Source of the DNA: Sphingomonas sp. NFR04
GTDB lineage: Bacteria > Pseudomonadota > Alphaproteobacteria > Sphingomonadales > Sphingomonadaceae
DNA: 64,000 bases
Direction: 5' to 3'
NCBI RefSeq assembly: GCF_900114095.1
Contig: NZ_FORV01000003.1
Span: 434,001-498,000 of the forward strand
Under the pieces are notes generated by a model. That model was not told the DNA's origin. It saw only the letters and a list, made by a program, of their open reading frames with translations, and ran no database searches. The position numbers were made by a program, and so were the translations under genes. This document shows, piece after piece, positions 1 to 64,000 of the stretch. The stretch's first letter is position 1. Each line of letters begins with the position of its first letter.

Positions 1-100
1 GCGCCGCCATCAGCGCGCCGTCGCCGCAGCCGACATCGAGGATGCGCGCGCCGCGGTCCACATGGGATGCGATGATCGCGAGGTCGGGGCGAAGGCTCAT
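1..100 (-). CDS. metW: MetW, N-terminal fragment (methionine biosynthesis methyltransferase-like protein)
   Basis: Only the first 33 codons lie in the window; the gene runs off the left edge. The start ATG is at 98-100 and overlaps the metX stop by four bases. The fragment contains the SAM-binding motif [11 protein letters not shown] typical of MetW. MetW is usually encoded directly after metX in alpha- and betaproteobacteria and is tied to methionine synthesis. The adjacency and motif make the call solid, although most of the protein is unseen. Confidence 0.85.
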
Positions 101-1221
101 GCGCGTTCTCCCGCGGCGAGAAAGCCGCCGATCACGCGGTCGAGTTCGGGGCTCTCCAGCAGGAAGGCGTCGTGGCCGAAGGGCGAGCTGAGCTCGACGA
201 AGCTGGCCGGTGCCCCGGCGGCGTTGAGCGCATGGGCGATGCTGCGCGATTCCGCGGTGGGGTAGAGCCAGTCGGTGTCGAAGCTCACCACGCAGAACCG
301 CGCCTGGGACGCGCGGAAGGCGTTGGCGAGCAGCCCGCCATGTTCCTCGGCAAGGTCGAAATAATCCAGGGCTCGCGTAATGTAGAGATAGGAGTTGGCG
401 TCGAACCGGTCGACAAAGGCCAGTCCCTGGTGGCGCAGATAGCTCTCCACCTGGAAGTCGGCGTCGAAGCCGAAGGTCTTGGTCTCTCGGCCCTGGAGCT
501 TGCGGCCGAACTTGGCGGTGAGGCCCGCCTCCGACAGATAGGTGATGTGCGCCGCCATCCGTGCGACCGCCAAGCCGGCCGCGGGCGGGTCCTGCGTCTC
601 GTAATAGGCCCCGCCGCGCCACTTCGGGTCGGCCATGATCGCCTGGCGGCCGACTTCGTGGAAGGCGATGTTCTGCGCCGAATGCCGCGCGGCCGAGGCG
701 ATCACCACCGCGGCGCGGACGCGCTCCGGAAAGGTCGCCGCCCAGCTGAGCGCCTGCATGCCCCCCATCGAGCCGCCGACCACCGCGAACAGCCGGTCGA
801 TACCGAGATGGTCGAGCAGCATGGCCTGCGCGCGGACCATGTCGCGGATGGTGATCACCGGGAACTGCATGCCCCAGGGCTGTCGGGTCGCCGGGTTGAT
901 CGTCGCGGGTCCGGAGGAGCCGAGGCAGCTGCCGAGCACGTTCGAGCAGATCACGAACCAGCGATTGGTGTCGATCGGCTTGCCTGGGCCGACCATGCGC
1001 GCCCACCAGCCGGGCTTGCCGGTGACCGGATGTTCGGAGGCGAGATGCTGGTCGCCGGTCAGCGCGTGGCAGACCAGGATGGCGTTGCTCGCTTGCGGGT
1101 TGAGCGTGCCATAGGTCTCGTAGGCGATGTCGACCGGCGAGAACAGCACGCCGCCGTCGAGGCGCAGCGGCCCCGGCAGCGTTACCGAGCGGCGAAGGCC
1201 GAAACGCGGATCATCGGACAT
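97..1221 (-). CDS. metX: Homoserine O-acyltransferase (MetX)
   Basis: The 374-residue protein is an alpha/beta-hydrolase-fold acyltransferase that activates homoserine with acetyl- or succinyl-CoA for methionine synthesis in the cytoplasm. The nucleophile elbow G-G-S-M-G-G places Ser151; Asp317 (T-D-W-L-Y-P) and His350 (F-G-H-D-A-F) complete the triad. Length and motif order match MetX throughout. It forms an overlapping pair with metW. Sequence alone does not settle whether acetyl-CoA or succinyl-CoA is used, since both activities occur in this family. No SAM or other riboswitch is evident upstream; the leader instead abuts a repeat-rich region. Confidence 0.95.
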
Positions 1222-1539
1222 ATCCGGCGGTTAGGCGGAGCGAGCCGCACGTTCAAGCGTCTCCCGCCATTCCTCCCCGGGCGAAGCTCGGGGAGGGGGA
1301 CCGCGCTGCGCAGCAGCGTGGTGGAGGGGCCGCCGCGCACGCGGCGGTATCCTGCGCTCGCAACGAGCCCCGCGCCTCGCGGCGCGGCCCCTCCACCCTT
1401 CGCTACGCGAACGGTCCCCCTCCCCTGCGGTGCAGGGGAGGATCGGCTGCTTCCCTGCCGCGCCGTCCCCCTCCCCGTGCCGGGGAGGAACGAAGGGGCT
1501 GCTTGCCAATCGGCTGCCATTCCGCCAATCCCCGGCCCC
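1222..1539. repeat. Intergenic region with an imperfect long inverted repeat
   Basis: This 318-base gap between divergent metX and hisC holds no credible gene. From about 1270 to 1495 it contains G/C-rich complementary blocks: a left block with G-G-G-G-A-C-C-G-C and G-G-T-G-G-A-G-G-G-G-C-C, and a right block with G-G-C-C-C-C-T-C-C-A-C-C and G-G-T-C-C-C-C-C-T-C-C-C-C, followed by a short CCTCCCC/GGGGAGG hairpin near 1470-1490. It resembles the other intergenic palindromic elements of the window but is longer and more degenerate. Promoters for both flanking genes must lie in or beside it; I cannot place them. Confidence 0.6.
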
Positions 1540-2634
1540 ATGAACGCACCCGTCCCCAAGCCCTGGGTGATGGCCATCGCCCCCTATGTCCCGGGCCGCG
1601 CCACCACCGATTCGGGCAAGCCCGCCGCCAAGCTCTCGTCCAACGAGAATCCCTTCGGCACGCCCCAGGCCGCGCGCGACGCCTATGCCGCCACTGCGAC
1701 CGAGCTGGAGCGCTATCCCGATGCCGGCGCCGTCGCGCTGCGCGAGGCGCTGGGCGCGCATTACGGGGTGGAGCCCGAGCGGATCGTCTACGGCACCGGC
1801 TCGGACGAGGTGCTACACCTTGCCGCCGGCGCGTTCGCGGGCGTGGGCGACGAGATCATCTATGTCCGCTATGGCTTTGCGGTGTACGACATCGCCGCGA
1901 GGCGTGTCGGCGCAACGCCGGTGGTGGCGCCCGACCGCGACTATGCGACCGATGTCGACGCGATCCTCGCCTGCGTGACCGAGAAGACCAAGCTCGTCTT
2001 CCTGGCGAACCCGAACAACCCGACAGGCACCTACACGGCGCGCGAGGAGATCGCCCGCCTGCACGCGGCACTGCCCAAAACCGTGCTGCTGGTGCTTGAT
2101 CAGGCCTATACCGAATATCTCGATCCCGAGGACGATGACGGCGGGCTGGAGCTCGCCCGCACCCAGCACAACGTGCTGGTGACGCGCACCTTCTCCAAGA
2201 TCTTCGGCCTCGCCTCGGAGCGGGTGGGCTGGGGCTATGCGCACCCCGACATCATCGCCGCGATGCACCGCATCCGCGCGCCGTTTGCGTTCAGCATCGG
2301 CGCAGGCCGTGCCGCGATCGCGGCGCTGGGCGACAAGGCGTTCGTCGAGCACAGCCGTGCGCACAATGCCCAGTGGCGCCAGTGGTTCGCCGACGAGATC
2401 GCCAGCATGGGCAACAAGGGTGTCCGCGCGGTGCCCTCCAAGGCCAACTTCCAGCTCGTCCTGTTCGAGGGCGAGGTGACCGGGGAGCAGGCCTATAAGC
2501 ACCTCATGGAGGACGGCTATATCGTCCGTTGGCTCCCCGGCCAGGGCCTGCCGCACGGGCTGCGCATCACCATCGGCACCGAGGACGAGATCAAGGGCGT
2601 GGCGGCCTCGCTGCGCCGCGTGCTCGGCGCCTGA
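1540..2634 (+). CDS. hisC: Histidinol-phosphate aminotransferase
   Basis: A 364-residue fold-type I PLP aminotransferase that converts imidazole-acetol phosphate to histidinol phosphate; relatives also transaminate aromatic amino-acid precursors. The N-terminal [10 protein letters not shown] motif and the PLP lysine in T-F-S-K-I-F-G-L (Lys220) are present, as is A-N-P-N-N-P-T-G-T. The open frame continues far upstream through antisense-like sequence, so the ATG at 1540 is chosen because it starts the family alignment; no clear ribosome binding site precedes it. The stop overlaps the tyrC start by one base. The same pairing is known in Zymomonas mobilis and suggests a joint role in histidine and tyrosine/phenylalanine synthesis. 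Confidence 0.93.
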
Positions 2635-3542
2635 TGCTGCCCTTCGCGCGCGTCACCATTATCGGCCTCGGGCTGATCGGCTCGTCGATCGCCCGCGGCG
2701 TCCGCCAGCACATGCCGAGCGTGCGGGTGACCGGCTATGACGCCGATCCGACCGTGCGCGAGACGGCGGTGGCGATCGACCTGTGCGATGACGTGGCAGA
2801 CAGCGCCGGCACCGCGGTAATCGACGCCGACCTGGTGATCCTCTGCGTGCCGGTGGGTGCGATGGGCGCGGTGGCGGCCGAGTTCGCCGCCGATCTGCCG
2901 GCTGACGCGATCGTCAGCGATGTCGGCTCGTCCAAGCTGAGCGTGATCGAGGCGGTGCGTGCGGCGCTGCCGGACGCGACCTTCATCCCGGCCCACCCGG
3001 TGGCGGGTACCGAGAATAGCGGGCCCACCGCCGGCTTCGCCTCGCTGTTCCACCACCGCTGGTGCATCGTCACGCCCCCCGAGGGCAGCGACCCGCTGGC
3101 GGTGGAGCGGGTGAGCGAATTCTGGCGGCGGCTGGGCGCGAATGTCGAGACGATGGAGCCGGGGCATCATGACCGCGTGCTCGCGGTGACCAGCCATCTG
3201 CCCCACCTGATCGCCTACACGATCGTCGGCACCGCGTCGGACCTGGAGGAAGTCACCCAGTCCGAAGTGATCAAATATTCGGCCGGCGGCTTCCGCGATT
3301 TCACCCGCATCGCCGCGTCCGATCCGACGATGTGGCGCGACGTGTTCCTGAGCAACCGCGAGGCGGTGCTGGACATGCTCCAGCGTTTCACCGAGGATCT
3401 GACCGCGCTCCAGCGCGCGATCCGCTGGGGTAAGGGCGACGAGCTGTTCGAGCTGTTCAGCCGGACCCGGGCGATCCGCCGCTCGATCATCGATCAGGGG
3501 CAGGACGATGCTCGGCCGGACTTCGGGCGGTCGCACGAATAG
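2634..3542 (+). CDS. tyrC: Prephenate/arogenate (cyclohexadienyl) dehydrogenase
   Basis: The 302-residue TyrA-family enzyme oxidises and decarboxylates prephenate and/or arogenate in tyrosine synthesis. It starts with a Rossmann motif G-L-G-L-I-G-S-S (residues 11-18) and carries the family signature H-P-V-A-G-T-E-N-S-G around His121. There is no fused chorismate mutase or ACT domain, as in the feedback-insensitive sphingomonad/Zymomonas type. The TGATG junction with hisC implies translational coupling. The choice between NAD and NADP, and between prephenate and arogenate, cannot be read from the sequence. Confidence 0.9.
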   Translation: MLPFARVTIIGLGLIGSSIARGVRQHMPSVRVTGYDADPTVRETAVAIDLCDDVADSAGTAVIDADLVILCVPVGAMGAVAAEFAADLPADAIVSDVGSSKLSVIEAVRAALPDATFIPAHPVAGTENSGPTAGFASLFHHRWCIVTPPEGSDPLAVERVSEFWRRLGANVETMEPGHHDRVLAVTSHLPHLIAYTIVGTASDLEEVTQSEVIKYSAGGFRDFTRIAASDPTMWRDVFLSNREAVLDMLQRFTEDLTALQRAIRWGKGDELFELFSRTRAIRRSIIDQGQDDARPDFGRSHE

Positions 3543-3580
3543 GGGTGAGGGCGCCGGACCCAGCGTCCGTCCACACTATC

Positions 3581-3675
3581 GTCATTCCCGCGAAGGCGGG
3601 AATCCATTTGCCAGGACGTTTGGAGAAAGAACCGCGGTTCCAGCGCCAATGGATCCCCGCCTTCGCGGGGATGAC
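3581..3675. repeat. Palindromic repeat, family A, copy 1
   Basis: A roughly 95-base element with long inverted arms, GTCATTCCCGC..GGCGGGAATCCATT on the left and AATGGATCCCCGCC..GCGGGGATGAC on the right. It sits between the convergent tyrC and the small gene at 3700. Its core (CCAGGAC..AACCGCGGTTCCAGCGCC) is shared in reverse orientation with copy 3 near 44.1 kb. Other copies are near 13.2 and 58.8 kb. Confidence 0.85.
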
Positions 3676-3699
3676 AAAGGGTGGGGTGCGGGAGGCGCC

Positions 3700-3936
3700 T
3701 CAGCCCCCGGTCACCGGGCGCTGCGGCTCGCGCGACACCATCTGCGCGCTCTGCCGCTGGCAGGCGGCCTGCACGACGGGATAATCGACATCGGCGGCGC
3801 GACGAAGCGCGGCTTCCATGGCTTCCTGGCAGGCGACCTGCGACGTATAGCGGGCGGGTTCGAGGCGAACCTGGCGGCAGGCCTGCGCATCGTCGCTGCA
3901 GCCCATGATCGCCAGTACGTAGAGCAGTTGGTCCAT
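3700..3936 (-). CDS. Small cysteine-containing protein of unknown function
   Basis: A 78-residue protein that I do not recognise by function. It is supported as real by a good Shine-Dalgarno GGAGG nine bases before the ATG, and by a non-low-complexity sequence with four spaced cysteines (G-C-S-D-D, Q-A-C-R-Q, V-A-C-Q-E, A-A-C-Q-R) in an alanine/glutamine-rich helical context. The N-terminus is hydrophobic (L-L-Y-V-L-A-I-M-G-C) and could be a very short signal or lipoprotein-like segment, but no positive residue precedes it. It is divergent from the Atm1-type exporter and convergent with tyrC. Confidence 0.6.
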   Translation of the reverse strand: MDQLLYVLAIMGCSDDAQACRQVRLEPARYTSQVACQEAMEAALRRAADVDYPVVQAACQRQSAQMVSREPQRPVTGG

Positions 3937-4026
3937 GGCAGATGACCTCCTGCCCGATTCAACGGACAGACCTCCGGGCTGTTCCCGTGGTTGCGTCGCG
4001 CGTGCCCGCGTCCCAGATTAGGGCGG

Positions 4027-5847
4027 ATGCCTCCCGAAACCTCGTCCGCCACGCTCGATCGGCCCATGCTCGGCACGATGAAGCGCTTTCTGCCGTATCT
4101 GTGGCCGCGGCATGCGCCGGGGCTGCGGATCCGGATCGTGCTCGCGCTGCTGCTCGTGCTCTGCTCGAAGCTGGTGCAGGTCTATGGCGCGCCGTTCGCG
4201 TTGCAGGGCGCGATCGACCGGATGGCCTCGGGCCCGCGCGACGCGGTGTGGCTGATCGTCGCGCTCGTCACCGGCTATGCCGCCGCGCGGCTGGGAACGG
4301 TGCTGTTCGACAATCTGCGCAACGCGGTGTTCGAGCGGGTGGGGCAGGACGCGACGCGGCGGCTGGCCTCGGACGTGTTCCGCCACCTCCACCAGCTGTC
4401 CTTACGCTTCCACCTCAACCGGCGCACCGGCGCGGTGACCAAGGTGGTCGAGCGCGGCACCAAGAGCATCGACACGATGCTCTATTTTCTGCTGTTCAAC
4501 ATCGCGCCGACGATCCTCGAGCTCGGCATGGTGCTCGGCATCTTCGGCACGCGCTTCGGCTGGTGGCTGGTCGCCGGCACGCTGGCGATGGTGGTGATCT
4601 ACATCGCCTTCACCCGCTGGGTGACCGACTGGCGCTCGAAGCTGCGCGAGCAGATGAACGACCTGGATACCGGCGCCGTCGCCCACGCGGTCGACTCGCT
4701 GCTCAACTTCGAAACCGTCAAATATTTCAACGCCGAAGCCCGCGAGAGCGCGCGCTACGACAGGGCGATGACGGCGTATATGAACGCCGCCGTCACCAGC
4801 GAGAACTCGCTTGCCTGGCTCAATATCGGCCAGGCGGTGATCACCAATTTGATGCTCGCCGCCGGCATGGCACTGGTGGTGTTCGGCTGGTCCACCGGGC
4901 GCTTCACGCCGGGCGATGTGGTGCTGGTGTCGACGCTGCTCAGCCAGCTGTTCCGCCCGCTGGACATGCTCGGCTGGGTCTATCGCACGATCCGCCAGGG
5001 CGTGATCGACATGGGCGCGATGTTCGACCTGCTCGATACCGGCGCCGAGGTGAAGGATTCTGGCGACGCGCAGCCGCTCGCGATCGCGCAGGGGCATGTG
5101 CGCTTCGAGGGCGTGCAGTTCGGCTACGACGCCGATCGCCAGATCCTCAAGGGCATCGATCTCGACATCCCGGCGGGCGCCACCTTCGCGGTGGTCGGCC
5201 CCTCGGGGGCAGGCAAGTCGACCCTCGCGCGGCTGATGTACCGCTTCTACGACGTGACCGGCGGGCGCATCACCATCGACGGGCAGGACATCCGCGCGGT
5301 GACGCAAGCCAGCCTCCGCGCCGCGATCGGGATCGTCCCGCAGGACACGGTGCTGTTCAACGAGACGATCGGCTACAACATCGCCTATGGCCGCGAGGGT
5401 GCCACGCCCGAGGAGATCGCCGAGGCGGTGCGCGGCGCCTCGATCGCCAACTTCATCCAGGCGCTGCCCGACGGGCTCGACACGCGGGTGGGCGAGCGCG
5501 GGCTCAAGCTCTCCGGCGGCGAGAAGCAGCGCGTCGCGATCGCCCGGACATTGGTGAAGAACCCGCCGATCCTGATCCTCGACGAAGCGACCAGCGCGCT
5601 CGACAGCCGTACCGAGGCGGACATCCAGGCGACGCTCGAGTCGATCGAGCAGGGCCGCACGACCATCGTCATCGCGCACCGGCTGTCGACCGTGGTCCAT
5701 GCCGATCGGATCGTCGTGCTGGAGGCGGGCCGCGTGGTCGAGCAGGGCACCCATGCCGAGCTGCTGCGCGAAGGCGGCATCTACGCCGAGATGTGGGCGC
5801 GGCAGGCGCAGGAGCGCGAAGAGGGCGAGGCGCCCGTCGCGGAGTAG
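4027..5847 (+). CDS. Atm1/HMT-type ABC exporter (fused permease and ATPase)
   Basis: The 606-residue half-transporter has an N-terminal six-helix membrane domain (about residues 35-330) and a C-terminal nucleotide-binding domain with Walker A G-P-S-G-A-G-K-S-T (391-399), signature L-S-G-G-E-K-Q (495-501) and Walker B I-L-I-L-D-E (515-520). The membrane-domain motif L-L-N-F-E-T-V-K-Y-F-N-A-E is characteristic of the Atm1/ABCB7 group, which exports glutathione-linked sulfur or heavy-metal conjugates across the inner membrane. I chose the ATG at 4027; an upstream in-frame ATG-less extension begins near 3991 and looks non-coding. It is monocistronic, with no partner gene. Confidence 0.88.
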   Translation: MPPETSSATLDRPMLGTMKRFLPYLWPRHAPGLRIRIVLALLLVLCSKLVQVYGAPFALQGAIDRMASGPRDAVWLIVALVTGYAAARLGTVLFDNLRNAVFERVGQDATRRLASDVFRHLHQLSLRFHLNRRTGAVTKVVERGTKSIDTMLYFLLFNIAPTILELGMVLGIFGTRFGWWLVAGTLAMVVIYIAFTRWVTDWRSKLREQMNDLDTGAVAHAVDSLLNFETVKYFNAEARESARYDRAMTAYMNAAVTSENSLAWLNIGQAVITNLMLAAGMALVVFGWSTGRFTPGDVVLVSTLLSQLFRPLDMLGWVYRTIRQGVIDMGAMFDLLDTGAEVKDSGDAQPLAIAQGHVRFEGVQFGYDADRQILKGIDLDIPAGATFAVVGPSGAGKSTLARLMYRFYDVTGGRITIDGQDIRAVTQASLRAAIGIVPQDTVLFNETIGYNIAYGREGATPEEIAEAVRGASIANFIQALPDGLDTRVGERGLKLSGGEKQRVAIARTLVKNPPILILDEATSALDSRTEADIQATLESIEQGRTTIVIAHRLSTVVHADRIVVLEAGRVVEQGTHAELLREGGIYAEMWARQAQEREEGEAPVAE

Positions 5848-5931
5848 ACTGCGACAAAGCGTTCTAATATATCGATGGATTGAGTAGAGCTGTCAGGCTA
5901 GCATTGCGCTTCCTCCAGACCGGAGCGTCAG

Positions 5932-6852
5932 ATGCGCGTCCTGCTCTTCTTCTCTACGATCGCCGCTTCGCTACTGTTCCTTTCGCTCGCGGCTGCCGCT
6001 CGCCCGGCGGAAACGGTCGCGGAAGGCGTGTTTCGTTTCTGGAAGCCCAGCGATGGGGTGGTGGCCTGGACCTCGGCAGGCGTTCGCATCCGGATCGAGC
6101 CCGCGCCCTGCCGCACCCCGCCGCAGACCGAGGGCTGCAGCTTCGATCATGTGAACAACCAGCCCTTGGTGACGGTCACGGCACCGGGCCAGCCGGACTA
6201 TCGGACGCTGGGGGACTCGCAATCCTCCTTCTACCGGATCGCCGTCGCCCGCCTGCAGCCTGGCGATGGTCGTCCGGGTATCGTCCTCGAGAACCAGTCG
6301 GGCGGGTCCGGGGGCGATGTTCGCGAGCAGATCCTGCTTCCCGATGGCAGCACCTATCATGAGCAATTCCTGCCCGGGCATCTGCAAGGGGAGCTGCCGG
6401 CCCGGCTGTCCGATCTTTCGGGCGACGGCGCCGTCGATTTCGTGCTGGGGGACGGGTCCTTCGATGGCGCGTTCGGGTGCAACGCCTGCACGCCGCGACC
6501 GCCCATGGTGCTCAGCTTCCGGAACGGCGTGGCCATCGATGTATCGCGCGAGCGTGCCTATGCCGACGTGTTCCGGCGCGCCTTGCCTGACTTGCGAGAC
6601 CGCTGCTTCGATCGGCACGAGCGCTATCGCAACGGCAGCTGCGCGGCTTATGTCGCAACGGCGGCGCGGCTGGGGCAGGTTTCCACTGCGTGGAAGGCCA
6701 TGCTTCACCACTATAACCGCGAGGGTATCGACATCTGGCGGGGTTGTGCGGCCTCCGTGCCGCGCGGGAACGCCGGCGCCGACCAACGCTGTTTTCGCAC
6801 GTTCCCCCAGTCTCTGGCAGCCTTTCTGCGCAAGACCGAGTATATGCGCTGA
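5932..6852 (+). CDS. Secreted protein of unknown function with FG-GAP-like segments
   Basis: A 306-residue protein with a clear Sec signal peptide (M-R-V-L-L-F-F.. ending near A-A-A-A-R, about residue 24). Its Shine-Dalgarno is GGAG before the ATG. Two segments, L-Q-P-G-D-G-R-P-G-I-V-L-E and L-S-G-D-G-A-V-D-F-V-L-G-D, resemble the Asp/Gly calcium-binding loops of FG-GAP/VCBS repeats, suggesting a beta-propeller-like fold. At least eight cysteines in the mature region fit a disulfide-bonded periplasmic protein. It lies 18 bases before the hydrolase gene, so the two are probably cotranscribed. Function unknown. Confidence 0.7.
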   Translation: MRVLLFFSTIAASLLFLSLAAAARPAETVAEGVFRFWKPSDGVVAWTSAGVRIRIEPAPCRTPPQTEGCSFDHVNNQPLVTVTAPGQPDYRTLGDSQSSFYRIAVARLQPGDGRPGIVLENQSGGSGGDVREQILLPDGSTYHEQFLPGHLQGELPARLSDLSGDGAVDFVLGDGSFDGAFGCNACTPRPPMVLSFRNGVAIDVSRERAYADVFRRALPDLRDRCFDRHERYRNGSCAAYVATAARLGQVSTAWKAMLHHYNREGIDIWRGCAASVPRGNAGADQRCFRTFPQSLAAFLRKTEYMR

Positions 6853-6870
6853 CAAGGTCGAGGAGGGCAG

Positions 6871-7809
6871 ATGCGGATAGCGTTCGGATTGGCAGGCATG
6901 GGCGTGCTCGGGCTGGCCGGATGGTCGGCCTGGGCGGGGCGCAAGGCCGAGGAGCTGGCGCCGGCGGAGGGCCGCTTCGTCGATGTCGACGGCGCAAGGC
7001 TGCATATCGTCGAGCTGGGGCCGGAGAACGCGGCCGGGCCGGCGATCGTGATGATCCACGGGATCATGGCCCAGCTGCGCAACTTCAGCCACTCGTTGGC
7101 CGGGCGGCTGGCGAAGGACCACCGCGTGATCCTGGTCGATCGCCCCGGCTGGGGCTATTCGCGGCTGACCGGTCCGCGACCCGATCTCGCGCGGCAGGGC
7201 CGGATGATCGCGGAGGCGATCGAAACGCTGGGGCTGGAGAAGCCGTTGGTCGTCGGCCATTCGATGGGCGGGGCGGTGGCGCTGGCGCTCGCCACCGAGC
7301 GGCCCGACGTGCCCGCGGCGCTCGCCTTGATCGCCCCGCTTACCCAGATCGTCGACCAGCCGCCGGCGGTGTTTCGCGGTCTGATGGCGCCGCCGGGCGT
7401 CCGCGAGCTGCTCGCCTGGACGATCGCGGTGCCGATGGCCGTGGCATTCGGCAAGCAAGGGGCGGAGGCGGTGTTCGCGCCCGATCCGGTGCCCGCGGAC
7501 TTCGCCACCGCCGGTGGTGGGGCGCTGTCGGCGCGCGCGTCCGCCTACCAGATGGGCAGCTTCGAGATCCGCATGGCGCAGCAGGCGATGCCGCCGCTGA
7601 TCGCGCGCTACGGCGAGATCCGGGTGCCGGTGTCGATCCTCTATGGCCGGCAGGACGCGCTGCTCGATCCGGCGCTGCACGGCGAGCGGACGGCAGCGGA
7701 GATCGCGGGGGGCAGGTGCACGCTGATCGACGGCGGCCACATGCTGCCGCTGACGCATGCGGACGCAACGGAGGCGTGGCTGCGCGGGGTGTTGGCAGGG
7801 ATAGGGTAG
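6871..7809 (+). CDS. Alpha/beta-fold hydrolase, membrane-anchored
   Basis: The 312-residue protein has an N-terminal hydrophobic segment (residues 1-23, I-A-F-G-L-A-G-M-G-V-L-G-L-A-G-W) that probably anchors it to the inner membrane with the catalytic domain outside. The oxyanion motif M-I-H-G-I-M (61-66), nucleophile elbow G-H-S-M-G-G (Ser131), an acid residue in Y-G-R-Q-D-A-L-L-D and a final histidine in G-G-H-M-L-P form a standard serine-hydrolase triad. Substrate cannot be inferred. A strong GAGGAGGG ribosome binding site precedes the ATG, and it follows the unknown secreted protein by 18 bases. Confidence 0.85.
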   Translation: MRIAFGLAGMGVLGLAGWSAWAGRKAEELAPAEGRFVDVDGARLHIVELGPENAAGPAIVMIHGIMAQLRNFSHSLAGRLAKDHRVILVDRPGWGYSRLTGPRPDLARQGRMIAEAIETLGLEKPLVVGHSMGGAVALALATERPDVPAALALIAPLTQIVDQPPAVFRGLMAPPGVRELLAWTIAVPMAVAFGKQGAEAVFAPDPVPADFATAGGGALSARASAYQMGSFEIRMAQQAMPPLIARYGEIRVPVSILYGRQDALLDPALHGERTAAEIAGGRCTLIDGGHMLPLTHADATEAWLRGVLAGIG

Positions 7810-7814
7810 GTGGC

Positions 7815-7937
7815 CACCCTCACCCCCCCACCGCCTGCGGCGGCGGGTCCCCTCCCTTCCCCAAGGGGAGAGGGCGCTAAACTCCCTCTCCCCTTGGGAG
7901 AGGGAGGGAGCCGCGAAGCGGCGGAAGGGTGAGGGGG
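7815..7937. repeat. Palindromic repeat, family B, copy 1
   Basis: An approximately 123-base element with nested hairpins: CACCCTCACC on the left pairs with GGTGAGGG on the right, CCGCCTGCGGCGG is a small hairpin, and CCTCTCCCCTTGGGAGAGGG forms another. A nearly identical copy is at 23212-23336. It fills the gap between the convergent hydrolase and TlpA-like genes and may act as a transcription barrier. Confidence 0.85.
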
Positions 7938-7946
7938 ACTTGCCCG

Positions 7947-8513
7947 TTACTTCGCCTCTGCGATCAGCTTGGCAGCCTGGTTACCCGCCCAGTCGAACTC
8001 GCCCGAGACGCGCCACACTTCCTTGCCGGTGGAATCGTACAGGATCGTCGTCGGCAGGTTGACGGCCAGCTGCACGCTGAACGCGGTGTCGGTATCCAGA
8101 TAGGGCTTCAGGTTCTTGTACCCGTTCTTCTGGAAGAACGGGCCGACGACCTCCATCCCCTTCAGGTCCTGGCTGAGCGGCAGCACCACGAGCTTGTCGC
8201 CCATTTTGCCCGCCAGCGCGTCGAGCGTCGGCATCTCCTTGATGCACGGCGCGCACCAGGTCGCCCACAGGTTGAGCAGCACCGGCTTGCCCTTGAAGGT
8301 GGCCAGCGTCGTCTTCTTGCCCGCCGCATCGGTGAAGCCGATCGTCGGCGCCGCCTCGCCCTTGTGGCTGCGGTCGACCGTGCCGCCCGGCGCGGGTGCA
8401 GCGGCGTTTGCCGTCGCGCTTGTTTCGTTCGCTTGCTGAGAAGGCTGCGATTGCTTATCGCACGCGCCCAGTGCGAGGGCGCCCAGAAGGAGAAGACCGA
8501 TCACCGAGCGCAA
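7947..8513 (-). CDS. TlpA-family thiol-disulfide oxidoreductase lipoprotein
   Basis: A thioredoxin-fold protein with the redox motif W-A-T-W-C-A-P-C (Cys87, Cys90 in the 188-residue form), acting on disulfides in the periplasm. The N-terminus is a lipoprotein signal ending L-A-L-G-A-C (Cys18), so it is membrane-tethered. I prefer the TTG start at 8513, which has GGAG six bases upstream and gives an Arg-containing n-region; the ATG at 8531 would add M-E-L-E-L-S, which is acidic and unfavourable for export. That ATG shares the CATG tetramer with the argH ATG. It may serve cytochrome c maturation or another thiol target; the neighbours do not say. Confidence 0.88.
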
Positions 8514-8529
8514 GGACAGCTCCAATTCC

Positions 8530-9906
8530 ATGTGGGGAGGGCGCTTCGCCGAAGGCCCGTCCGCGGTGATGCGCGAGATAAACGCCTCGATCCCCTTCGA
8601 CAAGCGGATGTGGCAGCAGGATCTGCGCGGCTCCAAGGCGCATGTCGCGATGCTGGGCCAGCAGGGGATCGTCGGGGCCGAGGACGCCGCGACGATCGGC
8701 GCGGGGCTCGACCAGGTCGCCGAGGAGTTCGCCGCGAACGGCGTGCCCGAGGATCTGGCGCTCGAAGACATCCACATGCTTTCCGAGAGCCGGCTGGCTG
8801 CGGCCATCGGTCCCGTCGCGGGCCGCCTCCACACCGCGCGCTCGCGCAACGACCAGGTCGCGACTGACTTCCGCCTCTGGGTGCGCGACGCGGTCGACCA
8901 GGCCGACGCGGCGCTGGGCGCACTGCAGGATGCGCTGCTTGCCCGCGCCGAGCAGCATGCGGACAGCGTGATGCCGGGCTTCACGCACCTCCAGGTCGCG
9001 CAGCCGGTGACGCTGGGCCACCATCTGATGGCCTATTTCGAGATGTTCGCGCGCGATCGCTCGCGGCTCCAGGACGCCCGCACCCGCATGAACCTGTGCC
9101 CGCTGGGCTCGGCGGCCCTGGCCGGCACCGGCTTCAACCTCGATCGCGAGGCGACGGCCAAGGCGCTCGGCTTTGACGGCCCGACGCGCAACTCGCTCGA
9201 TTCGGTGTCGGACCGCGACTTCGCGCTCGATTACCTCACGGCCGCCGCGCAGTGCAGCCTCCACCTCAGCCGCCTGGCCGAGGAATTCGTGATTTGGGCG
9301 AGCCAGCCCTTCGGTTTCGTCGCCCTGTCCGATCAATGGTCCACCGGCAGTTCGATCATGCCGCAGAAGCGCAATCCCGATGCGGCCGAGCTGGTCCGCG
9401 GCCATTCGGGCCGGATCAGCGGCGCGCTGTTCAGCCTGATGATGACGATGAAGGGCCTGCCGCTCGCCTATTCGAAGGACATGCAGGACGACAAGCCGCC
9501 GGTGTTCGAGGCGCACGACCTGCTCGGCCTCAGCATCGCGGCGATGACCGGCATGGTCGAGAGCGCGACCTTCCGGCTGGAGCGGATGCGCGCGGCGGCG
9601 GAAGCCGGCTTCTCGACCGCGACCGACCTGGCCGACTGGCTGGTCCGCGAAGGCGGCATCCCCTTCCGCGAGGCGCACCACATCACGGGGCGCGCGGTGG
9701 CGAAGGCCGAAGCCGAGGGCATCCGGCTCGACCAGCTGTCGATCAAAGCGCTCCAGGAAATCGATGCACGGATCGACGAACGTGTGTACGGCGTTCTCAG
9801 CGTCGACGCATCGGTGAACAGCCGTACCAGCTTCGGCGGCACGGCACCGTCGCGGGTTCGCGCGGCGATAGCAGCGGCTCGGAAGGGCCGTGAGGAGGAA
9901 GCATGA
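8530..9906 (+). CDS. argH: Argininosuccinate lyase
   Basis: The 458-residue enzyme cleaves argininosuccinate to arginine and fumarate in the cytoplasm. It begins directly with the family N-terminus M-W-G-G-R-F and carries the superfamily signature [11 protein letters not shown] (273-283, catalytic serine loop), plus H-T-A-R-S-R-N-D-Q around residue 105. The ATG at 8530 overlaps a possible tlpA ATG on the other strand; homologues often have a few more residues before M-W-G-G, but no standard upstream start codon is in frame. AAGGA lies 13 bases upstream. The stop overlaps the next start by four bases. Confidence 0.96.
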
Positions 9907-10148
9907 GGAAGCGACTGCTGCTCGTCGTACCGGCCCTGGGGCTGGCACTGAGCGGTTGCGGCGTGCGCGAGGCCCTGGCCCCGCCGCCGGGGGCATCGCT
10001 GCCGGTGGCGCCGTACGGCGCCGCGGCGACGCCCACGCCTCCCGATCTTCTCAAACCCACGGCACAGACTCGCCCCGCGCGCAGCGACGACCTGATCCAG
10101 GCGTCCGAAGCGCGGCGGAGCGACGAGTTCGACCTGCCACCCAACTGA
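9903..10148 (+). CDS. Small lipoprotein between argH and lysA (LptM/YifL-like)
   Basis: An 81-residue protein with a lipoprotein signal (M-R-K-R-L-L-L.. L-S-G-C, Cys19) and a short Pro/Ala-rich tail. GGAGGAAG is an excellent ribosome binding site, and the ATG overlaps the argH stop. Small lipoproteins encoded next to lysA or dapF in proteobacteria include LptM, which helps mature the LPS translocon LptD. The position and architecture fit, but the mature region is too short and variable for certainty. Confidence 0.75.
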
Positions 10149-10181
10149 TTTTGGCGGCCTTAAGCGCCGCACCAGAGGCTC

Positions 10182-11441
10182 ATGACCGATTTCTCGATGA
10201 TCGACGGCGAACTGCACGTCGAATCGCTGCCCCTCGCGCGCATCGCCGCCGAGGTGGGTACGCCCGTCTATGTCTATTCGACCGAACGCTTCCAGGCCAA
10301 TGCCCGCGCCTTTCGCGACGCGCTGAAGCCGCTGGGGCGCATCCACCTCGCCTTCGCGATCAAGGCCAACCCCAACCTGGCGGTGCTCAAGCTGCTGGCG
10401 AACGAGGGCTTTGGCGCCGATGTCGTCTCGGGCGGCGAGATGGCGCGCGCGCTGGCGGCGGGCGTGGCGCCCAAGGACATCGTCTTCTCCGGCGTCGGCA
10501 AGACCCGCCGCGAGCTGGTGAAGGGGCTGGAGGCCGGGATCGGCCAGTTCAATCTCGAGCTGGTCGAGGAAGGCGAAGTGCTGGCGGCACTCGCGGCCGA
10601 GCGCGGCCTTACCGCGCGCGCGGCCCTGCGGGTGAACCCCGATGTGGATGCCGGCACGCACGAGAAGATCTCGACCGGCAAGGCCGAGAACAAGTTCGGC
10701 CTGCCGATCGGCGAGGCACCGGCGATCTTCAACCGGCTGGGAAACCTCCCCGGCCTCGATCTGCACGGCATCGCGGTGCATATCGGAAGCCAGCTGCTCG
10801 GCCTCGCGCCGCTGGAGGCCGCGTTCGAGCGTGTCGGCCGGCTGCTCGCCGAACTGCGCGGCAACGGTCACACCATCACCCATGTCGATCTCGGCGGCGG
10901 CCTGGGCGTCGCTTATCGCCCGGGCGAGGTGCCGCCGACGCCGGAAGCCTATGCCGAGATGGTTGCGCGGGTGACCAAGGACTGGGACGTCGAGCTGATG
11001 TTCGAGCCCGGTCGCACCATCGCGGGCAGCGCGGGCGTGCTGGTCACGGAAGTGCTGTGGGTGAAGCCGGGGCAGGTCCATCCCTGGGTGGTGGTCGACG
11101 CCGCGATGAACGACCTCGCCCGCGTGGCGCTGTACGATGCCTATCACGGCTTCGCGGCGGTGAAGCCGAATGGCGAGCGTTTCGTCGCAAACGTCGCCGG
11201 CCCGGTGTGCGAAAGCACCGACGTGTTCGTGAAGGCGCGCGAGATCGACGCAGTGAAAGCGGGCGACCTCGCCGTGCTGGAAACCGCGGGTGCCTACGGC
11301 GCGACGATGGCCAGCACCTATAACAGCCGCCCGCTGGTGCCCGAGGTGCTGGTGTCGGGCGATCGCTATGCCATCGTCGCCGGCCGGATCTCCGCCGAGG
11401 AGATCATGGCCGCCGAGCAGGTGCCGGACTGGCTGAAGTGA
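10182..11441 (+). CDS. lysA: Diaminopimelate decarboxylase
   Basis: A 419-residue PLP enzyme of the alanine-racemase-like fold, catalysing the last step of lysine synthesis. The PLP lysine is in F-A-I-K-A-N-P-N (Lys61), H-I-G-S-Q supports phosphate binding, E-P-G-R-T-I binds substrate, and C-E-S-T-D is the active-site cysteine motif from the partner subunit. The length is normal. It is the third gene of the argH operon and overlaps the next gene through GTGA. Confidence 0.96.
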   Translation: MTDFSMIDGELHVESLPLARIAAEVGTPVYVYSTERFQANARAFRDALKPLGRIHLAFAIKANPNLAVLKLLANEGFGADVVSGGEMARALAAGVAPKDIVFSGVGKTRRELVKGLEAGIGQFNLELVEEGEVLAALAAERGLTARAALRVNPDVDAGTHEKISTGKAENKFGLPIGEAPAIFNRLGNLPGLDLHGIAVHIGSQLLGLAPLEAAFERVGRLLAELRGNGHTITHVDLGGGLGVAYRPGEVPPTPEAYAEMVARVTKDWDVELMFEPGRTIAGSAGVLVTEVLWVKPGQVHPWVVVDAAMNDLARVALYDAYHGFAAVKPNGERFVANVAGPVCESTDVFVKAREIDAVKAGDLAVLETAGAYGATMASTYNSRPLVPEVLVSGDRYAIVAGRISAEEIMAAEQVPDWLK

Positions 11442-12193
11442 CGCTCGCCGCGCTGCCCCTGTTCGTGAAGCTGGCGGGGCGGCCGGTGATTCTCGTCGGC
11501 GAGGGCGAGCCGGCGAACGCCAAGCGTCGCCTGCTCGACCGCGCCGGCGCGCAGGTGGTGGGCGAAGGCGATACCGCCGCGCTCGCCATCGTCGCACTCG
11601 ACGAGCCCGAGGACGTGGTCGCACGGCTGAAGGCACGGGGCGTGCTGGTCAATTGCGTCGACCGGCCCGAACTGTGCGACTTCACGCTGCCGGCGATCGT
11701 CGACCGCGATCCGGTGCTGATCGCGATCGGCACCGGCGGGGTCTCGGCGGGGCTGGCGGCGGCGCTGCGGCAGCGGCTGGAGGCGCTGTTGCCCGCGACC
11801 CTCGGCGCGCTCGCCACGGGGCTGGGTCGCAGCCGGTCAGCGATGAAGGCGCGCTGGCCCGATGCCGGTGCGCGGCGCCGAGCGCTGGCGGATGCTCTGG
11901 GGGAGGGCGGGATGCTCGACCTGCTGGCGAGCGACGGCGATGTCGATCGCTGGTTGGCCGAGGGGGCCGCGCCGCAAGCGCAACTCGTCACGCTGAGGCT
12001 GACCTCGCCCGATCCGGAGGAGCTCACGCTGCGTCACGCCCGGCTGCTTGCGCAGGCCGATCGGCTTTTCCATCTAGGCGACGTGCCCGACGCCATCCTC
12101 AACCGCGCGCGCGCCGATGCCGCGCGCATCCTCGCCCGTCCCCCCGCCGATCCCGGCGAAGGCCTGTCGCTTTGGCTGGAGATGGCGGCTTGA
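11438..12193 (+). CDS. Met8/CysG N-terminal-like protein (precorrin-2 dehydrogenase/sirohydrochlorin ferrochelatase)
   Basis: The 251-residue protein matches the NAD-binding domain of siroheme synthase (Met8/CysG-A): a Rossmann-type V-I-L-V-G-E-G-E-P-A-N-A-K-R motif, then V-N-C-V-D-R-P-E-L-C-D-F-T-L-P-A, which corresponds to the conserved N-V-x-D-x-x-x-x-C-D-F-x-x-P of the family. There is no methyltransferase domain, so a separate CobA would be needed for siroheme. It starts with GTG overlapping the lysA stop. Siroheme serves sulfite or nitrite reductase, but no such genes are nearby. Confidence 0.82.
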   Translation: MTLAALPLFVKLAGRPVILVGEGEPANAKRRLLDRAGAQVVGEGDTAALAIVALDEPEDVVARLKARGVLVNCVDRPELCDFTLPAIVDRDPVLIAIGTGGVSAGLAAALRQRLEALLPATLGALATGLGRSRSAMKARWPDAGARRRALADALGEGGMLDLLASDGDVDRWLAEGAAPQAQLVTLRLTSPDPEELTLRHARLLAQADRLFHLGDVPDAILNRARADAARILARPPADPGEGLSLWLEMAA

Positions 12194-13140
12194 GCGGCTT
12201 TGCCTATGTCGTGCACGACGGCAAGGTCGAGCAGCCGACGATGCGCGCCGCGCTCGACCAGCGCGGCGGGCTCACCTGGATCCACCTCACCACCAATGAC
12301 GAGCGTGCCCAGCTCTGGCTCGGCGGCGAGGCCAAACTGTCGCCCTACATCATCGACTCGCTGACCGCGACCGAGACGCGGCCGCGCTGCGACGCGGTGG
12401 GCGACGGCGCGGTGATCAACCTGCGCGGGCTCTCGTCCGAGGCGACGACCGCCTCCGATCCGCTCGCGTCGATCCGCATCTATGCGATGGGCGGCTGCGT
12501 CTTCTCGGTGACGCGCAAGCCCCTGACCGCGCTCCAGCCGGTGCGCCAGGAAGTGGAAACCGGCAAGATCCTTGATCCCGGCGACCTGATCGCGGCCTTC
12601 GCGCAGGCGATTACCGAGGAACTGGACCCGGTGGTCGCGGAACTCGGCGACTCGCTCGACGATTGCGAGGAGCAGATCTCCGGCCACCGCGCCTTCGAGC
12701 TGCGGCGGATGGTCAACAAGGTGCGGGTTCAGGCGATCGGCTATCGGCGCTTCCTCAACCCCCAGCGCGCGGCGATCGAGAAGCTGGCGGGCCTGCCCGG
12801 CGACTGGCTGCGCGAGGACGACCGGCTGCACCTCTCCGCCGCCGCCGATCGCGCCGCGCGCATGGCGGAAGAGGTGGAAAGCATCCGCGAGCGCGCCGCG
12901 CTGACCCATGAAACGCTCACCGACCTGCGCGGCGAGCTGCTCGACCAACGCTCGCTGGTGATCGCCATCGTCGCGATGGTGTTCCTGCCGCTGACCTTCC
13001 TCACCGGTCTGCTGGGCATGAACGTCGACGGCATCCCCTATGCGCACGAGCCCTGGGCGTTCTGGGGCGTGGTGGGGGTTTGCACGATGATGGCGCTGGG
13101 GATTGCCGGCTACTTCGTGCGGCGGCACTGGTTCGAGTGA
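12190..13140 (+). CDS. CorA/ZntB-family divalent metal transporter
   Basis: A 316-residue protein: a soluble N-terminal alpha/beta domain, a long helical region (about 150-250), then two C-terminal membrane helices with the G-M-N-V-D-G-I-P-Y loop between them, which corresponds to the CorA-family G-M-N selectivity motif. The G-x-P-Y context is closer to ZntB (zinc) than to the magnesium channel CorA. The start is TTG at 12190, overlapping the previous stop as TTGA; no ATG is available nearby. It is the last gene of the argH operon. Confidence 0.85.
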   Translation: MSGFAYVVHDGKVEQPTMRAALDQRGGLTWIHLTTNDERAQLWLGGEAKLSPYIIDSLTATETRPRCDAVGDGAVINLRGLSSEATTASDPLASIRIYAMGGCVFSVTRKPLTALQPVRQEVETGKILDPGDLIAAFAQAITEELDPVVAELGDSLDDCEEQISGHRAFELRRMVNKVRVQAIGYRRFLNPQRAAIEKLAGLPGDWLREDDRLHLSAAADRAARMAEEVESIRERAALTHETLTDLRGELLDQRSLVIAIVAMVFLPLTFLTGLLGMNVDGIPYAHEPWAFWGVVGVCTMMALGIAGYFVRRHWFE

Positions 13141-13153
13141 CCAGCCCTTAGCC

Positions 13154-13249
13154 GCCATCCCGGCGAAAGCCGGGATCCATTCGCCACTCCGTTGCAGCAG
13201 GAGTCGTAACGGCAACCCCAATGGATTCCGGCTTTCGCCGGAATGACGG
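13154..13249. repeat. Palindromic repeat, family A, copy 2
   Basis: The arms are CCATCCCGGC..GCCGGGATCCATT and AATGGATTCCGGC..GCCGGAATGACGG, separated by an unrelated 35-base core. It lies between the convergent ZntB-like and FMN-reductase genes. Confidence 0.85.
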
Positions 13250-13257
13250 TTGAAAGC

Positions 13258-13794
13258 TTAGCGCCCCAAAAACTCGAAGATCTGCCCGACCATTAGGTCC
13301 AGCGATTTCTGGCAATTGGTCTCCACATCCGGCGTCTCCACCGTGTTGACTGCAATCCCCATCGGCGTCGGCCAGCCGCGCAATGCGTGGGTGATCGTGC
13401 GCAGCGCCTGCAGCGTCGCGACCGACGCCTGCCATCCGGCGGCGGTGGCGATCAGGCCGACCGGCATCCCGTCGAAATACACGCGGTCGTCGCGGCTGAG
13501 CAGCTCGACATAATCTAGTGCCGTCTTCACCAGCCCGGACAGCGTGCCGTGATAGCCCGGCGAACCGATGATCACCGCGTCGGCGCTGCGCAGCGTCTCG
13601 ACGAAGCGCATCACCTTCGCGTCGGTATCGCCATGCTCGGGCCCGAAATGCGGGAAGACGATGTCGGGTCCGGTGAGCAGCGTCGTGCGCGCGCCGCGCG
13701 CCTCGGCGCGGGCGAGGGCGGCGGCGAGCAGGCGGCCGGTGCTGGACTGGGCGCGCAGCGTTCCACCCAGCGCGACGATGTGAGGCGTGTGCAT
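13258..13794 (-). CDS. NADPH-dependent FMN reductase-family flavoprotein
   Basis: A 178-residue flavodoxin-like protein. G-G-T-L-R-A-Q-S-S-T-G-R is the phosphate-binding loop for FMN, and G-S-P-G-Y-H-G-T-L-S-G is the second FMN-contact motif of the family. Members reduce FMN, quinones, chromate or azo dyes; the physiological substrate is unknown here. The gene is followed downstream by a family A repeat and lies 45 bases after the M28 peptidase gene on the same strand, so the two may be cotranscribed. Confidence 0.85.
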   Translation of the reverse strand: MHTPHIVALGGTLRAQSSTGRLLAAALARAEARGARTTLLTGPDIVFPHFGPEHGDTDAKVMRFVETLRSADAVIIGSPGYHGTLSGLVKTALDYVELLSRDDRVYFDGMPVGLIATAAGWQASVATLQALRTITHALRGWPTPMGIAVNTVETPDVETNCQKSLDLMVGQIFEFLGR

Positions 13795-13839
13795 GGTCCC
13801 TCGCTAGAGCAAGCCAGCGCTGGGCGCCAGCTTGCGCGG

Positions 13840-15177
13840 TCATTCGGGTTTGCCGCCCGGCTTCCATTCCGGCTTGGCGTCGCTGTTGGCCAGCGCATGC
13901 AGCGGCTCGACCAGCGACTGGATCGCGCGGGTCATGAAGGCGATGTCGATGTTTGCCACCGTATCGTCCTTGCTGTGATAGGTCGGCACCACCGCCCAGC
14001 CCGAAATGGTGTGGGCGACCACGCCCTTCTTCGCGAGCGAGTAGTTGTCCGAGCGCTGGAAGAAGTTCTGCTCCGGATAGGGATCGCCGGTGACCAGCGC
14101 GCCATGGCCTTTCAGCGTCTCGCCCAGCGTCGAGCGCTCATAGCCGGTCATCATCATCGTGCCGGCGGGCAGCTTGGGATCCTGCGCGCCGATCATCTCG
14201 ACTTCGACATTGGCGACGATCTGGTCGAGCGGCACCGGCGGGTGCGCGCCGAAATAGGTCGAGCCATAGCCGCCGATTTCTTCCGCGCCATAGGCGACGA
14301 ACAGGATGCCGCGCTTGGCCTTGCCCTTGGCCGCGAGGGTGCGGGCGAGTTCGAGCACCGCGGTGGTGCCCGAGGCGTCGTCATTGGCGCCGTGCATCAC
14401 CGTGCCGTCGCCCTGGACGCCCAGATGGTCGAGATGGGCGCTGAGCAGCAGCACGCCGGCCTTCGGATCGGAACCCGGCAGCCAGCCGATCGCGTTGGTG
14501 GTGGTCGCGACCGTCTCTTCCGCCGGGACGGTCAGCGACACCTTGGCGTCCTTCTGCGCCGCCAGCGCATCAAAGGCGGCAGCGGGCAGCACGACGATCG
14601 ACGGTGCCGGTTCGCGCGGCTCCCCGCGCAGCCCGCCGGGCAGGCGCGGTTCGCCGTGGAGGCCCTTGATCATCGCCTGGGTATCGGCGCTCTCGCGGAT
14701 CAGCAGCAGCCGCGGCGTCTTGAACGAGCGTGCCAGCCGGTAGAGCTGCATGACCGGCATGTCGCCGACGATCAGCATCACCGGCGCGGGCGCCATCTTG
14801 GACATTGCCTTGGCGGGGGTGAGGCGCGCCACGCCTTCGCTGCCGGTGCCGTCGCCGACCAGCAGCACCGCGCCCGGCACCGGCGCGCCGTTGGCGGTCA
14901 GCGTGATCGGCGCCTTGAGCTTGAGCCGGACGATCTCGGCTTTCTGGAGATAGCCGTCCATGCCCGGCGCGGGCTGGAGGCCGAAGCCGCGGAACTGGGC
15001 GGCGACATAGGCGGCGGCGATCGCCTCGTCGGGCGTGGCGCTGCCGCGGCCGCGGAGTTCGTCGCCGGCGAGGAAGGTCTCGTGCGCGCGGACCCAGTCT
15101 GCGCTCACCTGTGCCTGCGCCGGCACCGCCAGCACGCTCGCGGCGGCCCATGCCGCCAGCAGCAATCCACGCTTCAT
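13840..15177 (-). CDS. M28-family metallopeptidase, secreted
   Basis: The 445-residue protein has a Sec signal peptide (M-K-R-G-L-L-L-A-A-W.. V-P-A-Q-A-Q, about 23 residues), a protease-associated-like middle region, and an M28 zinc-aminopeptidase domain: L-S-A-H-L-D-H-L (His/Asp), G-A-N-D-D-A-S-G (bridging Asp), Y-G-A-E-E-I-G (catalytic Glu), V-E-V-E-M-I-G and a late Y-H-S-K-D-D-T histidine. These give the two-zinc site of exported aminopeptidases. The start at 15177 is preferred over an upstream in-frame ATG because it begins the signal peptide. Confidence 0.88.
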   Translation of the reverse strand: MKRGLLLAAWAAASVLAVPAQAQVSADWVRAHETFLAGDELRGRGSATPDEAIAAAYVAAQFRGFGLQPAPGMDGYLQKAEIVRLKLKAPITLTANGAPVPGAVLLVGDGTGSEGVARLTPAKAMSKMAPAPVMLIVGDMPVMQLYRLARSFKTPRLLLIRESADTQAMIKGLHGEPRLPGGLRGEPREPAPSIVVLPAAAFDALAAQKDAKVSLTVPAEETVATTTNAIGWLPGSDPKAGVLLLSAHLDHLGVQGDGTVMHGANDDASGTTAVLELARTLAAKGKAKRGILFVAYGAEEIGGYGSTYFGAHPPVPLDQIVANVEVEMIGAQDPKLPAGTMMMTGYERSTLGETLKGHGALVTGDPYPEQNFFQRSDNYSLAKKGVVAHTISGWAVVPTYHSKDDTVANIDIAFMTRAIQSLVEPLHALANSDAKPEWKPGGKPE

Positions 15178-15256
15178 TCGCCATCCCCCGTTCGGTTCGT
15201 GCCGGGTGATGGGCCAAGCGGGCGCGGCGCGCAACCGGCGCCGCGCCCGCCGGCAC

Positions 15257-17827
15257 TCAGAAGAACAGCTTGCGGATGCTGAGGGTCACCGCGCGGCCGG
15301 TGGGATCGAGCAGGTCGGGCTGGTAGTTTAGCGGCACCGCGCCGGTCTGGTCGGTCACCCGCTGGCGGCTGTTGAGGAGGTTGGTGACGCCCAGGCTCAC
15401 CCGCGTGCCGCGCAGCCAGGGATGCGCGCGCACCAGCTTGAACTGGCGCCCGAGGTCCGCGAACACGCGCAGGTTGAACGTGCCGAGATCGCCGAAGTTG
15501 AGCTGGTTCGTGTTGTTCAGCCCGGTATAGACGCTGGTGCTGCTCTGCCATTTGAAGCCGAGCCGCATGCCGACGCCGTCCTTGGTGAAGCCCGCCTGGG
15601 CATCGATCTGGTGCGCCGGCTGGCCGCCATTGTTGCCCGCAGCGTCGCCATGCAGCAGGTCGAGGATGGGGACGCCGTCGCGGATCTTGATCTGATCCTT
15701 GAAATACCAGGTGTGGTAGAGGCTGAACTGCAGTCGGCCGGCGAGCGCACCGTTCGGTCCGCCGAAGCGACCACGGCCGCCGCCGCCCGGACCACCACCG
15801 CCCGGCCCCCCACCGCCCGGCCCCGCAGCGGGACGCGCCGGCGGCGGACCGAACAGGCTGCCGCCGCCCGGCGGACGCTGCCCATTCTGGCCCTGGCCGA
15901 ACATTCGCGCCTGGCCTTCCGCCGGCAGCGGCTTGCCCGCGGCGATCGCATCGGCGCGCTCCTTCTCGCGCTGGGCGCGCATCGCCGCGATCTTCTTCTC
16001 GAGCGACGACTTGATCGGCACCGACAGGTTGAAGCCCCAGCGCAGCTGCTTGGTGTCGTTCTCGGCGAAGTTCACTGCGCGATTGTCGATGCTCACCAGG
16101 TCGCCGTCGGGATCCCGCACGAAACGATCGGGGAAGGCCGCCTCGATCGCCGCGGTGGCGGCGGGGAAGGTCGCGATGTCGTTGCGGATGCGGCTGGTGA
16201 CATAGTCGGCGCGGATCGAGAGGTCGGTCTTCTCGAGCGGGCGCAGTTCCAGCCCGAGCTTCATCACGTGGCGCTTCTCCGCCTGGAGCGTTGGATTGCC
16301 GCCGGTGATGGTGGTGACGGTCACCGTCTGGCCGGTGCGATAGTCGAACACGCGGGTGTTCGGGCTGGAGACGATCGGGCCGCCGAGCTGGCTGGTGGTC
16401 GGCGCATCCTCGGCGTCGGTCCAGGAGGCGAGCAGCCGCACCGGCTTGAATGGCGACCAGTTCACGCCGTAGCCGGTGGTGGTCAGCGTGCCGAAGTCCG
16501 ACAGGTGCTGGACGGCGACGTTGCCGTTGATCGTCAGGTCACCCAGCGGCTGAAGCACGTCCTTGCGGCGGCTGGCGATCGGCAGGTCGACATTGAGCTG
16601 GGTGCTGGCGATGTTGCGCGAGAGCGAGGCGTCGGTCGCGACGCCGTTGCGGAAGCCGGTGCTGTCGAAGCCGCTGAGGCTACCGCCGATCCGCAGCGAG
16701 GTGGAAACCTCGCCGGCCGGCAGCGAGAACAGGGGGCCGCGCAGCAGCGCGTCGATTGTGCCGGTGTTCGAGGTGGAGTTGCCGCGATCGGCCGGGCGTG
16801 CTGCGCCGAGCGAATCGAAGCCGCGATCGGTGATCGTCTTGCTCTCCACGCGATCGTAATTGCCGGTAAGCGACCAGCTCCAGCTGTTGCTCCACGGCAG
16901 TTCGTCACCGTTGAGCGTCGTGCCGAAATGCGAGGTGATCGTGCGGCTGCTGGCGGTGAGCGGGCTGGGCTCGGCGGTCAGCGCCAGCGGCGCCGCGCTC
17001 TGCGAGAGGGCGAGCCCCCGCAGCGCCTCGCTCTGCAGTACCTCCAGCGTGCCGTTGAACGTCGCGCCGACCTTCTCGCTCAGGTTGCGCGCATAGCTGC
17101 CGTTGATGTTGAGATCCTGGCTGGGGGCAACCAGCGTACGATAGGGCGCCTGGTTGACGCCACTGCCGTCGTTGAACGTCGCCTGCACGTTGCGCTCGCT
17201 CTCCAGCAGCGCCGAATTGCCCTGGTACTTCACGTCGAGATTGACGCGGCGATCGCGGTTGATCTTGAGGATGTCCGCCTGCACCTGCTGGGTGCTGTTG
17301 CCGCCCTCGGTGGGCATGCCGCCCTGCAGCTCGGTAGTGAGCGCGCGGAAGCGTTCGCGCAGCACGAAGTTCACCACGCGCTGGTCGGCCGAATAGCCGA
17401 ATTTGAGCGCGACTTCCTCGGGCAGGATATCGACGCGCTCGATCGCCTCGGTCGGCAGGTCGCGGATCTCGGCGAAGCTGGAGATGCGGCGACCGTTGAG
17501 CAGGACCACCGGCCGGCCGCTGCCGCGTCCGCTGCCGGTCTGCGGTGCGAGCTCGGTGAGCAGGTCGGAAACCGAGGAGACGGCATAGGCGCGGATATCG
17601 GCCTGGTTGAGCTGGATCTCGGGCGGGATATCGCCCTTCACCGCGCCGCGCGGTTCGCTGGCGGTGACGACGATCTCGTCGGTATAGGGGTCGTCCTGCG
17701 CCGGCGCGGCGGGCTGAGTCTGCGCAGGGCGGCCGCCCGACTGCTGCGTCGTCGTCGTCTGTGCCTGCGCTGCCAGCGGCGATACGCCCGCCAGCAGTCC
17801 TGCCAGGGTGGTCCCCAGTCGCTTCAT
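15257..17827 (-). CDS. TonB-dependent outer-membrane receptor with Gly-rich insertion
   Basis: The 856-residue protein has a signal peptide (M-K-R-L-G-T-T-L.. L-A-A-Q-A), a Gln/Thr/Pro linker, a TonB-box-like segment D-E-I-V-V-T-A-S, a plug domain with V-V-L-L-N-G-R-R-I-S, and a C-terminal beta-barrel ending in L-S-I-R-K-L-F-F with a terminal Phe. A very unusual Gly/Pro-rich stretch (encoded about 15755-15875) sits in a barrel loop. It probably imports a large or scarce nutrient; ligand unknown. The ATG at 17827 has GGAG upstream. It is followed by the M28 peptidase on the same strand, so uptake of peptide material is possible but only inferred. Confidence 0.9.
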   Translation of the reverse strand: MKRLGTTLAGLLAGVSPLAAQAQTTTTQQSGGRPAQTQPAAPAQDDPYTDEIVVTASEPRGAVKGDIPPEIQLNQADIRAYAVSSVSDLLTELAPQTGSGRGSGRPVVLLNGRRISSFAEIRDLPTEAIERVDILPEEVALKFGYSADQRVVNFVLRERFRALTTELQGGMPTEGGNSTQQVQADILKINRDRRVNLDVKYQGNSALLESERNVQATFNDGSGVNQAPYRTLVAPSQDLNINGSYARNLSEKVGATFNGTLEVLQSEALRGLALSQSAAPLALTAEPSPLTASSRTITSHFGTTLNGDELPWSNSWSWSLTGNYDRVESKTITDRGFDSLGAARPADRGNSTSNTGTIDALLRGPLFSLPAGEVSTSLRIGGSLSGFDSTGFRNGVATDASLSRNIASTQLNVDLPIASRRKDVLQPLGDLTINGNVAVQHLSDFGTLTTTGYGVNWSPFKPVRLLASWTDAEDAPTTSQLGGPIVSSPNTRVFDYRTGQTVTVTTITGGNPTLQAEKRHVMKLGLELRPLEKTDLSIRADYVTSRIRNDIATFPAATAAIEAAFPDRFVRDPDGDLVSIDNRAVNFAENDTKQLRWGFNLSVPIKSSLEKKIAAMRAQREKERADAIAAGKPLPAEGQARMFGQGQNGQRPPGGGSLFGPPPARPAAGPGGGGPGGGGPGGGGRGRFGGPNGALAGRLQFSLYHTWYFKDQIKIRDGVPILDLLHGDAAGNNGGQPAHQIDAQAGFTKDGVGMRLGFKWQSSTSVYTGLNNTNQLNFGDLGTFNLRVFADLGRQFKLVRAHPWLRGTRVSLGVTNLLNSRQRVTDQTGAVPLNYQPDLLDPTGRAVTLSIRKLFF

Positions 17828-17919
17828 CGTTGCTCCGTCCCTTTTCCGAATCAGAAGCGGGCCCGCAGGCCCGCTCGTCCTTGTTCGGCGAGTACGACGC
17901 ACATGTCGCAAAACTGTGC

Positions 17920-17930
17920 CCGATTATCGG
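17920..17930. promoter_or_regulatory. Perfect 11-base palindrome upstream of the TonB receptor
   Basis: CCGAT-T-ATCGG lies about 93 bases before the receptor start, in the gap to the tRNA gene. It could be an operator for the receptor gene, but an 11-base palindrome alone is weak evidence. Confidence 0.3.
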
Positions 17931-17995
17931 ATAAATTGTCGCGCCTGTTGCACAGATGCGAAAATGGGGGCCGAAGCCCCCATCGTCTGTATTCA

Positions 17996-18082
17996 TGGTG
18001 CGGTCGAGAAGACTCGAACTTCCACGGCCTTTCGGCCACAACGACCTCAACGTTGCGCGTCTACCAGTTCCGCCACGACCGC
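17996..18082 (-). tRNA. tRNA-Leu (anticodon GAG)
   Basis: An 84-base class II tRNA body plus an encoded CCA (17996-17998). The acceptor stem is GCGGTCG/CGACCGC, the anticodon stem CAACG/CGTTG encloses the seven-base loop TTGAGGT giving anticodon GAG, a long variable arm GTGGCCGAAAGGCCGT is present as expected for leucine, and the T arm contains GTTCGAGTC. It reads CUC and CUU leucine codons. Confidence 0.95.
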
Positions 18083-18199
18083 ACGTGAATTTCCGCCGGC
18101 ATTTCCATACCAGCGGCTGGTAAGGCAGCGGCCCCTAGCAAAGCGAAATGGGGCTGGCAAGCCGCTTTGTGCGGGTTTCTTGCGTTGTCGCTTCCGCCT

Positions 18200-19570
18200 A
18201 TGCCCCGCTCCATGCCCGTCGCCACGCCGCTCGCCGCCGAAACGCGCCGCCTCCTCGCGCTGGCCTGGCCGGTGATGCTCACCGGGCTCAACTGGACAAT
18301 CCTGCACGTTACCGACGTGGTGGTGGTGGGCCTGGCGGGCAGCCACCAGGTCGCGGCCCTCGCGGCGAGCCGGACGATCACCTTCCCGGGAATCGTGATG
18401 GGGCTGGGCGCGCTGACCGGCATCCTCGTCCATGTCTCGCGCGCCGATGGTGCGGGCGAGCTGCGCCAGACCGGCCGCGTGCTCCACGAAGGGCTGCTGC
18501 TCGCGCTGCTGCTCGGCATGGCGAGCATGGCGATCCTGTTCGGCTTCGCGGCGCCCATGCTCGCCGGGGTGGGTGTTGCGCCCGATCTTGTCGCCGCGAG
18601 CACGCCAGTGGTGCAGGTGATGGCGCTCGCCTATCCGTTCCAGCTGCTCACCATCGCGACCAGCTTTTTCCTCGAAGGCGTCAGCCGGCCGGCGCGGGTG
18701 ACGGTGGTCAACCTCGCGGTGCTGCCGATCAACGCGCTGCTAGCCTGGCTGCTGGCCACCGGCGCCTGGGGACTTCCGGCGCTCGGCGCCGTCGGCGCGG
18801 CGACCGCCACCGCCATCGCCTCCGCACTCGGCGCAATCGGCATGCTTGCCGCCGCCTGGACGCTGCCGCGCGCCGAGCCGCGCGGCGTGCGGTTGCTCGG
18901 CGACTGGGGGCGGGCGGAAACGTGGCGCGGTGCCTGGGCCCTTGCCCAGTTCGGCGTGGTGCCGGCGGTTGCCTCGGGGCTCGAACTGGTCGGTTTCTCG
19001 ATCCTGATCGCGCTCTCGACGCAACTGGGGGAGACCACCGCCCATGCCTTCCAGATCGTCTTCTCGATCCACAACGTCACCTTCGCGGTGGCGCTGGGGC
19101 TGGGATCGGCGGCGGGGGTGCGCGTCGGCAATGCCGTGGGCGAGGGCGTGCCCCAGGCGGCGGCAGGGCGGGCGGGCATTGCCGCGCTGCTCGCCGGCCT
19201 AGCAACGGGACTGCTGGCGGCGTGCCTGATGTTCGTGCCGATGCTGGTGGTCGAGCGCTTCCCGGCACCCGGCGACGTGCATGCGATGGCGGCGACGATG
19301 CTGCTGCTCTGGGCGCCGTTTATCCTGTTCGACGGCGTCCAGGTGGTGTTCGTCTATGCGCTGCGCTCGCTGGGCGACCAGGTCGCGGCGGGCATCAACG
19401 GCATCCTCGCCTTCTTCCTGGTGACCGGCGGCCTGGGGCTGTGGCTGGTCCAGGCGGGGTTCGGCGCGACCGCGCTGGTGCTCGCCTCGGGGCTGGGCAT
19501 GGTGGCGGCGGCGCTGCTCGATGGCGGCCGCCTGCTCGTCGTCACCCGTCGAATTCGCTCACGAAGCTGA
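18200..19570 (+). CDS. MATE-family multidrug/sodium antiporter
   Basis: The 456-residue inner-membrane protein has twelve predicted hydrophobic segments in two pseudo-repeats, with the family's early A-W-P-V-M-L-T-G motif and the second-half V-A-L-G-L-G-S-A-A-G-V-R-V-G-N-A-V-G motif, typical of MatE domains. It exports cationic drugs or metabolites using a sodium or proton gradient. I use the ATG at 18200; ATG at 18212 is also possible. Its 3' end overlaps the convergent zinc-ribbon gene by 29 bases. Confidence 0.9.
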   Translation: MPRSMPVATPLAAETRRLLALAWPVMLTGLNWTILHVTDVVVVGLAGSHQVAALAASRTITFPGIVMGLGALTGILVHVSRADGAGELRQTGRVLHEGLLLALLLGMASMAILFGFAAPMLAGVGVAPDLVAASTPVVQVMALAYPFQLLTIATSFFLEGVSRPARVTVVNLAVLPINALLAWLLATGAWGLPALGAVGAATATAIASALGAIGMLAAAWTLPRAEPRGVRLLGDWGRAETWRGAWALAQFGVVPAVASGLELVGFSILIALSTQLGETTAHAFQIVFSIHNVTFAVALGLGSAAGVRVGNAVGEGVPQAAAGRAGIAALLAGLATGLLAACLMFVPMLVVERFPAPGDVHAMAATMLLLWAPFILFDGVQVVFVYALRSLGDQVAAGINGILAFFLVTGGLGLWLVQAGFGATALVLASGLGMVAAALLDGGRLLVVTRRIRSRS

Positions 19571-20237
19571 GCTTCACCGACTTGGCGCCGCTCGGCACGT
19601 CGACCTTGGCGCCGTTGAAGTCGAAGCCGCCCTGCGGCTCCAGCATGCGGACCGGCGGGGTGATCCGCCAGCTATAGACCTCGCGGCGCTCGCCATCGAG
19701 CAGCTGGATGCGGATATCCGGCACATGCTGGGCTGCGCCGCTGTCGTTGAGCACCTTGCCCGAGACGATGAACAGCTTGCTGCCGTCGGCGCGGGCCTGA
19801 AGCGCCACGTTCTTCTCGCTGAACACCAGCTGCGCATTCGCGCCCCCGATCGGCAGGCCGAGCTGGGTAAGCACCTGCGGCGCCTTCCAGTAGAGCAACG
19901 CCGCGCCGCCGAGCAGCACCGAGACGAGCGCAACCAGCGCCGCGATCGTCCAGCGGATGCCGCTGCGCTTCTTCGGCTCCGGCTCGTCGAAGGGATCGTA
20001 GCTCGGCTCGGGCGCGGGCTCGGCCGCGGCGAAGCTGCGTGAGGGGAGCGGCGCGGGTTCGGGCTCCGGCGTGGGTGCTGCCACCGGGGCGGGGGCCGGT
20101 GCGGTCAGCTCTAGCGGCGCGCCCGACTGGAACCAGCTATGCTTGCAATTGGCGCAGCGCACCGTGCGGCCGTCGGGGCCGATCGCCGCATCCGGCACCT
20201 CGTAGCGCGATCCGCACTGGCTGCACTCCAAGATCAT
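19542..20237 (-). CDS. MJ0042 zinc-ribbon membrane protein with C-terminal DUF3426-like domain
   Basis: A 231-residue protein in three parts: an N-terminal zinc ribbon with C-S-Q-C (5-8) and C-A-N-C (28-31), a Pro/Ala/Glu-rich linker to about residue 100, a single membrane helix (about 107-127), and an extracytoplasmic domain resembling DUF3426. Such proteins are common next to ftsEX in alphaproteobacteria; here it is divergent from ftsE. Its role is unknown. It starts at 20237, and its stop lies inside the end of the MATE gene. Confidence 0.82.
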   Translation of the reverse strand: MILECSQCGSRYEVPDAAIGPDGRTVRCANCKHSWFQSGAPLELTAPAPAPVAAPTPEPEPAPLPSRSFAAAEPAPEPSYDPFDEPEPKKRSGIRWTIAALVALVSVLLGGAALLYWKAPQVLTQLGLPIGGANAQLVFSEKNVALQARADGSKLFIVSGKVLNDSGAAQHVPDIRIQLLDGERREVYSWRITPPVRMLEPQGGFDFNGAKVDVPSGAKSVKLSFVSEFDG

Positions 20238-20403
20238 GCCCAAACCCCCTGGTACCTGCCGAAAACGCGGCAGGACGTGCGAGTCTAGCGGGGCCGATTC
20301 GGGCCAGCAAGCGACTTGGGACGGACGGCGGCTTGAGCGACATCCGGGGCTGTGCGATGGCGACCGGGTACCAAAGCGAACAGGAGGCCGGGCCGCACGG
20401 CGC

Positions 20404-21105
20404 ATGGGCAACATCGTGCACTTCGAAAATGTCGGCCTGCGCTATGGGACCGGACCGGAAACGCTGTCCGACGTGAGCTTCACGCTGGCGACGGGGGGCT
20501 TCTACTTCCTCACCGGCGCGTCGGGCGCCGGCAAGACCTCGCTGCTCAAGCTGCTCTACCTCGCTCAGCGGCCGACGCGCGGCGCGGTGCGACTGTTCGG
20601 CGAGGATGCGGGGTCGCTGCCGCGCGCGCGGCTGCCCGGCTTTCGCCGCCGCATCGGCGTGGTGTTCCAGGATTTCCGGCTGCTCCCGCAGCTTTCCGCC
20701 TATGACAATGTGGCACTTCCGCTGCGCGTCGCGGGGGTCCGCGAAAGCGAGATCGAGGCGCCGGTGATGGAGATGCTCGCCTGGGTGGGGCTGAGCGCGC
20801 GCGTCACCGCCAAGCCGCCGACGCTGTCGGGCGGCGAGCAGCAGCGCATCGCCATCGCTCGCGCGGTGATCGCCCGGCCCGAGATCCTGGTGGCCGACGA
20901 GCCGACCGGCAATGTCGATCCCGACATGGCGGACCGGCTGCTGCACCTGTTCGAGGCGCTCAATCGGCTGGGGACCACCATCGTCGTCGCGACCCACGAC
21001 CTCCACCTGATCGGCCGCATCCCGCGTGCGCAGCTGATGCGCGTCGAAAAGGGCAAGCTGGTCGATCCCAGCGGCCTGCTCCGCCATCCGCCGGGGGGCG
21101 CATGA
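20404..21105 (+). CDS. ftsE: Cell-division ABC transporter ATP-binding protein FtsE
   Basis: The 233-residue ATPase has Walker A G-A-S-G-A-G-K-T-S (38-46), Q-loop F-Q-D-F-R-L-L, signature L-S-G-G-E-Q-Q (141-147) and Walker B I-L-V-A-D-E-P-T-G-N, the last typical of the FtsE/LolD/MacB class. The F-Q-D-F-R-L-L-P motif is an FtsE hallmark. With FtsX it couples ATP hydrolysis to activation of periplasmic cell-wall hydrolases at the septum. The start at 20404 fits the family; the open frame upstream is not coding. It overlaps ftsX by ATGA. Confidence 0.93.
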   Translation: MGNIVHFENVGLRYGTGPETLSDVSFTLATGGFYFLTGASGAGKTSLLKLLYLAQRPTRGAVRLFGEDAGSLPRARLPGFRRRIGVVFQDFRLLPQLSAYDNVALPLRVAGVRESEIEAPVMEMLAWVGLSARVTAKPPTLSGGEQQRIAIARAVIARPEILVADEPTGNVDPDMADRLLHLFEALNRLGTTIVVATHDLHLIGRIPRAQLMRVEKGKLVDPSGLLRHPPGGA

Positions 21106-21986
21106 ACGGCTTCCGGCACCGCGCAGCGATCGACCTGCGGCTGCTCGGCGAGGGCCAGCGCGGCTGGGTGATGGCGGGCATCATGGGGATCATGCTGTTC
21201 CTCACCGTGCTGGCAGGCGCGCTGGGGCTGGGCGTGGCGCGCTCTGCCGGCGGGCTCGATCGGCAGCTCGCCGGGCAGCTGACCGTCCAGCTTGTCGAGC
21301 CCGATGCCGGGCTGCGCGACGTGCGTGCCAAGGCGCTGGTCGCGGCGATCGCGAAAGTGCCCGGCGTTGCCCGCGTCCGTGAGGCCGATCGCGCCGAGCT
21401 GGCGGCGCTGCTCAAGCCGTGGCTCGGCGATGTCGGGCTCGATCCCGAGCTGCCGATGCCGGTGCTGATCGACGTGACCGCGACCGAAGGCTCGGCCGCG
21501 CAAGTGACCGCCGCCGCCCGCCGCGTGGCTCCGCAGGCGCGGGTGGACAGCAGCGCGCGCTGGCTGTCGCCAGTGCGCGGGCTGCTCGGCGCGCTGGGGC
21601 TGGTCGCGATCGGGCTGGTGCTGGTCATCGCCGCCGCGACCGCGGGTGTTGCGCTGCTCGTCGCACGCGCGGGGCTGGACACGCACCGCGATACGATCGA
21701 CGTGCTCCACATGCTCGGATCGACCGACCTCCAGGTGGCGCGCCTCCTCCAGCGCCGAATCGCGCGCGACACGCTGCTCGGCGGCGCGATCGGCACGCTG
21801 GCGGCGCTGGCGCTGGTCGCGCTGTTCCAGACCAAGCTGGCGCTGACCGGGTCGGACGTGCTGGGCGGCGTGACGCTGGCGCCGGTCGACTGGACCTTGC
21901 TCCTGCTGCTGCCGATAGGTTTCGCGTTGCTCGCCACCGTGGCGACGCGGCTCACCGTGCTCCACACGCTGGGGCGCAAGCTGTGA
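21102..21986 (+). CDS. ftsX: Cell-division protein FtsX
   Basis: A 294-residue permease-like partner of FtsE: one N-terminal membrane helix (about 25-45), a periplasmic domain (50-165), and three more helices in the C-terminal FtsX/MacB-type domain with V-L-H-M-L-G-S-T-D-L-Q-V-A, matching the family's conserved L-x-G-A-x-D/x-x-I-A motif. It transmits FtsE ATPase activity to murein hydrolase activators. Overlaps at both ends (ATGA with ftsE, GTGA with the next gene) point to one operon. Confidence 0.92.
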   Translation: MNGFRHRAAIDLRLLGEGQRGWVMAGIMGIMLFLTVLAGALGLGVARSAGGLDRQLAGQLTVQLVEPDAGLRDVRAKALVAAIAKVPGVARVREADRAELAALLKPWLGDVGLDPELPMPVLIDVTATEGSAAQVTAAARRVAPQARVDSSARWLSPVRGLLGALGLVAIGLVLVIAAATAGVALLVARAGLDTHRDTIDVLHMLGSTDLQVARLLQRRIARDTLLGGAIGTLAALALVALFQTKLALTGSDVLGGVTLAPVDWTLLLLLPIGFALLATVATRLTVLHTLGRKL

Positions 21987-22522
21987 TCCGGCGGCTGTTC
22001 TTCCTGCTGGTGCTGCTGGCGCTGGCCTGGGGCGCAGGCTTCGCGCTGTTCCTGTTCAGCCTCGGCAAGCCGCTCGGCGGACACCGCACCGATGCCGTCG
22101 TCGTGCTGACCGGCGGGCCGGGGCGGATCCAGCGCGGGCTCGACGCGCTCCGCCGCGAGGATGCCAGGCGGATGCTGGTCAGCGGCGTGAACCCGGACGT
22201 GCGCCCGCGCGAACTGGCCGCGCAATTCCCGGCCGATCGCGCGCTGTTCCGCTGCTGCGTCGACCTCGGCCATGAGGCGGTCGACACCCGCTCCAATGCC
22301 GACGAGACCGGCCGCTGGGTGCGCGACCATGGCTATCGCAGCGTGCGGCTGGTCACTTCGGACTGGCACATGGCGCGGGCCCGGCTGGAGCTGCGCCATG
22401 TGCTGCAGGGCGTGGCGATCGTCGGCGACGGGGTGCCGAGCACCCCCGGATGGCGGATGCTGCTGCGCGAATATCACAAATATCTGGTGCGCCGGGGGGC
22501 GCTGTTGCTGGGGGTCGATTGA
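21983..22522 (+). CDS. YdcF-family (DUF218) membrane protein
   Basis: The 179-residue protein has an N-terminal membrane anchor (I-R-R-L-F-F-L-L-V-L-L-A-L) and a DUF218 domain with V-V-V-L-T-G-G-P-G-R-I near the start, L-V-S-G-V-N-P, S-N-A-D-E-T and V-T-S-D-W-H-M-A-R-A, all hallmark motifs. Family members (YdcF, SanA, ElyC) are linked to envelope integrity and lipid-carrier or peptidoglycan metabolism. It starts with GTG overlapping ftsX, and ends one base into plsC, so it probably acts in the envelope with its operon partners. Confidence 0.85.
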   Translation: MIRRLFFLLVLLALAWGAGFALFLFSLGKPLGGHRTDAVVVLTGGPGRIQRGLDALRREDARRMLVSGVNPDVRPRELAAQFPADRALFRCCVDLGHEAVDTRSNADETGRWVRDHGYRSVRLVTSDWHMARARLELRHVLQGVAIVGDGVPSTPGWRMLLREYHKYLVRRGALLLGVD

Positions 22523-23205
22523 TGGACGCGGTGCGTACTGTTCTCTTCCGCATCTTCTTCTACGGCGTGTCGATCCTCCTGGTGCTGTGCGTGCCGGTCG
22601 CGGCGCTGTTCGGCAGCCGATTCCTGCGCGCCTATTCGAACTTCTGGGCGTGGACGCTGCAATGGATGGTGCGCCGGATCGTCGGCGCGCGGCTGCGGAT
22701 CGAGGGCAAGGTGCCGGAGGGCCAGTTGCTGTTCGCCGGCAAGCATGAAAGCTATTTCGAGGCGCTGGAGCTGACCCGCATGCTCGGCAGCCCGGCGACG
22801 GTGATGAAGCGCGAGCTGGCCCGTATTCCGCTCTGGGGCTGGGCGGCGCAGCGCTATGGCACGATCGTCGTCGATCGCGAGGCCAATGCGACCGCGCTGC
22901 GCGCGATGATGCGCGCGGCGCAGGCAGCGCGGGCGAGCGGGCGCTCGGTGCTGATCTTCCCGGAGGGGACGCGGGTGCGCCCGGGCGAGGCGCCGCCGCT
23001 GCGCTCGGGCTTTGCCGGGCTTTACCGCGCGCTCGATCTGCCGGTGGTACCGGTGGCGGTGCGCAGCGGCACCGTCTGGCCGCGCAAGGGGCTGATGCGG
23101 CGGGGCGAGATCGTCTTCCGCTTTGGCGAACCGATACCGCCCGGGCTGCCCCGGCGCGAGATCGAGGCGCGGGTGCACGCGGCGATCAATGCGCTGAACG
23201 GGTGA
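22522..23205 (+). CDS. plsC: 1-acyl-sn-glycerol-3-phosphate acyltransferase (PlsC-like)
   Basis: A 227-residue membrane acyltransferase that makes phosphatidic acid. It has a hydrophobic N-terminus (about 9-30) and block II F-P-E-G-T-R (146-151). The catalytic block I reads K-H-E-S-Y-F-E (His75), that is H-x4-E rather than the commonest H-x4-D; this variant is common in alphaproteobacterial PlsC, so I do not read it as inactivating. It is the fourth gene of the ftsEX operon (TGATG junction), linking phospholipid synthesis with division genes. Confidence 0.87.
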   Translation: MDAVRTVLFRIFFYGVSILLVLCVPVAALFGSRFLRAYSNFWAWTLQWMVRRIVGARLRIEGKVPEGQLLFAGKHESYFEALELTRMLGSPATVMKRELARIPLWGWAAQRYGTIVVDREANATALRAMMRAAQAARASGRSVLIFPEGTRVRPGEAPPLRSGFAGLYRALDLPVVPVAVRSGTVWPRKGLMRRGEIVFRFGEPIPPGLPRREIEARVHAAINALNG

Positions 23206-23211
23206 CGCTGC

Positions 23212-23336
23212 TCACCCTCACCCTCCCCACCGCCTTCGGCGGCGGGTCCCCTCCCTCTCCCAAGGGGAGAGGGCGCTAATTCCCTCTCCCTTTGGGATAG
23301 GGAGGGAGCGGCGAAGCCGCGGAAGGGTGAGGGTGG
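23212..23336. repeat. Palindromic repeat, family B, copy 2
   Basis: Approximately 125 bases, about 90 percent identical by eye to the element at 7815-7937, with the same nested hairpins (CCGCCTTCGGCGG, CCCTCTCCCTTTGGGATAGGG) and CTCACCCTCACC/AGGGTGAGGG ends. It lies between the convergent plsC and crtB. Confidence 0.85.
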
Positions 23337-23349
23337 GATCAGGCTCGGC

Positions 23350-24273
23350 TTACCGAGGCCGGGTCCAAAGCCCTGCCGGCCGCGGCGTCGGCGCGCGACG
23401 TTTCGCCTGCGTCCACGCCTTCACGATCGCGCCGAGCTTCTCGCTGCCCGAGGTGGTGGTGCGGCTGTCCCAGGCCTGCGGGCCGCGTGCGCGTACCTTG
23501 CGCGCGATCCCGCCATAGATGTCGGCTGCTGCCAGCACCGCCCAGGCCGAGCGGAACGACAGCGCCGCCGCGCCGCCGCGCGCGCTGATCTCATAGCCTT
23601 CCGCCCGGTCGGCGAGGCGGGTGCCGAGAATCGCCAGCGCGTTGCGGTCGGCCATCGGGTCTGTCGCGCTAAGCCCCACTTCGGCGAGCCAGTCGGCGGG
23701 CAGGTAGCAGCGTCCGGCTTCGGCATCCTCGCCGATGTCGCGGGCGATATTGGCGAGCTGGAAAGCGAGGCCGAGGTCGCAGGCGCGGTCGAGCACGGGC
23801 TCGTCGTCGGGCGCCACGCCCATCACCACCGCCATCATGCAGCCGACCACGCCGGCGACATGGTAGCAATAGCGCAGCAGATCGTCCTCGGTCTGCGGGC
23901 GCCAGTCCTCGGCGTCGAGGGCGAAGCCGTCGATCAGGTCCCAGGCGAAGCGGTGCGGCATGCCGGTCTCGGCCGCGACGATGCGCAGCGCGTCGAACGC
24001 GGCGTCGCCGACCCAATCGCCTGCCAGCGCCGCGGCAGTGCGCGCGCGCACCTCCGCCAGTCGCGCCGCCGGATCGGCGACGCGGGTCATGCCATGGCCA
24101 TGGTCCTGGCCGTCGACGATGTCGTCGCAGCGGCGGCACCAGGCATAGAGCAGCCAGGCGCGCTCGCGGGTCTTGGGGTCGAACAGCTTGCTCGCGGCGG
24201 CGAAGCTGCGCGAGCCGCGGGCGATCGACTCGCCCGCGGTCGCGACGATCGCATCGCGGCCGGGAAAGCGCAT
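23350..24273 (-). CDS. crtB: Phytoene/squalene synthase (CrtB)
   Basis: The 307-residue prenyl condensing enzyme joins two geranylgeranyl diphosphates into phytoene, the first carotenoid step. The two Asp-rich diphosphate/Mg sites are D-D-I-V-D (50-54) and A-R-D-I-G-E-D (177-183), with the conserved Y-A-W-C-R-R-C-D just before the first. The frame is open far upstream into the LOG gene's antisense-like frame, but the ATG at 24273 overlaps the LOG stop (TAATG) and starts the alignment. A C-terminal extension of about 30 residues is Arg/Thr-rich and less conserved. Confidence 0.93.
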   Translation of the reverse strand: MRFPGRDAIVATAGESIARGSRSFAAASKLFDPKTRERAWLLYAWCRRCDDIVDGQDHGHGMTRVADPAARLAEVRARTAAALAGDWVGDAAFDALRIVAAETGMPHRFAWDLIDGFALDAEDWRPQTEDDLLRYCYHVAGVVGCMMAVVMGVAPDDEPVLDRACDLGLAFQLANIARDIGEDAEAGRCYLPADWLAEVGLSATDPMADRNALAILGTRLADRAEGYEISARGGAAALSFRSAWAVLAAADIYGGIARKVRARGPQAWDSRTTTSGSEKLGAIVKAWTQAKRRAPTPRPAGLWTRPR

Positions 24274-24854
24274 TACAGCTGTTCGCGCCGCAGCTGTGCG
24301 ATCGGCACCACCGGCTGCGCCTCGGCCATCTTGGTCAGCAGCCCGTCGATCGTGGAGTCGACCAGCAGCAGCCCCTGATGCTGGGGCCGCACGAAGCCGA
24401 CGGTACCCATATGCTCCCAGAACTCGACCAGCTTGTCGTAATAGCCGGCGATGTTGAGCAGGCCGATCGGATCGGCGTGATAGCCGAGCTGCGCCCAGCT
24501 CATCGCCTCCCACAGCTCGTCCATGGTGCCGGTGCCGCCGGGCAGGTTGACGAAGCCGTCGGCCAGCTCGGTGAAGCGCGCCTTGCGCTCGTGCATCGTC
24601 TCGCAGACTTCGAGGCTGGTGAGCCCGCGGTGCGCGACCTCGGCATTGACCAGCAGGGTGGGGATCACGCCGATCACCTCGCCGCCGGCCTCCAGCGCCG
24701 CATCGGCGACTGCGCCCATCAGGCCGAGGCGGCCACCGCCATAGACGACGCCGATGCCGCGCTCGGCGAGCGTGCGGCCCAGCGCGCGGGCGGCTTCGAT
24801 ATAGACCGGATCGGCCGGGCTGGCCGAGCCGCAATAGACGGCGATACGCTTCAT
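24273..24854 (-). CDS. LOG-family protein (TIGR00730, nucleoside-5'-monophosphate phosphoribohydrolase)
   Basis: A 193-residue Rossmann-like protein with both family motifs: G-G-G-R-L-G-L-M-G (39-47) and the catalytic P-G-G-T-G-T-M-D-E (105-113). LOG enzymes cleave cytokinin or other nucleoside monophosphates into base and ribose phosphate; in bacteria the role is usually nucleotide salvage. It lies between crtI and crtB in the same direction and its stop overlaps the crtB start, so it is probably cotranscribed with crtB. Confidence 0.9.
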   Translation of the reverse strand: MKRIAVYCGSASPADPVYIEAARALGRTLAERGIGVVYGGGRLGLMGAVADAALEAGGEVIGVIPTLLVNAEVAHRGLTSLEVCETMHERKARFTELADGFVNLPGGTGTMDELWEAMSWAQLGYHADPIGLLNIAGYYDKLVEFWEHMGTVGFVRPQHQGLLLVDSTIDGLLTKMAEAQPVVPIAQLRREQL

Positions 24855-24911
24855 GCTGTGCTCCTGTGGCGGGGCTGATAGCGTGTTTTGGCGGGGAGGG
24901 AGAGCCTGATC

Positions 24912-25026
24912 TTAAGCCCCTCCCCTTAAGGGGAGGGGTTGGGGGTGGGGCAGTGTCTCACAGAGACCAACGAACGGACTGGCATCCCTCCACCCCCAAC
25001 CCCTCCTCCAAGGAGGAGGGGCTAAA
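24912..25026. repeat. Palindromic repeat, family C
   Basis: The outer arms TTAAGCCCCTCC / GGAGGGGCTAAAG and inner arms GGGGTTGGGGGTGGGG / CCACCCCCAACCCC enclose a 30-base core. It separates crtI from the LOG gene on the same strand, so it may partly uncouple crtYI from LOG-crtB transcription. Confidence 0.8.
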
Positions 25027-25032
25027 GTTCGT

Positions 25033-26511
25033 TCAGGCCATCTCGCCCAGCATCAGCTCGGCGGTCGCCTTGGCGCTTCCCACCACGCCCGGAATACCCG
25101 CACCCGGATGGGTACCCGCCCCCACGAAATACAGGTTCGAAATCGCATCGTCGCGATTGTGCACGCGGAACCAGGCGCTCTGGGTGAGGATCGGCTCGAG
25201 GCTGAAGCCCGAGCCGTGATGCGCCGCCAGATCGTCGCGGAAGTCGGTCGGCGCGTAATGGAACTTGGTGACGATCCGCTCGGCCAGGTCCGGGATCAGC
25301 CGGCGCTGGACTTCCGCCAGGATGCGCGATTCCAGGATCGGTCCCACTTCGTTCCAGTCCGCCGGGAACTTGCCGAGATGCGGCACCGGCGCCAGCGCGT
25401 AGAAGGTCGAATGGCCCTCGGGCGCCATGCTCGGGTCCGAGGCGCTTGGGTGGTGGAGGTAGAGCGAGAAGTCCTCGCTCACCACGCCGTGGGTGTAGAT
25501 GTCGTCGAGCAGCCCCTTATAGCGCGGGCCGAACAGGATCATGTGGTGCGGGATGTCGGGGAAGGTGCCGCGCAACCCGAAATGCACGACGAACAGCGAG
25601 GGCGAGTAGCGCTTGTTGACCAGCCGGTTCGCCGTCCGCCGCGCGCTGCGCGAATTTCGCAGCAGGTCGCGGTAGCTGTGGACGATGTCGGCGTTGCTCG
25701 CCACCGCGTCGACCTCGACCTCGAAGCCGCTATGCGTGCGCACGCCGACGACGCGGTCGCCCAGCGTCAGGATCTCGTCGACCGGGTCGCCGATCCGTAC
25801 CGTGCCGCCCAGCCGCTCGAAATGCGTGATCATGCCCGCGATCAGCCGGTTGGTGCCGCCCTCGGCCCACCACACGCCGCCGTCGCGCTCCAGCTTGTGG
25901 ATCAGCGCATAGATGCTGCTGGTCGCCATCGGGTTGCCGCCGACGAGCAGGGTGTGGAACGACAGCGCCTCGCGCAGCTTCTCGTTCTTCACATAGCCCG
26001 CGACGACCGAATAGACCGAGCGCCAGGCCTGGTTCTGCATCAGCGCAGGCGCTGCCTTGAGCATCGACTTGAAGTCGAGGAACGCCTTGGCGCCCAGCTT
26101 TACATAGCCTTCCTGGTAGACCCGCTCGGAATATTCCAGGAACTTGCGATAGCCGGCGATGTCATTCGCATCGAGCTTGGCGATCTCGCCCGCCAGCACG
26201 GCGTCGTCATTGGTATAGTCGAAGGTCGTCCCGTCGGGCCAGGACAGGCGGTAGAAGGGCGTGACCGGCTTGAGCGTCACGTCCTCCGAAATGTCATGGC
26301 CGGAGAGGCGCCACAGCTCCTTCAGCGCATCGGGATCGGTGATCACCGTCGGGCCGCCGTCGAAGGTGAAGCCGTCGCGCTCCCAATAATAGGCGCGGCC
26401 GCCCGGCTTGTCGCGGGCCTCGATCACGGTGGTGTCCACCCCCGCCGACTGGAGACGGATGGCAAGGGCGAGGCCGCCGAACCCGGCGCCGATCACGACT
26501 GCGCGGCGCAT
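25033..26511 (-). CDS. crtI: Phytoene desaturase (CrtI)
   Basis: A 492-residue FAD-dependent desaturase that converts phytoene to lycopene. It starts with the dinucleotide-binding motif V-V-I-G-A-G-F-G-G-L (5-14), continues with the CrtI signature G-G-R-A-Y-Y-W-E-R-D-G-F-T-F-D-G-G-P-T, and ends with the conserved G-A-G-T-H-P-G-A-G-I-P-G-V motif. The ATG at 26511 shares a base with the crtY stop (TGATG), showing tight coupling. Number of desaturation steps is not deducible, but lycopene fits with the adjacent cyclase. Confidence 0.95.
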   Translation of the reverse strand: MRRAVVIGAGFGGLALAIRLQSAGVDTTVIEARDKPGGRAYYWERDGFTFDGGPTVITDPDALKELWRLSGHDISEDVTLKPVTPFYRLSWPDGTTFDYTNDDAVLAGEIAKLDANDIAGYRKFLEYSERVYQEGYVKLGAKAFLDFKSMLKAAPALMQNQAWRSVYSVVAGYVKNEKLREALSFHTLLVGGNPMATSSIYALIHKLERDGGVWWAEGGTNRLIAGMITHFERLGGTVRIGDPVDEILTLGDRVVGVRTHSGFEVEVDAVASNADIVHSYRDLLRNSRSARRTANRLVNKRYSPSLFVVHFGLRGTFPDIPHHMILFGPRYKGLLDDIYTHGVVSEDFSLYLHHPSASDPSMAPEGHSTFYALAPVPHLGKFPADWNEVGPILESRILAEVQRRLIPDLAERIVTKFHYAPTDFRDDLAAHHGSGFSLEPILTQSAWFRVHNRDDAISNLYFVGAGTHPGAGIPGVVGSAKATAELMLGEMA

Positions 26512-27668
26512 CAGCGGCCCCAGATCGCGGAAAGCGCGCGGCCCACCGGCACCGGCGGCTTGCCCGACAGCACCCGCACGCGGTCCCCGAAGGTCGATTG
26601 CGCGGCGTAGAAGCGCTGGATCAATCCTGCATCCAGACGGTAAAAACGTTCCAGCACGCGATAGCGCTCCTCGGGTTCGGCCGCCTTGAACAACATCGCG
26701 GCGAGCATGCGATAGAAGCCGCGCTTGCGCCAGAGCGCGCGGGAATAGCCATACAGCATTTGGTGCAGCGCCTCGCCCGAATAGTCGCGGGTCTCGGCGA
26801 TCAGCGCGGCGGTGCGGATCGCGTCGGGGAAGGAATAGCCGGTCATCGGGTGGAACAGCCCGGCCTTCATCCCCGCCTTGGCGATGCCGCGGCCGCCAGC
26901 GGCCCAATAGGCGGCATGGTCGCCGCCCATCGCCACCGGCAGGCTGCCCACTTCCTCGCGCAGCACGCGATCGACCTGCCAGCCCGCGGCATCGGCATAG
27001 GCCTCGATCCGGTCGCCGGTGGCGAGGATGTCGAGCGAGGGCGTGTCGCTGTAATAGGTGTCCTCGACGAATATCCGCGTCGGGCTGAACGGCAGGCAAT
27101 AGACGAAGCGATAGCCGTCGATCTGCGGCACCGTCGCGTCCATGATCACCGGCCGCGTCACGTCGTGCAGGTCGCTCAGCACCAGCTCGGCGCCGTGGAA
27201 TTTCTGCCAGCCGAGCTGGAGCGCGCTGGTATCGCCGACGCCGCGGCAGTCGATCACCCCCTCGGCCTCGACCAGGTCGCCATCGGCGAGCGCTACGGCC
27301 GTCGGCGTGATGTCCGCCGCCTCGCGCTCGAGCAACAGGCTCTTCTCGCCCAGCTCGGCGCGCACCACCCGATCGAAATGGTCGGACTCGACCGAGTAAT
27401 AGCGCGACGGCAGGCTGCGGAAATGGCCGGGAAAGGCGACGTCATAGCCGTTCCAGCCATGGCCGATCAGCGGCGCGGAGAGCCAGCGATGCTCGGGCGC
27501 GACGTCGTCCGCGAAGAACGACCAGAGGTGATTGCCGCCGATCCGTGCCGAGCCTTCGATCAGCCGGACGGTGCAATCGGGTTTCTTCTTCCGGATGGCC
27601 AGCGCGATAAGCCCGCCGGCGAGGCCGCCGCCGACAATGGCAACGTCACAACTGATGGTTGAAGGCAT
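26511..27668 (-). CDS. crtY: Lycopene beta-cyclase (CrtY)
   Basis: The 385-residue flavoprotein cyclises lycopene to beta-carotene. It opens with the nucleotide-binding motif I-V-G-G-G-L-A-G-G and has the family motifs R-Y-Y-S-V-E-S-D-H-F, V-I-D-C-R-G, F-V-E-D-T-Y-Y-S and H-P-M-T-G-Y-S-F-P-D. These fit the proteobacterial CrtY class, not CrtL. It heads the crtYI pair. A divergent promoter region of 198 bases separates it from a PEPxxWA-CTERM gene. Confidence 0.94.
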   Translation of the reverse strand: MPSTISCDVAIVGGGLAGGLIALAIRKKKPDCTVRLIEGSARIGGNHLWSFFADDVAPEHRWLSAPLIGHGWNGYDVAFPGHFRSLPSRYYSVESDHFDRVVRAELGEKSLLLEREAADITPTAVALADGDLVEAEGVIDCRGVGDTSALQLGWQKFHGAELVLSDLHDVTRPVIMDATVPQIDGYRFVYCLPFSPTRIFVEDTYYSDTPSLDILATGDRIEAYADAAGWQVDRVLREEVGSLPVAMGGDHAAYWAAGGRGIAKAGMKAGLFHPMTGYSFPDAIRTAALIAETRDYSGEALHQMLYGYSRALWRKRGFYRMLAAMLFKAAEPEERYRVLERFYRLDAGLIQRFYAAQSTFGDRVRVLSGKPPVPVGRALSAIWGR

Positions 27669-27789
27669 GGCCGTCGCCTAGCCCAAGGGCGGGGGTGTGG
27701 GAACCCCACCCTTGGGGACGCGGCGCGAAACGGTCGCCGGCCCGGGGCGCCCCGGCGCAGACCCAAGTGGTTCATTTTATTTTAACTAT

Positions 27790-27805
27790 CGTCACGCGGC
27801 TTGCA
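27790..27805 (+). promoter_or_regulatory. Candidate sigma-54-like promoter element
   Basis: CGTCACG-CGGC-TTGCA matches the -24/-12 consensus TGGCACG-N4-TTGCA except for two positions in the first box, one of which is in the normally invariant GG. It lies about 62 bases before the start of the PEPxxWA-CTERM gene. In other bacteria many PEP-CTERM genes are driven by sigma-54 promoters, so the position is suggestive, but the GG mismatch keeps the call weak. Confidence 0.25.
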
Positions 27806-27866
27806 CACTTGGCCCCTAATGCCGGGGAACCGCGCTGGCGGTTTGTGAAGTAGGGGAACCAAAGCA

Positions 27867-28661
27867 ATGCAGAAGAAGCTTTTTGGCGCGACACTGGTCG
27901 CCGCCACGCTGCTCGCCGCGCCCGTCGCGCAGGCGCAGGTTGCGCTCACGGCCAAGACCTACACCCAGAATTTCGACACGCTGGCGACCAGCGGCACCAG
28001 CAAGGCGCTGCCGACCGGCTGGAAGCTCGACGAGCGCGGCAGCAGCACCGCCGGTTCGGACGACGCCTATGCGACCAGCAACGCCAATACCGGCACCGCC
28101 TATGCCTTCGGCACCGGCAGCGAGCGGGCGCTGGGCAGCGTCACCTCGGGCAGCGCGACGCCGATCCTGTTCGGCGCCTTCTTCACCAATGCGCTGGGCG
28201 GCGCGATCGAGTCGCTCACCCTCAATTATTTCGGCGAGCAGTGGCGCCTCGGTACCGCGAGCAGCGAGCGCCTCAGCTTCGAATATTCGCTCGACGCCAC
28301 CTCGCTGTCGAACGGCAGCTGGACGGCGTTCAATGCCCTCGACTTCGTTAGCATCAAGAACGGCACCGGTTCGGGCAGTTCGAGCAGCGTGCTCGACGGC
28401 AATGCCGCAGGCAATCGCGCGGACATCAGCGCGACGATCGGCAACCTGTCGATCGCCAATGGCGGCGGCTTTGCCATCCGCTGGACCGATCGCGACGTCG
28501 GCGGTTCGGACCATGGGCTGGCGATCGACGACCTGACGCTCATCGCCACGCTGGCGCCGAGCGCGGTGCCCGAGCCGGCCGCCTGGGCGATGCTGATCGG
28601 CGGCTTCGGCTTTGCCGGCGCCGCGCTGCGTCGTCGCGCGAAGAAGGCAGTGTTCGCCTGA
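27867..28661 (+). CDS. PEPxxWA-CTERM sorting-domain protein 1
   Basis: The 264-residue exported protein has a signal peptide (M-Q-K-K-L-F-G.. V-A-Q-A-Q, about 23 residues), a Ser/Gly/Thr-rich beta-type body, and a C-terminal tripartite sorting signal: V-P-E-P-A-A-W-A, a hydrophobic helix M-L-I-G-G-F-G-F-A-G-A-A and an arginine cluster L-R-R-R. This signal directs cleavage and surface or exopolysaccharide association by an exosortase-type system, none of which is visible here. The body resembles adhesin or carbohydrate-binding beta folds but I cannot assign one. Confidence 0.88.
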   Translation: MQKKLFGATLVAATLLAAPVAQAQVALTAKTYTQNFDTLATSGTSKALPTGWKLDERGSSTAGSDDAYATSNANTGTAYAFGTGSERALGSVTSGSATPILFGAFFTNALGGAIESLTLNYFGEQWRLGTASSERLSFEYSLDATSLSNGSWTAFNALDFVSIKNGTGSGSSSSVLDGNAAGNRADISATIGNLSIANGGGFAIRWTDRDVGGSDHGLAIDDLTLIATLAPSAVPEPAAWAMLIGGFGFAGAALRRRAKKAVFA

Positions 28662-28669
28662 AGACAGAG

Positions 28670-28697
28670 GAGGCGCCGGGCGGACCGGCGCCTCTTT
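28670..28697. terminator. Hairpin terminator between convergent genes
   Basis: A perfect 10-base stem GAGGCGCCGG/CCGGCGCCTC with a five-base loop and a short TTT run on the plus strand. It sits in the 40 bases between the PEPxxWA-CTERM gene and the convergent TonB receptor and could end both transcripts. Confidence 0.75.
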
Positions 28698-28701
28698 CTC
28701 G

Positions 28702-31167
28702 TCAGAAGTCGAGCTTGGCCGAGAGCGAGACGGTGCGGCCGTTGATCGCGCGGCCCCAGCCGATGCCGTTCGCCGGCACTTCGCTCTGGTTGAACTCGAA
28801 GAAGCCGACCTGGTCGAACAGGTTGCTCGCGTTGAGCATCACTCGCACCCGGTCGATCGGCTTCACCACCAGGAAGGCGTTGACCACGGTGAAGCCCGGC
28901 ATCTTGAGCAGGTTGCTGTCCTGCGCATAGCTGCTGGTGATCGTCACCACGTTGGTGCCGAAGGTGACGTTGCGCAGCTCGATCTGCGGCGTCGCTTCCA
29001 GCGTCCAGGCGGGCTGGTGGCGCGGTTCCTTGCCGGTCAGCGTCGGATCCAGGAAGTCCTTGGTGATCTTGGCGGTGGTGTAGGTGGCGCCGGCGGTGAT
29101 GCTGAAGATGCCGCGGCGATAGCCGCCTTCCATCTCCACGCCGGTCGCGCGGTAGCTGCGGATGGTCTGGTTGGCCGATCCGTTGAGGACATTATGGTCG
29201 TCCGCGGTGGCGCGAAACGCGGTGACGTTGAGCGTCGCGCCCGCCTTGCGGAACTTGAACCCGCCTTCGAGCTGGCGGACCTGGTCATATTTGTCCGCCG
29301 CATTGGGCACGCTGCCGTCGACCGGGCTCACCGCGGGGGTGAACAGGATCTTGTCGGCATTGGCGCGGGCGCCGCGGCTGTAGCGGGCGAAGACCGAGAA
29401 GGGCTCGGCGACGCGGTAGTTGATCCCGCTCGAATAGCTCCAGTAGCCATAGTTGTAGTTGACCGGTGCCGGCGTATCGAGCGGCAGGAAGGCGACGCGC
29501 TTCTCCGGTGCGGAGATCACGCCATTGCCGTTGATGTCGTAGCTGATCAGGCCTACCCGGCCGCCGCCCAGGTCCGCGCCGATCAGCGAGCCGCGCACCC
29601 GGCCGCGATCATAGCGGACGCTGCCGCCGATCGAGAGCTTGCCGACATGGTAGTTCACCGAGCCATAGGGGGCGAGGATATCGTAGGACACGTCGAAGAT
29701 GCGGCGGAATTTGCTGCCGTTGCGGCTGAAGGTGTAATAGCCGTTCTGGGTCTGCGCGACGCCGCTGGCGCTGGTGATGTTGACCATCGCGGTCTGAGCG
29801 TCGCCCGCCACATCGGTGTCGATGCCCGAGTGCAGCCAGGTCGCGTACAGCTTCTGGTTGGCCTTGTAGAGGCCGCCGGTCATGGTCAGGTCACCGCGGC
29901 CGAGCTTCCACACCTTGGTCGCGCGGATGTCGTTGGTGAAATTGTCGAGCGCGCCGATCCGGGTCTGCGCCATATAGTTGAACGAGAGCAGACCGTTGCC
30001 GTTGGCGTTCACCGGCACCAGCTGGCCGATATTGGGGCCGCTGGCATAGGTCGCCACTGCGCCGGTACCCGCCTGCGAGGCGGCGATCGTCGCGATCGGG
30101 CCGACGGCGGAGGGGAAGACGCGCAGGAAGTCGCCCGAATTGGCGGAGTAGCGCGCCCGCTCGCTGATCGTGATCCCGGCGACGTCGAACTGCGCCTCCA
30201 GGCCGATCGTCTTGCTCTTGGCGTGCATGCCGTTGGCGACGTCGAAGCGGGCGAGCTGGTTGCTGCCGTCCAGCGTCGTCACCGGGCCGATGAACGGTGA
30301 GAGCAGCGAATCCTTGCGGATGTCGAAGCCGCTGACGCTGCTCACGACGGGATTGTCGTTCGTGCCGGTGATCTTGATCGGATAGGGCGCGAAGGTGGGC
30401 GAGCGGTCGTCGAGCCACTTACCGCTCACCCGGACATAGCCGGTCGCGAACTGCTTGGTGACGTTGAAGCGGATCTGGCCGCCCTTGTAGCCGGTGAAGC
30501 CGATGTCGCGCGGGCCTTCGCCCGAGCGGTAATAGCCGCCGACATGGAAGCGCCAGCCATCGCCGAGCGGCTGGCCATAATCCATGTCCACCCGCTTCTC
30601 GCCATAGCCGAGCCCGACCGTGGCCTGCACCGCCCCGCCGCGGGTCTCGCCCGTCTTCGAGATCAGGTTGATCAGTCCGCCCGGCGCGTTGGACGAGAAG
30701 GTGGAGCCGGAGCCGCCGCGAATCGACTCGATCGCCGCCACGTTGAAGTCGGCGCGCATGAACACGTCGACCGCGACGTTGAAGATGTCGCCGAACTCGA
30801 GCACCGGCAGCCCGTCTTCCTGGAACTGCATGTATTTGGAGCCGCCGGCCGCCAGCGGCAGGCCGCGCACGGTGTAATTGGCGTTGCCCTCGCCGATGCC
30901 GCTCTCGACGCGCAGGCCGGGCATGGTGCGGAGCACGTCGCCGAGCGGCCGTGGCCCGAGCTTCTCGAACTCGCTGGCGCGGAAGGCGCTGGTCGAGGTG
31001 GCACTGTCCAACCGGTCGCGACCTTTGGCAACGCCAGTGGAGAAGACTTCCTTCTCGGGCACTTGCGCGGCTTTCGCAGGCTTTGGCGCCTCGTCCGTCG
31101 ACTGGGCGAGCGCAGGATGCACGATGACGCTCGAGCAAAAGGCGAGCAGCAGATACCGCAGTTTCAC
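28702..31167 (-). CDS. TonB-dependent outer-membrane receptor
   Basis: An 821-residue protein with a signal peptide (K-L-R-Y-L-L-L-A-F.. H-P-A-L-A, about 21 residues), a plug domain with L-R-T-M-P-G-L-R-V-E, V-R-G-L-P and a G-G-S-G-S-T-F-S-S-N-A-P-G-G-L-I-N motif, and a 22-strand-type barrel ending S-L-S-A-K-L-D-F with a terminal Phe. The plug pattern is that of siderophore/nutrient receptors; ligand unknown. The GTG at 31167 is chosen because GGGAGAGG lies a few bases upstream and the next residues form the signal peptide. No FecR or sigma factor gene is adjacent; a probable operator lies just upstream. Confidence 0.9.
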   Translation of the reverse strand: MKLRYLLLAFCSSVIVHPALAQSTDEAPKPAKAAQVPEKEVFSTGVAKGRDRLDSATSTSAFRASEFEKLGPRPLGDVLRTMPGLRVESGIGEGNANYTVRGLPLAAGGSKYMQFQEDGLPVLEFGDIFNVAVDVFMRADFNVAAIESIRGGSGSTFSSNAPGGLINLISKTGETRGGAVQATVGLGYGEKRVDMDYGQPLGDGWRFHVGGYYRSGEGPRDIGFTGYKGGQIRFNVTKQFATGYVRVSGKWLDDRSPTFAPYPIKITGTNDNPVVSSVSGFDIRKDSLLSPFIGPVTTLDGSNQLARFDVANGMHAKSKTIGLEAQFDVAGITISERARYSANSGDFLRVFPSAVGPIATIAASQAGTGAVATYASGPNIGQLVPVNANGNGLLSFNYMAQTRIGALDNFTNDIRATKVWKLGRGDLTMTGGLYKANQKLYATWLHSGIDTDVAGDAQTAMVNITSASGVAQTQNGYYTFSRNGSKFRRIFDVSYDILAPYGSVNYHVGKLSIGGSVRYDRGRVRGSLIGADLGGGRVGLISYDINGNGVISAPEKRVAFLPLDTPAPVNYNYGYWSYSSGINYRVAEPFSVFARYSRGARANADKILFTPAVSPVDGSVPNAADKYDQVRQLEGGFKFRKAGATLNVTAFRATADDHNVLNGSANQTIRSYRATGVEMEGGYRRGIFSITAGATYTTAKITKDFLDPTLTGKEPRHQPAWTLEATPQIELRNVTFGTNVVTITSSYAQDSNLLKMPGFTVVNAFLVVKPIDRVRVMLNASNLFDQVGFFEFNQSEVPANGIGWGRAINGRTVSLSAKLDF

Positions 31168-31249
31168 GACAACCTCTCCCGACCCGTATGTGTTCTTCTG
31201 GGTGGTGCTATCTACGCAGTCGGGTGTTGATATTTCGGTGCCGCGCTTC

Positions 31250-31276
31250 TTCGTAGAACTACGAATGTTACGAAGG
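31250..31276. promoter_or_regulatory. Three-half-site operator-like repeat
   Basis: TTCGTA-GAAC-TACGAA is a perfect inverted repeat (31250-31265) followed by a third half site TACGAA in TTACGAAG (31270-31275). It is in the divergent gap between the TonB receptor (start 31167) and the hydroxylase (start 31355), where a regulator could control either gene. I cannot name the regulator. Confidence 0.5.
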
Positions 31277-31354
31277 GGCAACAGTGCGCGCGGGCTCACA
31301 ATCGGGATTGCGCCGCATTGCCGCCGTTCGCGCGAAGGGCTAGCAGCGGGAGAC

Positions 31355-32152
31355 ATGGACATTGCCCTTGCCATCCTCGTCTCCGCGCTCGCCATGACGG
31401 TGATCGTGGGCGTGCGCTACGTCGCCGCCTCGGCGGGCTTCGCGCTGGCGACGCGCGTGCGGCATCCGGGCCTCTATGCCGGCCAGGCCAGGCAGATCCG
31501 CAGGGAGATCGGCTGGAGCCTCGCTTCGGCGGCGATCTACGGGATCCCCGCCGGCATCGTCGCCTGGGGGTGGAAGGCGGAAGGATGGACGCGGATCTAT
31601 GCCGATGTCCACGCGCTGCCGCTTTGGTATCTGCCGGTGTCGGTGTTCCTGTACCTGTTGCTGCACGACACCTGGTTCTACTGGACGCACCGGGCGATGC
31701 ACGTGCCCGCGCTGTTCCGCCGCTATCACGCCGTCCACCATGCCAGCCGTCCGCCCACCGCCTGGGCGGCGATGAGCTTCCATTGGGGCGAGGCACTGTC
31801 GGGCGCGATCGTGATTCCGCTGCTGGTCTTCGCAATTCCCATTCATGTCGCCGCGCTCGGCTTGGTCCTGACGATCATGACGGTTATGGGGGTCACTAAT
31901 CATATGGGCTGGGAAATCTTCCCGGCCTGGATGTGGCGGGGGCCGTTGGGTGCGTGGCTGATCACGGCGAGTCATCACCAGCGGCATCATGAGCGGTATG
32001 GGTGCAACTATGGATTATATTTCCGGTTCTGGGACCGGCTGTGCGGGACCGACCAGGGGCTGGGGCGGTTCGATCCTGCGGCGCGGCGCCTGGGCAGTCG
32101 TCGCTCTGCCGCTGCTGACCAGCGCCGCGCCGCTGGCGACGCTGGAGCTTGA
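31355..32152 (+). CDS. Sterol desaturase/fatty-acid hydroxylase superfamily membrane protein
   Basis: A di-iron membrane oxygenase with the expected histidine boxes: H-D-T-W-F-Y-W-T-H with a further His (104-116), H-A-V-H-H (125-129) and H-H-Q-R-H-H (207-212), between hydrophobic helices. Substrates in the family include sterols, fatty acids and carotenoid rings (CrtZ is a shorter relative), so a role in modifying beta-carotene from the nearby crt genes is possible but not shown. The conserved part ends near residue 235 (L-C-G-T-D-Q-G-L-G-R-F); the last roughly 30 residues are low-complexity and overlap the DUF2141 gene in another frame. Confidence 0.8.
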   Translation: MDIALAILVSALAMTVIVGVRYVAASAGFALATRVRHPGLYAGQARQIRREIGWSLASAAIYGIPAGIVAWGWKAEGWTRIYADVHALPLWYLPVSVFLYLLLHDTWFYWTHRAMHVPALFRRYHAVHHASRPPTAWAAMSFHWGEALSGAIVIPLLVFAIPIHVAALGLVLTIMTVMGVTNHMGWEIFPAWMWRGPLGAWLITASHHQRHHERYGCNYGLYFRFWDRLCGTDQGLGRFDPAARRLGSRRSAAADQRRAAGDAGA

Positions 32153-32501
32153 TTTCACCAAGCTGCGCTCGACACGCGGGCTGCTGCAGATCTGCATCGC
32201 ACCCGCCGCCAGCCAGTTCCCCGATTGCCGCGACGGGCACGGCGCGATCAAGCGGACCATTCCCGCCGCCGACGGCAAGCTGCGCCTCAGCGGTCTCGCC
32301 CCCGGCGACTATGCCGTGGCGGTGATCCACGACGCCAATGGCAACGGCAAGCTCGACACCTTCATGGGCATCCCGCGTGAAGGCTTCGGCTTTTCGCGCA
32401 ACCCGGTGATCGGTTTCGGCCCGCCGCGCTTCTCCGCCGCGCGATTCCCGCTCGAGGGCGGCAATGACCGGCAGGAAGTAAAGCTGCGCTACCTGCTATA
32501 G
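31989..32501 (+). CDS. DUF2141-family exported protein
   Basis: The 170-residue frame contains a signal-like segment (L-R-R-G-A-W-A-V-V-A-L-P-L-L-T-S-A-A-P) and then a DUF2141 domain: L-C/I-C-I..C-pattern, L-A-P-G-D-Y-A-V-A-V-I-H-D, N-G-N-G-K-L-D and a final G-F-S-R-N-P motif; the H-D-x-N-x-N-G-K-L-D stretch is characteristic. Available ATGs (31989, 32010) lie before the signal segment and inside the upstream hydroxylase gene, giving a long out-of-frame overlap with no clear ribosome binding site, so the start is unresolved. Function unknown; the family is periplasmic and often near carotenoid or membrane genes in sphingomonads. Confidence 0.75.
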   Translation: MSGMGATMDYISGSGTGCAGPTRGWGGSILRRGAWAVVALPLLTSAAPLATLELDFTKLRSTRGLLQICIAPAASQFPDCRDGHGAIKRTIPAADGKLRLSGLAPGDYAVAVIHDANGNGKLDTFMGIPREGFGFSRNPVIGFGPPRFSAARFPLEGGNDRQEVKLRYLL

Positions 32502-32568
32502 GAACTGCGTGAGATTGCAGGCGTTCCCCGGGTTCTGATCCTCGCGATCCTGTTCCCGGAGTACCCCC

Positions 32569-33423
32569 ATGCCTTTCCTGCGCAACGCGACGCGCGCCGC
32601 GCTCGCCTCGCTCCCGCTGCTCGCGGCGGCACCTGCCTTTGCCCAGCAGAATACGGATTCGCCGCCCGACCTGACCCGCGACACCGTGACGCTCGGCGTC
32701 GGCGTGGCGACGGTGCCGAGCTATGACGGTTCGGACAAGAACGTCGTCACCGCCGCGCCGCTGATCCGTGGCCAGGTGTCGGGCATCAACTTCGTCGTGC
32801 TGGGCAGCCGCGCCTGGGCGGACGCGATCGCCGACAACAATGGTCCGGGCTGGGATTTCCAGGCGGGCCCGGTGGTCAACGTCAACCTCAACCGCACCTC
32901 GCGGATCGACGACCGTCAGGTCTCCGCGCTCGGCAAGATCGGTACCGCAGTCGAGGCCGGCGGCTTTGTCGGCATCGGCAAGCAGGGGCTGATCACCAGC
33001 GACTATGACAAGCTGACCGCGAGCTTCTCCTACGTCCATGACGTCGGCAGCGTGCACAAGAGCTACGTGATGTCGCCGTCGGTCAGCTACGGCACGCCGC
33101 TCAGCCGCAAGGCCTTTGTGCTGCTCAACCTCTCGGCCAATTACATGGGCAATGGCTATGCCCAGACCTATTTCGGGGTGACCCCGGGCGGCAGCGCGCG
33201 CAGCGGCCTGCCGGTCTATTACGCCCGCAAAGGCTGGAAGGACTGGACGCTGGGCGCGATGGGCAATGTCGCGCTCACCGGCGATCTCACCCATGGCCTG
33301 TCGGCGATAGGCGGCGTCGCCTATCGTCGCATGCTCGACGACGCGGCGGACTCGCCGGTGGTCCGCATCGCAGGCTCGCGCAACCAGTGGTACGGCGCGC
33401 TGGGACTTGCCTATACCTTCTGA
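32569..33423 (+). CDS. MipA/OmpV-family outer-membrane protein
   Basis: A 284-residue protein with a signal peptide (about 24 residues, ending A-P-A-F-A-Q) and a beta-barrel with alternating aromatic/hydrophobic strands ending in L-A-Y-T-F with terminal Phe. The features V-G-V-A-T-V-P-S-Y-D-G-S-D near the start and Y-R-R-M-L-D-D-A-A-D-S-P-V-V near the end are typical of MipA/OmpV. MipA was described as scaffolding murein enzymes in E. coli; other members act as porins. It is monocistronic. Confidence 0.88.
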   Translation: MPFLRNATRAALASLPLLAAAPAFAQQNTDSPPDLTRDTVTLGVGVATVPSYDGSDKNVVTAAPLIRGQVSGINFVVLGSRAWADAIADNNGPGWDFQAGPVVNVNLNRTSRIDDRQVSALGKIGTAVEAGGFVGIGKQGLITSDYDKLTASFSYVHDVGSVHKSYVMSPSVSYGTPLSRKAFVLLNLSANYMGNGYAQTYFGVTPGGSARSGLPVYYARKGWKDWTLGAMGNVALTGDLTHGLSAIGGVAYRRMLDDAADSPVVRIAGSRNQWYGALGLAYTF

Positions 33424-33483
33424 GTGTCGACGTCGATAATTGCGACGAACGTCCTATTTCTTAACAACTTATGAATTGCCGCT

Positions 33484-33521
33484 GCGAGTCTTGGGGGCTA
33501 GCCTGCCCGTCCAAGACTCGC
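33484..33521. repeat. Inverted repeat upstream of PEPxxWA-CTERM gene 2
   Basis: A perfect 11-base inverted repeat GCGAGTCTTGG (33484-33494) / CCAAGACTCGC (33511-33521) with a 16-base loop. No T-run follows, so it may be the mipA-like terminator or an operator for the next gene, which starts 38 bases later. Confidence 0.6.
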
Positions 33522-33559
33522 GGCATCTGTGGTCGCGGGGCAACATCAGGGGGAGATGT

Positions 33560-34267
33560 ATGAAACTTGCAGCATTCGTTGGCGCCATTGGTGTGCTCGC
33601 CGCGACAACGGCCGCGCCGGCTGCGGCATCGGCGATCGACACCAGCGGCGGCTACGCATCGAAGATCGACTATTTCGGCGCGCGCTACACCCCCACCTAT
33701 GGGCAGACCTTCACTGTCGGCAACGACAATGCGCTCAACGGCTTCACCTTCTATCTTGGCGGTGGTGCGGCCAAGGTGCGCGCCTATGTCTATTCCTGGA
33801 ACGGCGTTGGGGCGCTTGGTACAGCGCTCTACGCCAGCGACGCGCGCAGCTTTGGCGGCACGGCGGGCGACGCGTTCGAGGCGCTCCACTTCGATGTCGG
33901 CGCGCTCGATCTGCGCACCGGGCAGCGTTATGTCGCCTTCCTCACCACGGCGGGCCTGACCCAGCCTCTCGCCGGCGAGAGCAGCTGGATGCCCACGGCG
34001 GGCAGCTTCGGCAGCAACGCCTATGCGGGGGGCGACTTCGTCTACACCAATGCCGGCGACAGCCTCGATGCGATCGCCGGTACGCCGTGGGACGATATCC
34101 ACGGGCTATATGGCGATGTACAGTTCAGGGCCGAGTTCAGCCCCGGCACCACGGCTGGTGCGGGCGTGCCCGAGCCGGCGGCCTGGGCGATGCTGATCGG
34201 TGGCTTCGGGCTGGCCGGGGGTGCGCTGCGCCGTCGCCGGGCCCGCACCGCGGTTCGCTTCGCCTGA
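33560..34267 (+). CDS. PEPxxWA-CTERM sorting-domain protein 2
   Basis: A 235-residue exported protein: signal peptide (M-K-L-A-A-F-V.. A-A-A-S-A, about 24 residues), a beta-rich body and a C-terminal signal V-P-E-P-A-A-W-A, helix M-L-I-G-G-F-G-L-A-G-G-A, and L-R-R-R-R. The ATG at 33560 has GGGGGAG just upstream. Its sorting signal is nearly identical to that of the gene at 27867, so both probably use the same exosortase, though their bodies are unrelated. Confidence 0.88.
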   Translation: MKLAAFVGAIGVLAATTAAPAAASAIDTSGGYASKIDYFGARYTPTYGQTFTVGNDNALNGFTFYLGGGAAKVRAYVYSWNGVGALGTALYASDARSFGGTAGDAFEALHFDVGALDLRTGQRYVAFLTTAGLTQPLAGESSWMPTAGSFGSNAYAGGDFVYTNAGDSLDAIAGTPWDDIHGLYGDVQFRAEFSPGTTAGAGVPEPAAWAMLIGGFGLAGGALRRRRARTAVRFA

Positions 34268-34340
34268 TCTTCCTAACCTTTGGCAGGCAAGCGGCGCGTC
34301 GGGATTGCCCGGCGCGCCGCTTGCGCGTACACCGGCGCCA

Positions 34341-34436
34341 TTCCCCGGGGGACCGCTGGCGCAGCGGTTGAGAGGAAGGCTGCAGCCTTCGACCCGCTGA
34401 ACCTGATCCGGTTGACACCGGCGTAGGGAGGGAGGG
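34341..34436 (+). promoter_or_regulatory. TPP riboswitch (THI element)
   Basis: The conserved THI-box pieces are present in order: GTTGAGAGG (near 34367-34375), CCGCTGAACCTGATCCGGTT (34394-34413) and GGCGTAGGGAGG (34420-34431), with a closing helix formed by TTCCCC near 34341 and GGGAGG near 34427. It lies just upstream of thiC, which it should repress, probably by hiding the ribosome binding site, when thiamine pyrophosphate is present. Confidence 0.93.
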
Positions 34437-34484
34437 TCTTGTTCCCCGAGGTCCGTCTGCTCTCTACGTCTGCCCAAGGAGTAG

Positions 34485-36362
<1,878 letters not shown>

Positions 36363-36371
36363 CGGCTATGG

Positions 36372-36400
36372 AGCCGGGTGGGCAGCTTGCCTGCCCGGCT
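36372..36400 (+). terminator. Hairpin after thiC
   Basis: AGCCGGG (36372-36378) pairs with CCCGGCT (36394-36400), with a further GGCA/TGCC pairing inside. No strong T-run follows on the plus strand. It overlaps the stop of the convergent toxin gene, so it may serve as a shared transcription end. Confidence 0.5.
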
Positions 36401-36665
36401 ACCGATATACCTCGCGGCGATGGCCGACGCGCACCACGAGGATGACCACCCGCGCATCCTCGATCCGCGCAATCACGCGATAGTCGCCGATCCGCCACCG
36501 CCAATAGCCGCTATGGTCCCCGGTTAGCGCGGCGCCGAGCGAGCGCGGATCTTCCAGTGCTGCGATCCGCTCTTCGAGTGTCCGGAGGATGCGCCCGGCT
36601 TTCTGTTTGCTGAGCTTGCGGAGTTCCTTTGCCGCCTCGGGGGCGAACTCAATCGCCCAGGCCAA
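36399..36665 (-). CDS. RelE/ParE-family toxin
   Basis: An 88-residue protein with the RelE/ParE fold pattern: an N-terminal [15 protein letters not shown] helix, then [17 protein letters not shown] and a final [11 protein letters not shown]. The G-D-Y-R-V and H-R-R-E-V-Y-R motifs are classic RelE features (ribosome-dependent mRNA cleavage). It overlaps the antitoxin gene by 17 bases. Whether it is active cannot be told. Confidence 0.88.
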
Positions 36666-36867
36666 GCTCGGCCTTCAGGTCCGCCAGCGGGATCGCGTCT
36701 TCGGAGCGGAAATCCTTCATCCGCTCTTCGGCGAGGTAGAAGTCTTCGAGATCGTCGAGGTGCGCTAGGATCGCCTCGCGGGCGTAGAAGGTCTTGGTCC
36801 GCCCCGTCCGGGCCGCCAGTGCCTCCAGCCGCCTTTCCGTGTCTGCGTCGATTCGTACCGCGAGCAT
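36649..36867 (-). CDS. RelB-like antitoxin (DUF6290/ribbon-helix-helix type)
   Basis: A 72-residue antitoxin with a ribbon-helix-helix-like start ([18 protein letters not shown]) and a C-terminal acidic helix for toxin neutralisation. The ATG at 36867 is preferred over an upstream in-frame ATG because AAGGAGG lies seven bases before it. It precedes the RelE-type toxin in the same operon; a palindrome directly upstream is the probable autoregulatory site. Confidence 0.83.
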
Positions 36868-36879
36868 GTCCGCCTCCTT

Positions 36880-36895
36880 GCTATACAAATATAGC
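36880..36895 (-). promoter_or_regulatory. Operator of the RelBE-like operon
   Basis: GCTATA-CAAA-TATAGC is a perfect inverted repeat immediately before the antitoxin's AAGGAGG. It has TATA-like sequence that could include the -10 box. RHH antitoxins autoregulate by binding such sites, so repression by the RelBE-like complex is likely. Confidence 0.65.
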
Positions 36896-36912
36896 GTGAC
36901 GCGGCGGGTCAC

Positions 36913-37179
36913 TCAATAATGATAGCGGCAGCTCAGCACTTCCAGCACCTGCGCGTCGCCCGTTCCGCTTACCCGATACACCAGTCGATGCTCGCCGCTG
37001 ATCCGGCGCGACCACCAGCCGGAGAGGTTGCGGCGGAGCGGCTCCGGCTTGCCGATGCCGGTGAACGGGTGGCGCCGGCATTCCTCGATCAGTGCGTTGA
37101 TGCGATCGGCAACCTTGGGATCGTCGCGCTGCCAATCGACATATTCTGCCCAGGCATCGCGGTCGAACGTTACCTTCAC
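36913..37179 (-). CDS. yoeB: YoeB-family toxin
   Basis: An 88-residue RelE-superfamily mRNA interferase: V-T-F-D-R-D-A-W-A-E-Y-V-D-W-Q, then K-P-E-P-L-R-R-N-L-S-G-W-W-S-R-R-I-S-G-E-H-R-L-V-Y-R-V, and a final L-S-C-R-Y-H-Y. The G-E-H-R-L-V-Y motif and C-terminal R-Y-H-Y are diagnostic of YoeB, which cleaves mRNA at translating ribosomes. It follows yefM with a four-base overlap. Confidence 0.94.
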   Translation of the reverse strand: MKVTFDRDAWAEYVDWQRDDPKVADRINALIEECRRHPFTGIGKPEPLRRNLSGWWSRRISGEHRLVYRVSGTGDAQVLEVLSCRYHY

Positions 37180-37430
37180 GGCTGGATCAGCTCGTGCTCC
37201 TCGCCTTCACCGGCATCGAACCGGGCGATCCGTTCCATCAGCCGCCGTGCATTTTCGGGGGACGCAAGCAGGTGCATCGTCTCCAGCATCCCCTCCCATT
37301 CGCTCTCGGAGACCAGCACCACGCCCTCGCCCTTGGGACGCACGATCTGGATCGGCGCCTTGTCGGCGACGACGCGGTCCAGAACGGCCTTAAGATTGGC
37401 GCGGGTTTCCGAGACGGTCAGGGTCTGCAT
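37176..37430 (-). CDS. yefM: YefM-family antitoxin
   Basis: An 84-residue Phd/YefM antitoxin: M-Q-T-L-T-V-S-E-T-R-A-N-L-K-A-V-L-D-R-V at the DNA-binding N-terminus and a disordered acidic C-terminus that wraps the YoeB toxin. It overlaps yoeB by four bases. The operator just upstream fits YefM autorepression. Confidence 0.94.
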   Translation of the reverse strand: MQTLTVSETRANLKAVLDRVVADKAPIQIVRPKGEGVVLVSESEWEGMLETMHLLASPENARRLMERIARFDAGEGEEHELIQP

Positions 37431-37438
37431 GGCAAGTG

Positions 37439-37458
37439 TTGTACATCAATCTGTACAA
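37439..37458 (-). promoter_or_regulatory. YefM-YoeB operator (TGTACA palindrome)
   Basis: TTGTACA-TCAATC-TGTACAA is a perfect 7-base inverted repeat, 9-28 bases before the yefM start. In E. coli the YefM-YoeB complex binds operator palindromes with a TGTACA core, and both arms here contain exactly that hexamer, so the functional assignment is strong. Confidence 0.8.
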
Positions 37459-37468
37459 AACTTCAATC

Positions 37469-38164
37469 TCACAGCGGCGGCAGTGCCCAATCGATCGGCT
37501 TCTGGCCGATGCTCTCCAGAAACGCGTTCGCCTTGCTGAAATGCCGGCTCCCGAAGAACCCGGAATGCGCCGAGAGCGGCGAGGGGTGGGGGGCCTTGAG
37601 CACCAGATGGCGTCCGCCCTTGTCGATCGAGTCGACGAACGCTGCCTTCTTCTGCGCATGGCTGCCCCAGAGCAGGAACACCACCGGCTCCGCCTTCGCG
37701 TTGACCAGCCGGATCACCGCGTCGGTGAAGCGCTCCCAGCCGCGGCCCTGGTGGGCGGCGGCGCGGCCCATTTCCACGGTCAGCACCGCGTTGAGCAGCA
37801 GCACGCCCTGTTCCGCCCAATGCTCCAGGAAGCCGTGCTGCGCGCGGTGGATGCCGAGGTCGGTCTCCATCTCCTTGTAGATGTTGACCAGGCTCGGCGG
37901 CACCCGCACGCCGGGCTTCACCGAGAAGCACAGGCCGTGCGCCTGGCCCTCGCCATGATAGGGATCCTGCCCGAGGATGACGACGCGCACCTGTTCCAGG
38001 GGCGTCAGGTCGAGCGCGCGGAACCACGCGTTGCCCGCCGGGAAGATGCGCTTCCCCGCCGCCTTCTCGGCGCGGAGATAGTCGCGCAGCGCCGCCATAT
38101 AGGGCTGGGCGAATTCCTCCTCCAGCGGGGCGAGCCAGCTCGGGTGGAGCTTCACGGTAGACAT
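37469..38164 (-). CDS. ung: Uracil-DNA glycosylase
   Basis: A 231-residue family 1 UDG that excises uracil from DNA. The catalytic water-activating loop G-Q-D-P-Y-H-G (Asp67) and the DNA-intercalation loop H-P-S-P-L-S with nearby H-S-G-F-F-G-S are present, as is the uracil-binding L-L-L-N. The ATG at 38164 is preferred over 38209. It follows ubiG on the same strand with four bases between, so the pair is probably an operon. Confidence 0.95.
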
Positions 38165-38168
38165 CCGA

Positions 38169-38900
38169 TCAGGCCCGTACCGCGGTGACCAGATAGTTGA
38201 GCGCGTCATGCTCGTTCACCACGAAGCCGCGCGTCGGCGAGAAGGTCAGGCCCCGACGATCGAACACCTTCAGGCCTGCGTCGACCAGCAGCGCCTCCAG
38301 TTCCTCGGGCTTGAGGAAACGGCTCCAGTCGTGCGTGCCCTTGGGAATCGCGCCGGTGCCCTCGGCGAGCGTGATCATCGCCAGGCGCGACAGCGGCGTG
38401 CGGTTGGGCGTGGAGAGCACCATCAGCCCGCCCTCGGCCAATGCTCCCGCCAGCCCGCGCACGAAGGCAGCGGGATCGCTCACATGCTCGATCACTTCCA
38501 TCGAGGTGACGAGATCAAAGGTCCGCCCCGCAAGGTCCTCGATGCCGCCATGGACATAGTCGATCGGCAGCCCGGAGAGTTCGGCATGCGCACGCGCCGC
38601 GCCGATATTCTCGGCGGCCGCGTCCACCCCGGTTACCCGCGCGCCGAGACGGGCCAGCGGCTCGCACAGCAGCCCGGCGCCGCAGCCGACGTCGATCGCG
38701 GTCTTGCCGGTCAGCGGCATGAAATCGGCCGAATCGCCTGCCCAATGCGCGTCGATCGCGCGGCGAATATAGCCCAGCCGCGCAGGATTCAGCCTGTGGA
38801 GCATGGCGGAGGAACCCTTTGGATTCCACCAATCGGCCGCCAGACGACCGAAATGTTCCGCTTCACGGGGGTCAATCGTAGCTATTGTTGCGTTCGGCAT
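38169..38900 (-). CDS. ubiG: Ubiquinone O-methyltransferase UbiG
   Basis: A 243-residue SAM-dependent methyltransferase for both O-methylations of ubiquinone. It has the family N-terminus A-D-W-W-N-P-K-G, the SAM motif [10 protein letters not shown], and later [10 protein letters not shown] and L-S-T-P-N-R-T, all typical UbiG. It is divergent from lysC with a 58-base gap, which must hold both promoters. Confidence 0.95.
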
Positions 38901-38958
38901 CGCTGGCTCCTATCAGGCACGCCCATCTCTCCCAAGGGCAGGAAACAAGCAACCAGCC

Positions 38959-40230
38959 ATGGCGCGTATCGTAATGAAGTTCGGCGGCACATCGATGGCC
39001 GGGATCGAGCGTATCCGCAGCGTCGCCGCCCGCGTCAAACGCGAATGGGAGGCGGGCAACCAGGTCGCCGTGGTCGTCTCGGCGATGGCGGGCGAGACCG
39101 ACCGGCTGGTCGGCTTCTGCCGCGAGGCCTCGTCGCTCTACAACCCCAAGGAATATGATGTCGTCGTCTCGGCCGGCGAGCAGATCACCAGCGGGCTGCT
39201 GGCGATCGCGCTGCAGGCGATCGGCGTGCCGGCCCGCTCCTGGCTCGGCTGGCAGCTGCCGGTGCAGACCTCGGACGCCTTCGCCAAGGCGCGGATCGAG
39301 GATATCGGCACCGACGCGCTGCTCGCCAGCATGGGCGCGGGCGAAGTTGCGGTGGTGCCGGGCTTCCAGGGCGTGCACGACAACCGCATCACCACGCTGG
39401 GCCGTGGCGGATCGGATACCTCGGCGGTGGCGGTGGCGGCGGCGGTGAAGGCCGATCGCTGCGACATCTACACCGATGTCGACGGGGTCTACACCACCGA
39501 TCCGCGCATCGTGCCCCGCGCACGCAAGCTGAAGCGCGTGACCTATGAGGAAATGCTCGAACTCGCCAGCGTCGGCGCCAAGGTGCTCCAGACTCGTTCG
39601 GTCGGCCTGGCGATGAAGGAAGGGGTTCGCGTGCAGGTGCTCTCGTCCTTCACGGGCGATGACGCGCCGATGGCAGATACATTGCCCGGGACGATGATCG
39701 TGGGCGAAGAGGAGATTCAGGACGTGGAACGCCAGCTCATCACCGGCATCGCGCACGACAAGAACGAGGCCAAGATCACGCTCACCGCAGTGCCGGACAA
39801 GCCCGGCGCGGTGGCATCGATCTTCACCCCGCTTGCCGATGCCAGCATCAACGTGGACATGATCATCCAGAACATCGCGCACCAGAGCGCCGGCAGCGCC
39901 AGCGCGACGGACGTGACGTTCACGGTGCCGGCGGCGGATCTTGCCCGCTCGCTGGAGATCCTGGCGCAGCAGAAGGAAGCGATCGGCTTCACCGGCATCA
40001 GCCATGACACGCGGGTGGCAAAGGTGTCGGTAGTCGGCGTCGGCATGCGCAGCCATGCCGGCGTTGCCGCGACGATGTTCCAGACGCTGGGCGCGCGCGG
40101 CATCAACATCCAGGCGATCACCACGTCGGAGATCAAGGTCTCGGTGCTGATCGAAGAGGATTATACCGAGCTGGCGGTGCGCGTGCTGCACACCGCCTAT
40201 GGCCTCGACGCGGACGACGTCGCCGCCTGA
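38959..40230 (+). CDS. lysC: Aspartate kinase (LysC type)
   Basis: A 423-residue aspartokinase, the first committed step to lysine, methionine and threonine. The kinase domain starts K-F-G-G-T-S (7-12), and two C-terminal ACT repeats (about 265-420) with I-N-V-D-M-I-I-Q-N and I-N-I-Q-A-I-T-T-S-E-I-K are the feedback sensor. Length matches the alpha/beta-fused type. The ATG at 38959 is chosen because the upstream open frame is not conserved. Confidence 0.96.
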   Translation: MARIVMKFGGTSMAGIERIRSVAARVKREWEAGNQVAVVVSAMAGETDRLVGFCREASSLYNPKEYDVVVSAGEQITSGLLAIALQAIGVPARSWLGWQLPVQTSDAFAKARIEDIGTDALLASMGAGEVAVVPGFQGVHDNRITTLGRGGSDTSAVAVAAAVKADRCDIYTDVDGVYTTDPRIVPRARKLKRVTYEEMLELASVGAKVLQTRSVGLAMKEGVRVQVLSSFTGDDAPMADTLPGTMIVGEEEIQDVERQLITGIAHDKNEAKITLTAVPDKPGAVASIFTPLADASINVDMIIQNIAHQSAGSASATDVTFTVPAADLARSLEILAQQKEAIGFTGISHDTRVAKVSVVGVGMRSHAGVAATMFQTLGARGINIQAITTSEIKVSVLIEEDYTELAVRVLHTAYGLDADDVAA

Positions 40231-40239
40231 CCCGTGCGC

Positions 40240-40268
40240 GGGGGCGTGGCCGGACCGGCTACGCCCCC
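40240..40268. terminator. Hairpin at the lysC / GH115 convergent end
   Basis: GGGGGCGT (40240-40247) pairs with ACGCCCCC (40261-40268), extended inwards by GCCGG/CCGGC with a mismatch. The arms overlap the GH115 stop. It has no strong T-run but fits a shared transcription end. Confidence 0.5.
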
Positions 40269-42844
40269 GTCTTCACGACGAGGCGCTGGAGGACCACATT
40301 GTCGTCGATGCGCCAGACCTTCACGACATGGGCACCGGGCGCCACCGCGGGGAAGCGCGCGACGAGCGTGCGGCCGTTCTCCTCGACCGCCTTGTTCCAG
40401 TCGCGCTGGGCTTGGGTCTTGGTGTCGTTGGGGGCGGGGACGAGCGTGTCGGTGAGGATCTGCACCGGGCCGTCATTCACCGACACGCCGATGCGCTGCT
40501 GGTTGCGCCCCGTCGTGTCGAGGGTCGGCACCAGCTCCAGCGCGACGGTGAGCGGGCCACCCTTCGGTAGCACCACTGCATAGTCGACATGGACGCCGTC
40601 CGCCGCAGCGGTGGCGGGGCGACCCTGCGGGAAGGTCGTCACCGCGCCCTGCGTGCGGCCGAGATGCGGCACGCGACGCCAGTTTAGCCCCTTGCCGCCG
40701 CTGGCTGCCACGAAGTCCGGTGCCTCGATCACGATCTGATCGGCGGGGCGCGAAGGCGGCACGAAGACGATCGGCCCGGCCTTGCCGTCAACGCGGCGCA
40801 CCATCGGCATCACCTGCTGCTTGGGCTCCTGCCAGTTGGTGTAGCCAATATGGGTCTGGGCCATCATCCCGTCCCATTTGCCGCCGTTCAGCGCGTGATA
40901 GGCGGCGGTGATCTCCGTATCGCGGGCGAAGGCGCGCTCGGCCTGCTCGGCGAACGCGTTGGCGCGCGCGTCGTTGGCTGCGGCCAGACGGCGGTTCCAC
41001 GCGACGGCGTAGTAAAGCCGGTAGACGTTCGCGACCGCGAGGATCGGGTGCTCGACCAGCTGGAACCACGCGTCGCGCGCATCGGCGGCGATGCGGGGCT
41101 TCACCGCCGCCATGTCGCGCTCCAGCGCCTCCCATTCGGCGACCACGCGGCCGAAATCCCCGCCGTCGAGCTTGCCGTCACTCCGCACCGGGCCGAGCGC
41201 GAAGCTATCGGCGTCAAGCAGCTCGGGCTTCCGCCGTGCGGCGAGCTGGCCATAGCGGGTGAGCAGCGCGCCGACCTTCTCCGCCTGCGCCGGACCGAAC
41301 GCCGCGCCTGCCCAACGCGCCGGATAGGCGGCCATCGTCTCCAGCGTCATCGCCTCGGGGTTCCACGCTTGCTCCAGGAAGAAGCTCAGCGGATATTCCA
41401 TCGGCTTGAGGTCGCCGACATTGACGATCCAGATCGTCCGCGCGCCCCGCTGCCAGGCGAGGTCCATCTGCTGCCAGTTCTTCTCGATCTGGTTGGTGTT
41501 CAGCCACTTGTAGTTGCGCGGTGCCCCCACATAATCGAAATGGTAGTAGACGCCGTAGCCGCCCTTGCGGTTGAGGTCGGCGGTCGCCAGCCGGCGGATC
41601 TGGCCCCAATTGTCGTCGGCGAACAACAGCGTGACGTCGTCCGGCACGCGCATGCCGTGGTCGTAATAATCCTGCACTTCCTTGTAGAGCGCCCACATCT
41701 GCGGCGTCGCCTCGGCGGGGCGCTTGGTCACATCGGCCAGAATGCTGCGCTGGTCCGCCACGATCTTCTCGAGCAGCCCGGTGGCGGTGCCCTCCGCCAT
41801 CGCCTCGTCGCCGTCGCCACGCATGCCGACGGTGACCAGGCAGTCATAGCCCTTGCCGTCGCCCTTCGACATCATCCTCTCGATGCCGCCCCGCCAGAAG
41901 CGGCGGAGATTCTCGGCATTGGTTGCGTAATCCCATTTGCCGCCGGTGACGCCCTGGTCGGTGTTGCGGTGCCATTCCTCCTGCGCGCGGGTCATCGGCT
42001 CGTGGTGCGAGGTGCCCATCACCACGCCCATCGCGTCGGCGAGCACCATGTTCTGGGGATCGTCGTCGTTGAACGCCTTGCCCCACATCGCCGGCCACAG
42101 ATAATTGCCCTTCAGCCGCAGCAGCAGCTCGAAGACATGGGCGTACATCGCGGCGTTGATCCCGCCGAAATGCTTCTTGGCCCAGCCGCTGAAGGCGGGG
42201 TCCTCGTCGTTGATGAAGAAGCCGCGATAGCGCACCCGCGGCTGGTCGCGCCGCGAGCCGGGGGCGAGCGTCACATCGGCGCGGCGGCGCACCGGCACGT
42301 CGGCGAACCAGTGCCAGGGCGAGACGCCGATCCGCTGGGAAATATCGTAGGTGCCATAGACCGCGCCGCGCCGATCCGACCCCACGATCACCAGCGCCTG
42401 GGGGATGCCGGGGGCAGGGTTGTCGAGCACGATCTGGCGATAGGCTTCCCATTCGCCCTGCAGGTCGTGCACGTCGATCCGGCCCTGCCGCACCAGCGCG
42501 TCGAGCATCGGCGAGCGGCCGAGCTGGGCGATCAGCACCACTGGCGCCTTCGCCTCCTCGAGCTTCTCGATACGGCGCGGGGCGGTGCCGCCGACACGCG
42601 CGAGATCCTGGGCGAAGGCATCCGCGACATGGGTGAGCGCCGGGTCGGCACCTGCATCCACCACCAACGTCGCGGGCACGCCGCCGCGGATCAGCGGGAA
42701 GCCGACTCCCTTGCCGTCCACCAGGGCGAGCGGCTCCGACGAGGTGCCGGCATGCGCAGCGCCTGCGGCCAGCGCCGCCGCGGCCGATGCTTGCAGCAGC
42801 ATGCGGCGATCCACCGCGAGGAGAGAATCAACGGGGGAGGACAT
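40259..42844 (-). CDS. GH115-family glycoside hydrolase (alpha-glucuronidase), Tat-exported
   Basis: An 861-residue protein with a twin-arginine signal (V-D-R-R-M-L-L-Q-A-S-A-A-A-A-L, about 31 residues). The body has the GH115 layout, with motifs R-Y-R-G-F-F-I-N-D-E-D, L-K-G-N-Y-L-W-P-A-M-W-G-K-A-F-N-D-D and M-G-T-S-H-H-E-P-M near the catalytic region. GH115 enzymes remove 4-O-methyl-glucuronic acid from xylan in the periplasm or on the surface. It is the only polysaccharide-degrading gene seen, and a LacI-type operator lies upstream. Confidence 0.9.
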   Translation of the reverse strand: MSSPVDSLLAVDRRMLLQASAAAALAAGAAHAGTSSEPLALVDGKGVGFPLIRGGVPATLVVDAGADPALTHVADAFAQDLARVGGTAPRRIEKLEEAKAPVVLIAQLGRSPMLDALVRQGRIDVHDLQGEWEAYRQIVLDNPAPGIPQALVIVGSDRRGAVYGTYDISQRIGVSPWHWFADVPVRRRADVTLAPGSRRDQPRVRYRGFFINDEDPAFSGWAKKHFGGINAAMYAHVFELLLRLKGNYLWPAMWGKAFNDDDPQNMVLADAMGVVMGTSHHEPMTRAQEEWHRNTDQGVTGGKWDYATNAENLRRFWRGGIERMMSKGDGKGYDCLVTVGMRGDGDEAMAEGTATGLLEKIVADQRSILADVTKRPAEATPQMWALYKEVQDYYDHGMRVPDDVTLLFADDNWGQIRRLATADLNRKGGYGVYYHFDYVGAPRNYKWLNTNQIEKNWQQMDLAWQRGARTIWIVNVGDLKPMEYPLSFFLEQAWNPEAMTLETMAAYPARWAGAAFGPAQAEKVGALLTRYGQLAARRKPELLDADSFALGPVRSDGKLDGGDFGRVVAEWEALERDMAAVKPRIAADARDAWFQLVEHPILAVANVYRLYYAVAWNRRLAAANDARANAFAEQAERAFARDTEITAAYHALNGGKWDGMMAQTHIGYTNWQEPKQQVMPMVRRVDGKAGPIVFVPPSRPADQIVIEAPDFVAASGGKGLNWRRVPHLGRTQGAVTTFPQGRPATAAADGVHVDYAVVLPKGGPLTVALELVPTLDTTGRNQQRIGVSVNDGPVQILTDTLVPAPNDTKTQAQRDWNKAVEENGRTLVARFPAVAPGAHVVKVWRIDDNVVLQRLVVKTGA

Positions 42845-42869
42845 CGCAACTCCTGGATTTTCTTATGGT

Positions 42870-42883
42870 TGATAGCGCTATCA
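42870..42883 (-). promoter_or_regulatory. LacI-type operator upstream of GH115
   Basis: TGATAGCGCTATCA is a perfect 14-base palindrome with the central GCGC of many LacI/GalR operators. It lies 26-39 bases before the GH115 ATG, where repressor binding would block transcription. No LacI-family gene is in the window, so the regulator must be encoded elsewhere. Confidence 0.65.
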
Positions 42884-42979
42884 TGACCAGTTGCGGTTTG
42901 GCGGGCAAGGAGGAAACCGGCACATCGCGATGGTTGCGGCCCCTTGCAGAGTCCGCCCCCGCGGCGCTAGGCGCGCTCG

Positions 42980-44011
42980 ATGACCAGCACCTCCACGATC
43001 GGCGCCGAGCGCCTGGCCCGCCGCATGGCGCGCGGCTGCGAATTCCTGGGCAGCGAGACCGCCATCCTGGGCGGCGCGATGTCCTGGGTATCTGAGCGCA
43101 ACCTCGTCGCCGCCATTTCCAACGCGGGTGGCTTCGGCGTGATCGCGTGCGGCGCGATGAGCCCCGAGCTGCTCGACGCGGAGATCGCCGCGACCAAGGC
43201 GCTGACGGACAAGCCGTTCGGCGTCAACCTGATCACCATGCACCCGCAGCTGTTCGAGCTGATCGAGGTGTGTGGCAAGCACGGCGTGGGGCATGTGGTG
43301 CTCGCGGGCGGGCTGCCGCCGGCTGGCTCGCTCGACGCGATCAAGGGCCACGGGGCCAAGCTGATCTGCTTCGCGCCGGCGCTGAGCCTCGCCAAGAAGC
43401 TGATCCGCTCGGGTGTCGACGCGCTCGTCGTCGAAGGTATGGAAGCCGGCGGCCATATCGGCCCGGTCTCGACCAGCGTGCTGGCGCAGGAAATCCTGCC
43501 CGAGGTGGCTTCGCAGGTACCCGTGTTCGTTGCCGGCGGCATCGGCCGCGGCGAGGCGATCGCGGGCTATCTCGACATGGGGGCGGCGGGCGTCCAGCTC
43601 GGCACCCGCTTCGCGGCGGCGACGGAGAGTATCGCGCATCCCAATTTCAAGAAGGCGTTCATCCGCGCCTCGGCGCGCGACGCGATCGCCAGCGTGCAGA
43701 TCGATCCGCGCCTGCCGGTGATCCCGGTGCGCGCGCTCAAGAATGCCGGCGGCGAGCTGTTCACCGCCAAGCAGCGCGAAGTGGCGCAGGCGCTGGACCA
43801 GGGCGGCATCGAGATGGCCGAGGCGCAGCTGCAGATCGAGCATTACTGGGCGGGTGCCTTGCGCCGCGCGGTGATCGACGGCGATATCGAGCATGGCAGC
43901 GTGATGGCCGGCCAGTCGGTCGGCATGGTCACCAAGGAAGAGCCGGTCGCGACGATCATCGCAACGCTGATGGCCGAAGCCGCCCACGCGCTGGAGAAGC
44001 GCGCGGCGTAA
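42980..44011 (+). CDS. Nitronate monooxygenase / FabK-like flavoprotein
   Basis: A 343-residue FMN TIM-barrel enzyme. It has the family early motif M-S-W-V-S-E-R-N-L-V-A-A-I-S-N-A-G-G-F-G, the FMN-phosphate-binding E-G-M-E-A-G-G-H-I-G-P-V and a glycine loop V-A-G-G-I-G-R-G. Relatives are nitronate monooxygenases, which detoxify propionate-3-nitronate, or enoyl-ACP reductase FabK; the sequence does not decide. It is divergent from the GH115 gene. Confidence 0.82.
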   Translation: MTSTSTIGAERLARRMARGCEFLGSETAILGGAMSWVSERNLVAAISNAGGFGVIACGAMSPELLDAEIAATKALTDKPFGVNLITMHPQLFELIEVCGKHGVGHVVLAGGLPPAGSLDAIKGHGAKLICFAPALSLAKKLIRSGVDALVVEGMEAGGHIGPVSTSVLAQEILPEVASQVPVFVAGGIGRGEAIAGYLDMGAAGVQLGTRFAAATESIAHPNFKKAFIRASARDAIASVQIDPRLPVIPVRALKNAGGELFTAKQREVAQALDQGGIEMAEAQLQIEHYWAGALRRAVIDGDIEHGSVMAGQSVGMVTKEEPVATIIATLMAEAAHALEKRAA

Positions 44012-44031
44012 GACTGCGCGCGCTCCACAAA

Positions 44032-44137
44032 CCCATCGTCATCCCCGCGCAGGCGGGGATCCATTGGCGCTGAATCCGCGGTTCCTGCCCCCAGCGTCCT
44101 GGCAAATGGATTCCCGCCTTCGCGGGAATGACGATGG
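44032..44137. repeat. Palindromic repeat, family A, copy 3
   Basis: The longest copy: CCATCGTCATCCC..GGATCCATT on the left and AATGGATTCCC..GGGAATGACGATGG on the right. Its core GGCGCTGAATCCGCGGTTCC..CGTCCTGGCAA is the reverse complement of the core in copy 1 with small changes, so the core is part of the element. It separates the NMO-like gene from ptsP on the same strand. Confidence 0.85.
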
Positions 44138-44247
44138 TTGGTTCGGCGGGCATTCTCTGCCTGCCGCAGCGTCCGCGGTTCCGTATTCCGCGCTTTTGCT
44201 GCGCGCCCGGCTTGGCGCGGGTGCGCACAATCTGTTACCGCTGATCC

Positions 44248-46524
44248 ATGGCCTTGACCGCAGCCGCCTCCGCCCGGGAAATCCTCACCCGCCTGCACGA
44301 CCTGATGGCGAAACGGCTGCCGGTCCAGTCGAAGCTGAATTCGGTCGTCAACATCATCGGCGAGGCGCTGCACAGCGAGGTCTGCTCGATCTACCTGCTG
44401 CGCGAAGGCGTGCTGGAGCTGTTCGCCACCCGCGGTCTGGCGCAGGAAGCGGTGCACGTCACCAGGCTGGGGCTCGGCGAGGGGCTGGTCGGCACCATCG
44501 CCGCGCATGTCGAGACGCTCAACCTCGACGAGGCGACCAGCCACCCCAATTTCGTCCACAACCCCGAAACGGGCGAGGACCGCTTCCACAGCTTTGCCGG
44601 CGTGCCGATCATCCGGCGCGAGCGGGCGGTGGGCGTGCTCGCCGTGCAGCATGTCGATCCGCGCCGCTATGCCGATATCGAGATCGAGGCGCTGCAGACC
44701 GTGGCGATGGTGCTCTCCGAACTGATCGCGAATGCCGAGCTGATCGACGCCACCGGCGGCACCTCCACCCGGCTCCAGCCCACCGCGGCGGGCACGATCC
44801 GCGGCTTCCGGCTGGTCGAGGGCATGGCGCGCGGCGTGGCCGTGTTCCACCAGCCGCGCATCACCATCGAACATACCGTCGCCGAGGATACCGAGGCCGA
44901 GCGCCACCGCGTCTATGCCGCGTTCGACAAGATGCGCGAACAGATCGACCGCATGACCAGCCAGGCCGAGTTCGCCATCGGCGGCGAGCATGAGGAGATC
45001 CTCGCCACCTACAAGATGTTCGCCTATGACGAAGGCTGGAGCCGCCGCATCAACGAGGCGATCGATTCCGGCCTGACTGCGGAGGCGGCGATCGAGCGCG
45101 TCCAGCAGCGCACCCGCCAGCGCATGCGCGAGATCGACGATCCGCTGCTCCGCGACCGGATGCACGACCTGGAGGACCTGTCCAACCGCTTGCTGCGCAT
45201 CGTCTCGGGCCAGCTCGGCACCGCCGCGCAGTTGGGGCTGCGGCAGGATTCGATCCTGATCGCGCGCAATTTGGGGCCGGCCGAACTGCTCGAATATGAC
45301 CGCCGGCGGCTGAAGGGCGTGGTGCTGGAGGAAGGTTCGCTCACGGCGCACGTCACCATCGTCGCCCGCGCGATGGGCGTGCCGGTCTTGGGTCGCGTCC
45401 GCGAGATCCGCCGCGAGGTGGCCGAGGGCGACCTGCTGCTGCTCGACGTGGGCGAGGAAAGCCTGTTCGTGCGGCCGTCGCTGGTGATGGAGGAGGCGTT
45501 CGAGGCCAAGCTCGCGCTCAGCCAGAAGCGTCGCGCGGCGTTCGCCCAGCTCAAGAACGTCGCACCCGTCACCAAGGACGGGCACCGGGTGACGGTGATG
45601 GTCAATGCCGGGTTGCGCGACGATGTGGCGGCGCTGGACCTGACTGGCGCCGACGGGATCGGCCTGTTCCGCACCGAATTTCAGTTCCTCGTCTCCGCGA
45701 CGCTGCCGCAGCGCGAGGCGCAGCGGCGGCTGTATCGCGACGTGCTCGAAACCGCCGGCGATCGGCCGGTGGTGTTCCGCACCGTCGATATCGGCGGCGA
45801 CAAGGCGCTGCCCTATCTCAATCACGACGAGGATGGCGAGGAAGAGAACCCCGCCATGGGCTGGCGCGCGCTGCGGCTGGCGCTCGATCGCGACGGTCTG
45901 ATGAAGGCGCAGGCGCGCGCGCTGATCGAGGCGGCGGCTGGACGCACGCTCAACGTGATGTTCCCGATGGTCTCCGAACCCTGGGAGTTCGACGAGGCGC
46001 GGGCGCTGTTCGAGGCGCAGCATGGCTGGCTTGCCGCGCGCGGGCGCAAGATGCCGACCGAGATCCGCTACGGCGCGATGCTCGAGGTGCCGGCGCTGGC
46101 CGAGGTGCTCGACCTGCTGCTGCCCAAGCTGCAGTTCCTGTCGATCGGCACCAACGACCTCACCCAGTTCCTGTTCGCCGCCGATCGCGCGCATCCCAAG
46201 CTGGCGCTGCGCTACGACTGGCTGAGCCCGGCGATCCTGCGCTTCCTCAAGCGGGTGAGCGACCAGGCGCGCGCCGCGGGCGTACCGGTGGCGGTGTGCG
46301 GCGAGATGGGCGGGCGGCCGCTCGAGGCGCTGGCGCTGATCGGGCTGGGCATCGACCGGCTGTCGATCACCCCCGCCGCGGTGGGGCCGATCAAGGCGAT
46401 GCTGCGCGGCCTCGATCGCGGCGCGGTGATGGCGGCGATGGACGAGATGCTGCGGCACCCAGAGGCTCCCTTACGCGACGTGCTGACCGCCTGGGCGGAA
46501 GCGCAGGGCGTCGAACTGGCCTGA
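44248..46524 (+). CDS. ptsP: PtsP, nitrogen PTS enzyme I with GAF domain
   Basis: A 758-residue protein with an N-terminal GAF sensor domain (about 20-165) followed by PTS enzyme I: the phosphorylated histidine lies in G-S-L-T-A-H-V-T-I (His368), and the C-terminal TIM barrel has G-L-F-R-T-E-F-Q-F-L and the PEP-binding G-T-N-D-L-T-Q-F motif. It phosphorylates NPr in the regulatory nitrogen PTS; the GAF domain senses small molecules such as glutamine. No other PTS gene is nearby, and lysC lies further upstream. Confidence 0.95.
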   Translation: MALTAAASAREILTRLHDLMAKRLPVQSKLNSVVNIIGEALHSEVCSIYLLREGVLELFATRGLAQEAVHVTRLGLGEGLVGTIAAHVETLNLDEATSHPNFVHNPETGEDRFHSFAGVPIIRRERAVGVLAVQHVDPRRYADIEIEALQTVAMVLSELIANAELIDATGGTSTRLQPTAAGTIRGFRLVEGMARGVAVFHQPRITIEHTVAEDTEAERHRVYAAFDKMREQIDRMTSQAEFAIGGEHEEILATYKMFAYDEGWSRRINEAIDSGLTAEAAIERVQQRTRQRMREIDDPLLRDRMHDLEDLSNRLLRIVSGQLGTAAQLGLRQDSILIARNLGPAELLEYDRRRLKGVVLEEGSLTAHVTIVARAMGVPVLGRVREIRREVAEGDLLLLDVGEESLFVRPSLVMEEAFEAKLALSQKRRAAFAQLKNVAPVTKDGHRVTVMVNAGLRDDVAALDLTGADGIGLFRTEFQFLVSATLPQREAQRRLYRDVLETAGDRPVVFRTVDIGGDKALPYLNHDEDGEEENPAMGWRALRLALDRDGLMKAQARALIEAAAGRTLNVMFPMVSEPWEFDEARALFEAQHGWLAARGRKMPTEIRYGAMLEVPALAEVLDLLLPKLQFLSIGTNDLTQFLFAADRAHPKLALRYDWLSPAILRFLKRVSDQARAAGVPVAVCGEMGGRPLEALALIGLGIDRLSITPAAVGPIKAMLRGLDRGAVMAAMDEMLRHPEAPLRDVLTAWAEAQGVELA

Positions 46525-46636
46525 CCATCCACCGGAATGATTTCCTCCCCGGCGTTGACAGCGATACGGCCGGGAGGGCATCCCCTGCAGCATAAGGCGG
46601 ACGTTCCAGGGTCTAACGCGTTCGCCGGAGGACAGA

Positions 46637-47563
46637 ATGCAAGGCGACATGCCCGAAGAATTCACCCCGACATCCGCGCGCCCCGGCGATCGTCTGCGCG
46701 CCGCGCGCGAAGCCATGGGGCTGGATCTCCCCGAGATCGCCGCGCGCACCCGCATCCCCCAGCGCCACCTCGAAGCGATCGAGCAGGGCACCTATTCCGG
46801 GCTGCCGTCGATCACCTATGCCAGCGGCTTCGCCAAGGCCTATGCCCGCGCGGTCAACGTTGACGAAGTGTCGATCGCGCAGGACGTCCGCGCCGAGCTC
46901 GGCCAGATCGAGCGGCCCGCCATCACCCCCGAATATCCGCTGCAGGAGCCGTCGCGCGCCGCCCCCGGCGGGATCGTCTGGTTGGGCGTGATCGTCGCGC
47001 TGGTGATCGTCGCCGGCATCGGCATCTGGTACGGCACCGACTGGTTCCGCGGCGGCAGCGCCTCGCAGGGCGACAGCCTGGTCCAGCAGCTCGAGCCATC
47101 CCCGACCCCCACGGCCCCCGCCCCCGCGCCGGCACCGACGCCGACCGTTCCCGCGGTCGAGCATGTCACCTTGGTCGCCCGCGGCCCGGCCTGGATCCGC
47201 ATCACCGACGCGACCGGCAAGAAGCTCGCCGAGAAGGAACTGGCCGCCGGCGAGCGCTATGACGTGCCCGACGATGCCGACCATCCGCGCATCCGCACCG
47301 GCCGCCCGGACCAGCTGCAGGTGCTGCTCAACGGCAGCGAAGTCGCCCCGCTCGGCACCGAGGTGAAGGTGGTCGAGGCCGAGCTGACCTCGGCGGCGCT
47401 GCGTGCCCGCGGCCAGCCGGGTGCTACCCCGTCGCCGACGCCGGACGCGACCGCCGCCGCGACGCCGCTGCGTCGCCGCAGCACCCCGCGCGCCAGCAGC
47501 ACCGATGCGACCGCGGCCCCTGCGGCCGCCACCACGCCGGCGGGTGACACGCCCAACCCCTGA
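46637..47563 (+). CDS. RodZ-like protein: N-terminal HTH, membrane helix and DUF4115 domain
   Basis: A 308-residue protein with an N-terminal Cro/CI-type HTH (G-D-R-L-R-A-A-R-E-A-M-G-L-D-L-P-E-I-A..), a single membrane helix (about 112-132, G-I-V-W-L-G-V-I-V-A-L-V-I-V) and a DUF4115 domain (V-A-R-G-P-A-W-I-R-I-T-D), then a Pro/Thr/Ala tail. RodZ links MreB to the cell wall; in sphingomonads the C-terminus differs and the exact role is uncertain. It is followed by the cpoB-tilS-ftsH genes. Confidence 0.85.
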   Translation: MQGDMPEEFTPTSARPGDRLRAAREAMGLDLPEIAARTRIPQRHLEAIEQGTYSGLPSITYASGFAKAYARAVNVDEVSIAQDVRAELGQIERPAITPEYPLQEPSRAAPGGIVWLGVIVALVIVAGIGIWYGTDWFRGGSASQGDSLVQQLEPSPTPTAPAPAPAPTPTVPAVEHVTLVARGPAWIRITDATGKKLAEKELAAGERYDVPDDADHPRIRTGRPDQLQVLLNGSEVAPLGTEVKVVEAELTSAALRARGQPGATPSPTPDATAAATPLRRRSTPRASSTDATAAPAAATTPAGDTPNP

Positions 47564-47645
47564 GGGGGTGGCGCAAGCGGGCGCCGCTTGGCTATAGCGG
47601 CGCCACGCCTCCGTTCCCCGGGAGGCGCGTAAGGATTGATCGACG

Positions 47646-48551
47646 ATGCGTATTGCTCTCGCAGCGGCACTGGCCTTTGCCGCGTTCGGCTTCAACGGCA
47701 CCGCCATGGCGCAGGACGGCAATGTCGGCCCGCGCGTCGACAAGCTGGAGCGCGAAATGCGCGCGGTGCAGCGCAAGGTGTTCCCCGGCGGCGCGGGCAT
47801 GACCGTCGAGCCGCAGATCACCCAGCAGGTCGACAACACGCCGCCCGGTGTGCCCGCGACCACGCCGCTGGCCGACCTGACCGAGCGCGTCGCGGCACTG
47901 GAAAGCCAGATCCAGACGATGACCGGCCAGGTCGAGCAGAACCAGTATCGCATGCGCCAGCTGGAAGAGGCGTTCGGCGCCTACAAGGCCGCCACCGATG
48001 CGCGCGTGAAGGCGCTGGAAACCCCGCCCCAGCCGGTGGCCGATGCGATGCCGACCGACGGCGCCGTCGCCGCCTCGGGCGATTCCGCCGCTGCCCCGGC
48101 GCAGCCCTCGGGCGACCGTGCCGCCAAGGTCGCCGCAGTGGGCAAGCCGAGCACCGGCGATGCCGGCGAGGACCTGTATCTCTACGGCTTCCGCCTGTGG
48201 CAGGCGAAGCTCTATCCGGAAGCGGCCAAGGCGCTGGAGCAGTACAAGGCCAAATACCCGACCGGCAAGCGTGCCAGCTTCGCGCGCAATCTGCTCGGCC
48301 GTGCCTATCTCGACGACAACAAGCCGAGCCTCGCCGCGGTCGCGCTGTACGAGAACTACACCAAGGACCCGAATGGCGAGCGCGCGCCGGACAGCCTCTA
48401 TTTTCTCGCCCAGGCGCTGGTGAAGCTGAACAAGCCGGCGGGCGAGGTCTGCAAGGTCTATGACGAGCTGAACAAGGTCTACGGCCCCGGCCTCTCGGCC
48501 GAAATGCGCGCGGGCGTCGCCAAGGGTCGTGCGGATCAGCGCTGCAAATGA
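47646..48551 (+). CDS. Tol-Pal associated protein CpoB/YbgF-like
   Basis: A 301-residue exported protein: signal peptide (M-R-I-A-L-A-A.. G-T-A-M-A), an N-terminal coiled coil (about 35-130, with E-R-V-A-A-L-E-S-Q-I-Q) and C-terminal TPR repeats (D-L-Y-L-Y-G-F-R-L-W-Q-A-K-L-Y-P-E-A-A-K). This coiled-coil plus TPR order is that of CpoB, which connects Tol-Pal with peptidoglycan synthesis at the septum. tol/pal genes are not in the window. The tilS GTG overlaps its end. Confidence 0.85.
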   Translation: MRIALAAALAFAAFGFNGTAMAQDGNVGPRVDKLEREMRAVQRKVFPGGAGMTVEPQITQQVDNTPPGVPATTPLADLTERVAALESQIQTMTGQVEQNQYRMRQLEEAFGAYKAATDARVKALETPPQPVADAMPTDGAVAASGDSAAAPAQPSGDRAAKVAAVGKPSTGDAGEDLYLYGFRLWQAKLYPEAAKALEQYKAKYPTGKRASFARNLLGRAYLDDNKPSLAAVALYENYTKDPNGERAPDSLYFLAQALVKLNKPAGEVCKVYDELNKVYGPGLSAEMRAGVAKGRADQRCK

Positions 48552-49542
48552 CGCGTCGCTGATCGACGCGATCGCGGGCGCGGACGTCGCCCGCTTCACC
48601 CCCGACTGGCTTGCCGTGGCGGGGCGACCGCCCAGCGCCGCTGAACCTATCGGGATCGCCGTTTCGGGCGGCACGGACAGCGTGGCGCTGCTGCTCCTCG
48701 CCCGTGCGGCCTTTCCGGGCGCCGTGCTCGCCGCCACCGTCGATCACGGCCTGCGCGCGGAATCGGCAGAGGAAGCCGCATTCGTCGGCACGCTCTGCAC
48801 GCGCATCGGCGTCCCCCATGCGATCCTGCCGCCGCGGCCCGAAATGCTGGCGGGCGGCAACCTGCAGGATCGTGCGCGAGCGATGCGCTATCGCTGCCTC
48901 GGCGACTGGGCCGTCGCCGCCGGTGCGCCATGGGTCGCCGTGGCCCACCAGCAGGACGACCTTGCCGAGACCTTCCTCCTCCGCGCCCGGCGCGGGGCAG
49001 GGCTGGGCGGCCTCGCCGCGATGCGCCCGAACCGGCCGCTGCGCACCGGCGCGCCGACATTGCTGGTCCGCCCGCTGCTCGGCTGGTCGCGCGCCGAGCT
49101 GGCCGCCTTGATTCACGCCGCCGGCATCGAGCCCGTCGAGGACCCGTCGAACCGCCATCCCCGCTTCGACCGCAGCCGCGCGCGCCGCCTGCTTGCAGAA
49201 ACCCCCGAACTGCCGCCGTCGCGCCTTGCCCTCGCCGCCACCAACCTGCGCGACGCCGAAGCGGCGCTTGACTGGGTAGCCGAGCGCGAGTGGGCAGAGC
49301 GGGCAGAGGTGGACGACGACAAGGTCGCGCTTGACCTCGCCGATCTGCCGCGCGAACTCCGTCGCCGCCTCGTCGCCCGCGCGCTCAAAACGGTGGCCGA
49401 CGCGCCGCCCCCGCGCGGTTCCGGGCTTGACCGGCTGATCGCCGCGGTGGATGCCGGTCGGGTGGCGACCTTGGCCGGAGTCGTGGTGCGACCGGGGCCC
49501 CGCTGGCAGTTCGCGCCGGCGCCCCCGCATCGATCACCATGA
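48529..49542 (+). CDS. tilS: tRNA(Ile)-lysidine synthase
   Basis: A 337-residue ATP-dependent tRNA modification enzyme that turns the anticodon C of tRNA-Ile(CAU) into lysidine. The PP-loop motif S-G-G-T-D-S (46-51) and H-Q-x-D-D-L-A-E-T-F-L-L-R-A-R-R-G-A-G are present. At 337 residues it lacks the long C-terminal domains of the E. coli protein, as in many alphaproteobacteria. The GTG start at 48529 lies inside cpoB; a later start is possible. It is just upstream of ftsH, a common pairing. Confidence 0.9.
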   Translation: MRISAANDASLIDAIAGADVARFTPDWLAVAGRPPSAAEPIGIAVSGGTDSVALLLLARAAFPGAVLAATVDHGLRAESAEEAAFVGTLCTRIGVPHAILPPRPEMLAGGNLQDRARAMRYRCLGDWAVAAGAPWVAVAHQQDDLAETFLLRARRGAGLGGLAAMRPNRPLRTGAPTLLVRPLLGWSRAELAALIHAAGIEPVEDPSNRHPRFDRSRARRLLAETPELPPSRLALAATNLRDAEAALDWVAEREWAERAEVDDDKVALDLADLPRELRRRLVARALKTVADAPPPRGSGLDRLIAAVDAGRVATLAGVVVRPGPRWQFAPAPPHRSP

Positions 49543-49610
49543 TCGACGTTGTTCCATTGTCATTGACGCCGCCGCGCCTATCTTAGGGCTTGAAAGGTAC
49601 CGGGTACACG

Positions 49611-51572
<1,962 letters not shown>

Positions 51573-51612
51573 ACGGTCTGGCATTGCCAGGTTCAGCTTC
51601 GCACCGATAAAG

Positions 51613-51647
51613 AACGCTCCCGGGAACCCCTCCCGGGAGCGTTTTTT
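51613..51647 (+). terminator. Rho-independent terminator of ftsH
   Basis: A perfect 13-base stem AACGCTCCCGGGA (51613-51625) / TCCCGGGAGCGTT (51631-51643) with a five-base ACCCC loop, ending in a run of six T (51642-51647). It is about 40 bases after the ftsH stop and is the clearest intrinsic terminator in the window; the next gene's ATG follows three bases later. Confidence 0.95.
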
Positions 51648-51650
51648 CTT

Positions 51651-52019
51651 ATGCGACGACTGTTTCTGGCGGCCGGTGGACTGATGCTGGTGGCGGTTCC
51701 CGCCCAGGCGATGAGCGTGGCCGACTTCCTCGCCAAGGTGAACGCGCTCAAGGCCAAGGGCGCGATGGCGATGTTCTCCTCCGACATCGGATTGCTCAAG
51801 CAGGAGATCGAAGGCGCATCGACCGCCTATCGCGGCGACCTCGCGGCGGAGGCTGCGGCGGGCAAGAAGCCGAGCAGTTGCCCGCCGCCCAAGGGGCAGG
51901 CGAAGATGAGCAGCAACGATCTGATCGCGGCGTTCGAGAAGATCCCGCCGGCGCAGCGCGGCATCAGCGTGAAGGCGGCGTTCGCTGCGATGATGCAGCA
52001 GCGCTTCCCGTGCAAATGA
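51651..52019 (+). CDS. Small secreted protein of unknown function
   Basis: A 122-residue protein with a clear signal peptide (M-R-R-L-F-L-A-A-G-G.. V-P-A-Q-A, cut near residue 20) and a short helical mature body with two cysteines (S-C-P-P-P, F-P-C-K) that could pair. I do not recognise it. The ATG starts three bases after the T-run of the ftsH terminator, leaving no room for a normal ribosome binding site, so a shorter start or leaderless transcript from within the terminator region must be considered. Confidence 0.6.
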   Translation: MRRLFLAAGGLMLVAVPAQAMSVADFLAKVNALKAKGAMAMFSSDIGLLKQEIEGASTAYRGDLAAEAAAGKKPSSCPPPKGQAKMSSNDLIAAFEKIPPAQRGISVKAAFAAMMQQRFPCK

Positions 52020-52147
52020 TCCTGTAAACATAGGATAGTATTGGCGAAATCCTCGGAACGGCGGTTGCTTGCAAGCGGTTGGTGAAGCGCCGTCCGGCAT
52101 CAACCTTGTCGGGCGCATCGATCACACGAAGCGCAAGGAGCGGACCG

Positions 52148-52636
52148 ATGGACTATCGCAAGCTGGGATTTGGACTGGGCGTTTTCTCGATCGGGCTCGG
52201 CATCGCCGAACTCGCCGCCTCGAAGCGCATCGCGCGCGGGCTTTCGGCGGAAGACCATGACGGCGTGGTGCGGACCTTCGGTGCACGCGAGCTGTTCGCG
52301 GGGGCGGCGTTGCTTGCCGGGCCGGCGCACAGCGTGCGCGTGTGGAACCGCGTGGCGGGCGATGCCATGGATATCGCAGCGCTCGGCCTCGCCGCGCGGC
52401 GGGCACCGCAGAACAAGGCGGTGTGGGGTGCGATCGCCTTCGTCGCCGCAGCAACCGCGCTCGATATCGTGACCGCGATCGGGCTGGATCGCACCACGGG
52501 CAAGACGCTGCCGTTGGGGCAGGAAGAGGAAGCCGATGGCGCCAGCCCGGCAGTCGCGGAGACGCCTGCAGTGGAGGATAAGGCCACGTCGATCGAGCCA
52601 GGTGGTGCCCAGGCCCTCACGCCAGCGGTCGGGTGA
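52148..52636 (+). CDS. Small membrane protein of unknown function
   Basis: A 162-residue protein with about three or four hydrophobic segments (V-F-S-I-G-L-G-I-A-E-L, E-L-F-A-G-A-A-L-L-A, A-I-A-F-V-A-A-A-T-A-L-D-I-V). The ATG at 52148 has AAGGAG eight bases upstream. Its C-terminus is Glu/Ala/Thr-rich. Relatives in sphingomonads are annotated as membrane or cyclase-like proteins without known role. It is not clearly in an operon. Confidence 0.65.
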   Translation: MDYRKLGFGLGVFSIGLGIAELAASKRIARGLSAEDHDGVVRTFGARELFAGAALLAGPAHSVRVWNRVAGDAMDIAALGLAARRAPQNKAVWGAIAFVAAATALDIVTAIGLDRTTGKTLPLGQEEEADGASPAVAETPAVEDKATSIEPGGAQALTPAVG

Positions 52637-52644
52637 CAACCTCT

Positions 52645-52776
52645 ATCCTCCCCCGCCAGGGGGAGGTGTCAGGCGCAGCCTGACGGAGGGGGCGGACGCA
52701 CGCAGGCCCGAGAGGTTCGTGCTTCCTCCCCCTCCGTCGCGCTTCGCGCGCCACCTCCCCCTGGCGGGGGAGGATC
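52645..52776. repeat. Palindromic repeat, family D
   Basis: The ends TCCTCCCCCGCCAGGGGGAGGTG and CACCTCCCCCTGGCGGGGGAGGA are near-perfect inverted repeats (about 23 bases), each also a small hairpin, with an inner GACGGAGGGGG/CCCCCTCCGTC pairing. It follows the membrane protein gene and precedes the convergent small hydrophilic gene. Confidence 0.85.
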
Positions 52777-52785
52777 ATCTGCGCC

Positions 52786-53028
52786 TTACTCCCCCTTGGT
52801 CGTCGCGTTCGGGTTCGGGCCGCCCTCATAGTTGACATGGCTCTGCCCGCCATGGCCCATCAGATGGCCTGGGCCTTCCTTCTTCGCCTTGTCCGGATAA
52901 GGGTTCGGATAGGCGCCGCCTTCGCTCTCGCCCGCGCTGCGGCCATGGGTGTCGACGTCCGAGACGCCGTCGGGCGCGCCTTTGTGCGCATCGCCCCCGC
53001 TCGCCTGCATCGGTTGCTTGTCGCTCAT
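52786..53028 (-). CDS. Small hydrophilic protein of unknown function
   Basis: An 80-residue Gly/Asp/His/Pro-rich soluble protein with no signal or membrane segment. The ATG at 53028 has GGAG eight bases upstream; an upstream in-frame ATG at 53067 is less likely. I do not recognise a domain. It is divergent from the Mn catalase and shares a 256-base gap with it; both could belong to a stress response. Confidence 0.55.
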   Translation of the reverse strand: MSDKQPMQASGGDAHKGAPDGVSDVDTHGRSAGESEGGAYPNPYPDKAKKEGPGHLMGHGGQSHVNYEGGPNPNATTKGE

Positions 53029-53181
53029 GTGCCGCGCTCCTGACTCTATGGGTCTCTCGTTCATCAACGAAGGGTCGCCGCTGCCCGTTCCATTGATCGG
53101 CTGGCTCGTTCAGCGCACAAGCGACAGCTATGTTGAAGAAGCCGGAACGACCCGCATAGTTCTGTCCACGAGGCAGTCCAG

Positions 53182-53195
53182 TTGATTCATATCAA
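53182..53195 (+). promoter_or_regulatory. FNR/FixK-type box upstream of Mn catalase
   Basis: TTGAT-TCAT-ATCAA is a perfect match to the FNR/FixK consensus TTGAT-N4-ATCAA and is fully palindromic in the arms. Its centre is about 96 bases before the catalase ATG, where an activator of a promoter near 53230 could sit. It also lies about 155 bases before the divergent small gene. Confidence 0.7.
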
Positions 53196-53284
53196 TCACA
53201 AATAATCGATCAGCGCAGAAGTATCTGAACCATGTGCTCGGCCATCCGCTGTCTTCCCGTACGCAATGCTCAAGGAGAGACTGC

Positions 53285-54187
53285 ATGTTCATGCACAACA
53301 AGCGCCTGCAATATACGGTGCGGGTGGCCGAGCCAAACCCGGTCCTCGCCTCGCTGATGCTCGAACAGTTCGGCGGCCCGGACGGCGAGCTGGCGGCGGC
53401 GATGCGCTACTTCACGCAAGGCCTCGCCGAGGATGATCCCGGCCGCAAGGACATGCTGCTCGACATCGCCACCGAGGAGTTGAGCCATCTCGAAGTGATC
53501 GGCTCGATCGTCGCGATGCTCAACAAGGGCGTGAAGGCGCATATCTCCGAAGGCGATATGGAAGAGGCCGAGCTGTACATGTCGCTCACGCAAGGCGGCA
53601 ACAGCCACACCCAGGCGATTCTCTATGGCGGCGGCCCGGCGCTGACCAACTCGGCGGGCGTGCCCTGGACGGCGGCCTATGTCGACAGCCGCGGCGACCC
53701 GACCTGCGACCTGCGCTCGAACATCGCCGCGGAGAGCCGCGCCAAGATCGTCTATGAGCGGCTGATCAACATCACCGACGATGCCGGCATCAAGGACGCG
53801 CTCAAGTTCCTGATGACGCGCGAGGTGGCGCACCAGAAATCGTTCGAGAAGGCACTCTATGCGATCGAGGACAATTTCCCGCCGGGCAAGCTGCCGGGCG
53901 TGCCGGAATATGCGAGCATGTACGTCAACACCTCGCAGGGCGAGGGCGACATGCTGGGGCCGTGGAACGACGGGCCGGAATGGGATCGGGTCGACGATCT
54001 CCAGCAGACGCTCCCAGCCGACAGTGGCGACGGCATGCCGACCGTGACGCTGGGTTCGGCCGATACCGCCGCGCTGACGCAGCTGGCCGAGCGGACCAAG
54101 TCCGATCCCTCGACCAATCCGACCACCGGCGCCGATCTCGCCGCCGGCCCAGGCGCGGGGCGGACCAAGAACGACGTGGAAGCCTGA
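53285..54187 (+). CDS. Manganese catalase
   Basis: The 300-residue non-haem catalase removes hydrogen peroxide with a dimanganese site. Ligand motifs are present: Glu35 in D-G-E-L-A-A-A-M-R-Y-F, E-E-L-S-H-L-E (Glu about 65, His68), A-E-S-R-A-K-I-V-Y-E-R-L and R-E-V-A-H-Q-K-S-F with the later His. The N-terminus M-F-M-H-N-K-R-L-Q-Y is the standard family start. AAGGAGAG precedes the ATG. It stands alone with an FNR-type box upstream. Confidence 0.95.
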   Translation: MFMHNKRLQYTVRVAEPNPVLASLMLEQFGGPDGELAAAMRYFTQGLAEDDPGRKDMLLDIATEELSHLEVIGSIVAMLNKGVKAHISEGDMEEAELYMSLTQGGNSHTQAILYGGGPALTNSAGVPWTAAYVDSRGDPTCDLRSNIAAESRAKIVYERLINITDDAGIKDALKFLMTREVAHQKSFEKALYAIEDNFPPGKLPGVPEYASMYVNTSQGEGDMLGPWNDGPEWDRVDDLQQTLPADSGDGMPTVTLGSADTAALTQLAERTKSDPSTNPTTGADLAAGPGAGRTKNDVEA

Positions 54188-54197
54188 ACCTTCCGCT

Positions 54198-54224
54198 TCC
54201 CGGCCGGGCACTGCTCGGCCGGGA
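54198..54224. terminator. Hairpin at the catalase / FrhB-like convergent end
   Basis: TCCCGGCCG (54198-54206) pairs with CGGCCGGGA (54216-54224) with a nine-base loop, in the 42-base gap between convergent genes. No T-run, so it may be a weak bidirectional terminator. Confidence 0.5.
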
Positions 54225-54229
54225 CCCGT

Positions 54230-55597
54230 TCAGCGGCGCTCGAGCTTGTCGAGCCAGGCGCCGAACCGGCCGCGCGAATAGGTGAGCGCCTGGTAGAGGC
54301 CGAGCGACGCCCTGGCCCAGCGGATGTACAGCCTCGGCATGCCCAGCCGATCCGCCGCCCAGGCGACGCGGTGGCTCCAGGCGGCGATCCCCGCCCGCGT
54401 GCGATAGACCAGCTTCCGGCGCCAGCCGATCCCGGCAGCATTGGGCGCCACGCGCTTGATTGGCCGGATCCCCCGGCGTGCCCAGGTCAGTCGATAAGCG
54501 AGCCCCTCGCGGCGATGGCGCAGCCCGGCGTCCTGCGTACCGGCGATGAAATCGGCGTCGACGCCTTCCAGCGCCAGCCGCCCGTCGCCGATCGCCGCCG
54601 CCACCACGTCGCGCAGCTGCGGGGACCGGACGATCACGACGTTCGTGCCGCGCCCGTCCGAGGAATAGGGCTCCACCCACGCATCACCGAACGCAATGTC
54701 CGCCGTTTCCGCGACGACGTCGTCGCACATGTTGCAAGCGCTGTTCTGGAAGAAGCCGGCGCCCCAGTCGCCGTCGGCCAGATGCCACCAGTCCTGCCAG
54801 CGTGCGCTGCCGTCGGCGAGCGTTAGGTGCGCGGTGTACCAGTTTGCCGGGCGATCGGCGTCCTTGCGGCGATACTCCACCGCGGTGACCGCGTCCGGGT
54901 CCACGTCCAGCTGCCAGGCGAAGCTGTCGACCAGCCGCCCGCTTTTCATATGGCCGCAGAACAGCCCCAGCGTAGCGGTGATCCGCTCGGCGAGCACCGG
55001 TTCGGCGGCGCGGGCAAGGTGCACCGCCTTCACGAAGCAGGGAATGCCGACCACGGCATAGCGGCCCGGCACGCGGCGGATCTCGTCGAGCACATGCGCC
55101 AGATGCACCGGGTGGTAGCGCGAGCGCGCGCCCTCGGCGATCTGGTCGAGGCTGCGCGAGATGCGATAGCCGAAATGCGGCGCGCCGGGGCCGGGCAGCG
55201 GCACGACATGCGCGACGCCGTCGATCAGCCCGCGGCGCAGCAGCTCGGCGGCGACCCAGCTGACCATCCCGCCCGAGCTGCCGCCGGCACGGAAATCCCC
55301 CTCGGCGACATGGCCGACATAGGCGGTCTCGAACCGGCCGATCCGCTGGTCGGCGATCGGCGCGCTTGGAAAGCGATCCCCGGCGATCGCGTTCTCGTCC
55401 ACGGCTTCGGGCGAGAAGGGGCAGGTGGCGGCGAAGCGCGGCGTCGGCGTCTCGCGCCAGCCGGGCGGTCCCTGGGGCTTGAGCTGGCGGTAGCCGTCCC
55501 AGCCCATATGCCCGCCGCCGCCGCTCGACGCGCAGCCGCCGCAGCCGATGCACAATCCGGAGCGAACGATGGCGGCCGGGCTGGGCGCCTCAGCCAA
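54230..55597 (-). CDS. FrhB-like (coenzyme F420 hydrogenase beta-subunit family) iron-sulfur protein
   Basis: A 455-residue protein with an N-terminal C-I-G-C-G-G-C cluster motif (Cys16, 19, 22), an FrhB-type N domain, and a C-terminal domain with L-F-C-G-H-M, S-A-C-N-M-C-D-D and F-G-D-A-W-V-E-P, all family traits. The start TTG at 55597 overlaps the pyruvyltransferase stop. Members reduce or transfer electrons to unknown substrates and are often encoded with polysaccharide pyruvyltransferases in capsule or exopolysaccharide clusters; here they form a lone pair. Confidence 0.82.
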   Translation of the reverse strand: MAEAPSPAAIVRSGLCIGCGGCASSGGGGHMGWDGYRQLKPQGPPGWRETPTPRFAATCPFSPEAVDENAIAGDRFPSAPIADQRIGRFETAYVGHVAEGDFRAGGSSGGMVSWVAAELLRRGLIDGVAHVVPLPGPGAPHFGYRISRSLDQIAEGARSRYHPVHLAHVLDEIRRVPGRYAVVGIPCFVKAVHLARAAEPVLAERITATLGLFCGHMKSGRLVDSFAWQLDVDPDAVTAVEYRRKDADRPANWYTAHLTLADGSARWQDWWHLADGDWGAGFFQNSACNMCDDVVAETADIAFGDAWVEPYSSDGRGTNVVIVRSPQLRDVVAAAIGDGRLALEGVDADFIAGTQDAGLRHRREGLAYRLTWARRGIRPIKRVAPNAAGIGWRRKLVYRTRAGIAAWSHRVAWAADRLGMPRLYIRWARASLGLYQALTYSRGRFGAWLDKLERR

Positions 55598-56705
55598 GCA
55601 CCTTGTCCAGATAGGCGTTCGACTGGTCGCGCATCGCCTCGATCCTGCCGCCGATCGCCGCGTCGAGCGGCACGTCGAGGATCGCGCCCAGGTCGATCCG
55701 CGCACCGGGCACCAGCAGGTGCCGCTCGGCACCGAGCAGCTCGGTCAGGTCGCGCACCTTGTTCATCCGATAGGGCGAGGGCGCGCAGGCAAAGGGCGTG
55801 TCGTTGAGCAATGCGAACACGCAGCCATGGAAGAAGTTGGTCAGCACCGCCTGCGCCCCCGCCATCGCCGCGGCGAAGTCGTGCGGGCCGGCATCGAGCC
55901 ATTGCTCGTCCGCCCAGTCGTTGCGATAGCCGATGCTGATCAGCCTTATGCCGCGTGCCGACGCCCAGGCCCGGGCCGCCTGCGCGAATGCCTCGGGCAT
56001 GCCATGGCCATAGACGAGGGCATAACGGCCCTCGGGCACCGGCGTCGCCGCGTCGGGCTGGGGCGGGAACTGCAGGCAGGGATCGAGCACCAGCGCGGGC
56101 GGCTTGCCGATCGCCTGCGCCACCAGGCGGCGGCTGTTTTCGTCGCGCACCGCGATCGTGTCGAAGCGGCGCAGTTGGTCCTGCCAATAGGGGTCGAGCC
56201 CGGCATCGGCATCATAGCTGCCGAAGCTGGCGGCATAGGCAGCCACGCATTCGGCGTTGAGCCCCTGGCCGAAGAAGATCGAGGCGCCGCCATACCAGGG
56301 ATGGCGCAGGTTCCACACCTCGTCGCTGCCGACCAGCACGGTATCGACATGCGGCATCTCGAGCGGATCGACCAGGTCGAAGCCGGGCGAGAGCGGCAGC
56401 GCATCGAAGGCGCAGAGAAACTTGCGGAGCTTGGCGCCGTACAGCCGGCGATCCTCGGCGCTGGCGCGCGCCGGCAGCGTCGGCTGCAGCGCGTTGCGCC
56501 ACTCGGCGCGGGTGACCCGCGGCGATTCATGGTCGAGCAGCATCACCCGGTGGCCGCGCGCATGCACGCCCTCGGCCAGGCACCGCGCCTGCCAATAGGA
56601 GCCGTAATTGATGCAGCGGTGGAAGGTGAGGATGCCGACGCTGCGCGTATCGCTGCGCAGGTCGTAGAGAAGCGTCGAAGAATCGTCGGATCCCGGTAGT
56701 TTCAT
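55590..56705 (-). CDS. Polysaccharide pyruvyl transferase-family protein
   Basis: A 371-residue protein of the CsaB/WcaK (GT-B-like) family, with N-terminal I-L-T-F-H-R-C-I-N-Y-G-S, a middle V-L-V-G-S-D-E-V-W-N and C-terminal T-N-F-F-H-G-C-V-F-A-L, all matching the family. Members add pyruvate ketals to surface sugars. The start at 56705 is chosen; ATG at 56717 is also possible. It is followed directly by the FrhB-like gene, but no glycosyltransferases or exporters are adjacent. Confidence 0.82.
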   Translation of the reverse strand: MKLPGSDDSSTLLYDLRSDTRSVGILTFHRCINYGSYWQARCLAEGVHARGHRVMLLDHESPRVTRAEWRNALQPTLPARASAEDRRLYGAKLRKFLCAFDALPLSPGFDLVDPLEMPHVDTVLVGSDEVWNLRHPWYGGASIFFGQGLNAECVAAYAASFGSYDADAGLDPYWQDQLRRFDTIAVRDENSRRLVAQAIGKPPALVLDPCLQFPPQPDAATPVPEGRYALVYGHGMPEAFAQAARAWASARGIRLISIGYRNDWADEQWLDAGPHDFAAAMAGAQAVLTNFFHGCVFALLNDTPFACAPSPYRMNKVRDLTELLGAERHLLVPGARIDLGAILDVPLDAAIGGRIEAMRDQSNAYLDKVLG

Positions 56706-56825
56706 GCGCGCGCGCACCCGGTGCCGAAAGCGGCCGAAGCCATGTGCTGTCCTCCCTCTGGTTTCGCCATGAACGAGGGGGAGGGCGCACGGTTTCGCCT
56801 TAAGCCTAAAAATTGAAGGTTAACG

Positions 56826-58756
<1,931 letters not shown>

Positions 58757-58774
58757 GCGGCGTACCCCATTTCT

Positions 58775-58865
58775 GTCATCCCCGCGGGGCGGATCCATTC
58801 GCAAATCGCTTCCGGCAGGCGCCGGGACGGCACGGCCAATGGATCCCCGCCTGCGCGGGGATGAC
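58775..58865. repeat. Palindromic repeat, family A, copy 4
   Basis: GTCATCCCCGC..GGATCCATT and AATGGATCCCCGCC..GCGGGGATGAC arms with a diverged core; the left arm has lost about six bases. It lies between ligK and ligU on the same strand, just before the ligU start, and is the only repeat inside the lig cluster. Confidence 0.8.
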
Positions 58866-58882
58866 GGCTGTTGGCGCGTGCC

Positions 58883-59557
58883 TCACACATATTTCAGGCC
58901 CATCGCTTCGAGCTTCGGCCGCATATTGTAGATGTCGAGCCCGAGTTCGCCCGCCGCCAGCCGCTTGCGCCGGGCCTCCTCGGACGCCTCGCGCGCCTGC
59001 GCCTTTTCCAAAACCGCAGCCGCACTTGCACGGGGCACGACGCACACGCCGTCGTCGTCCGCCACGATCACGTCGCCCGCGTTCACCAGCGCATTGGCGC
59101 AGACGACCGGCACGTTGACCGAGCCGAGCGTCGCCTTGATCGTCCCTTGCGCATGCACCGCCTTGGACCAGACCGGAAAGCCCATCGCGGTCAGGTCGCG
59201 CACGTCCCGCACGCCCGCATCGATGATCAGCCCGCGACAGCCGCGCGCCTGCGCCGAGGTGGCGAGCAGGTCGCCGAAATAGCCGTCGGTGCACGGGCTG
59301 GTGGGGGCGAGCACCAGGATGTCGCCGTCGCGCAACTGCTCGATCGCGACATGCACCATCCAATTGTCGCCGGGCGGCGCGTAGATGGTGACGGCACTGC
59401 CCGCGATCCGCGCGCCCACGTATATGGGCCGCATGTGCGGGGCGAGCAGCCCGGTGCGGCCCTGCGCCTCATGCACCGTGGCGACGCCGGCATGGGCGAG
59501 GCCGTCGATCACCGCAGGATCGGCGCGTTCGATGGTCTGGACGACGATGCCCGACAT
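58883..59557 (-). CDS. ligK: 4-carboxy-4-hydroxy-2-oxoadipate aldolase (LigK)
   Basis: A 224-residue RraA-like class II aldolase that splits the hydrated intermediate to pyruvate and oxaloacetate; many also decarboxylate oxaloacetate. Signatures: [16 protein letters not shown]-equivalent D-A-G-V-R-D, and the metal-binding [10 protein letters not shown]. It starts the minus-strand arm, divergent from the LysR gene with a 101-base gap holding both promoters. Confidence 0.95.
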
Positions 59558-59634
59558 GGCAGCTCCTCTTGGATCTTCGCCGGTGGCGGTGCGCGTTTAG
59601 GGCGGCGGCATCCAATCGGAAGGATGGCAGGGTC

Positions 59635-59650
59635 ATTAGTTTTTGCTAAT
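59635..59650. promoter_or_regulatory. Candidate LysR-type operator
   Basis: ATTAG-TTTTTG-CTAAT is an inverted repeat 9-24 bases before the regulator's GTG and 78-93 bases before the ligK ATG. LysR proteins usually bind T-N11-A-like palindromes between divergent target and regulator genes; the position fits, the spacing is close but not exact. Confidence 0.5.
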
Positions 59651-59658
59651 CGTCGTTT

Positions 59659-60816
59659 GTGCAGGTCGATCAGCTCAATATCCGCCACCTCGCCGCCATG
59701 GCTGCTGCGGTGCGGCTGGGCAGCGTCAGCCGCGCGGCGGAGGCGGTGAATCTCACCCAGCCGGCGGCGACGCAGGGCATCGCCAAGCTGGAGGCGCAGC
59801 TGGGGATCGCGCTGTTCGAGCGGCGCGCGACGGGCATGGTACCCACCGAGGCCGCCGCCCGGCTCGCCCCGCGGGTGGAGGCGGCGCTGCGGCTGATCGG
59901 CAGCAACCGGGTGACGGCGGCGCAGCTGCGCGCGTTCGTCGCGCTGGCGCAGCAGGGGAGCTACCCGGCGGCGGCGCAGGCGGCGGGCGTGACGGTTTCC
60001 TCGCTGCACCGCGCGGTCGGCGATCTCGGGCTGGCGCTGGGGCAACGGCTGGTCGACCGGCGGGGGCGGGGGCTGGTGCTCACCCATTATGGGGTGCAGG
60101 TGGCGCGGCGGCTGCGGCTGGCGCTCGCCGAGCTGCGCGCGGGGGTGGAGGATCTCGGCGAGTTGGTCGGGCGCAGTGCCGGCCGCATCTCGATCGGCGC
60201 GATGCCGCTCTGCCGGGCAAGGCTGTTGCCCCATGCGATCAACGCCTTCCGCCGCGACCATGCGGGCATCGACCTGCTGATCCACGAAGGCGCGCATGGC
60301 GAGCTGGTGGGACCCTTGCGCGACGGCGAAGTCGACCTGATGATCGGCGCGCTGCGCGATCCCGAGACGCTGGGGCCGGACCTGGTCCAGGCGCGGCTGT
60401 TCGACGACCGGCCGACGATCATCGCCCGCGCCGGGCATCCGCTGGCGGCCGCGCCCGATCGGCTCACGGCGCTGCACCGCCATGGCTGGATCGTGCCCCC
60501 CGAGGGTACGCCGCTGCGCAGCTTGTGGCGCAACCTGTTTGCCGCGATCGGCGGGCCGTTGCCGCCGGTGCCGATCGAATGCGGCTCGGTGATGACGATC
60601 CGCGAGCTGCTCCAGGCCGGGGACGAGCTGACCCTGCTCTCGGTGGACCAGCTCTCGGTGGAACTGGCCAGCGGGCTGCTCGTCGATCTGGGGCCGGCGC
60701 CCGGCGCGGTCACGCGGACGATCGGCGTGACCCACCGCGCCGACTGGCGGCCCACCCGCGCACAGGCCGCTTTCCTGGCGACGCTCCATGCCTCGGCGGC
60801 AACGCTCTATACGTAA
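59659..60816 (+). CDS. LysR-type regulator with two tandem HTH domains, lig cluster
   Basis: A 385-residue protein, about 85 longer than the family norm, because it has two complete LysR-type HTH domains: the first about residues 8-67 (L-A-A-M-A-A-A-V-R-L-G-S-V-S-R-A-A-E-A-V), the second about 87-146 (L-R-A-F-V-A-L-A-Q-Q-G-S-Y-P-A-A-A-Q-A-A), followed by one effector domain (about 175-385). It begins with GTG at 59659. By position it probably regulates the divergent lig arms in response to an aromatic or pathway intermediate; it would be the counterpart of LigR, but orthology is not assumed. Confidence 0.88.
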   Translation: MQVDQLNIRHLAAMAAAVRLGSVSRAAEAVNLTQPAATQGIAKLEAQLGIALFERRATGMVPTEAAARLAPRVEAALRLIGSNRVTAAQLRAFVALAQQGSYPAAAQAAGVTVSSLHRAVGDLGLALGQRLVDRRGRGLVLTHYGVQVARRLRLALAELRAGVEDLGELVGRSAGRISIGAMPLCRARLLPHAINAFRRDHAGIDLLIHEGAHGELVGPLRDGEVDLMIGALRDPETLGPDLVQARLFDDRPTIIARAGHPLAAAPDRLTALHRHGWIVPPEGTPLRSLWRNLFAAIGGPLPPVPIECGSVMTIRELLQAGDELTLLSVDQLSVELASGLLVDLGPAPGAVTRTIGVTHRADWRPTRAQAAFLATLHASAATLYT

Positions 60817-60826
60817 AAACTTATAG
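60807..60826. promoter_or_regulatory. CTATA-N10-TATAG inverted repeat before the lig plus-strand operon
   Basis: CTATA (60807-60811) and TATAG (60822-60826) flank a ten-base CGTAAAAACT. The site overlaps the regulator's stop and is 54-73 bases before the next start. It could be the LysR-type site for the dehydrogenase-ligJ-ligAB operon. Confidence 0.4.
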
Positions 60827-60879
60827 CGGGGCGGCGGATTCGATTGGTGACCCCGACGCGGCTCGGCCATGCCGAACCC

Positions 60880-61752
60880 ATGCAAGACAGGATCGCCCTG
60901 ATCGGCTTTGGAGAGGCGGGTTCGACCTTCGCGCGCGCCGGCGGCTGGGAAACCGATGCGCGGGTGTTCGATCGCAAGACCGACGGCGCCGATGCCGCCG
61001 CGATGCGCGAGCGCTATGCCGAGGCCGGCATCGAGGGCGCCGCGACGCCGGCCGAAGCACTGGCCGACCGCCCGCTCGTCCTGTCGCTCGTCACCGCCGA
61101 TCAGGCGCTGGCCGTCGCGCAAGCCGCCGCGCCGCATCTGGCCCCGGGCGCGCTCTACTGCGACGGCAACAGCGTCGCACCGCAGACCAAGCAGGCGGCC
61201 GCGCGGGCGGTGGCCACGGCGGGCGCACACTATGTCGACCTTGCCATCCTCGCGCCGGTCGATCCCGCGCGCCTGGCGGTGCCGTTGCTGCTGAGCGGGG
61301 CGCAGGCCGAAGCCGCGGCGGCGGCGCTGGCCCGGCTCGGCTTCCAGAATCTCAGCATCGTCGGCGACGCGGTCGGTCGTGCCTCGTCGATCAAGATGAT
61401 CCGGTCAGTAATGGTGAAGGGCATCGAGGCGCTGACCGCGGAATGCGTGTTGGCGGCCGAGGCGGCGGGCGTGCGCGACGCGGTGCTCGCCTCGCTCGAC
61501 GCCAGCGAGCGCCCCCGGCCCTGGGAAGCGCGCGCCGATTACAATCTCGATCGCATGCTGATCCACGGGCTGCGCCGCGCCGCCGAGATGGAGGAAGTGG
61601 TCAAGACCCTGGAAGCGCTGGGCACCGGCGCCGCCATGACCCGCGGCACCGTCGAGCGCCAGCGCGCGATCGGCACGCTCGGGCTCGGCACCCCGCCCGA
61701 GGGGCTGGCGGAGAAGCTCGCCGCGATCGAGGAGAGGACGAAACCCGCATGA
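60880..61752 (+). CDS. NAD(P)-dependent dehydrogenase of the DUF1932/3-hydroxyisobutyrate dehydrogenase type
   Basis: A 290-residue protein: an N-terminal Rossmann domain with I-A-L-I-G-F-G-E-A-G-S and a C-terminal DUF1932 helical domain (about 185-270) with S-S-I-K-M-I-R-S-V-M-V-K-G, which includes the family lysine. Lig clusters need a dehydrogenase (LigC) for 4-carboxy-2-hydroxymuconate semialdehyde, but known LigC belongs to another fold family as far as I recall, so its role here is open. It overlaps ligJ by four bases. The start at 60880 is preferred; a TTG or GTG near 60844 is possible. Confidence 0.8.
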   Translation: MQDRIALIGFGEAGSTFARAGGWETDARVFDRKTDGADAAAMRERYAEAGIEGAATPAEALADRPLVLSLVTADQALAVAQAAAPHLAPGALYCDGNSVAPQTKQAAARAVATAGAHYVDLAILAPVDPARLAVPLLLSGAQAEAAAAALARLGFQNLSIVGDAVGRASSIKMIRSVMVKGIEALTAECVLAAEAAGVRDAVLASLDASERPRPWEARADYNLDRMLIHGLRRAAEMEEVVKTLEALGTGAAMTRGTVERQRAIGTLGLGTPPEGLAEKLAAIEERTKPA

Positions 61753-62770
61753 CGATGATCATCGACTGTCACGGCCACTACACCGTGCTGCCCAAGGCGC
61801 ACGACGCCTGGCGCGAGGCGCAGAAGGCGGCGTTCAAGGCCGGCGAGACCCCGCCGCCCTATCCCGAGGTCAGCGACGACGAGATCCGCACGACGATCGA
61901 GTCCAACCAGCTCCGCCTGATCCAGGAGCGCGGCGCCGACCTGACGATCTTCTCGCCCCGCGCCTCGGCGATGGCCCCGCATGTCGGCGACGAGGGCGTG
62001 GCGAAGGAATGGGCGCGCCGCTGCAACGACCTGATCGCGCGCGTCGTCGGCCTGTTCCCCGAGACCTTCGTCGGCGTGTGCATGCTGCCGCAGAGCCCCA
62101 AGGCCGATATGCAGGGCTCGATCGCGGAGCTGGAGCGCTGCGTCACCGAGCTCGGCTTCATCGGCTGCAACCTCAATCCCGATCCCGGCGGCGGGCACTT
62201 CACCCATCCGCCGCTGACCGACCGTTACTGGTACCCCTTCTACGAGAAGATGGTGGAACTGGACGTACCGGCGATGATCCACGTCTCGGGCAGCTGCAAC
62301 CCGGCGATGCACGCGACCGGCGGCTATTACATCGCGGCGGACACGATCGCGTTCATGCAGCTGCTCGAAGGTGATCTGTTCAAGGATTTCCCGACGCTGC
62401 GCTTCATCATTCCCCATGGCGGCGGCGCGGTGCCCTATCACTGGGGCCGCTATCGCGGGCTGGCGGACATGCTCAAGAAGCCGTCGCTCGACACGCACCT
62501 GATGCACAACATCTTCTTCGATACCTGCGTCTATCACCAGCCGGGCATCAACCTGCTCGCGGACGTGATCGACACGAAGAACATCCTGTTTGGCTCGGAG
62601 ATGGTCGGGGCTGTGCGCGGCATCGATCCCACCACCGGGCAGTATTTCGACGATACCAAGCGCTATGTGGATGCGCTCAACCTGGCCGAGGCGGCGCGCC
62701 ACGCGATCTTCGAGGGCAATGCCCGCCGGGTGTTTCCGCGGCTCGACGCCCAGCTGAAGGCGCGCGGGCT

Positions 62771-62774
<4 letters not shown>
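61749..62774 (+). CDS. ligJ: 4-oxalomesaconate hydratase (LigJ)
   Basis: A 341-residue amidohydrolase-fold hydratase. The zinc-site start I-I-D-C-H-G-H-Y-T-V, the middle N-P-D-P-G-G-G-H-F-T-H-P and late F-G-S-E-M-V-G match LigJ closely. It hydrates 4-oxalomesaconate to 4-carboxy-4-hydroxy-2-oxoadipate before LigK. The GTG of ligA overlaps its stop. Confidence 0.95.

Positions 62775-64000
<1,226 letters not shown>

Follow-up and report, generated by a model that had tools for sequence, protein, structure and literature searches.

The EcfG promoter is reported to have the form GGAAC-N16-CGTT, with a near-invariant AAC and a flexible -10 part, and in Sphingopyxis two katA catalases are among the direct EcfG targets (PMC7083833). 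For Sphingopyxis granuli Fnr the published consensus is TTGAc/t-N4-g/aTCAA; 11 of the 18 Sphingopyxis Fnr boxes lie near -41.5, and the fixK box is at -60.5 (PMC7713065). Among the open-access papers that searches on manganese catalase brought up, none deals, by its title or the opening of its abstract, with the promoter described here, an absence which is weak evidence.

The window, i.e. the whole stretch of 64,000 nucleotides that was analysed (G000:C10:434001-498000 of a 4.77-Mb genome), carries the following features around this promoter.

53182..53195, + strand: TTGATTCATATCAA, the reported box, the form that a conserved dyad element of 14 bp takes in this strain
53285..54187, + strand: manganese catalase, 300 aa, named from PF05067, NCBIfam and solved relatives
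53272..53279, + strand: ribosome-binding site AAGGAGAG; 11 of 13 columns of 53272-53284 are invariant in ten relatives
53200..53212, + strand: second conserved block AAATAATCGATCA, missed by the sequence-only reading; 10 of 13 columns are invariant in 10 relatives
53132..53148, no strand assigned: GTTGAAGAAGCCGGAAC, the best conserved intergenic stretch (top-ranked 14-column windows, identity up to 0.96), which may serve either flanking gene
53226..53250, + strand: putative core promoter TGAAC-N16-CGCT, at the place of the EcfG -35 GGAAC in other orthologues
53066..53091 (C10:487066-487091), - strand: GGAAC-N17-CGTT, by motif match a consensus EcfG promoter for the divergent gene
52786..53028, - strand: divergent small hydrophilic protein, with an inferred start at MSDKQ; the longest frame reaches 53067

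The gene following the box was confirmed as a manganese catalase (PF05067, E=4.4e-86, 288.8 bits against a cut-off of 27). Its NCBIfam match was also to manganese catalase, below the cut-off of that model, and its solved relatives are Alr3090, 1jku and 1o9i. Judged by the catalase, MAG S1C273, Sphingomonas trueperi and S. pituitosa are among the nearest named relatives in the matches listed. For the divergent small protein neither Pfam nor NCBIfam gave a match at E<=0.001. A large intergenic inverted repeat was also observed at 52645-52775, with two 58-nt arms, 86% complementary and 15 nt apart, and with CCTCCCCCTGGCGGGGGAGG at both ends in opposite orientations; we take it to resemble the short palindromic repeats of sphingomonads.

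TTGATTCATATCAA matches the FNR consensus exactly (0 mismatches), as had been reported for it, and 89 bases separate it from the catalase start codon. In the window it is the sole match with at most one mismatch; 0.44 such matches were expected from shuffles, and at least one was seen in 38 of 100 of them. The whole genome of 4,772,316 bases contains 2 perfect FNR boxes including this one, while the reversed-pattern control gave 0; the second perfect box has no clear target gene. From base composition about 0.2 perfect boxes would be expected genome-wide at the G+C of the window (0.69), and 2.6 if the G+C of the intergenic stretch around the box (0.54) held throughout, whereas the expectation for this 217-base stretch alone is about 1e-4. 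Thus such a match would rarely be expected at this particular promoter, but its presence at some promoter in the genome is less unusual. Boxes with one mismatch numbered 74 in the genome and 10 in the reversed control, a comparison which is not fair, since the control words contain TAG/CTA.

The sequence-only reading had named the absence of any FNR/FixK homologue as a result that would refute it. Thirteen Crp-type helix-turn-helix matches were found in the genome, 8 of them over the cut-off, and they include an FNR-type homologue at C9:286565-287317. The latter has a CxxCx7C motif (CAACGVRMASLC) near its N-terminus, and in an alignment the Cys of its TELCVF falls on the Cys in the second domain of an FNR with solved structure; we take these to be the iron-binding cysteines, after E. 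coli FNR. Its recognition helix is IETVSR, of the E..SR type, and its best NCBIfam match was FnrL, at E=1.4e-59 and under the curated threshold. The recognition helix is VHVNR, not the FNR type, in five of the eight Crp-type genes over the cut-off. In the region L046 5683-8150, the FNR gene has after it, on the same strand, a gene that by eye resembles a universal stress protein, with no NCBIfam match, and ompW is divergent from the FNR gene; of the places listed for the relaxed FNR consensus, none lies between FNR and ompW.

Other boxes could be found in the genome as well: 9 places match TTGAY-N4-RTCAA, the Sphingopyxis granuli consensus, compared with 2 in the control. One of them, TTGACGCTTGTCAA (L164 1501-1514), lies between hcp (hydroxylamine reductase) and a divergent Rrf2-family regulator, 61 bp from the start of the former and 55 bp from that of the latter; the regulator matches the NsrR model below its cut-off. 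Judged from this arrangement, TTGACGCTTGTCAA is likely a control point of FNR and NO stress. A further place lies 35 bp before a bacterial-like globin gene. Among the remaining 6 (the site in the window excluded), several are within long frames, and a target could be named with confidence for none of them. Since the genome holds an FNR homologue and plausible targets for it, the resident FNR is likely to be functioning, and the simplest objection to oxygen control is removed.

The upstream regions of 10 unique close orthologues, the window included, were aligned; their catalases are 91-100% identical. L048, L050 and L053, being duplicates of L241, L242 and L243, do not enter this set, nor does G265, whose match is partial (84%) and lies at the end of a contig. 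One TGA stop was noticed within the catalase match of L244, thus the gene may be broken in that close relative (G258). Six of the 14 columns of the box are invariant in the ten relatives (positions 2, 4, 7, 8, 11 and 13). The versions in the clade follow approximately TT(G/C)A(T/C)nCAnGTTA(A/T/G), mostly TTGAT-nCAn-GTTAA; those of the relatives are TTGATGCACGTTAA, TTGATGCACGTTAT (twice, and so in S. trueperi), TTCACCCAGGTTAA, TTCATCCAAGTTAA, ATCACTCAGGTTAA (twice), TTGACCCAGGTTAG and TTAATTCAGATCAA. The right half ATCAA occurs only in the window and in L241 (identical to L048, MAG S1C273), whose left half is TTAAT. In 8 of the 9 other close relatives the right half is GTTAA, GTTAT or GTTAG; five of these eight were covered by the FNR search, and all five carry an FNR that is 88-97% identical. 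Relatives with the same FNR have thus not kept the site as an FNR box, the ATCAA half being retained in 1 of 9 (L241).

The distribution of conserved columns within the box was also examined. Positions 3 (identity 0.36) and 12 (0.64) vary among the ten relatives, and G3 and C12 are presumably the bases that FNR should read, after the specificity of E. coli FNR. The CA at positions 7 and 8, in the supposedly free spacer, is invariant. The mean pairwise identity of the box is 0.70, against 0.44 in the preceding 32 bases. However, 44 of 149 alignment windows are conserved as well as or better than the box, chiefly in GTTGAAGAAGCCGGAAC and AAATAATCGATCA, the latter of which is better conserved in the ten relatives than the box just upstream of it. 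Compared with the FNR/FnrN/FixK box TTGAT-N4-ATCAA, the element is thus alike in length, in its 5-4-5 dyad, in the perfect match of this strain and in the presence of an FNR homologue, but the catalase site is not kept as an FNR site in eight of nine close relatives, its position 3 is variable and its spacer CA is invariant.

GGAAC, the EcfG -35, occurs at -70..-45 from the start codon in 31 of the 49 other genus orthologues, and a broader set that overlaps with them has it there in 44 of 73 loci; as controls, three neighbouring bins gave 0-6, and two control words in the same bin gave 1-3. The fuller pattern GGAAC-N16/17-(C/G/T)GTT or CATT was present in 18 of the 49. In the clade of the window GGAAC was found at -70..-45 in none of the ten; TGAAC or TGAAA stands there instead, and the -10 position reads CGCT (53247-53250 in the window) in 10/10, not CGTT. 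TGAA(C/A)-N16/17-CGCT matches all ten close relatives, by a pattern chosen after seeing the alignment. Judged by these motifs, the promoter of the clade may be a degenerate EcfG promoter or another ECF promoter. The GGAAC at 53144-53148 (within GTTGAAGAAGCCGGAAC, + strand) could be an alternative -35, and CGTT is absent 16-17 bp after it in the window. Likeness to the EcfG promoter GGAAC-N16/17-CGTT lies in the many orthologues with GGAAC and in the consensus promoter of the divergent gene, whose EcfG motif was present in 6/6 close relatives scanned there, the window included. On the other hand, the clade has its TGAA(C/A)...CGCT, and the conserved dyad upstream is not needed by the EcfG model. 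No sigma-70-like promoter for the catalase was found. If transcription starts at about 53256, the position inferred from the ECF-type promoter, the centre of the box is at about -68, a distance unfit for a class II FNR site. With Crp/FNR class I sites the locus shares a dyad that in several species precedes the -35 by 16, 26 or about 30 bp (by eye); spacings of 20, 40 and about 60 bp also occur, however, and transcription would rely on an ECF-type sigma factor.

The element appears to extend beyond the clade. Nine of the clade's sites were made into a matrix, with which 23 further orthologues, drawn from 151 genus genomes, were scanned; p-values came from dinucleotide shuffles. The element was detected at p<=0.05 in 11 of the 23 (1.2 expected), at -78 to -129 and in 10 of the 11 on the + strand; one of these sites (L024) is itself FNR-like. 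Among 26 further orthologues from a 295-genome search it reached p<=0.05 in 7, one of them on the + strand, and in the combined genus orthologues (23 + 26) in 17 of 49, 10 of them on the + strand; because of the kinship among the sequences these p-values are too small. The better sites read approximately TTRAY-nCAn-RTTAR. Outside Sphingomonas, L057, L079, L087, L101 and L119 of an 80-locus set had the element at p<=0.05, by a matrix that contains sites from the scanned sequences and by mononucleotide shuffles, so that these p-values are not independent. Unguided Gibbs motif discovery on 29 oriented upstream regions ranked other stretches first, dominated by clade-specific ones, and the box formed only part of a weaker 18-column solution. 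The element is conserved in the clade and lies upstream of GGAAC.

The occurrence of the element was compared with that of FNR. At E<=1e-40 an FNR was found in 63 of the 151 genus genomes, and in 6 of 11 genomes with the element versus 5 of 12 without it, which indicates no link between the two. In L036 and L261 the catalase is preceded by a match to TTGAY-N4-RTCAA at -76, 2 bp before GGAAC, and in L024 and L246 by a site one base off the FNR consensus at -100; G149, the genome of L036, encodes an FNR, and in G010, to which L024 belongs, no match reaches E<=1e-40. Since FNR-like catalase sites occur in two further small lineages, control of the FNR type may have arisen more than once.

Searches for a regulon gave a mixed picture. 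TTRAYNCANGTTAR with at most one mismatch had 8 matches in the genome of the window versus 16 in the control, thus no regulon is visible there for it. TTRAYCCARGTTAR had 9 matches in 61 genus genomes versus 3 in the control, with mixed neighbours that include a CsbD-like/ferritin-like gene pair (named by eye). The composite of the element and GGAAC was found 14 times in 151 genus genomes, against 3 for the reversed-pattern control, and one of the 14 is a catalase promoter. Some of the others precede genes that by eye look stress-related; the genes named in this way include those of an SRPBCC protein (two genomes), of a small basic protein and of a hemerythrin-like protein. Several matches look like coding or chance hits. 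In the genome of the window itself the composite was absent. The case for a wider regulon of element and GGAAC is therefore open but weak. GGAAC-N16/17-CGTT alone had 51 matches in this genome versus 48 in the control, hence single matches are meaningless without conservation.

Other binders were considered. A NarL-type response regulator was rejected. Two NarL-type genes (L150, L170) lie just downstream of the element, which at first hinted at autoregulation. Among 30 homologue upstream regions read, only L211, L212 and L236 had a high-scoring site, by a matrix that contains the scanned sites and by mononucleotide shuffles, so that the p-values are not independent, and the genome of the window has no match to the regulator at E<=1e-30. 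The site models of CtrA and LysR were weighed by eye only.

FNR/FixK control of the catalase, as the sequence-only reading had proposed, would mean that an iron-sulphur FNR activates or represses the gene at low oxygen. What stood of this proposal is the perfect box, rare in the genome, and the homologue with its IETVSR helix and CxxCx7C motif; it is further favoured by the 9 places against 2, two of them before the hcp/Rrf2-regulator and globin genes, by the FNR-consensus boxes at the catalase in L036 and L261, and by the TTGAc/t-N4-g/aTCAA that FnrN and FixK use in Sphingopyxis (PMC7713065). What did not stand is the site as a conserved FNR site: the ATCAA half is absent in eight of the nine other close relatives, five of which have an FNR of 88-97% identity, and an ECF/EcfG-like promoter lies downstream, where no sigma-70-like one was found. 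Moreover, the positions that we take FNR to read vary, whereas spacer positions 7 and 8 do not. The centre at about -68 from the inferred start also differs from the -41.5 or so of most boxes in Sphingopyxis (PMC7713065). A working FNR/FixK site therefore seems unlikely to us. Equally doubtful is that another Crp/FNR-family protein, perhaps of the VHVNR kind, would be the native regulator and read TTRAY-N4-RTYAA. The palindromic column compositions and the 5-4-5 geometry (in a matrix from chosen sites) are in line with such a protein, as are the eight Crp-type genes over the cut-off, five with VHVNR, and the element is also present in genomes without an FNR match at E<=1e-40. However, a motif-like site was observed upstream of only 1 of the 7 Crp-type genes scanned (L008), and the invariant central CA is not palindromic.

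The box could also need no dedicated regulator, being part of an A+T-rich, moderately conserved upstream region in which the FNR match arose by chance. The low expectation of about 1e-4 applies to this one intergenic stretch and there are many such stretches per genome, with 2.6 perfect boxes expected at the intergenic G+C; the second perfect box without a clear target, the 44 of 149 windows conserved as well or better and the failure of unguided discovery to rank the box first agree with this. The six invariant columns in ten relatives and the hold-out enrichment (11 of 23 orthologues, -78 to -129) speak against it, and we consider chance quite improbable, below either of the two preceding readings.

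The reading that we prefer, and regard as somewhat probable from the sequence comparisons, is a regulator site with FNR-like geometry and another specificity, placed above a promoter of the ECF/EcfG type; in this strain the site would have drifted to the FNR consensus. The box would be the strain's copy of a dyad that part of Sphingomonas conserves ahead of its manganese catalase promoter. The core of this promoter would be of the ECF/EcfG (general stress) kind, GGAAC-N16/17-(C/G/T)GTT in several orthologues and TGAAC-N16-CGCT here. A dimeric transcription factor, probably of Crp/FNR-like 5-4-5 geometry but not FNR, would bind the element and adjust the transcription begun by the ECF sigma factor. 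In the lineage of the window the right half would have changed from GTTAA to ATCAA by two substitutions, and together with the left half TTGAT it is now identical to the FNR consensus. This box may be bound by the FNR of the strain, but control by FNR would be at most a recent, secondary layer. Since the relatives keep a different sequence there, near a promoter of the general-stress type, oxygen control is probably not the original or main job of the box. It is a tentative thought, possible but on the doubtful side, that an uncharacterised dimeric Sphingomonas regulator reads TTRAY-nCAn-RTTAR and acts jointly with a sigma factor of the EcfG type, at the manganese catalase and perhaps also at further stress genes, and that in this strain its site became an FNR box.

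The locus illustrates that even an exact fit to a well-known consensus may be misleading as long as the site has not been compared among relatives; here the positions that define FNR specificity are among the variable ones. In Sphingomonas and other Alphaproteobacteria the manganese catalase is likely a general-stress (EcfG-type) gene. The locus is a candidate for rewiring at the level of the site, in which two base changes would put an existing stress gene under oxygen control; if this is true, a gene of peroxide defence may be coming under the control of oxygen in this strain.
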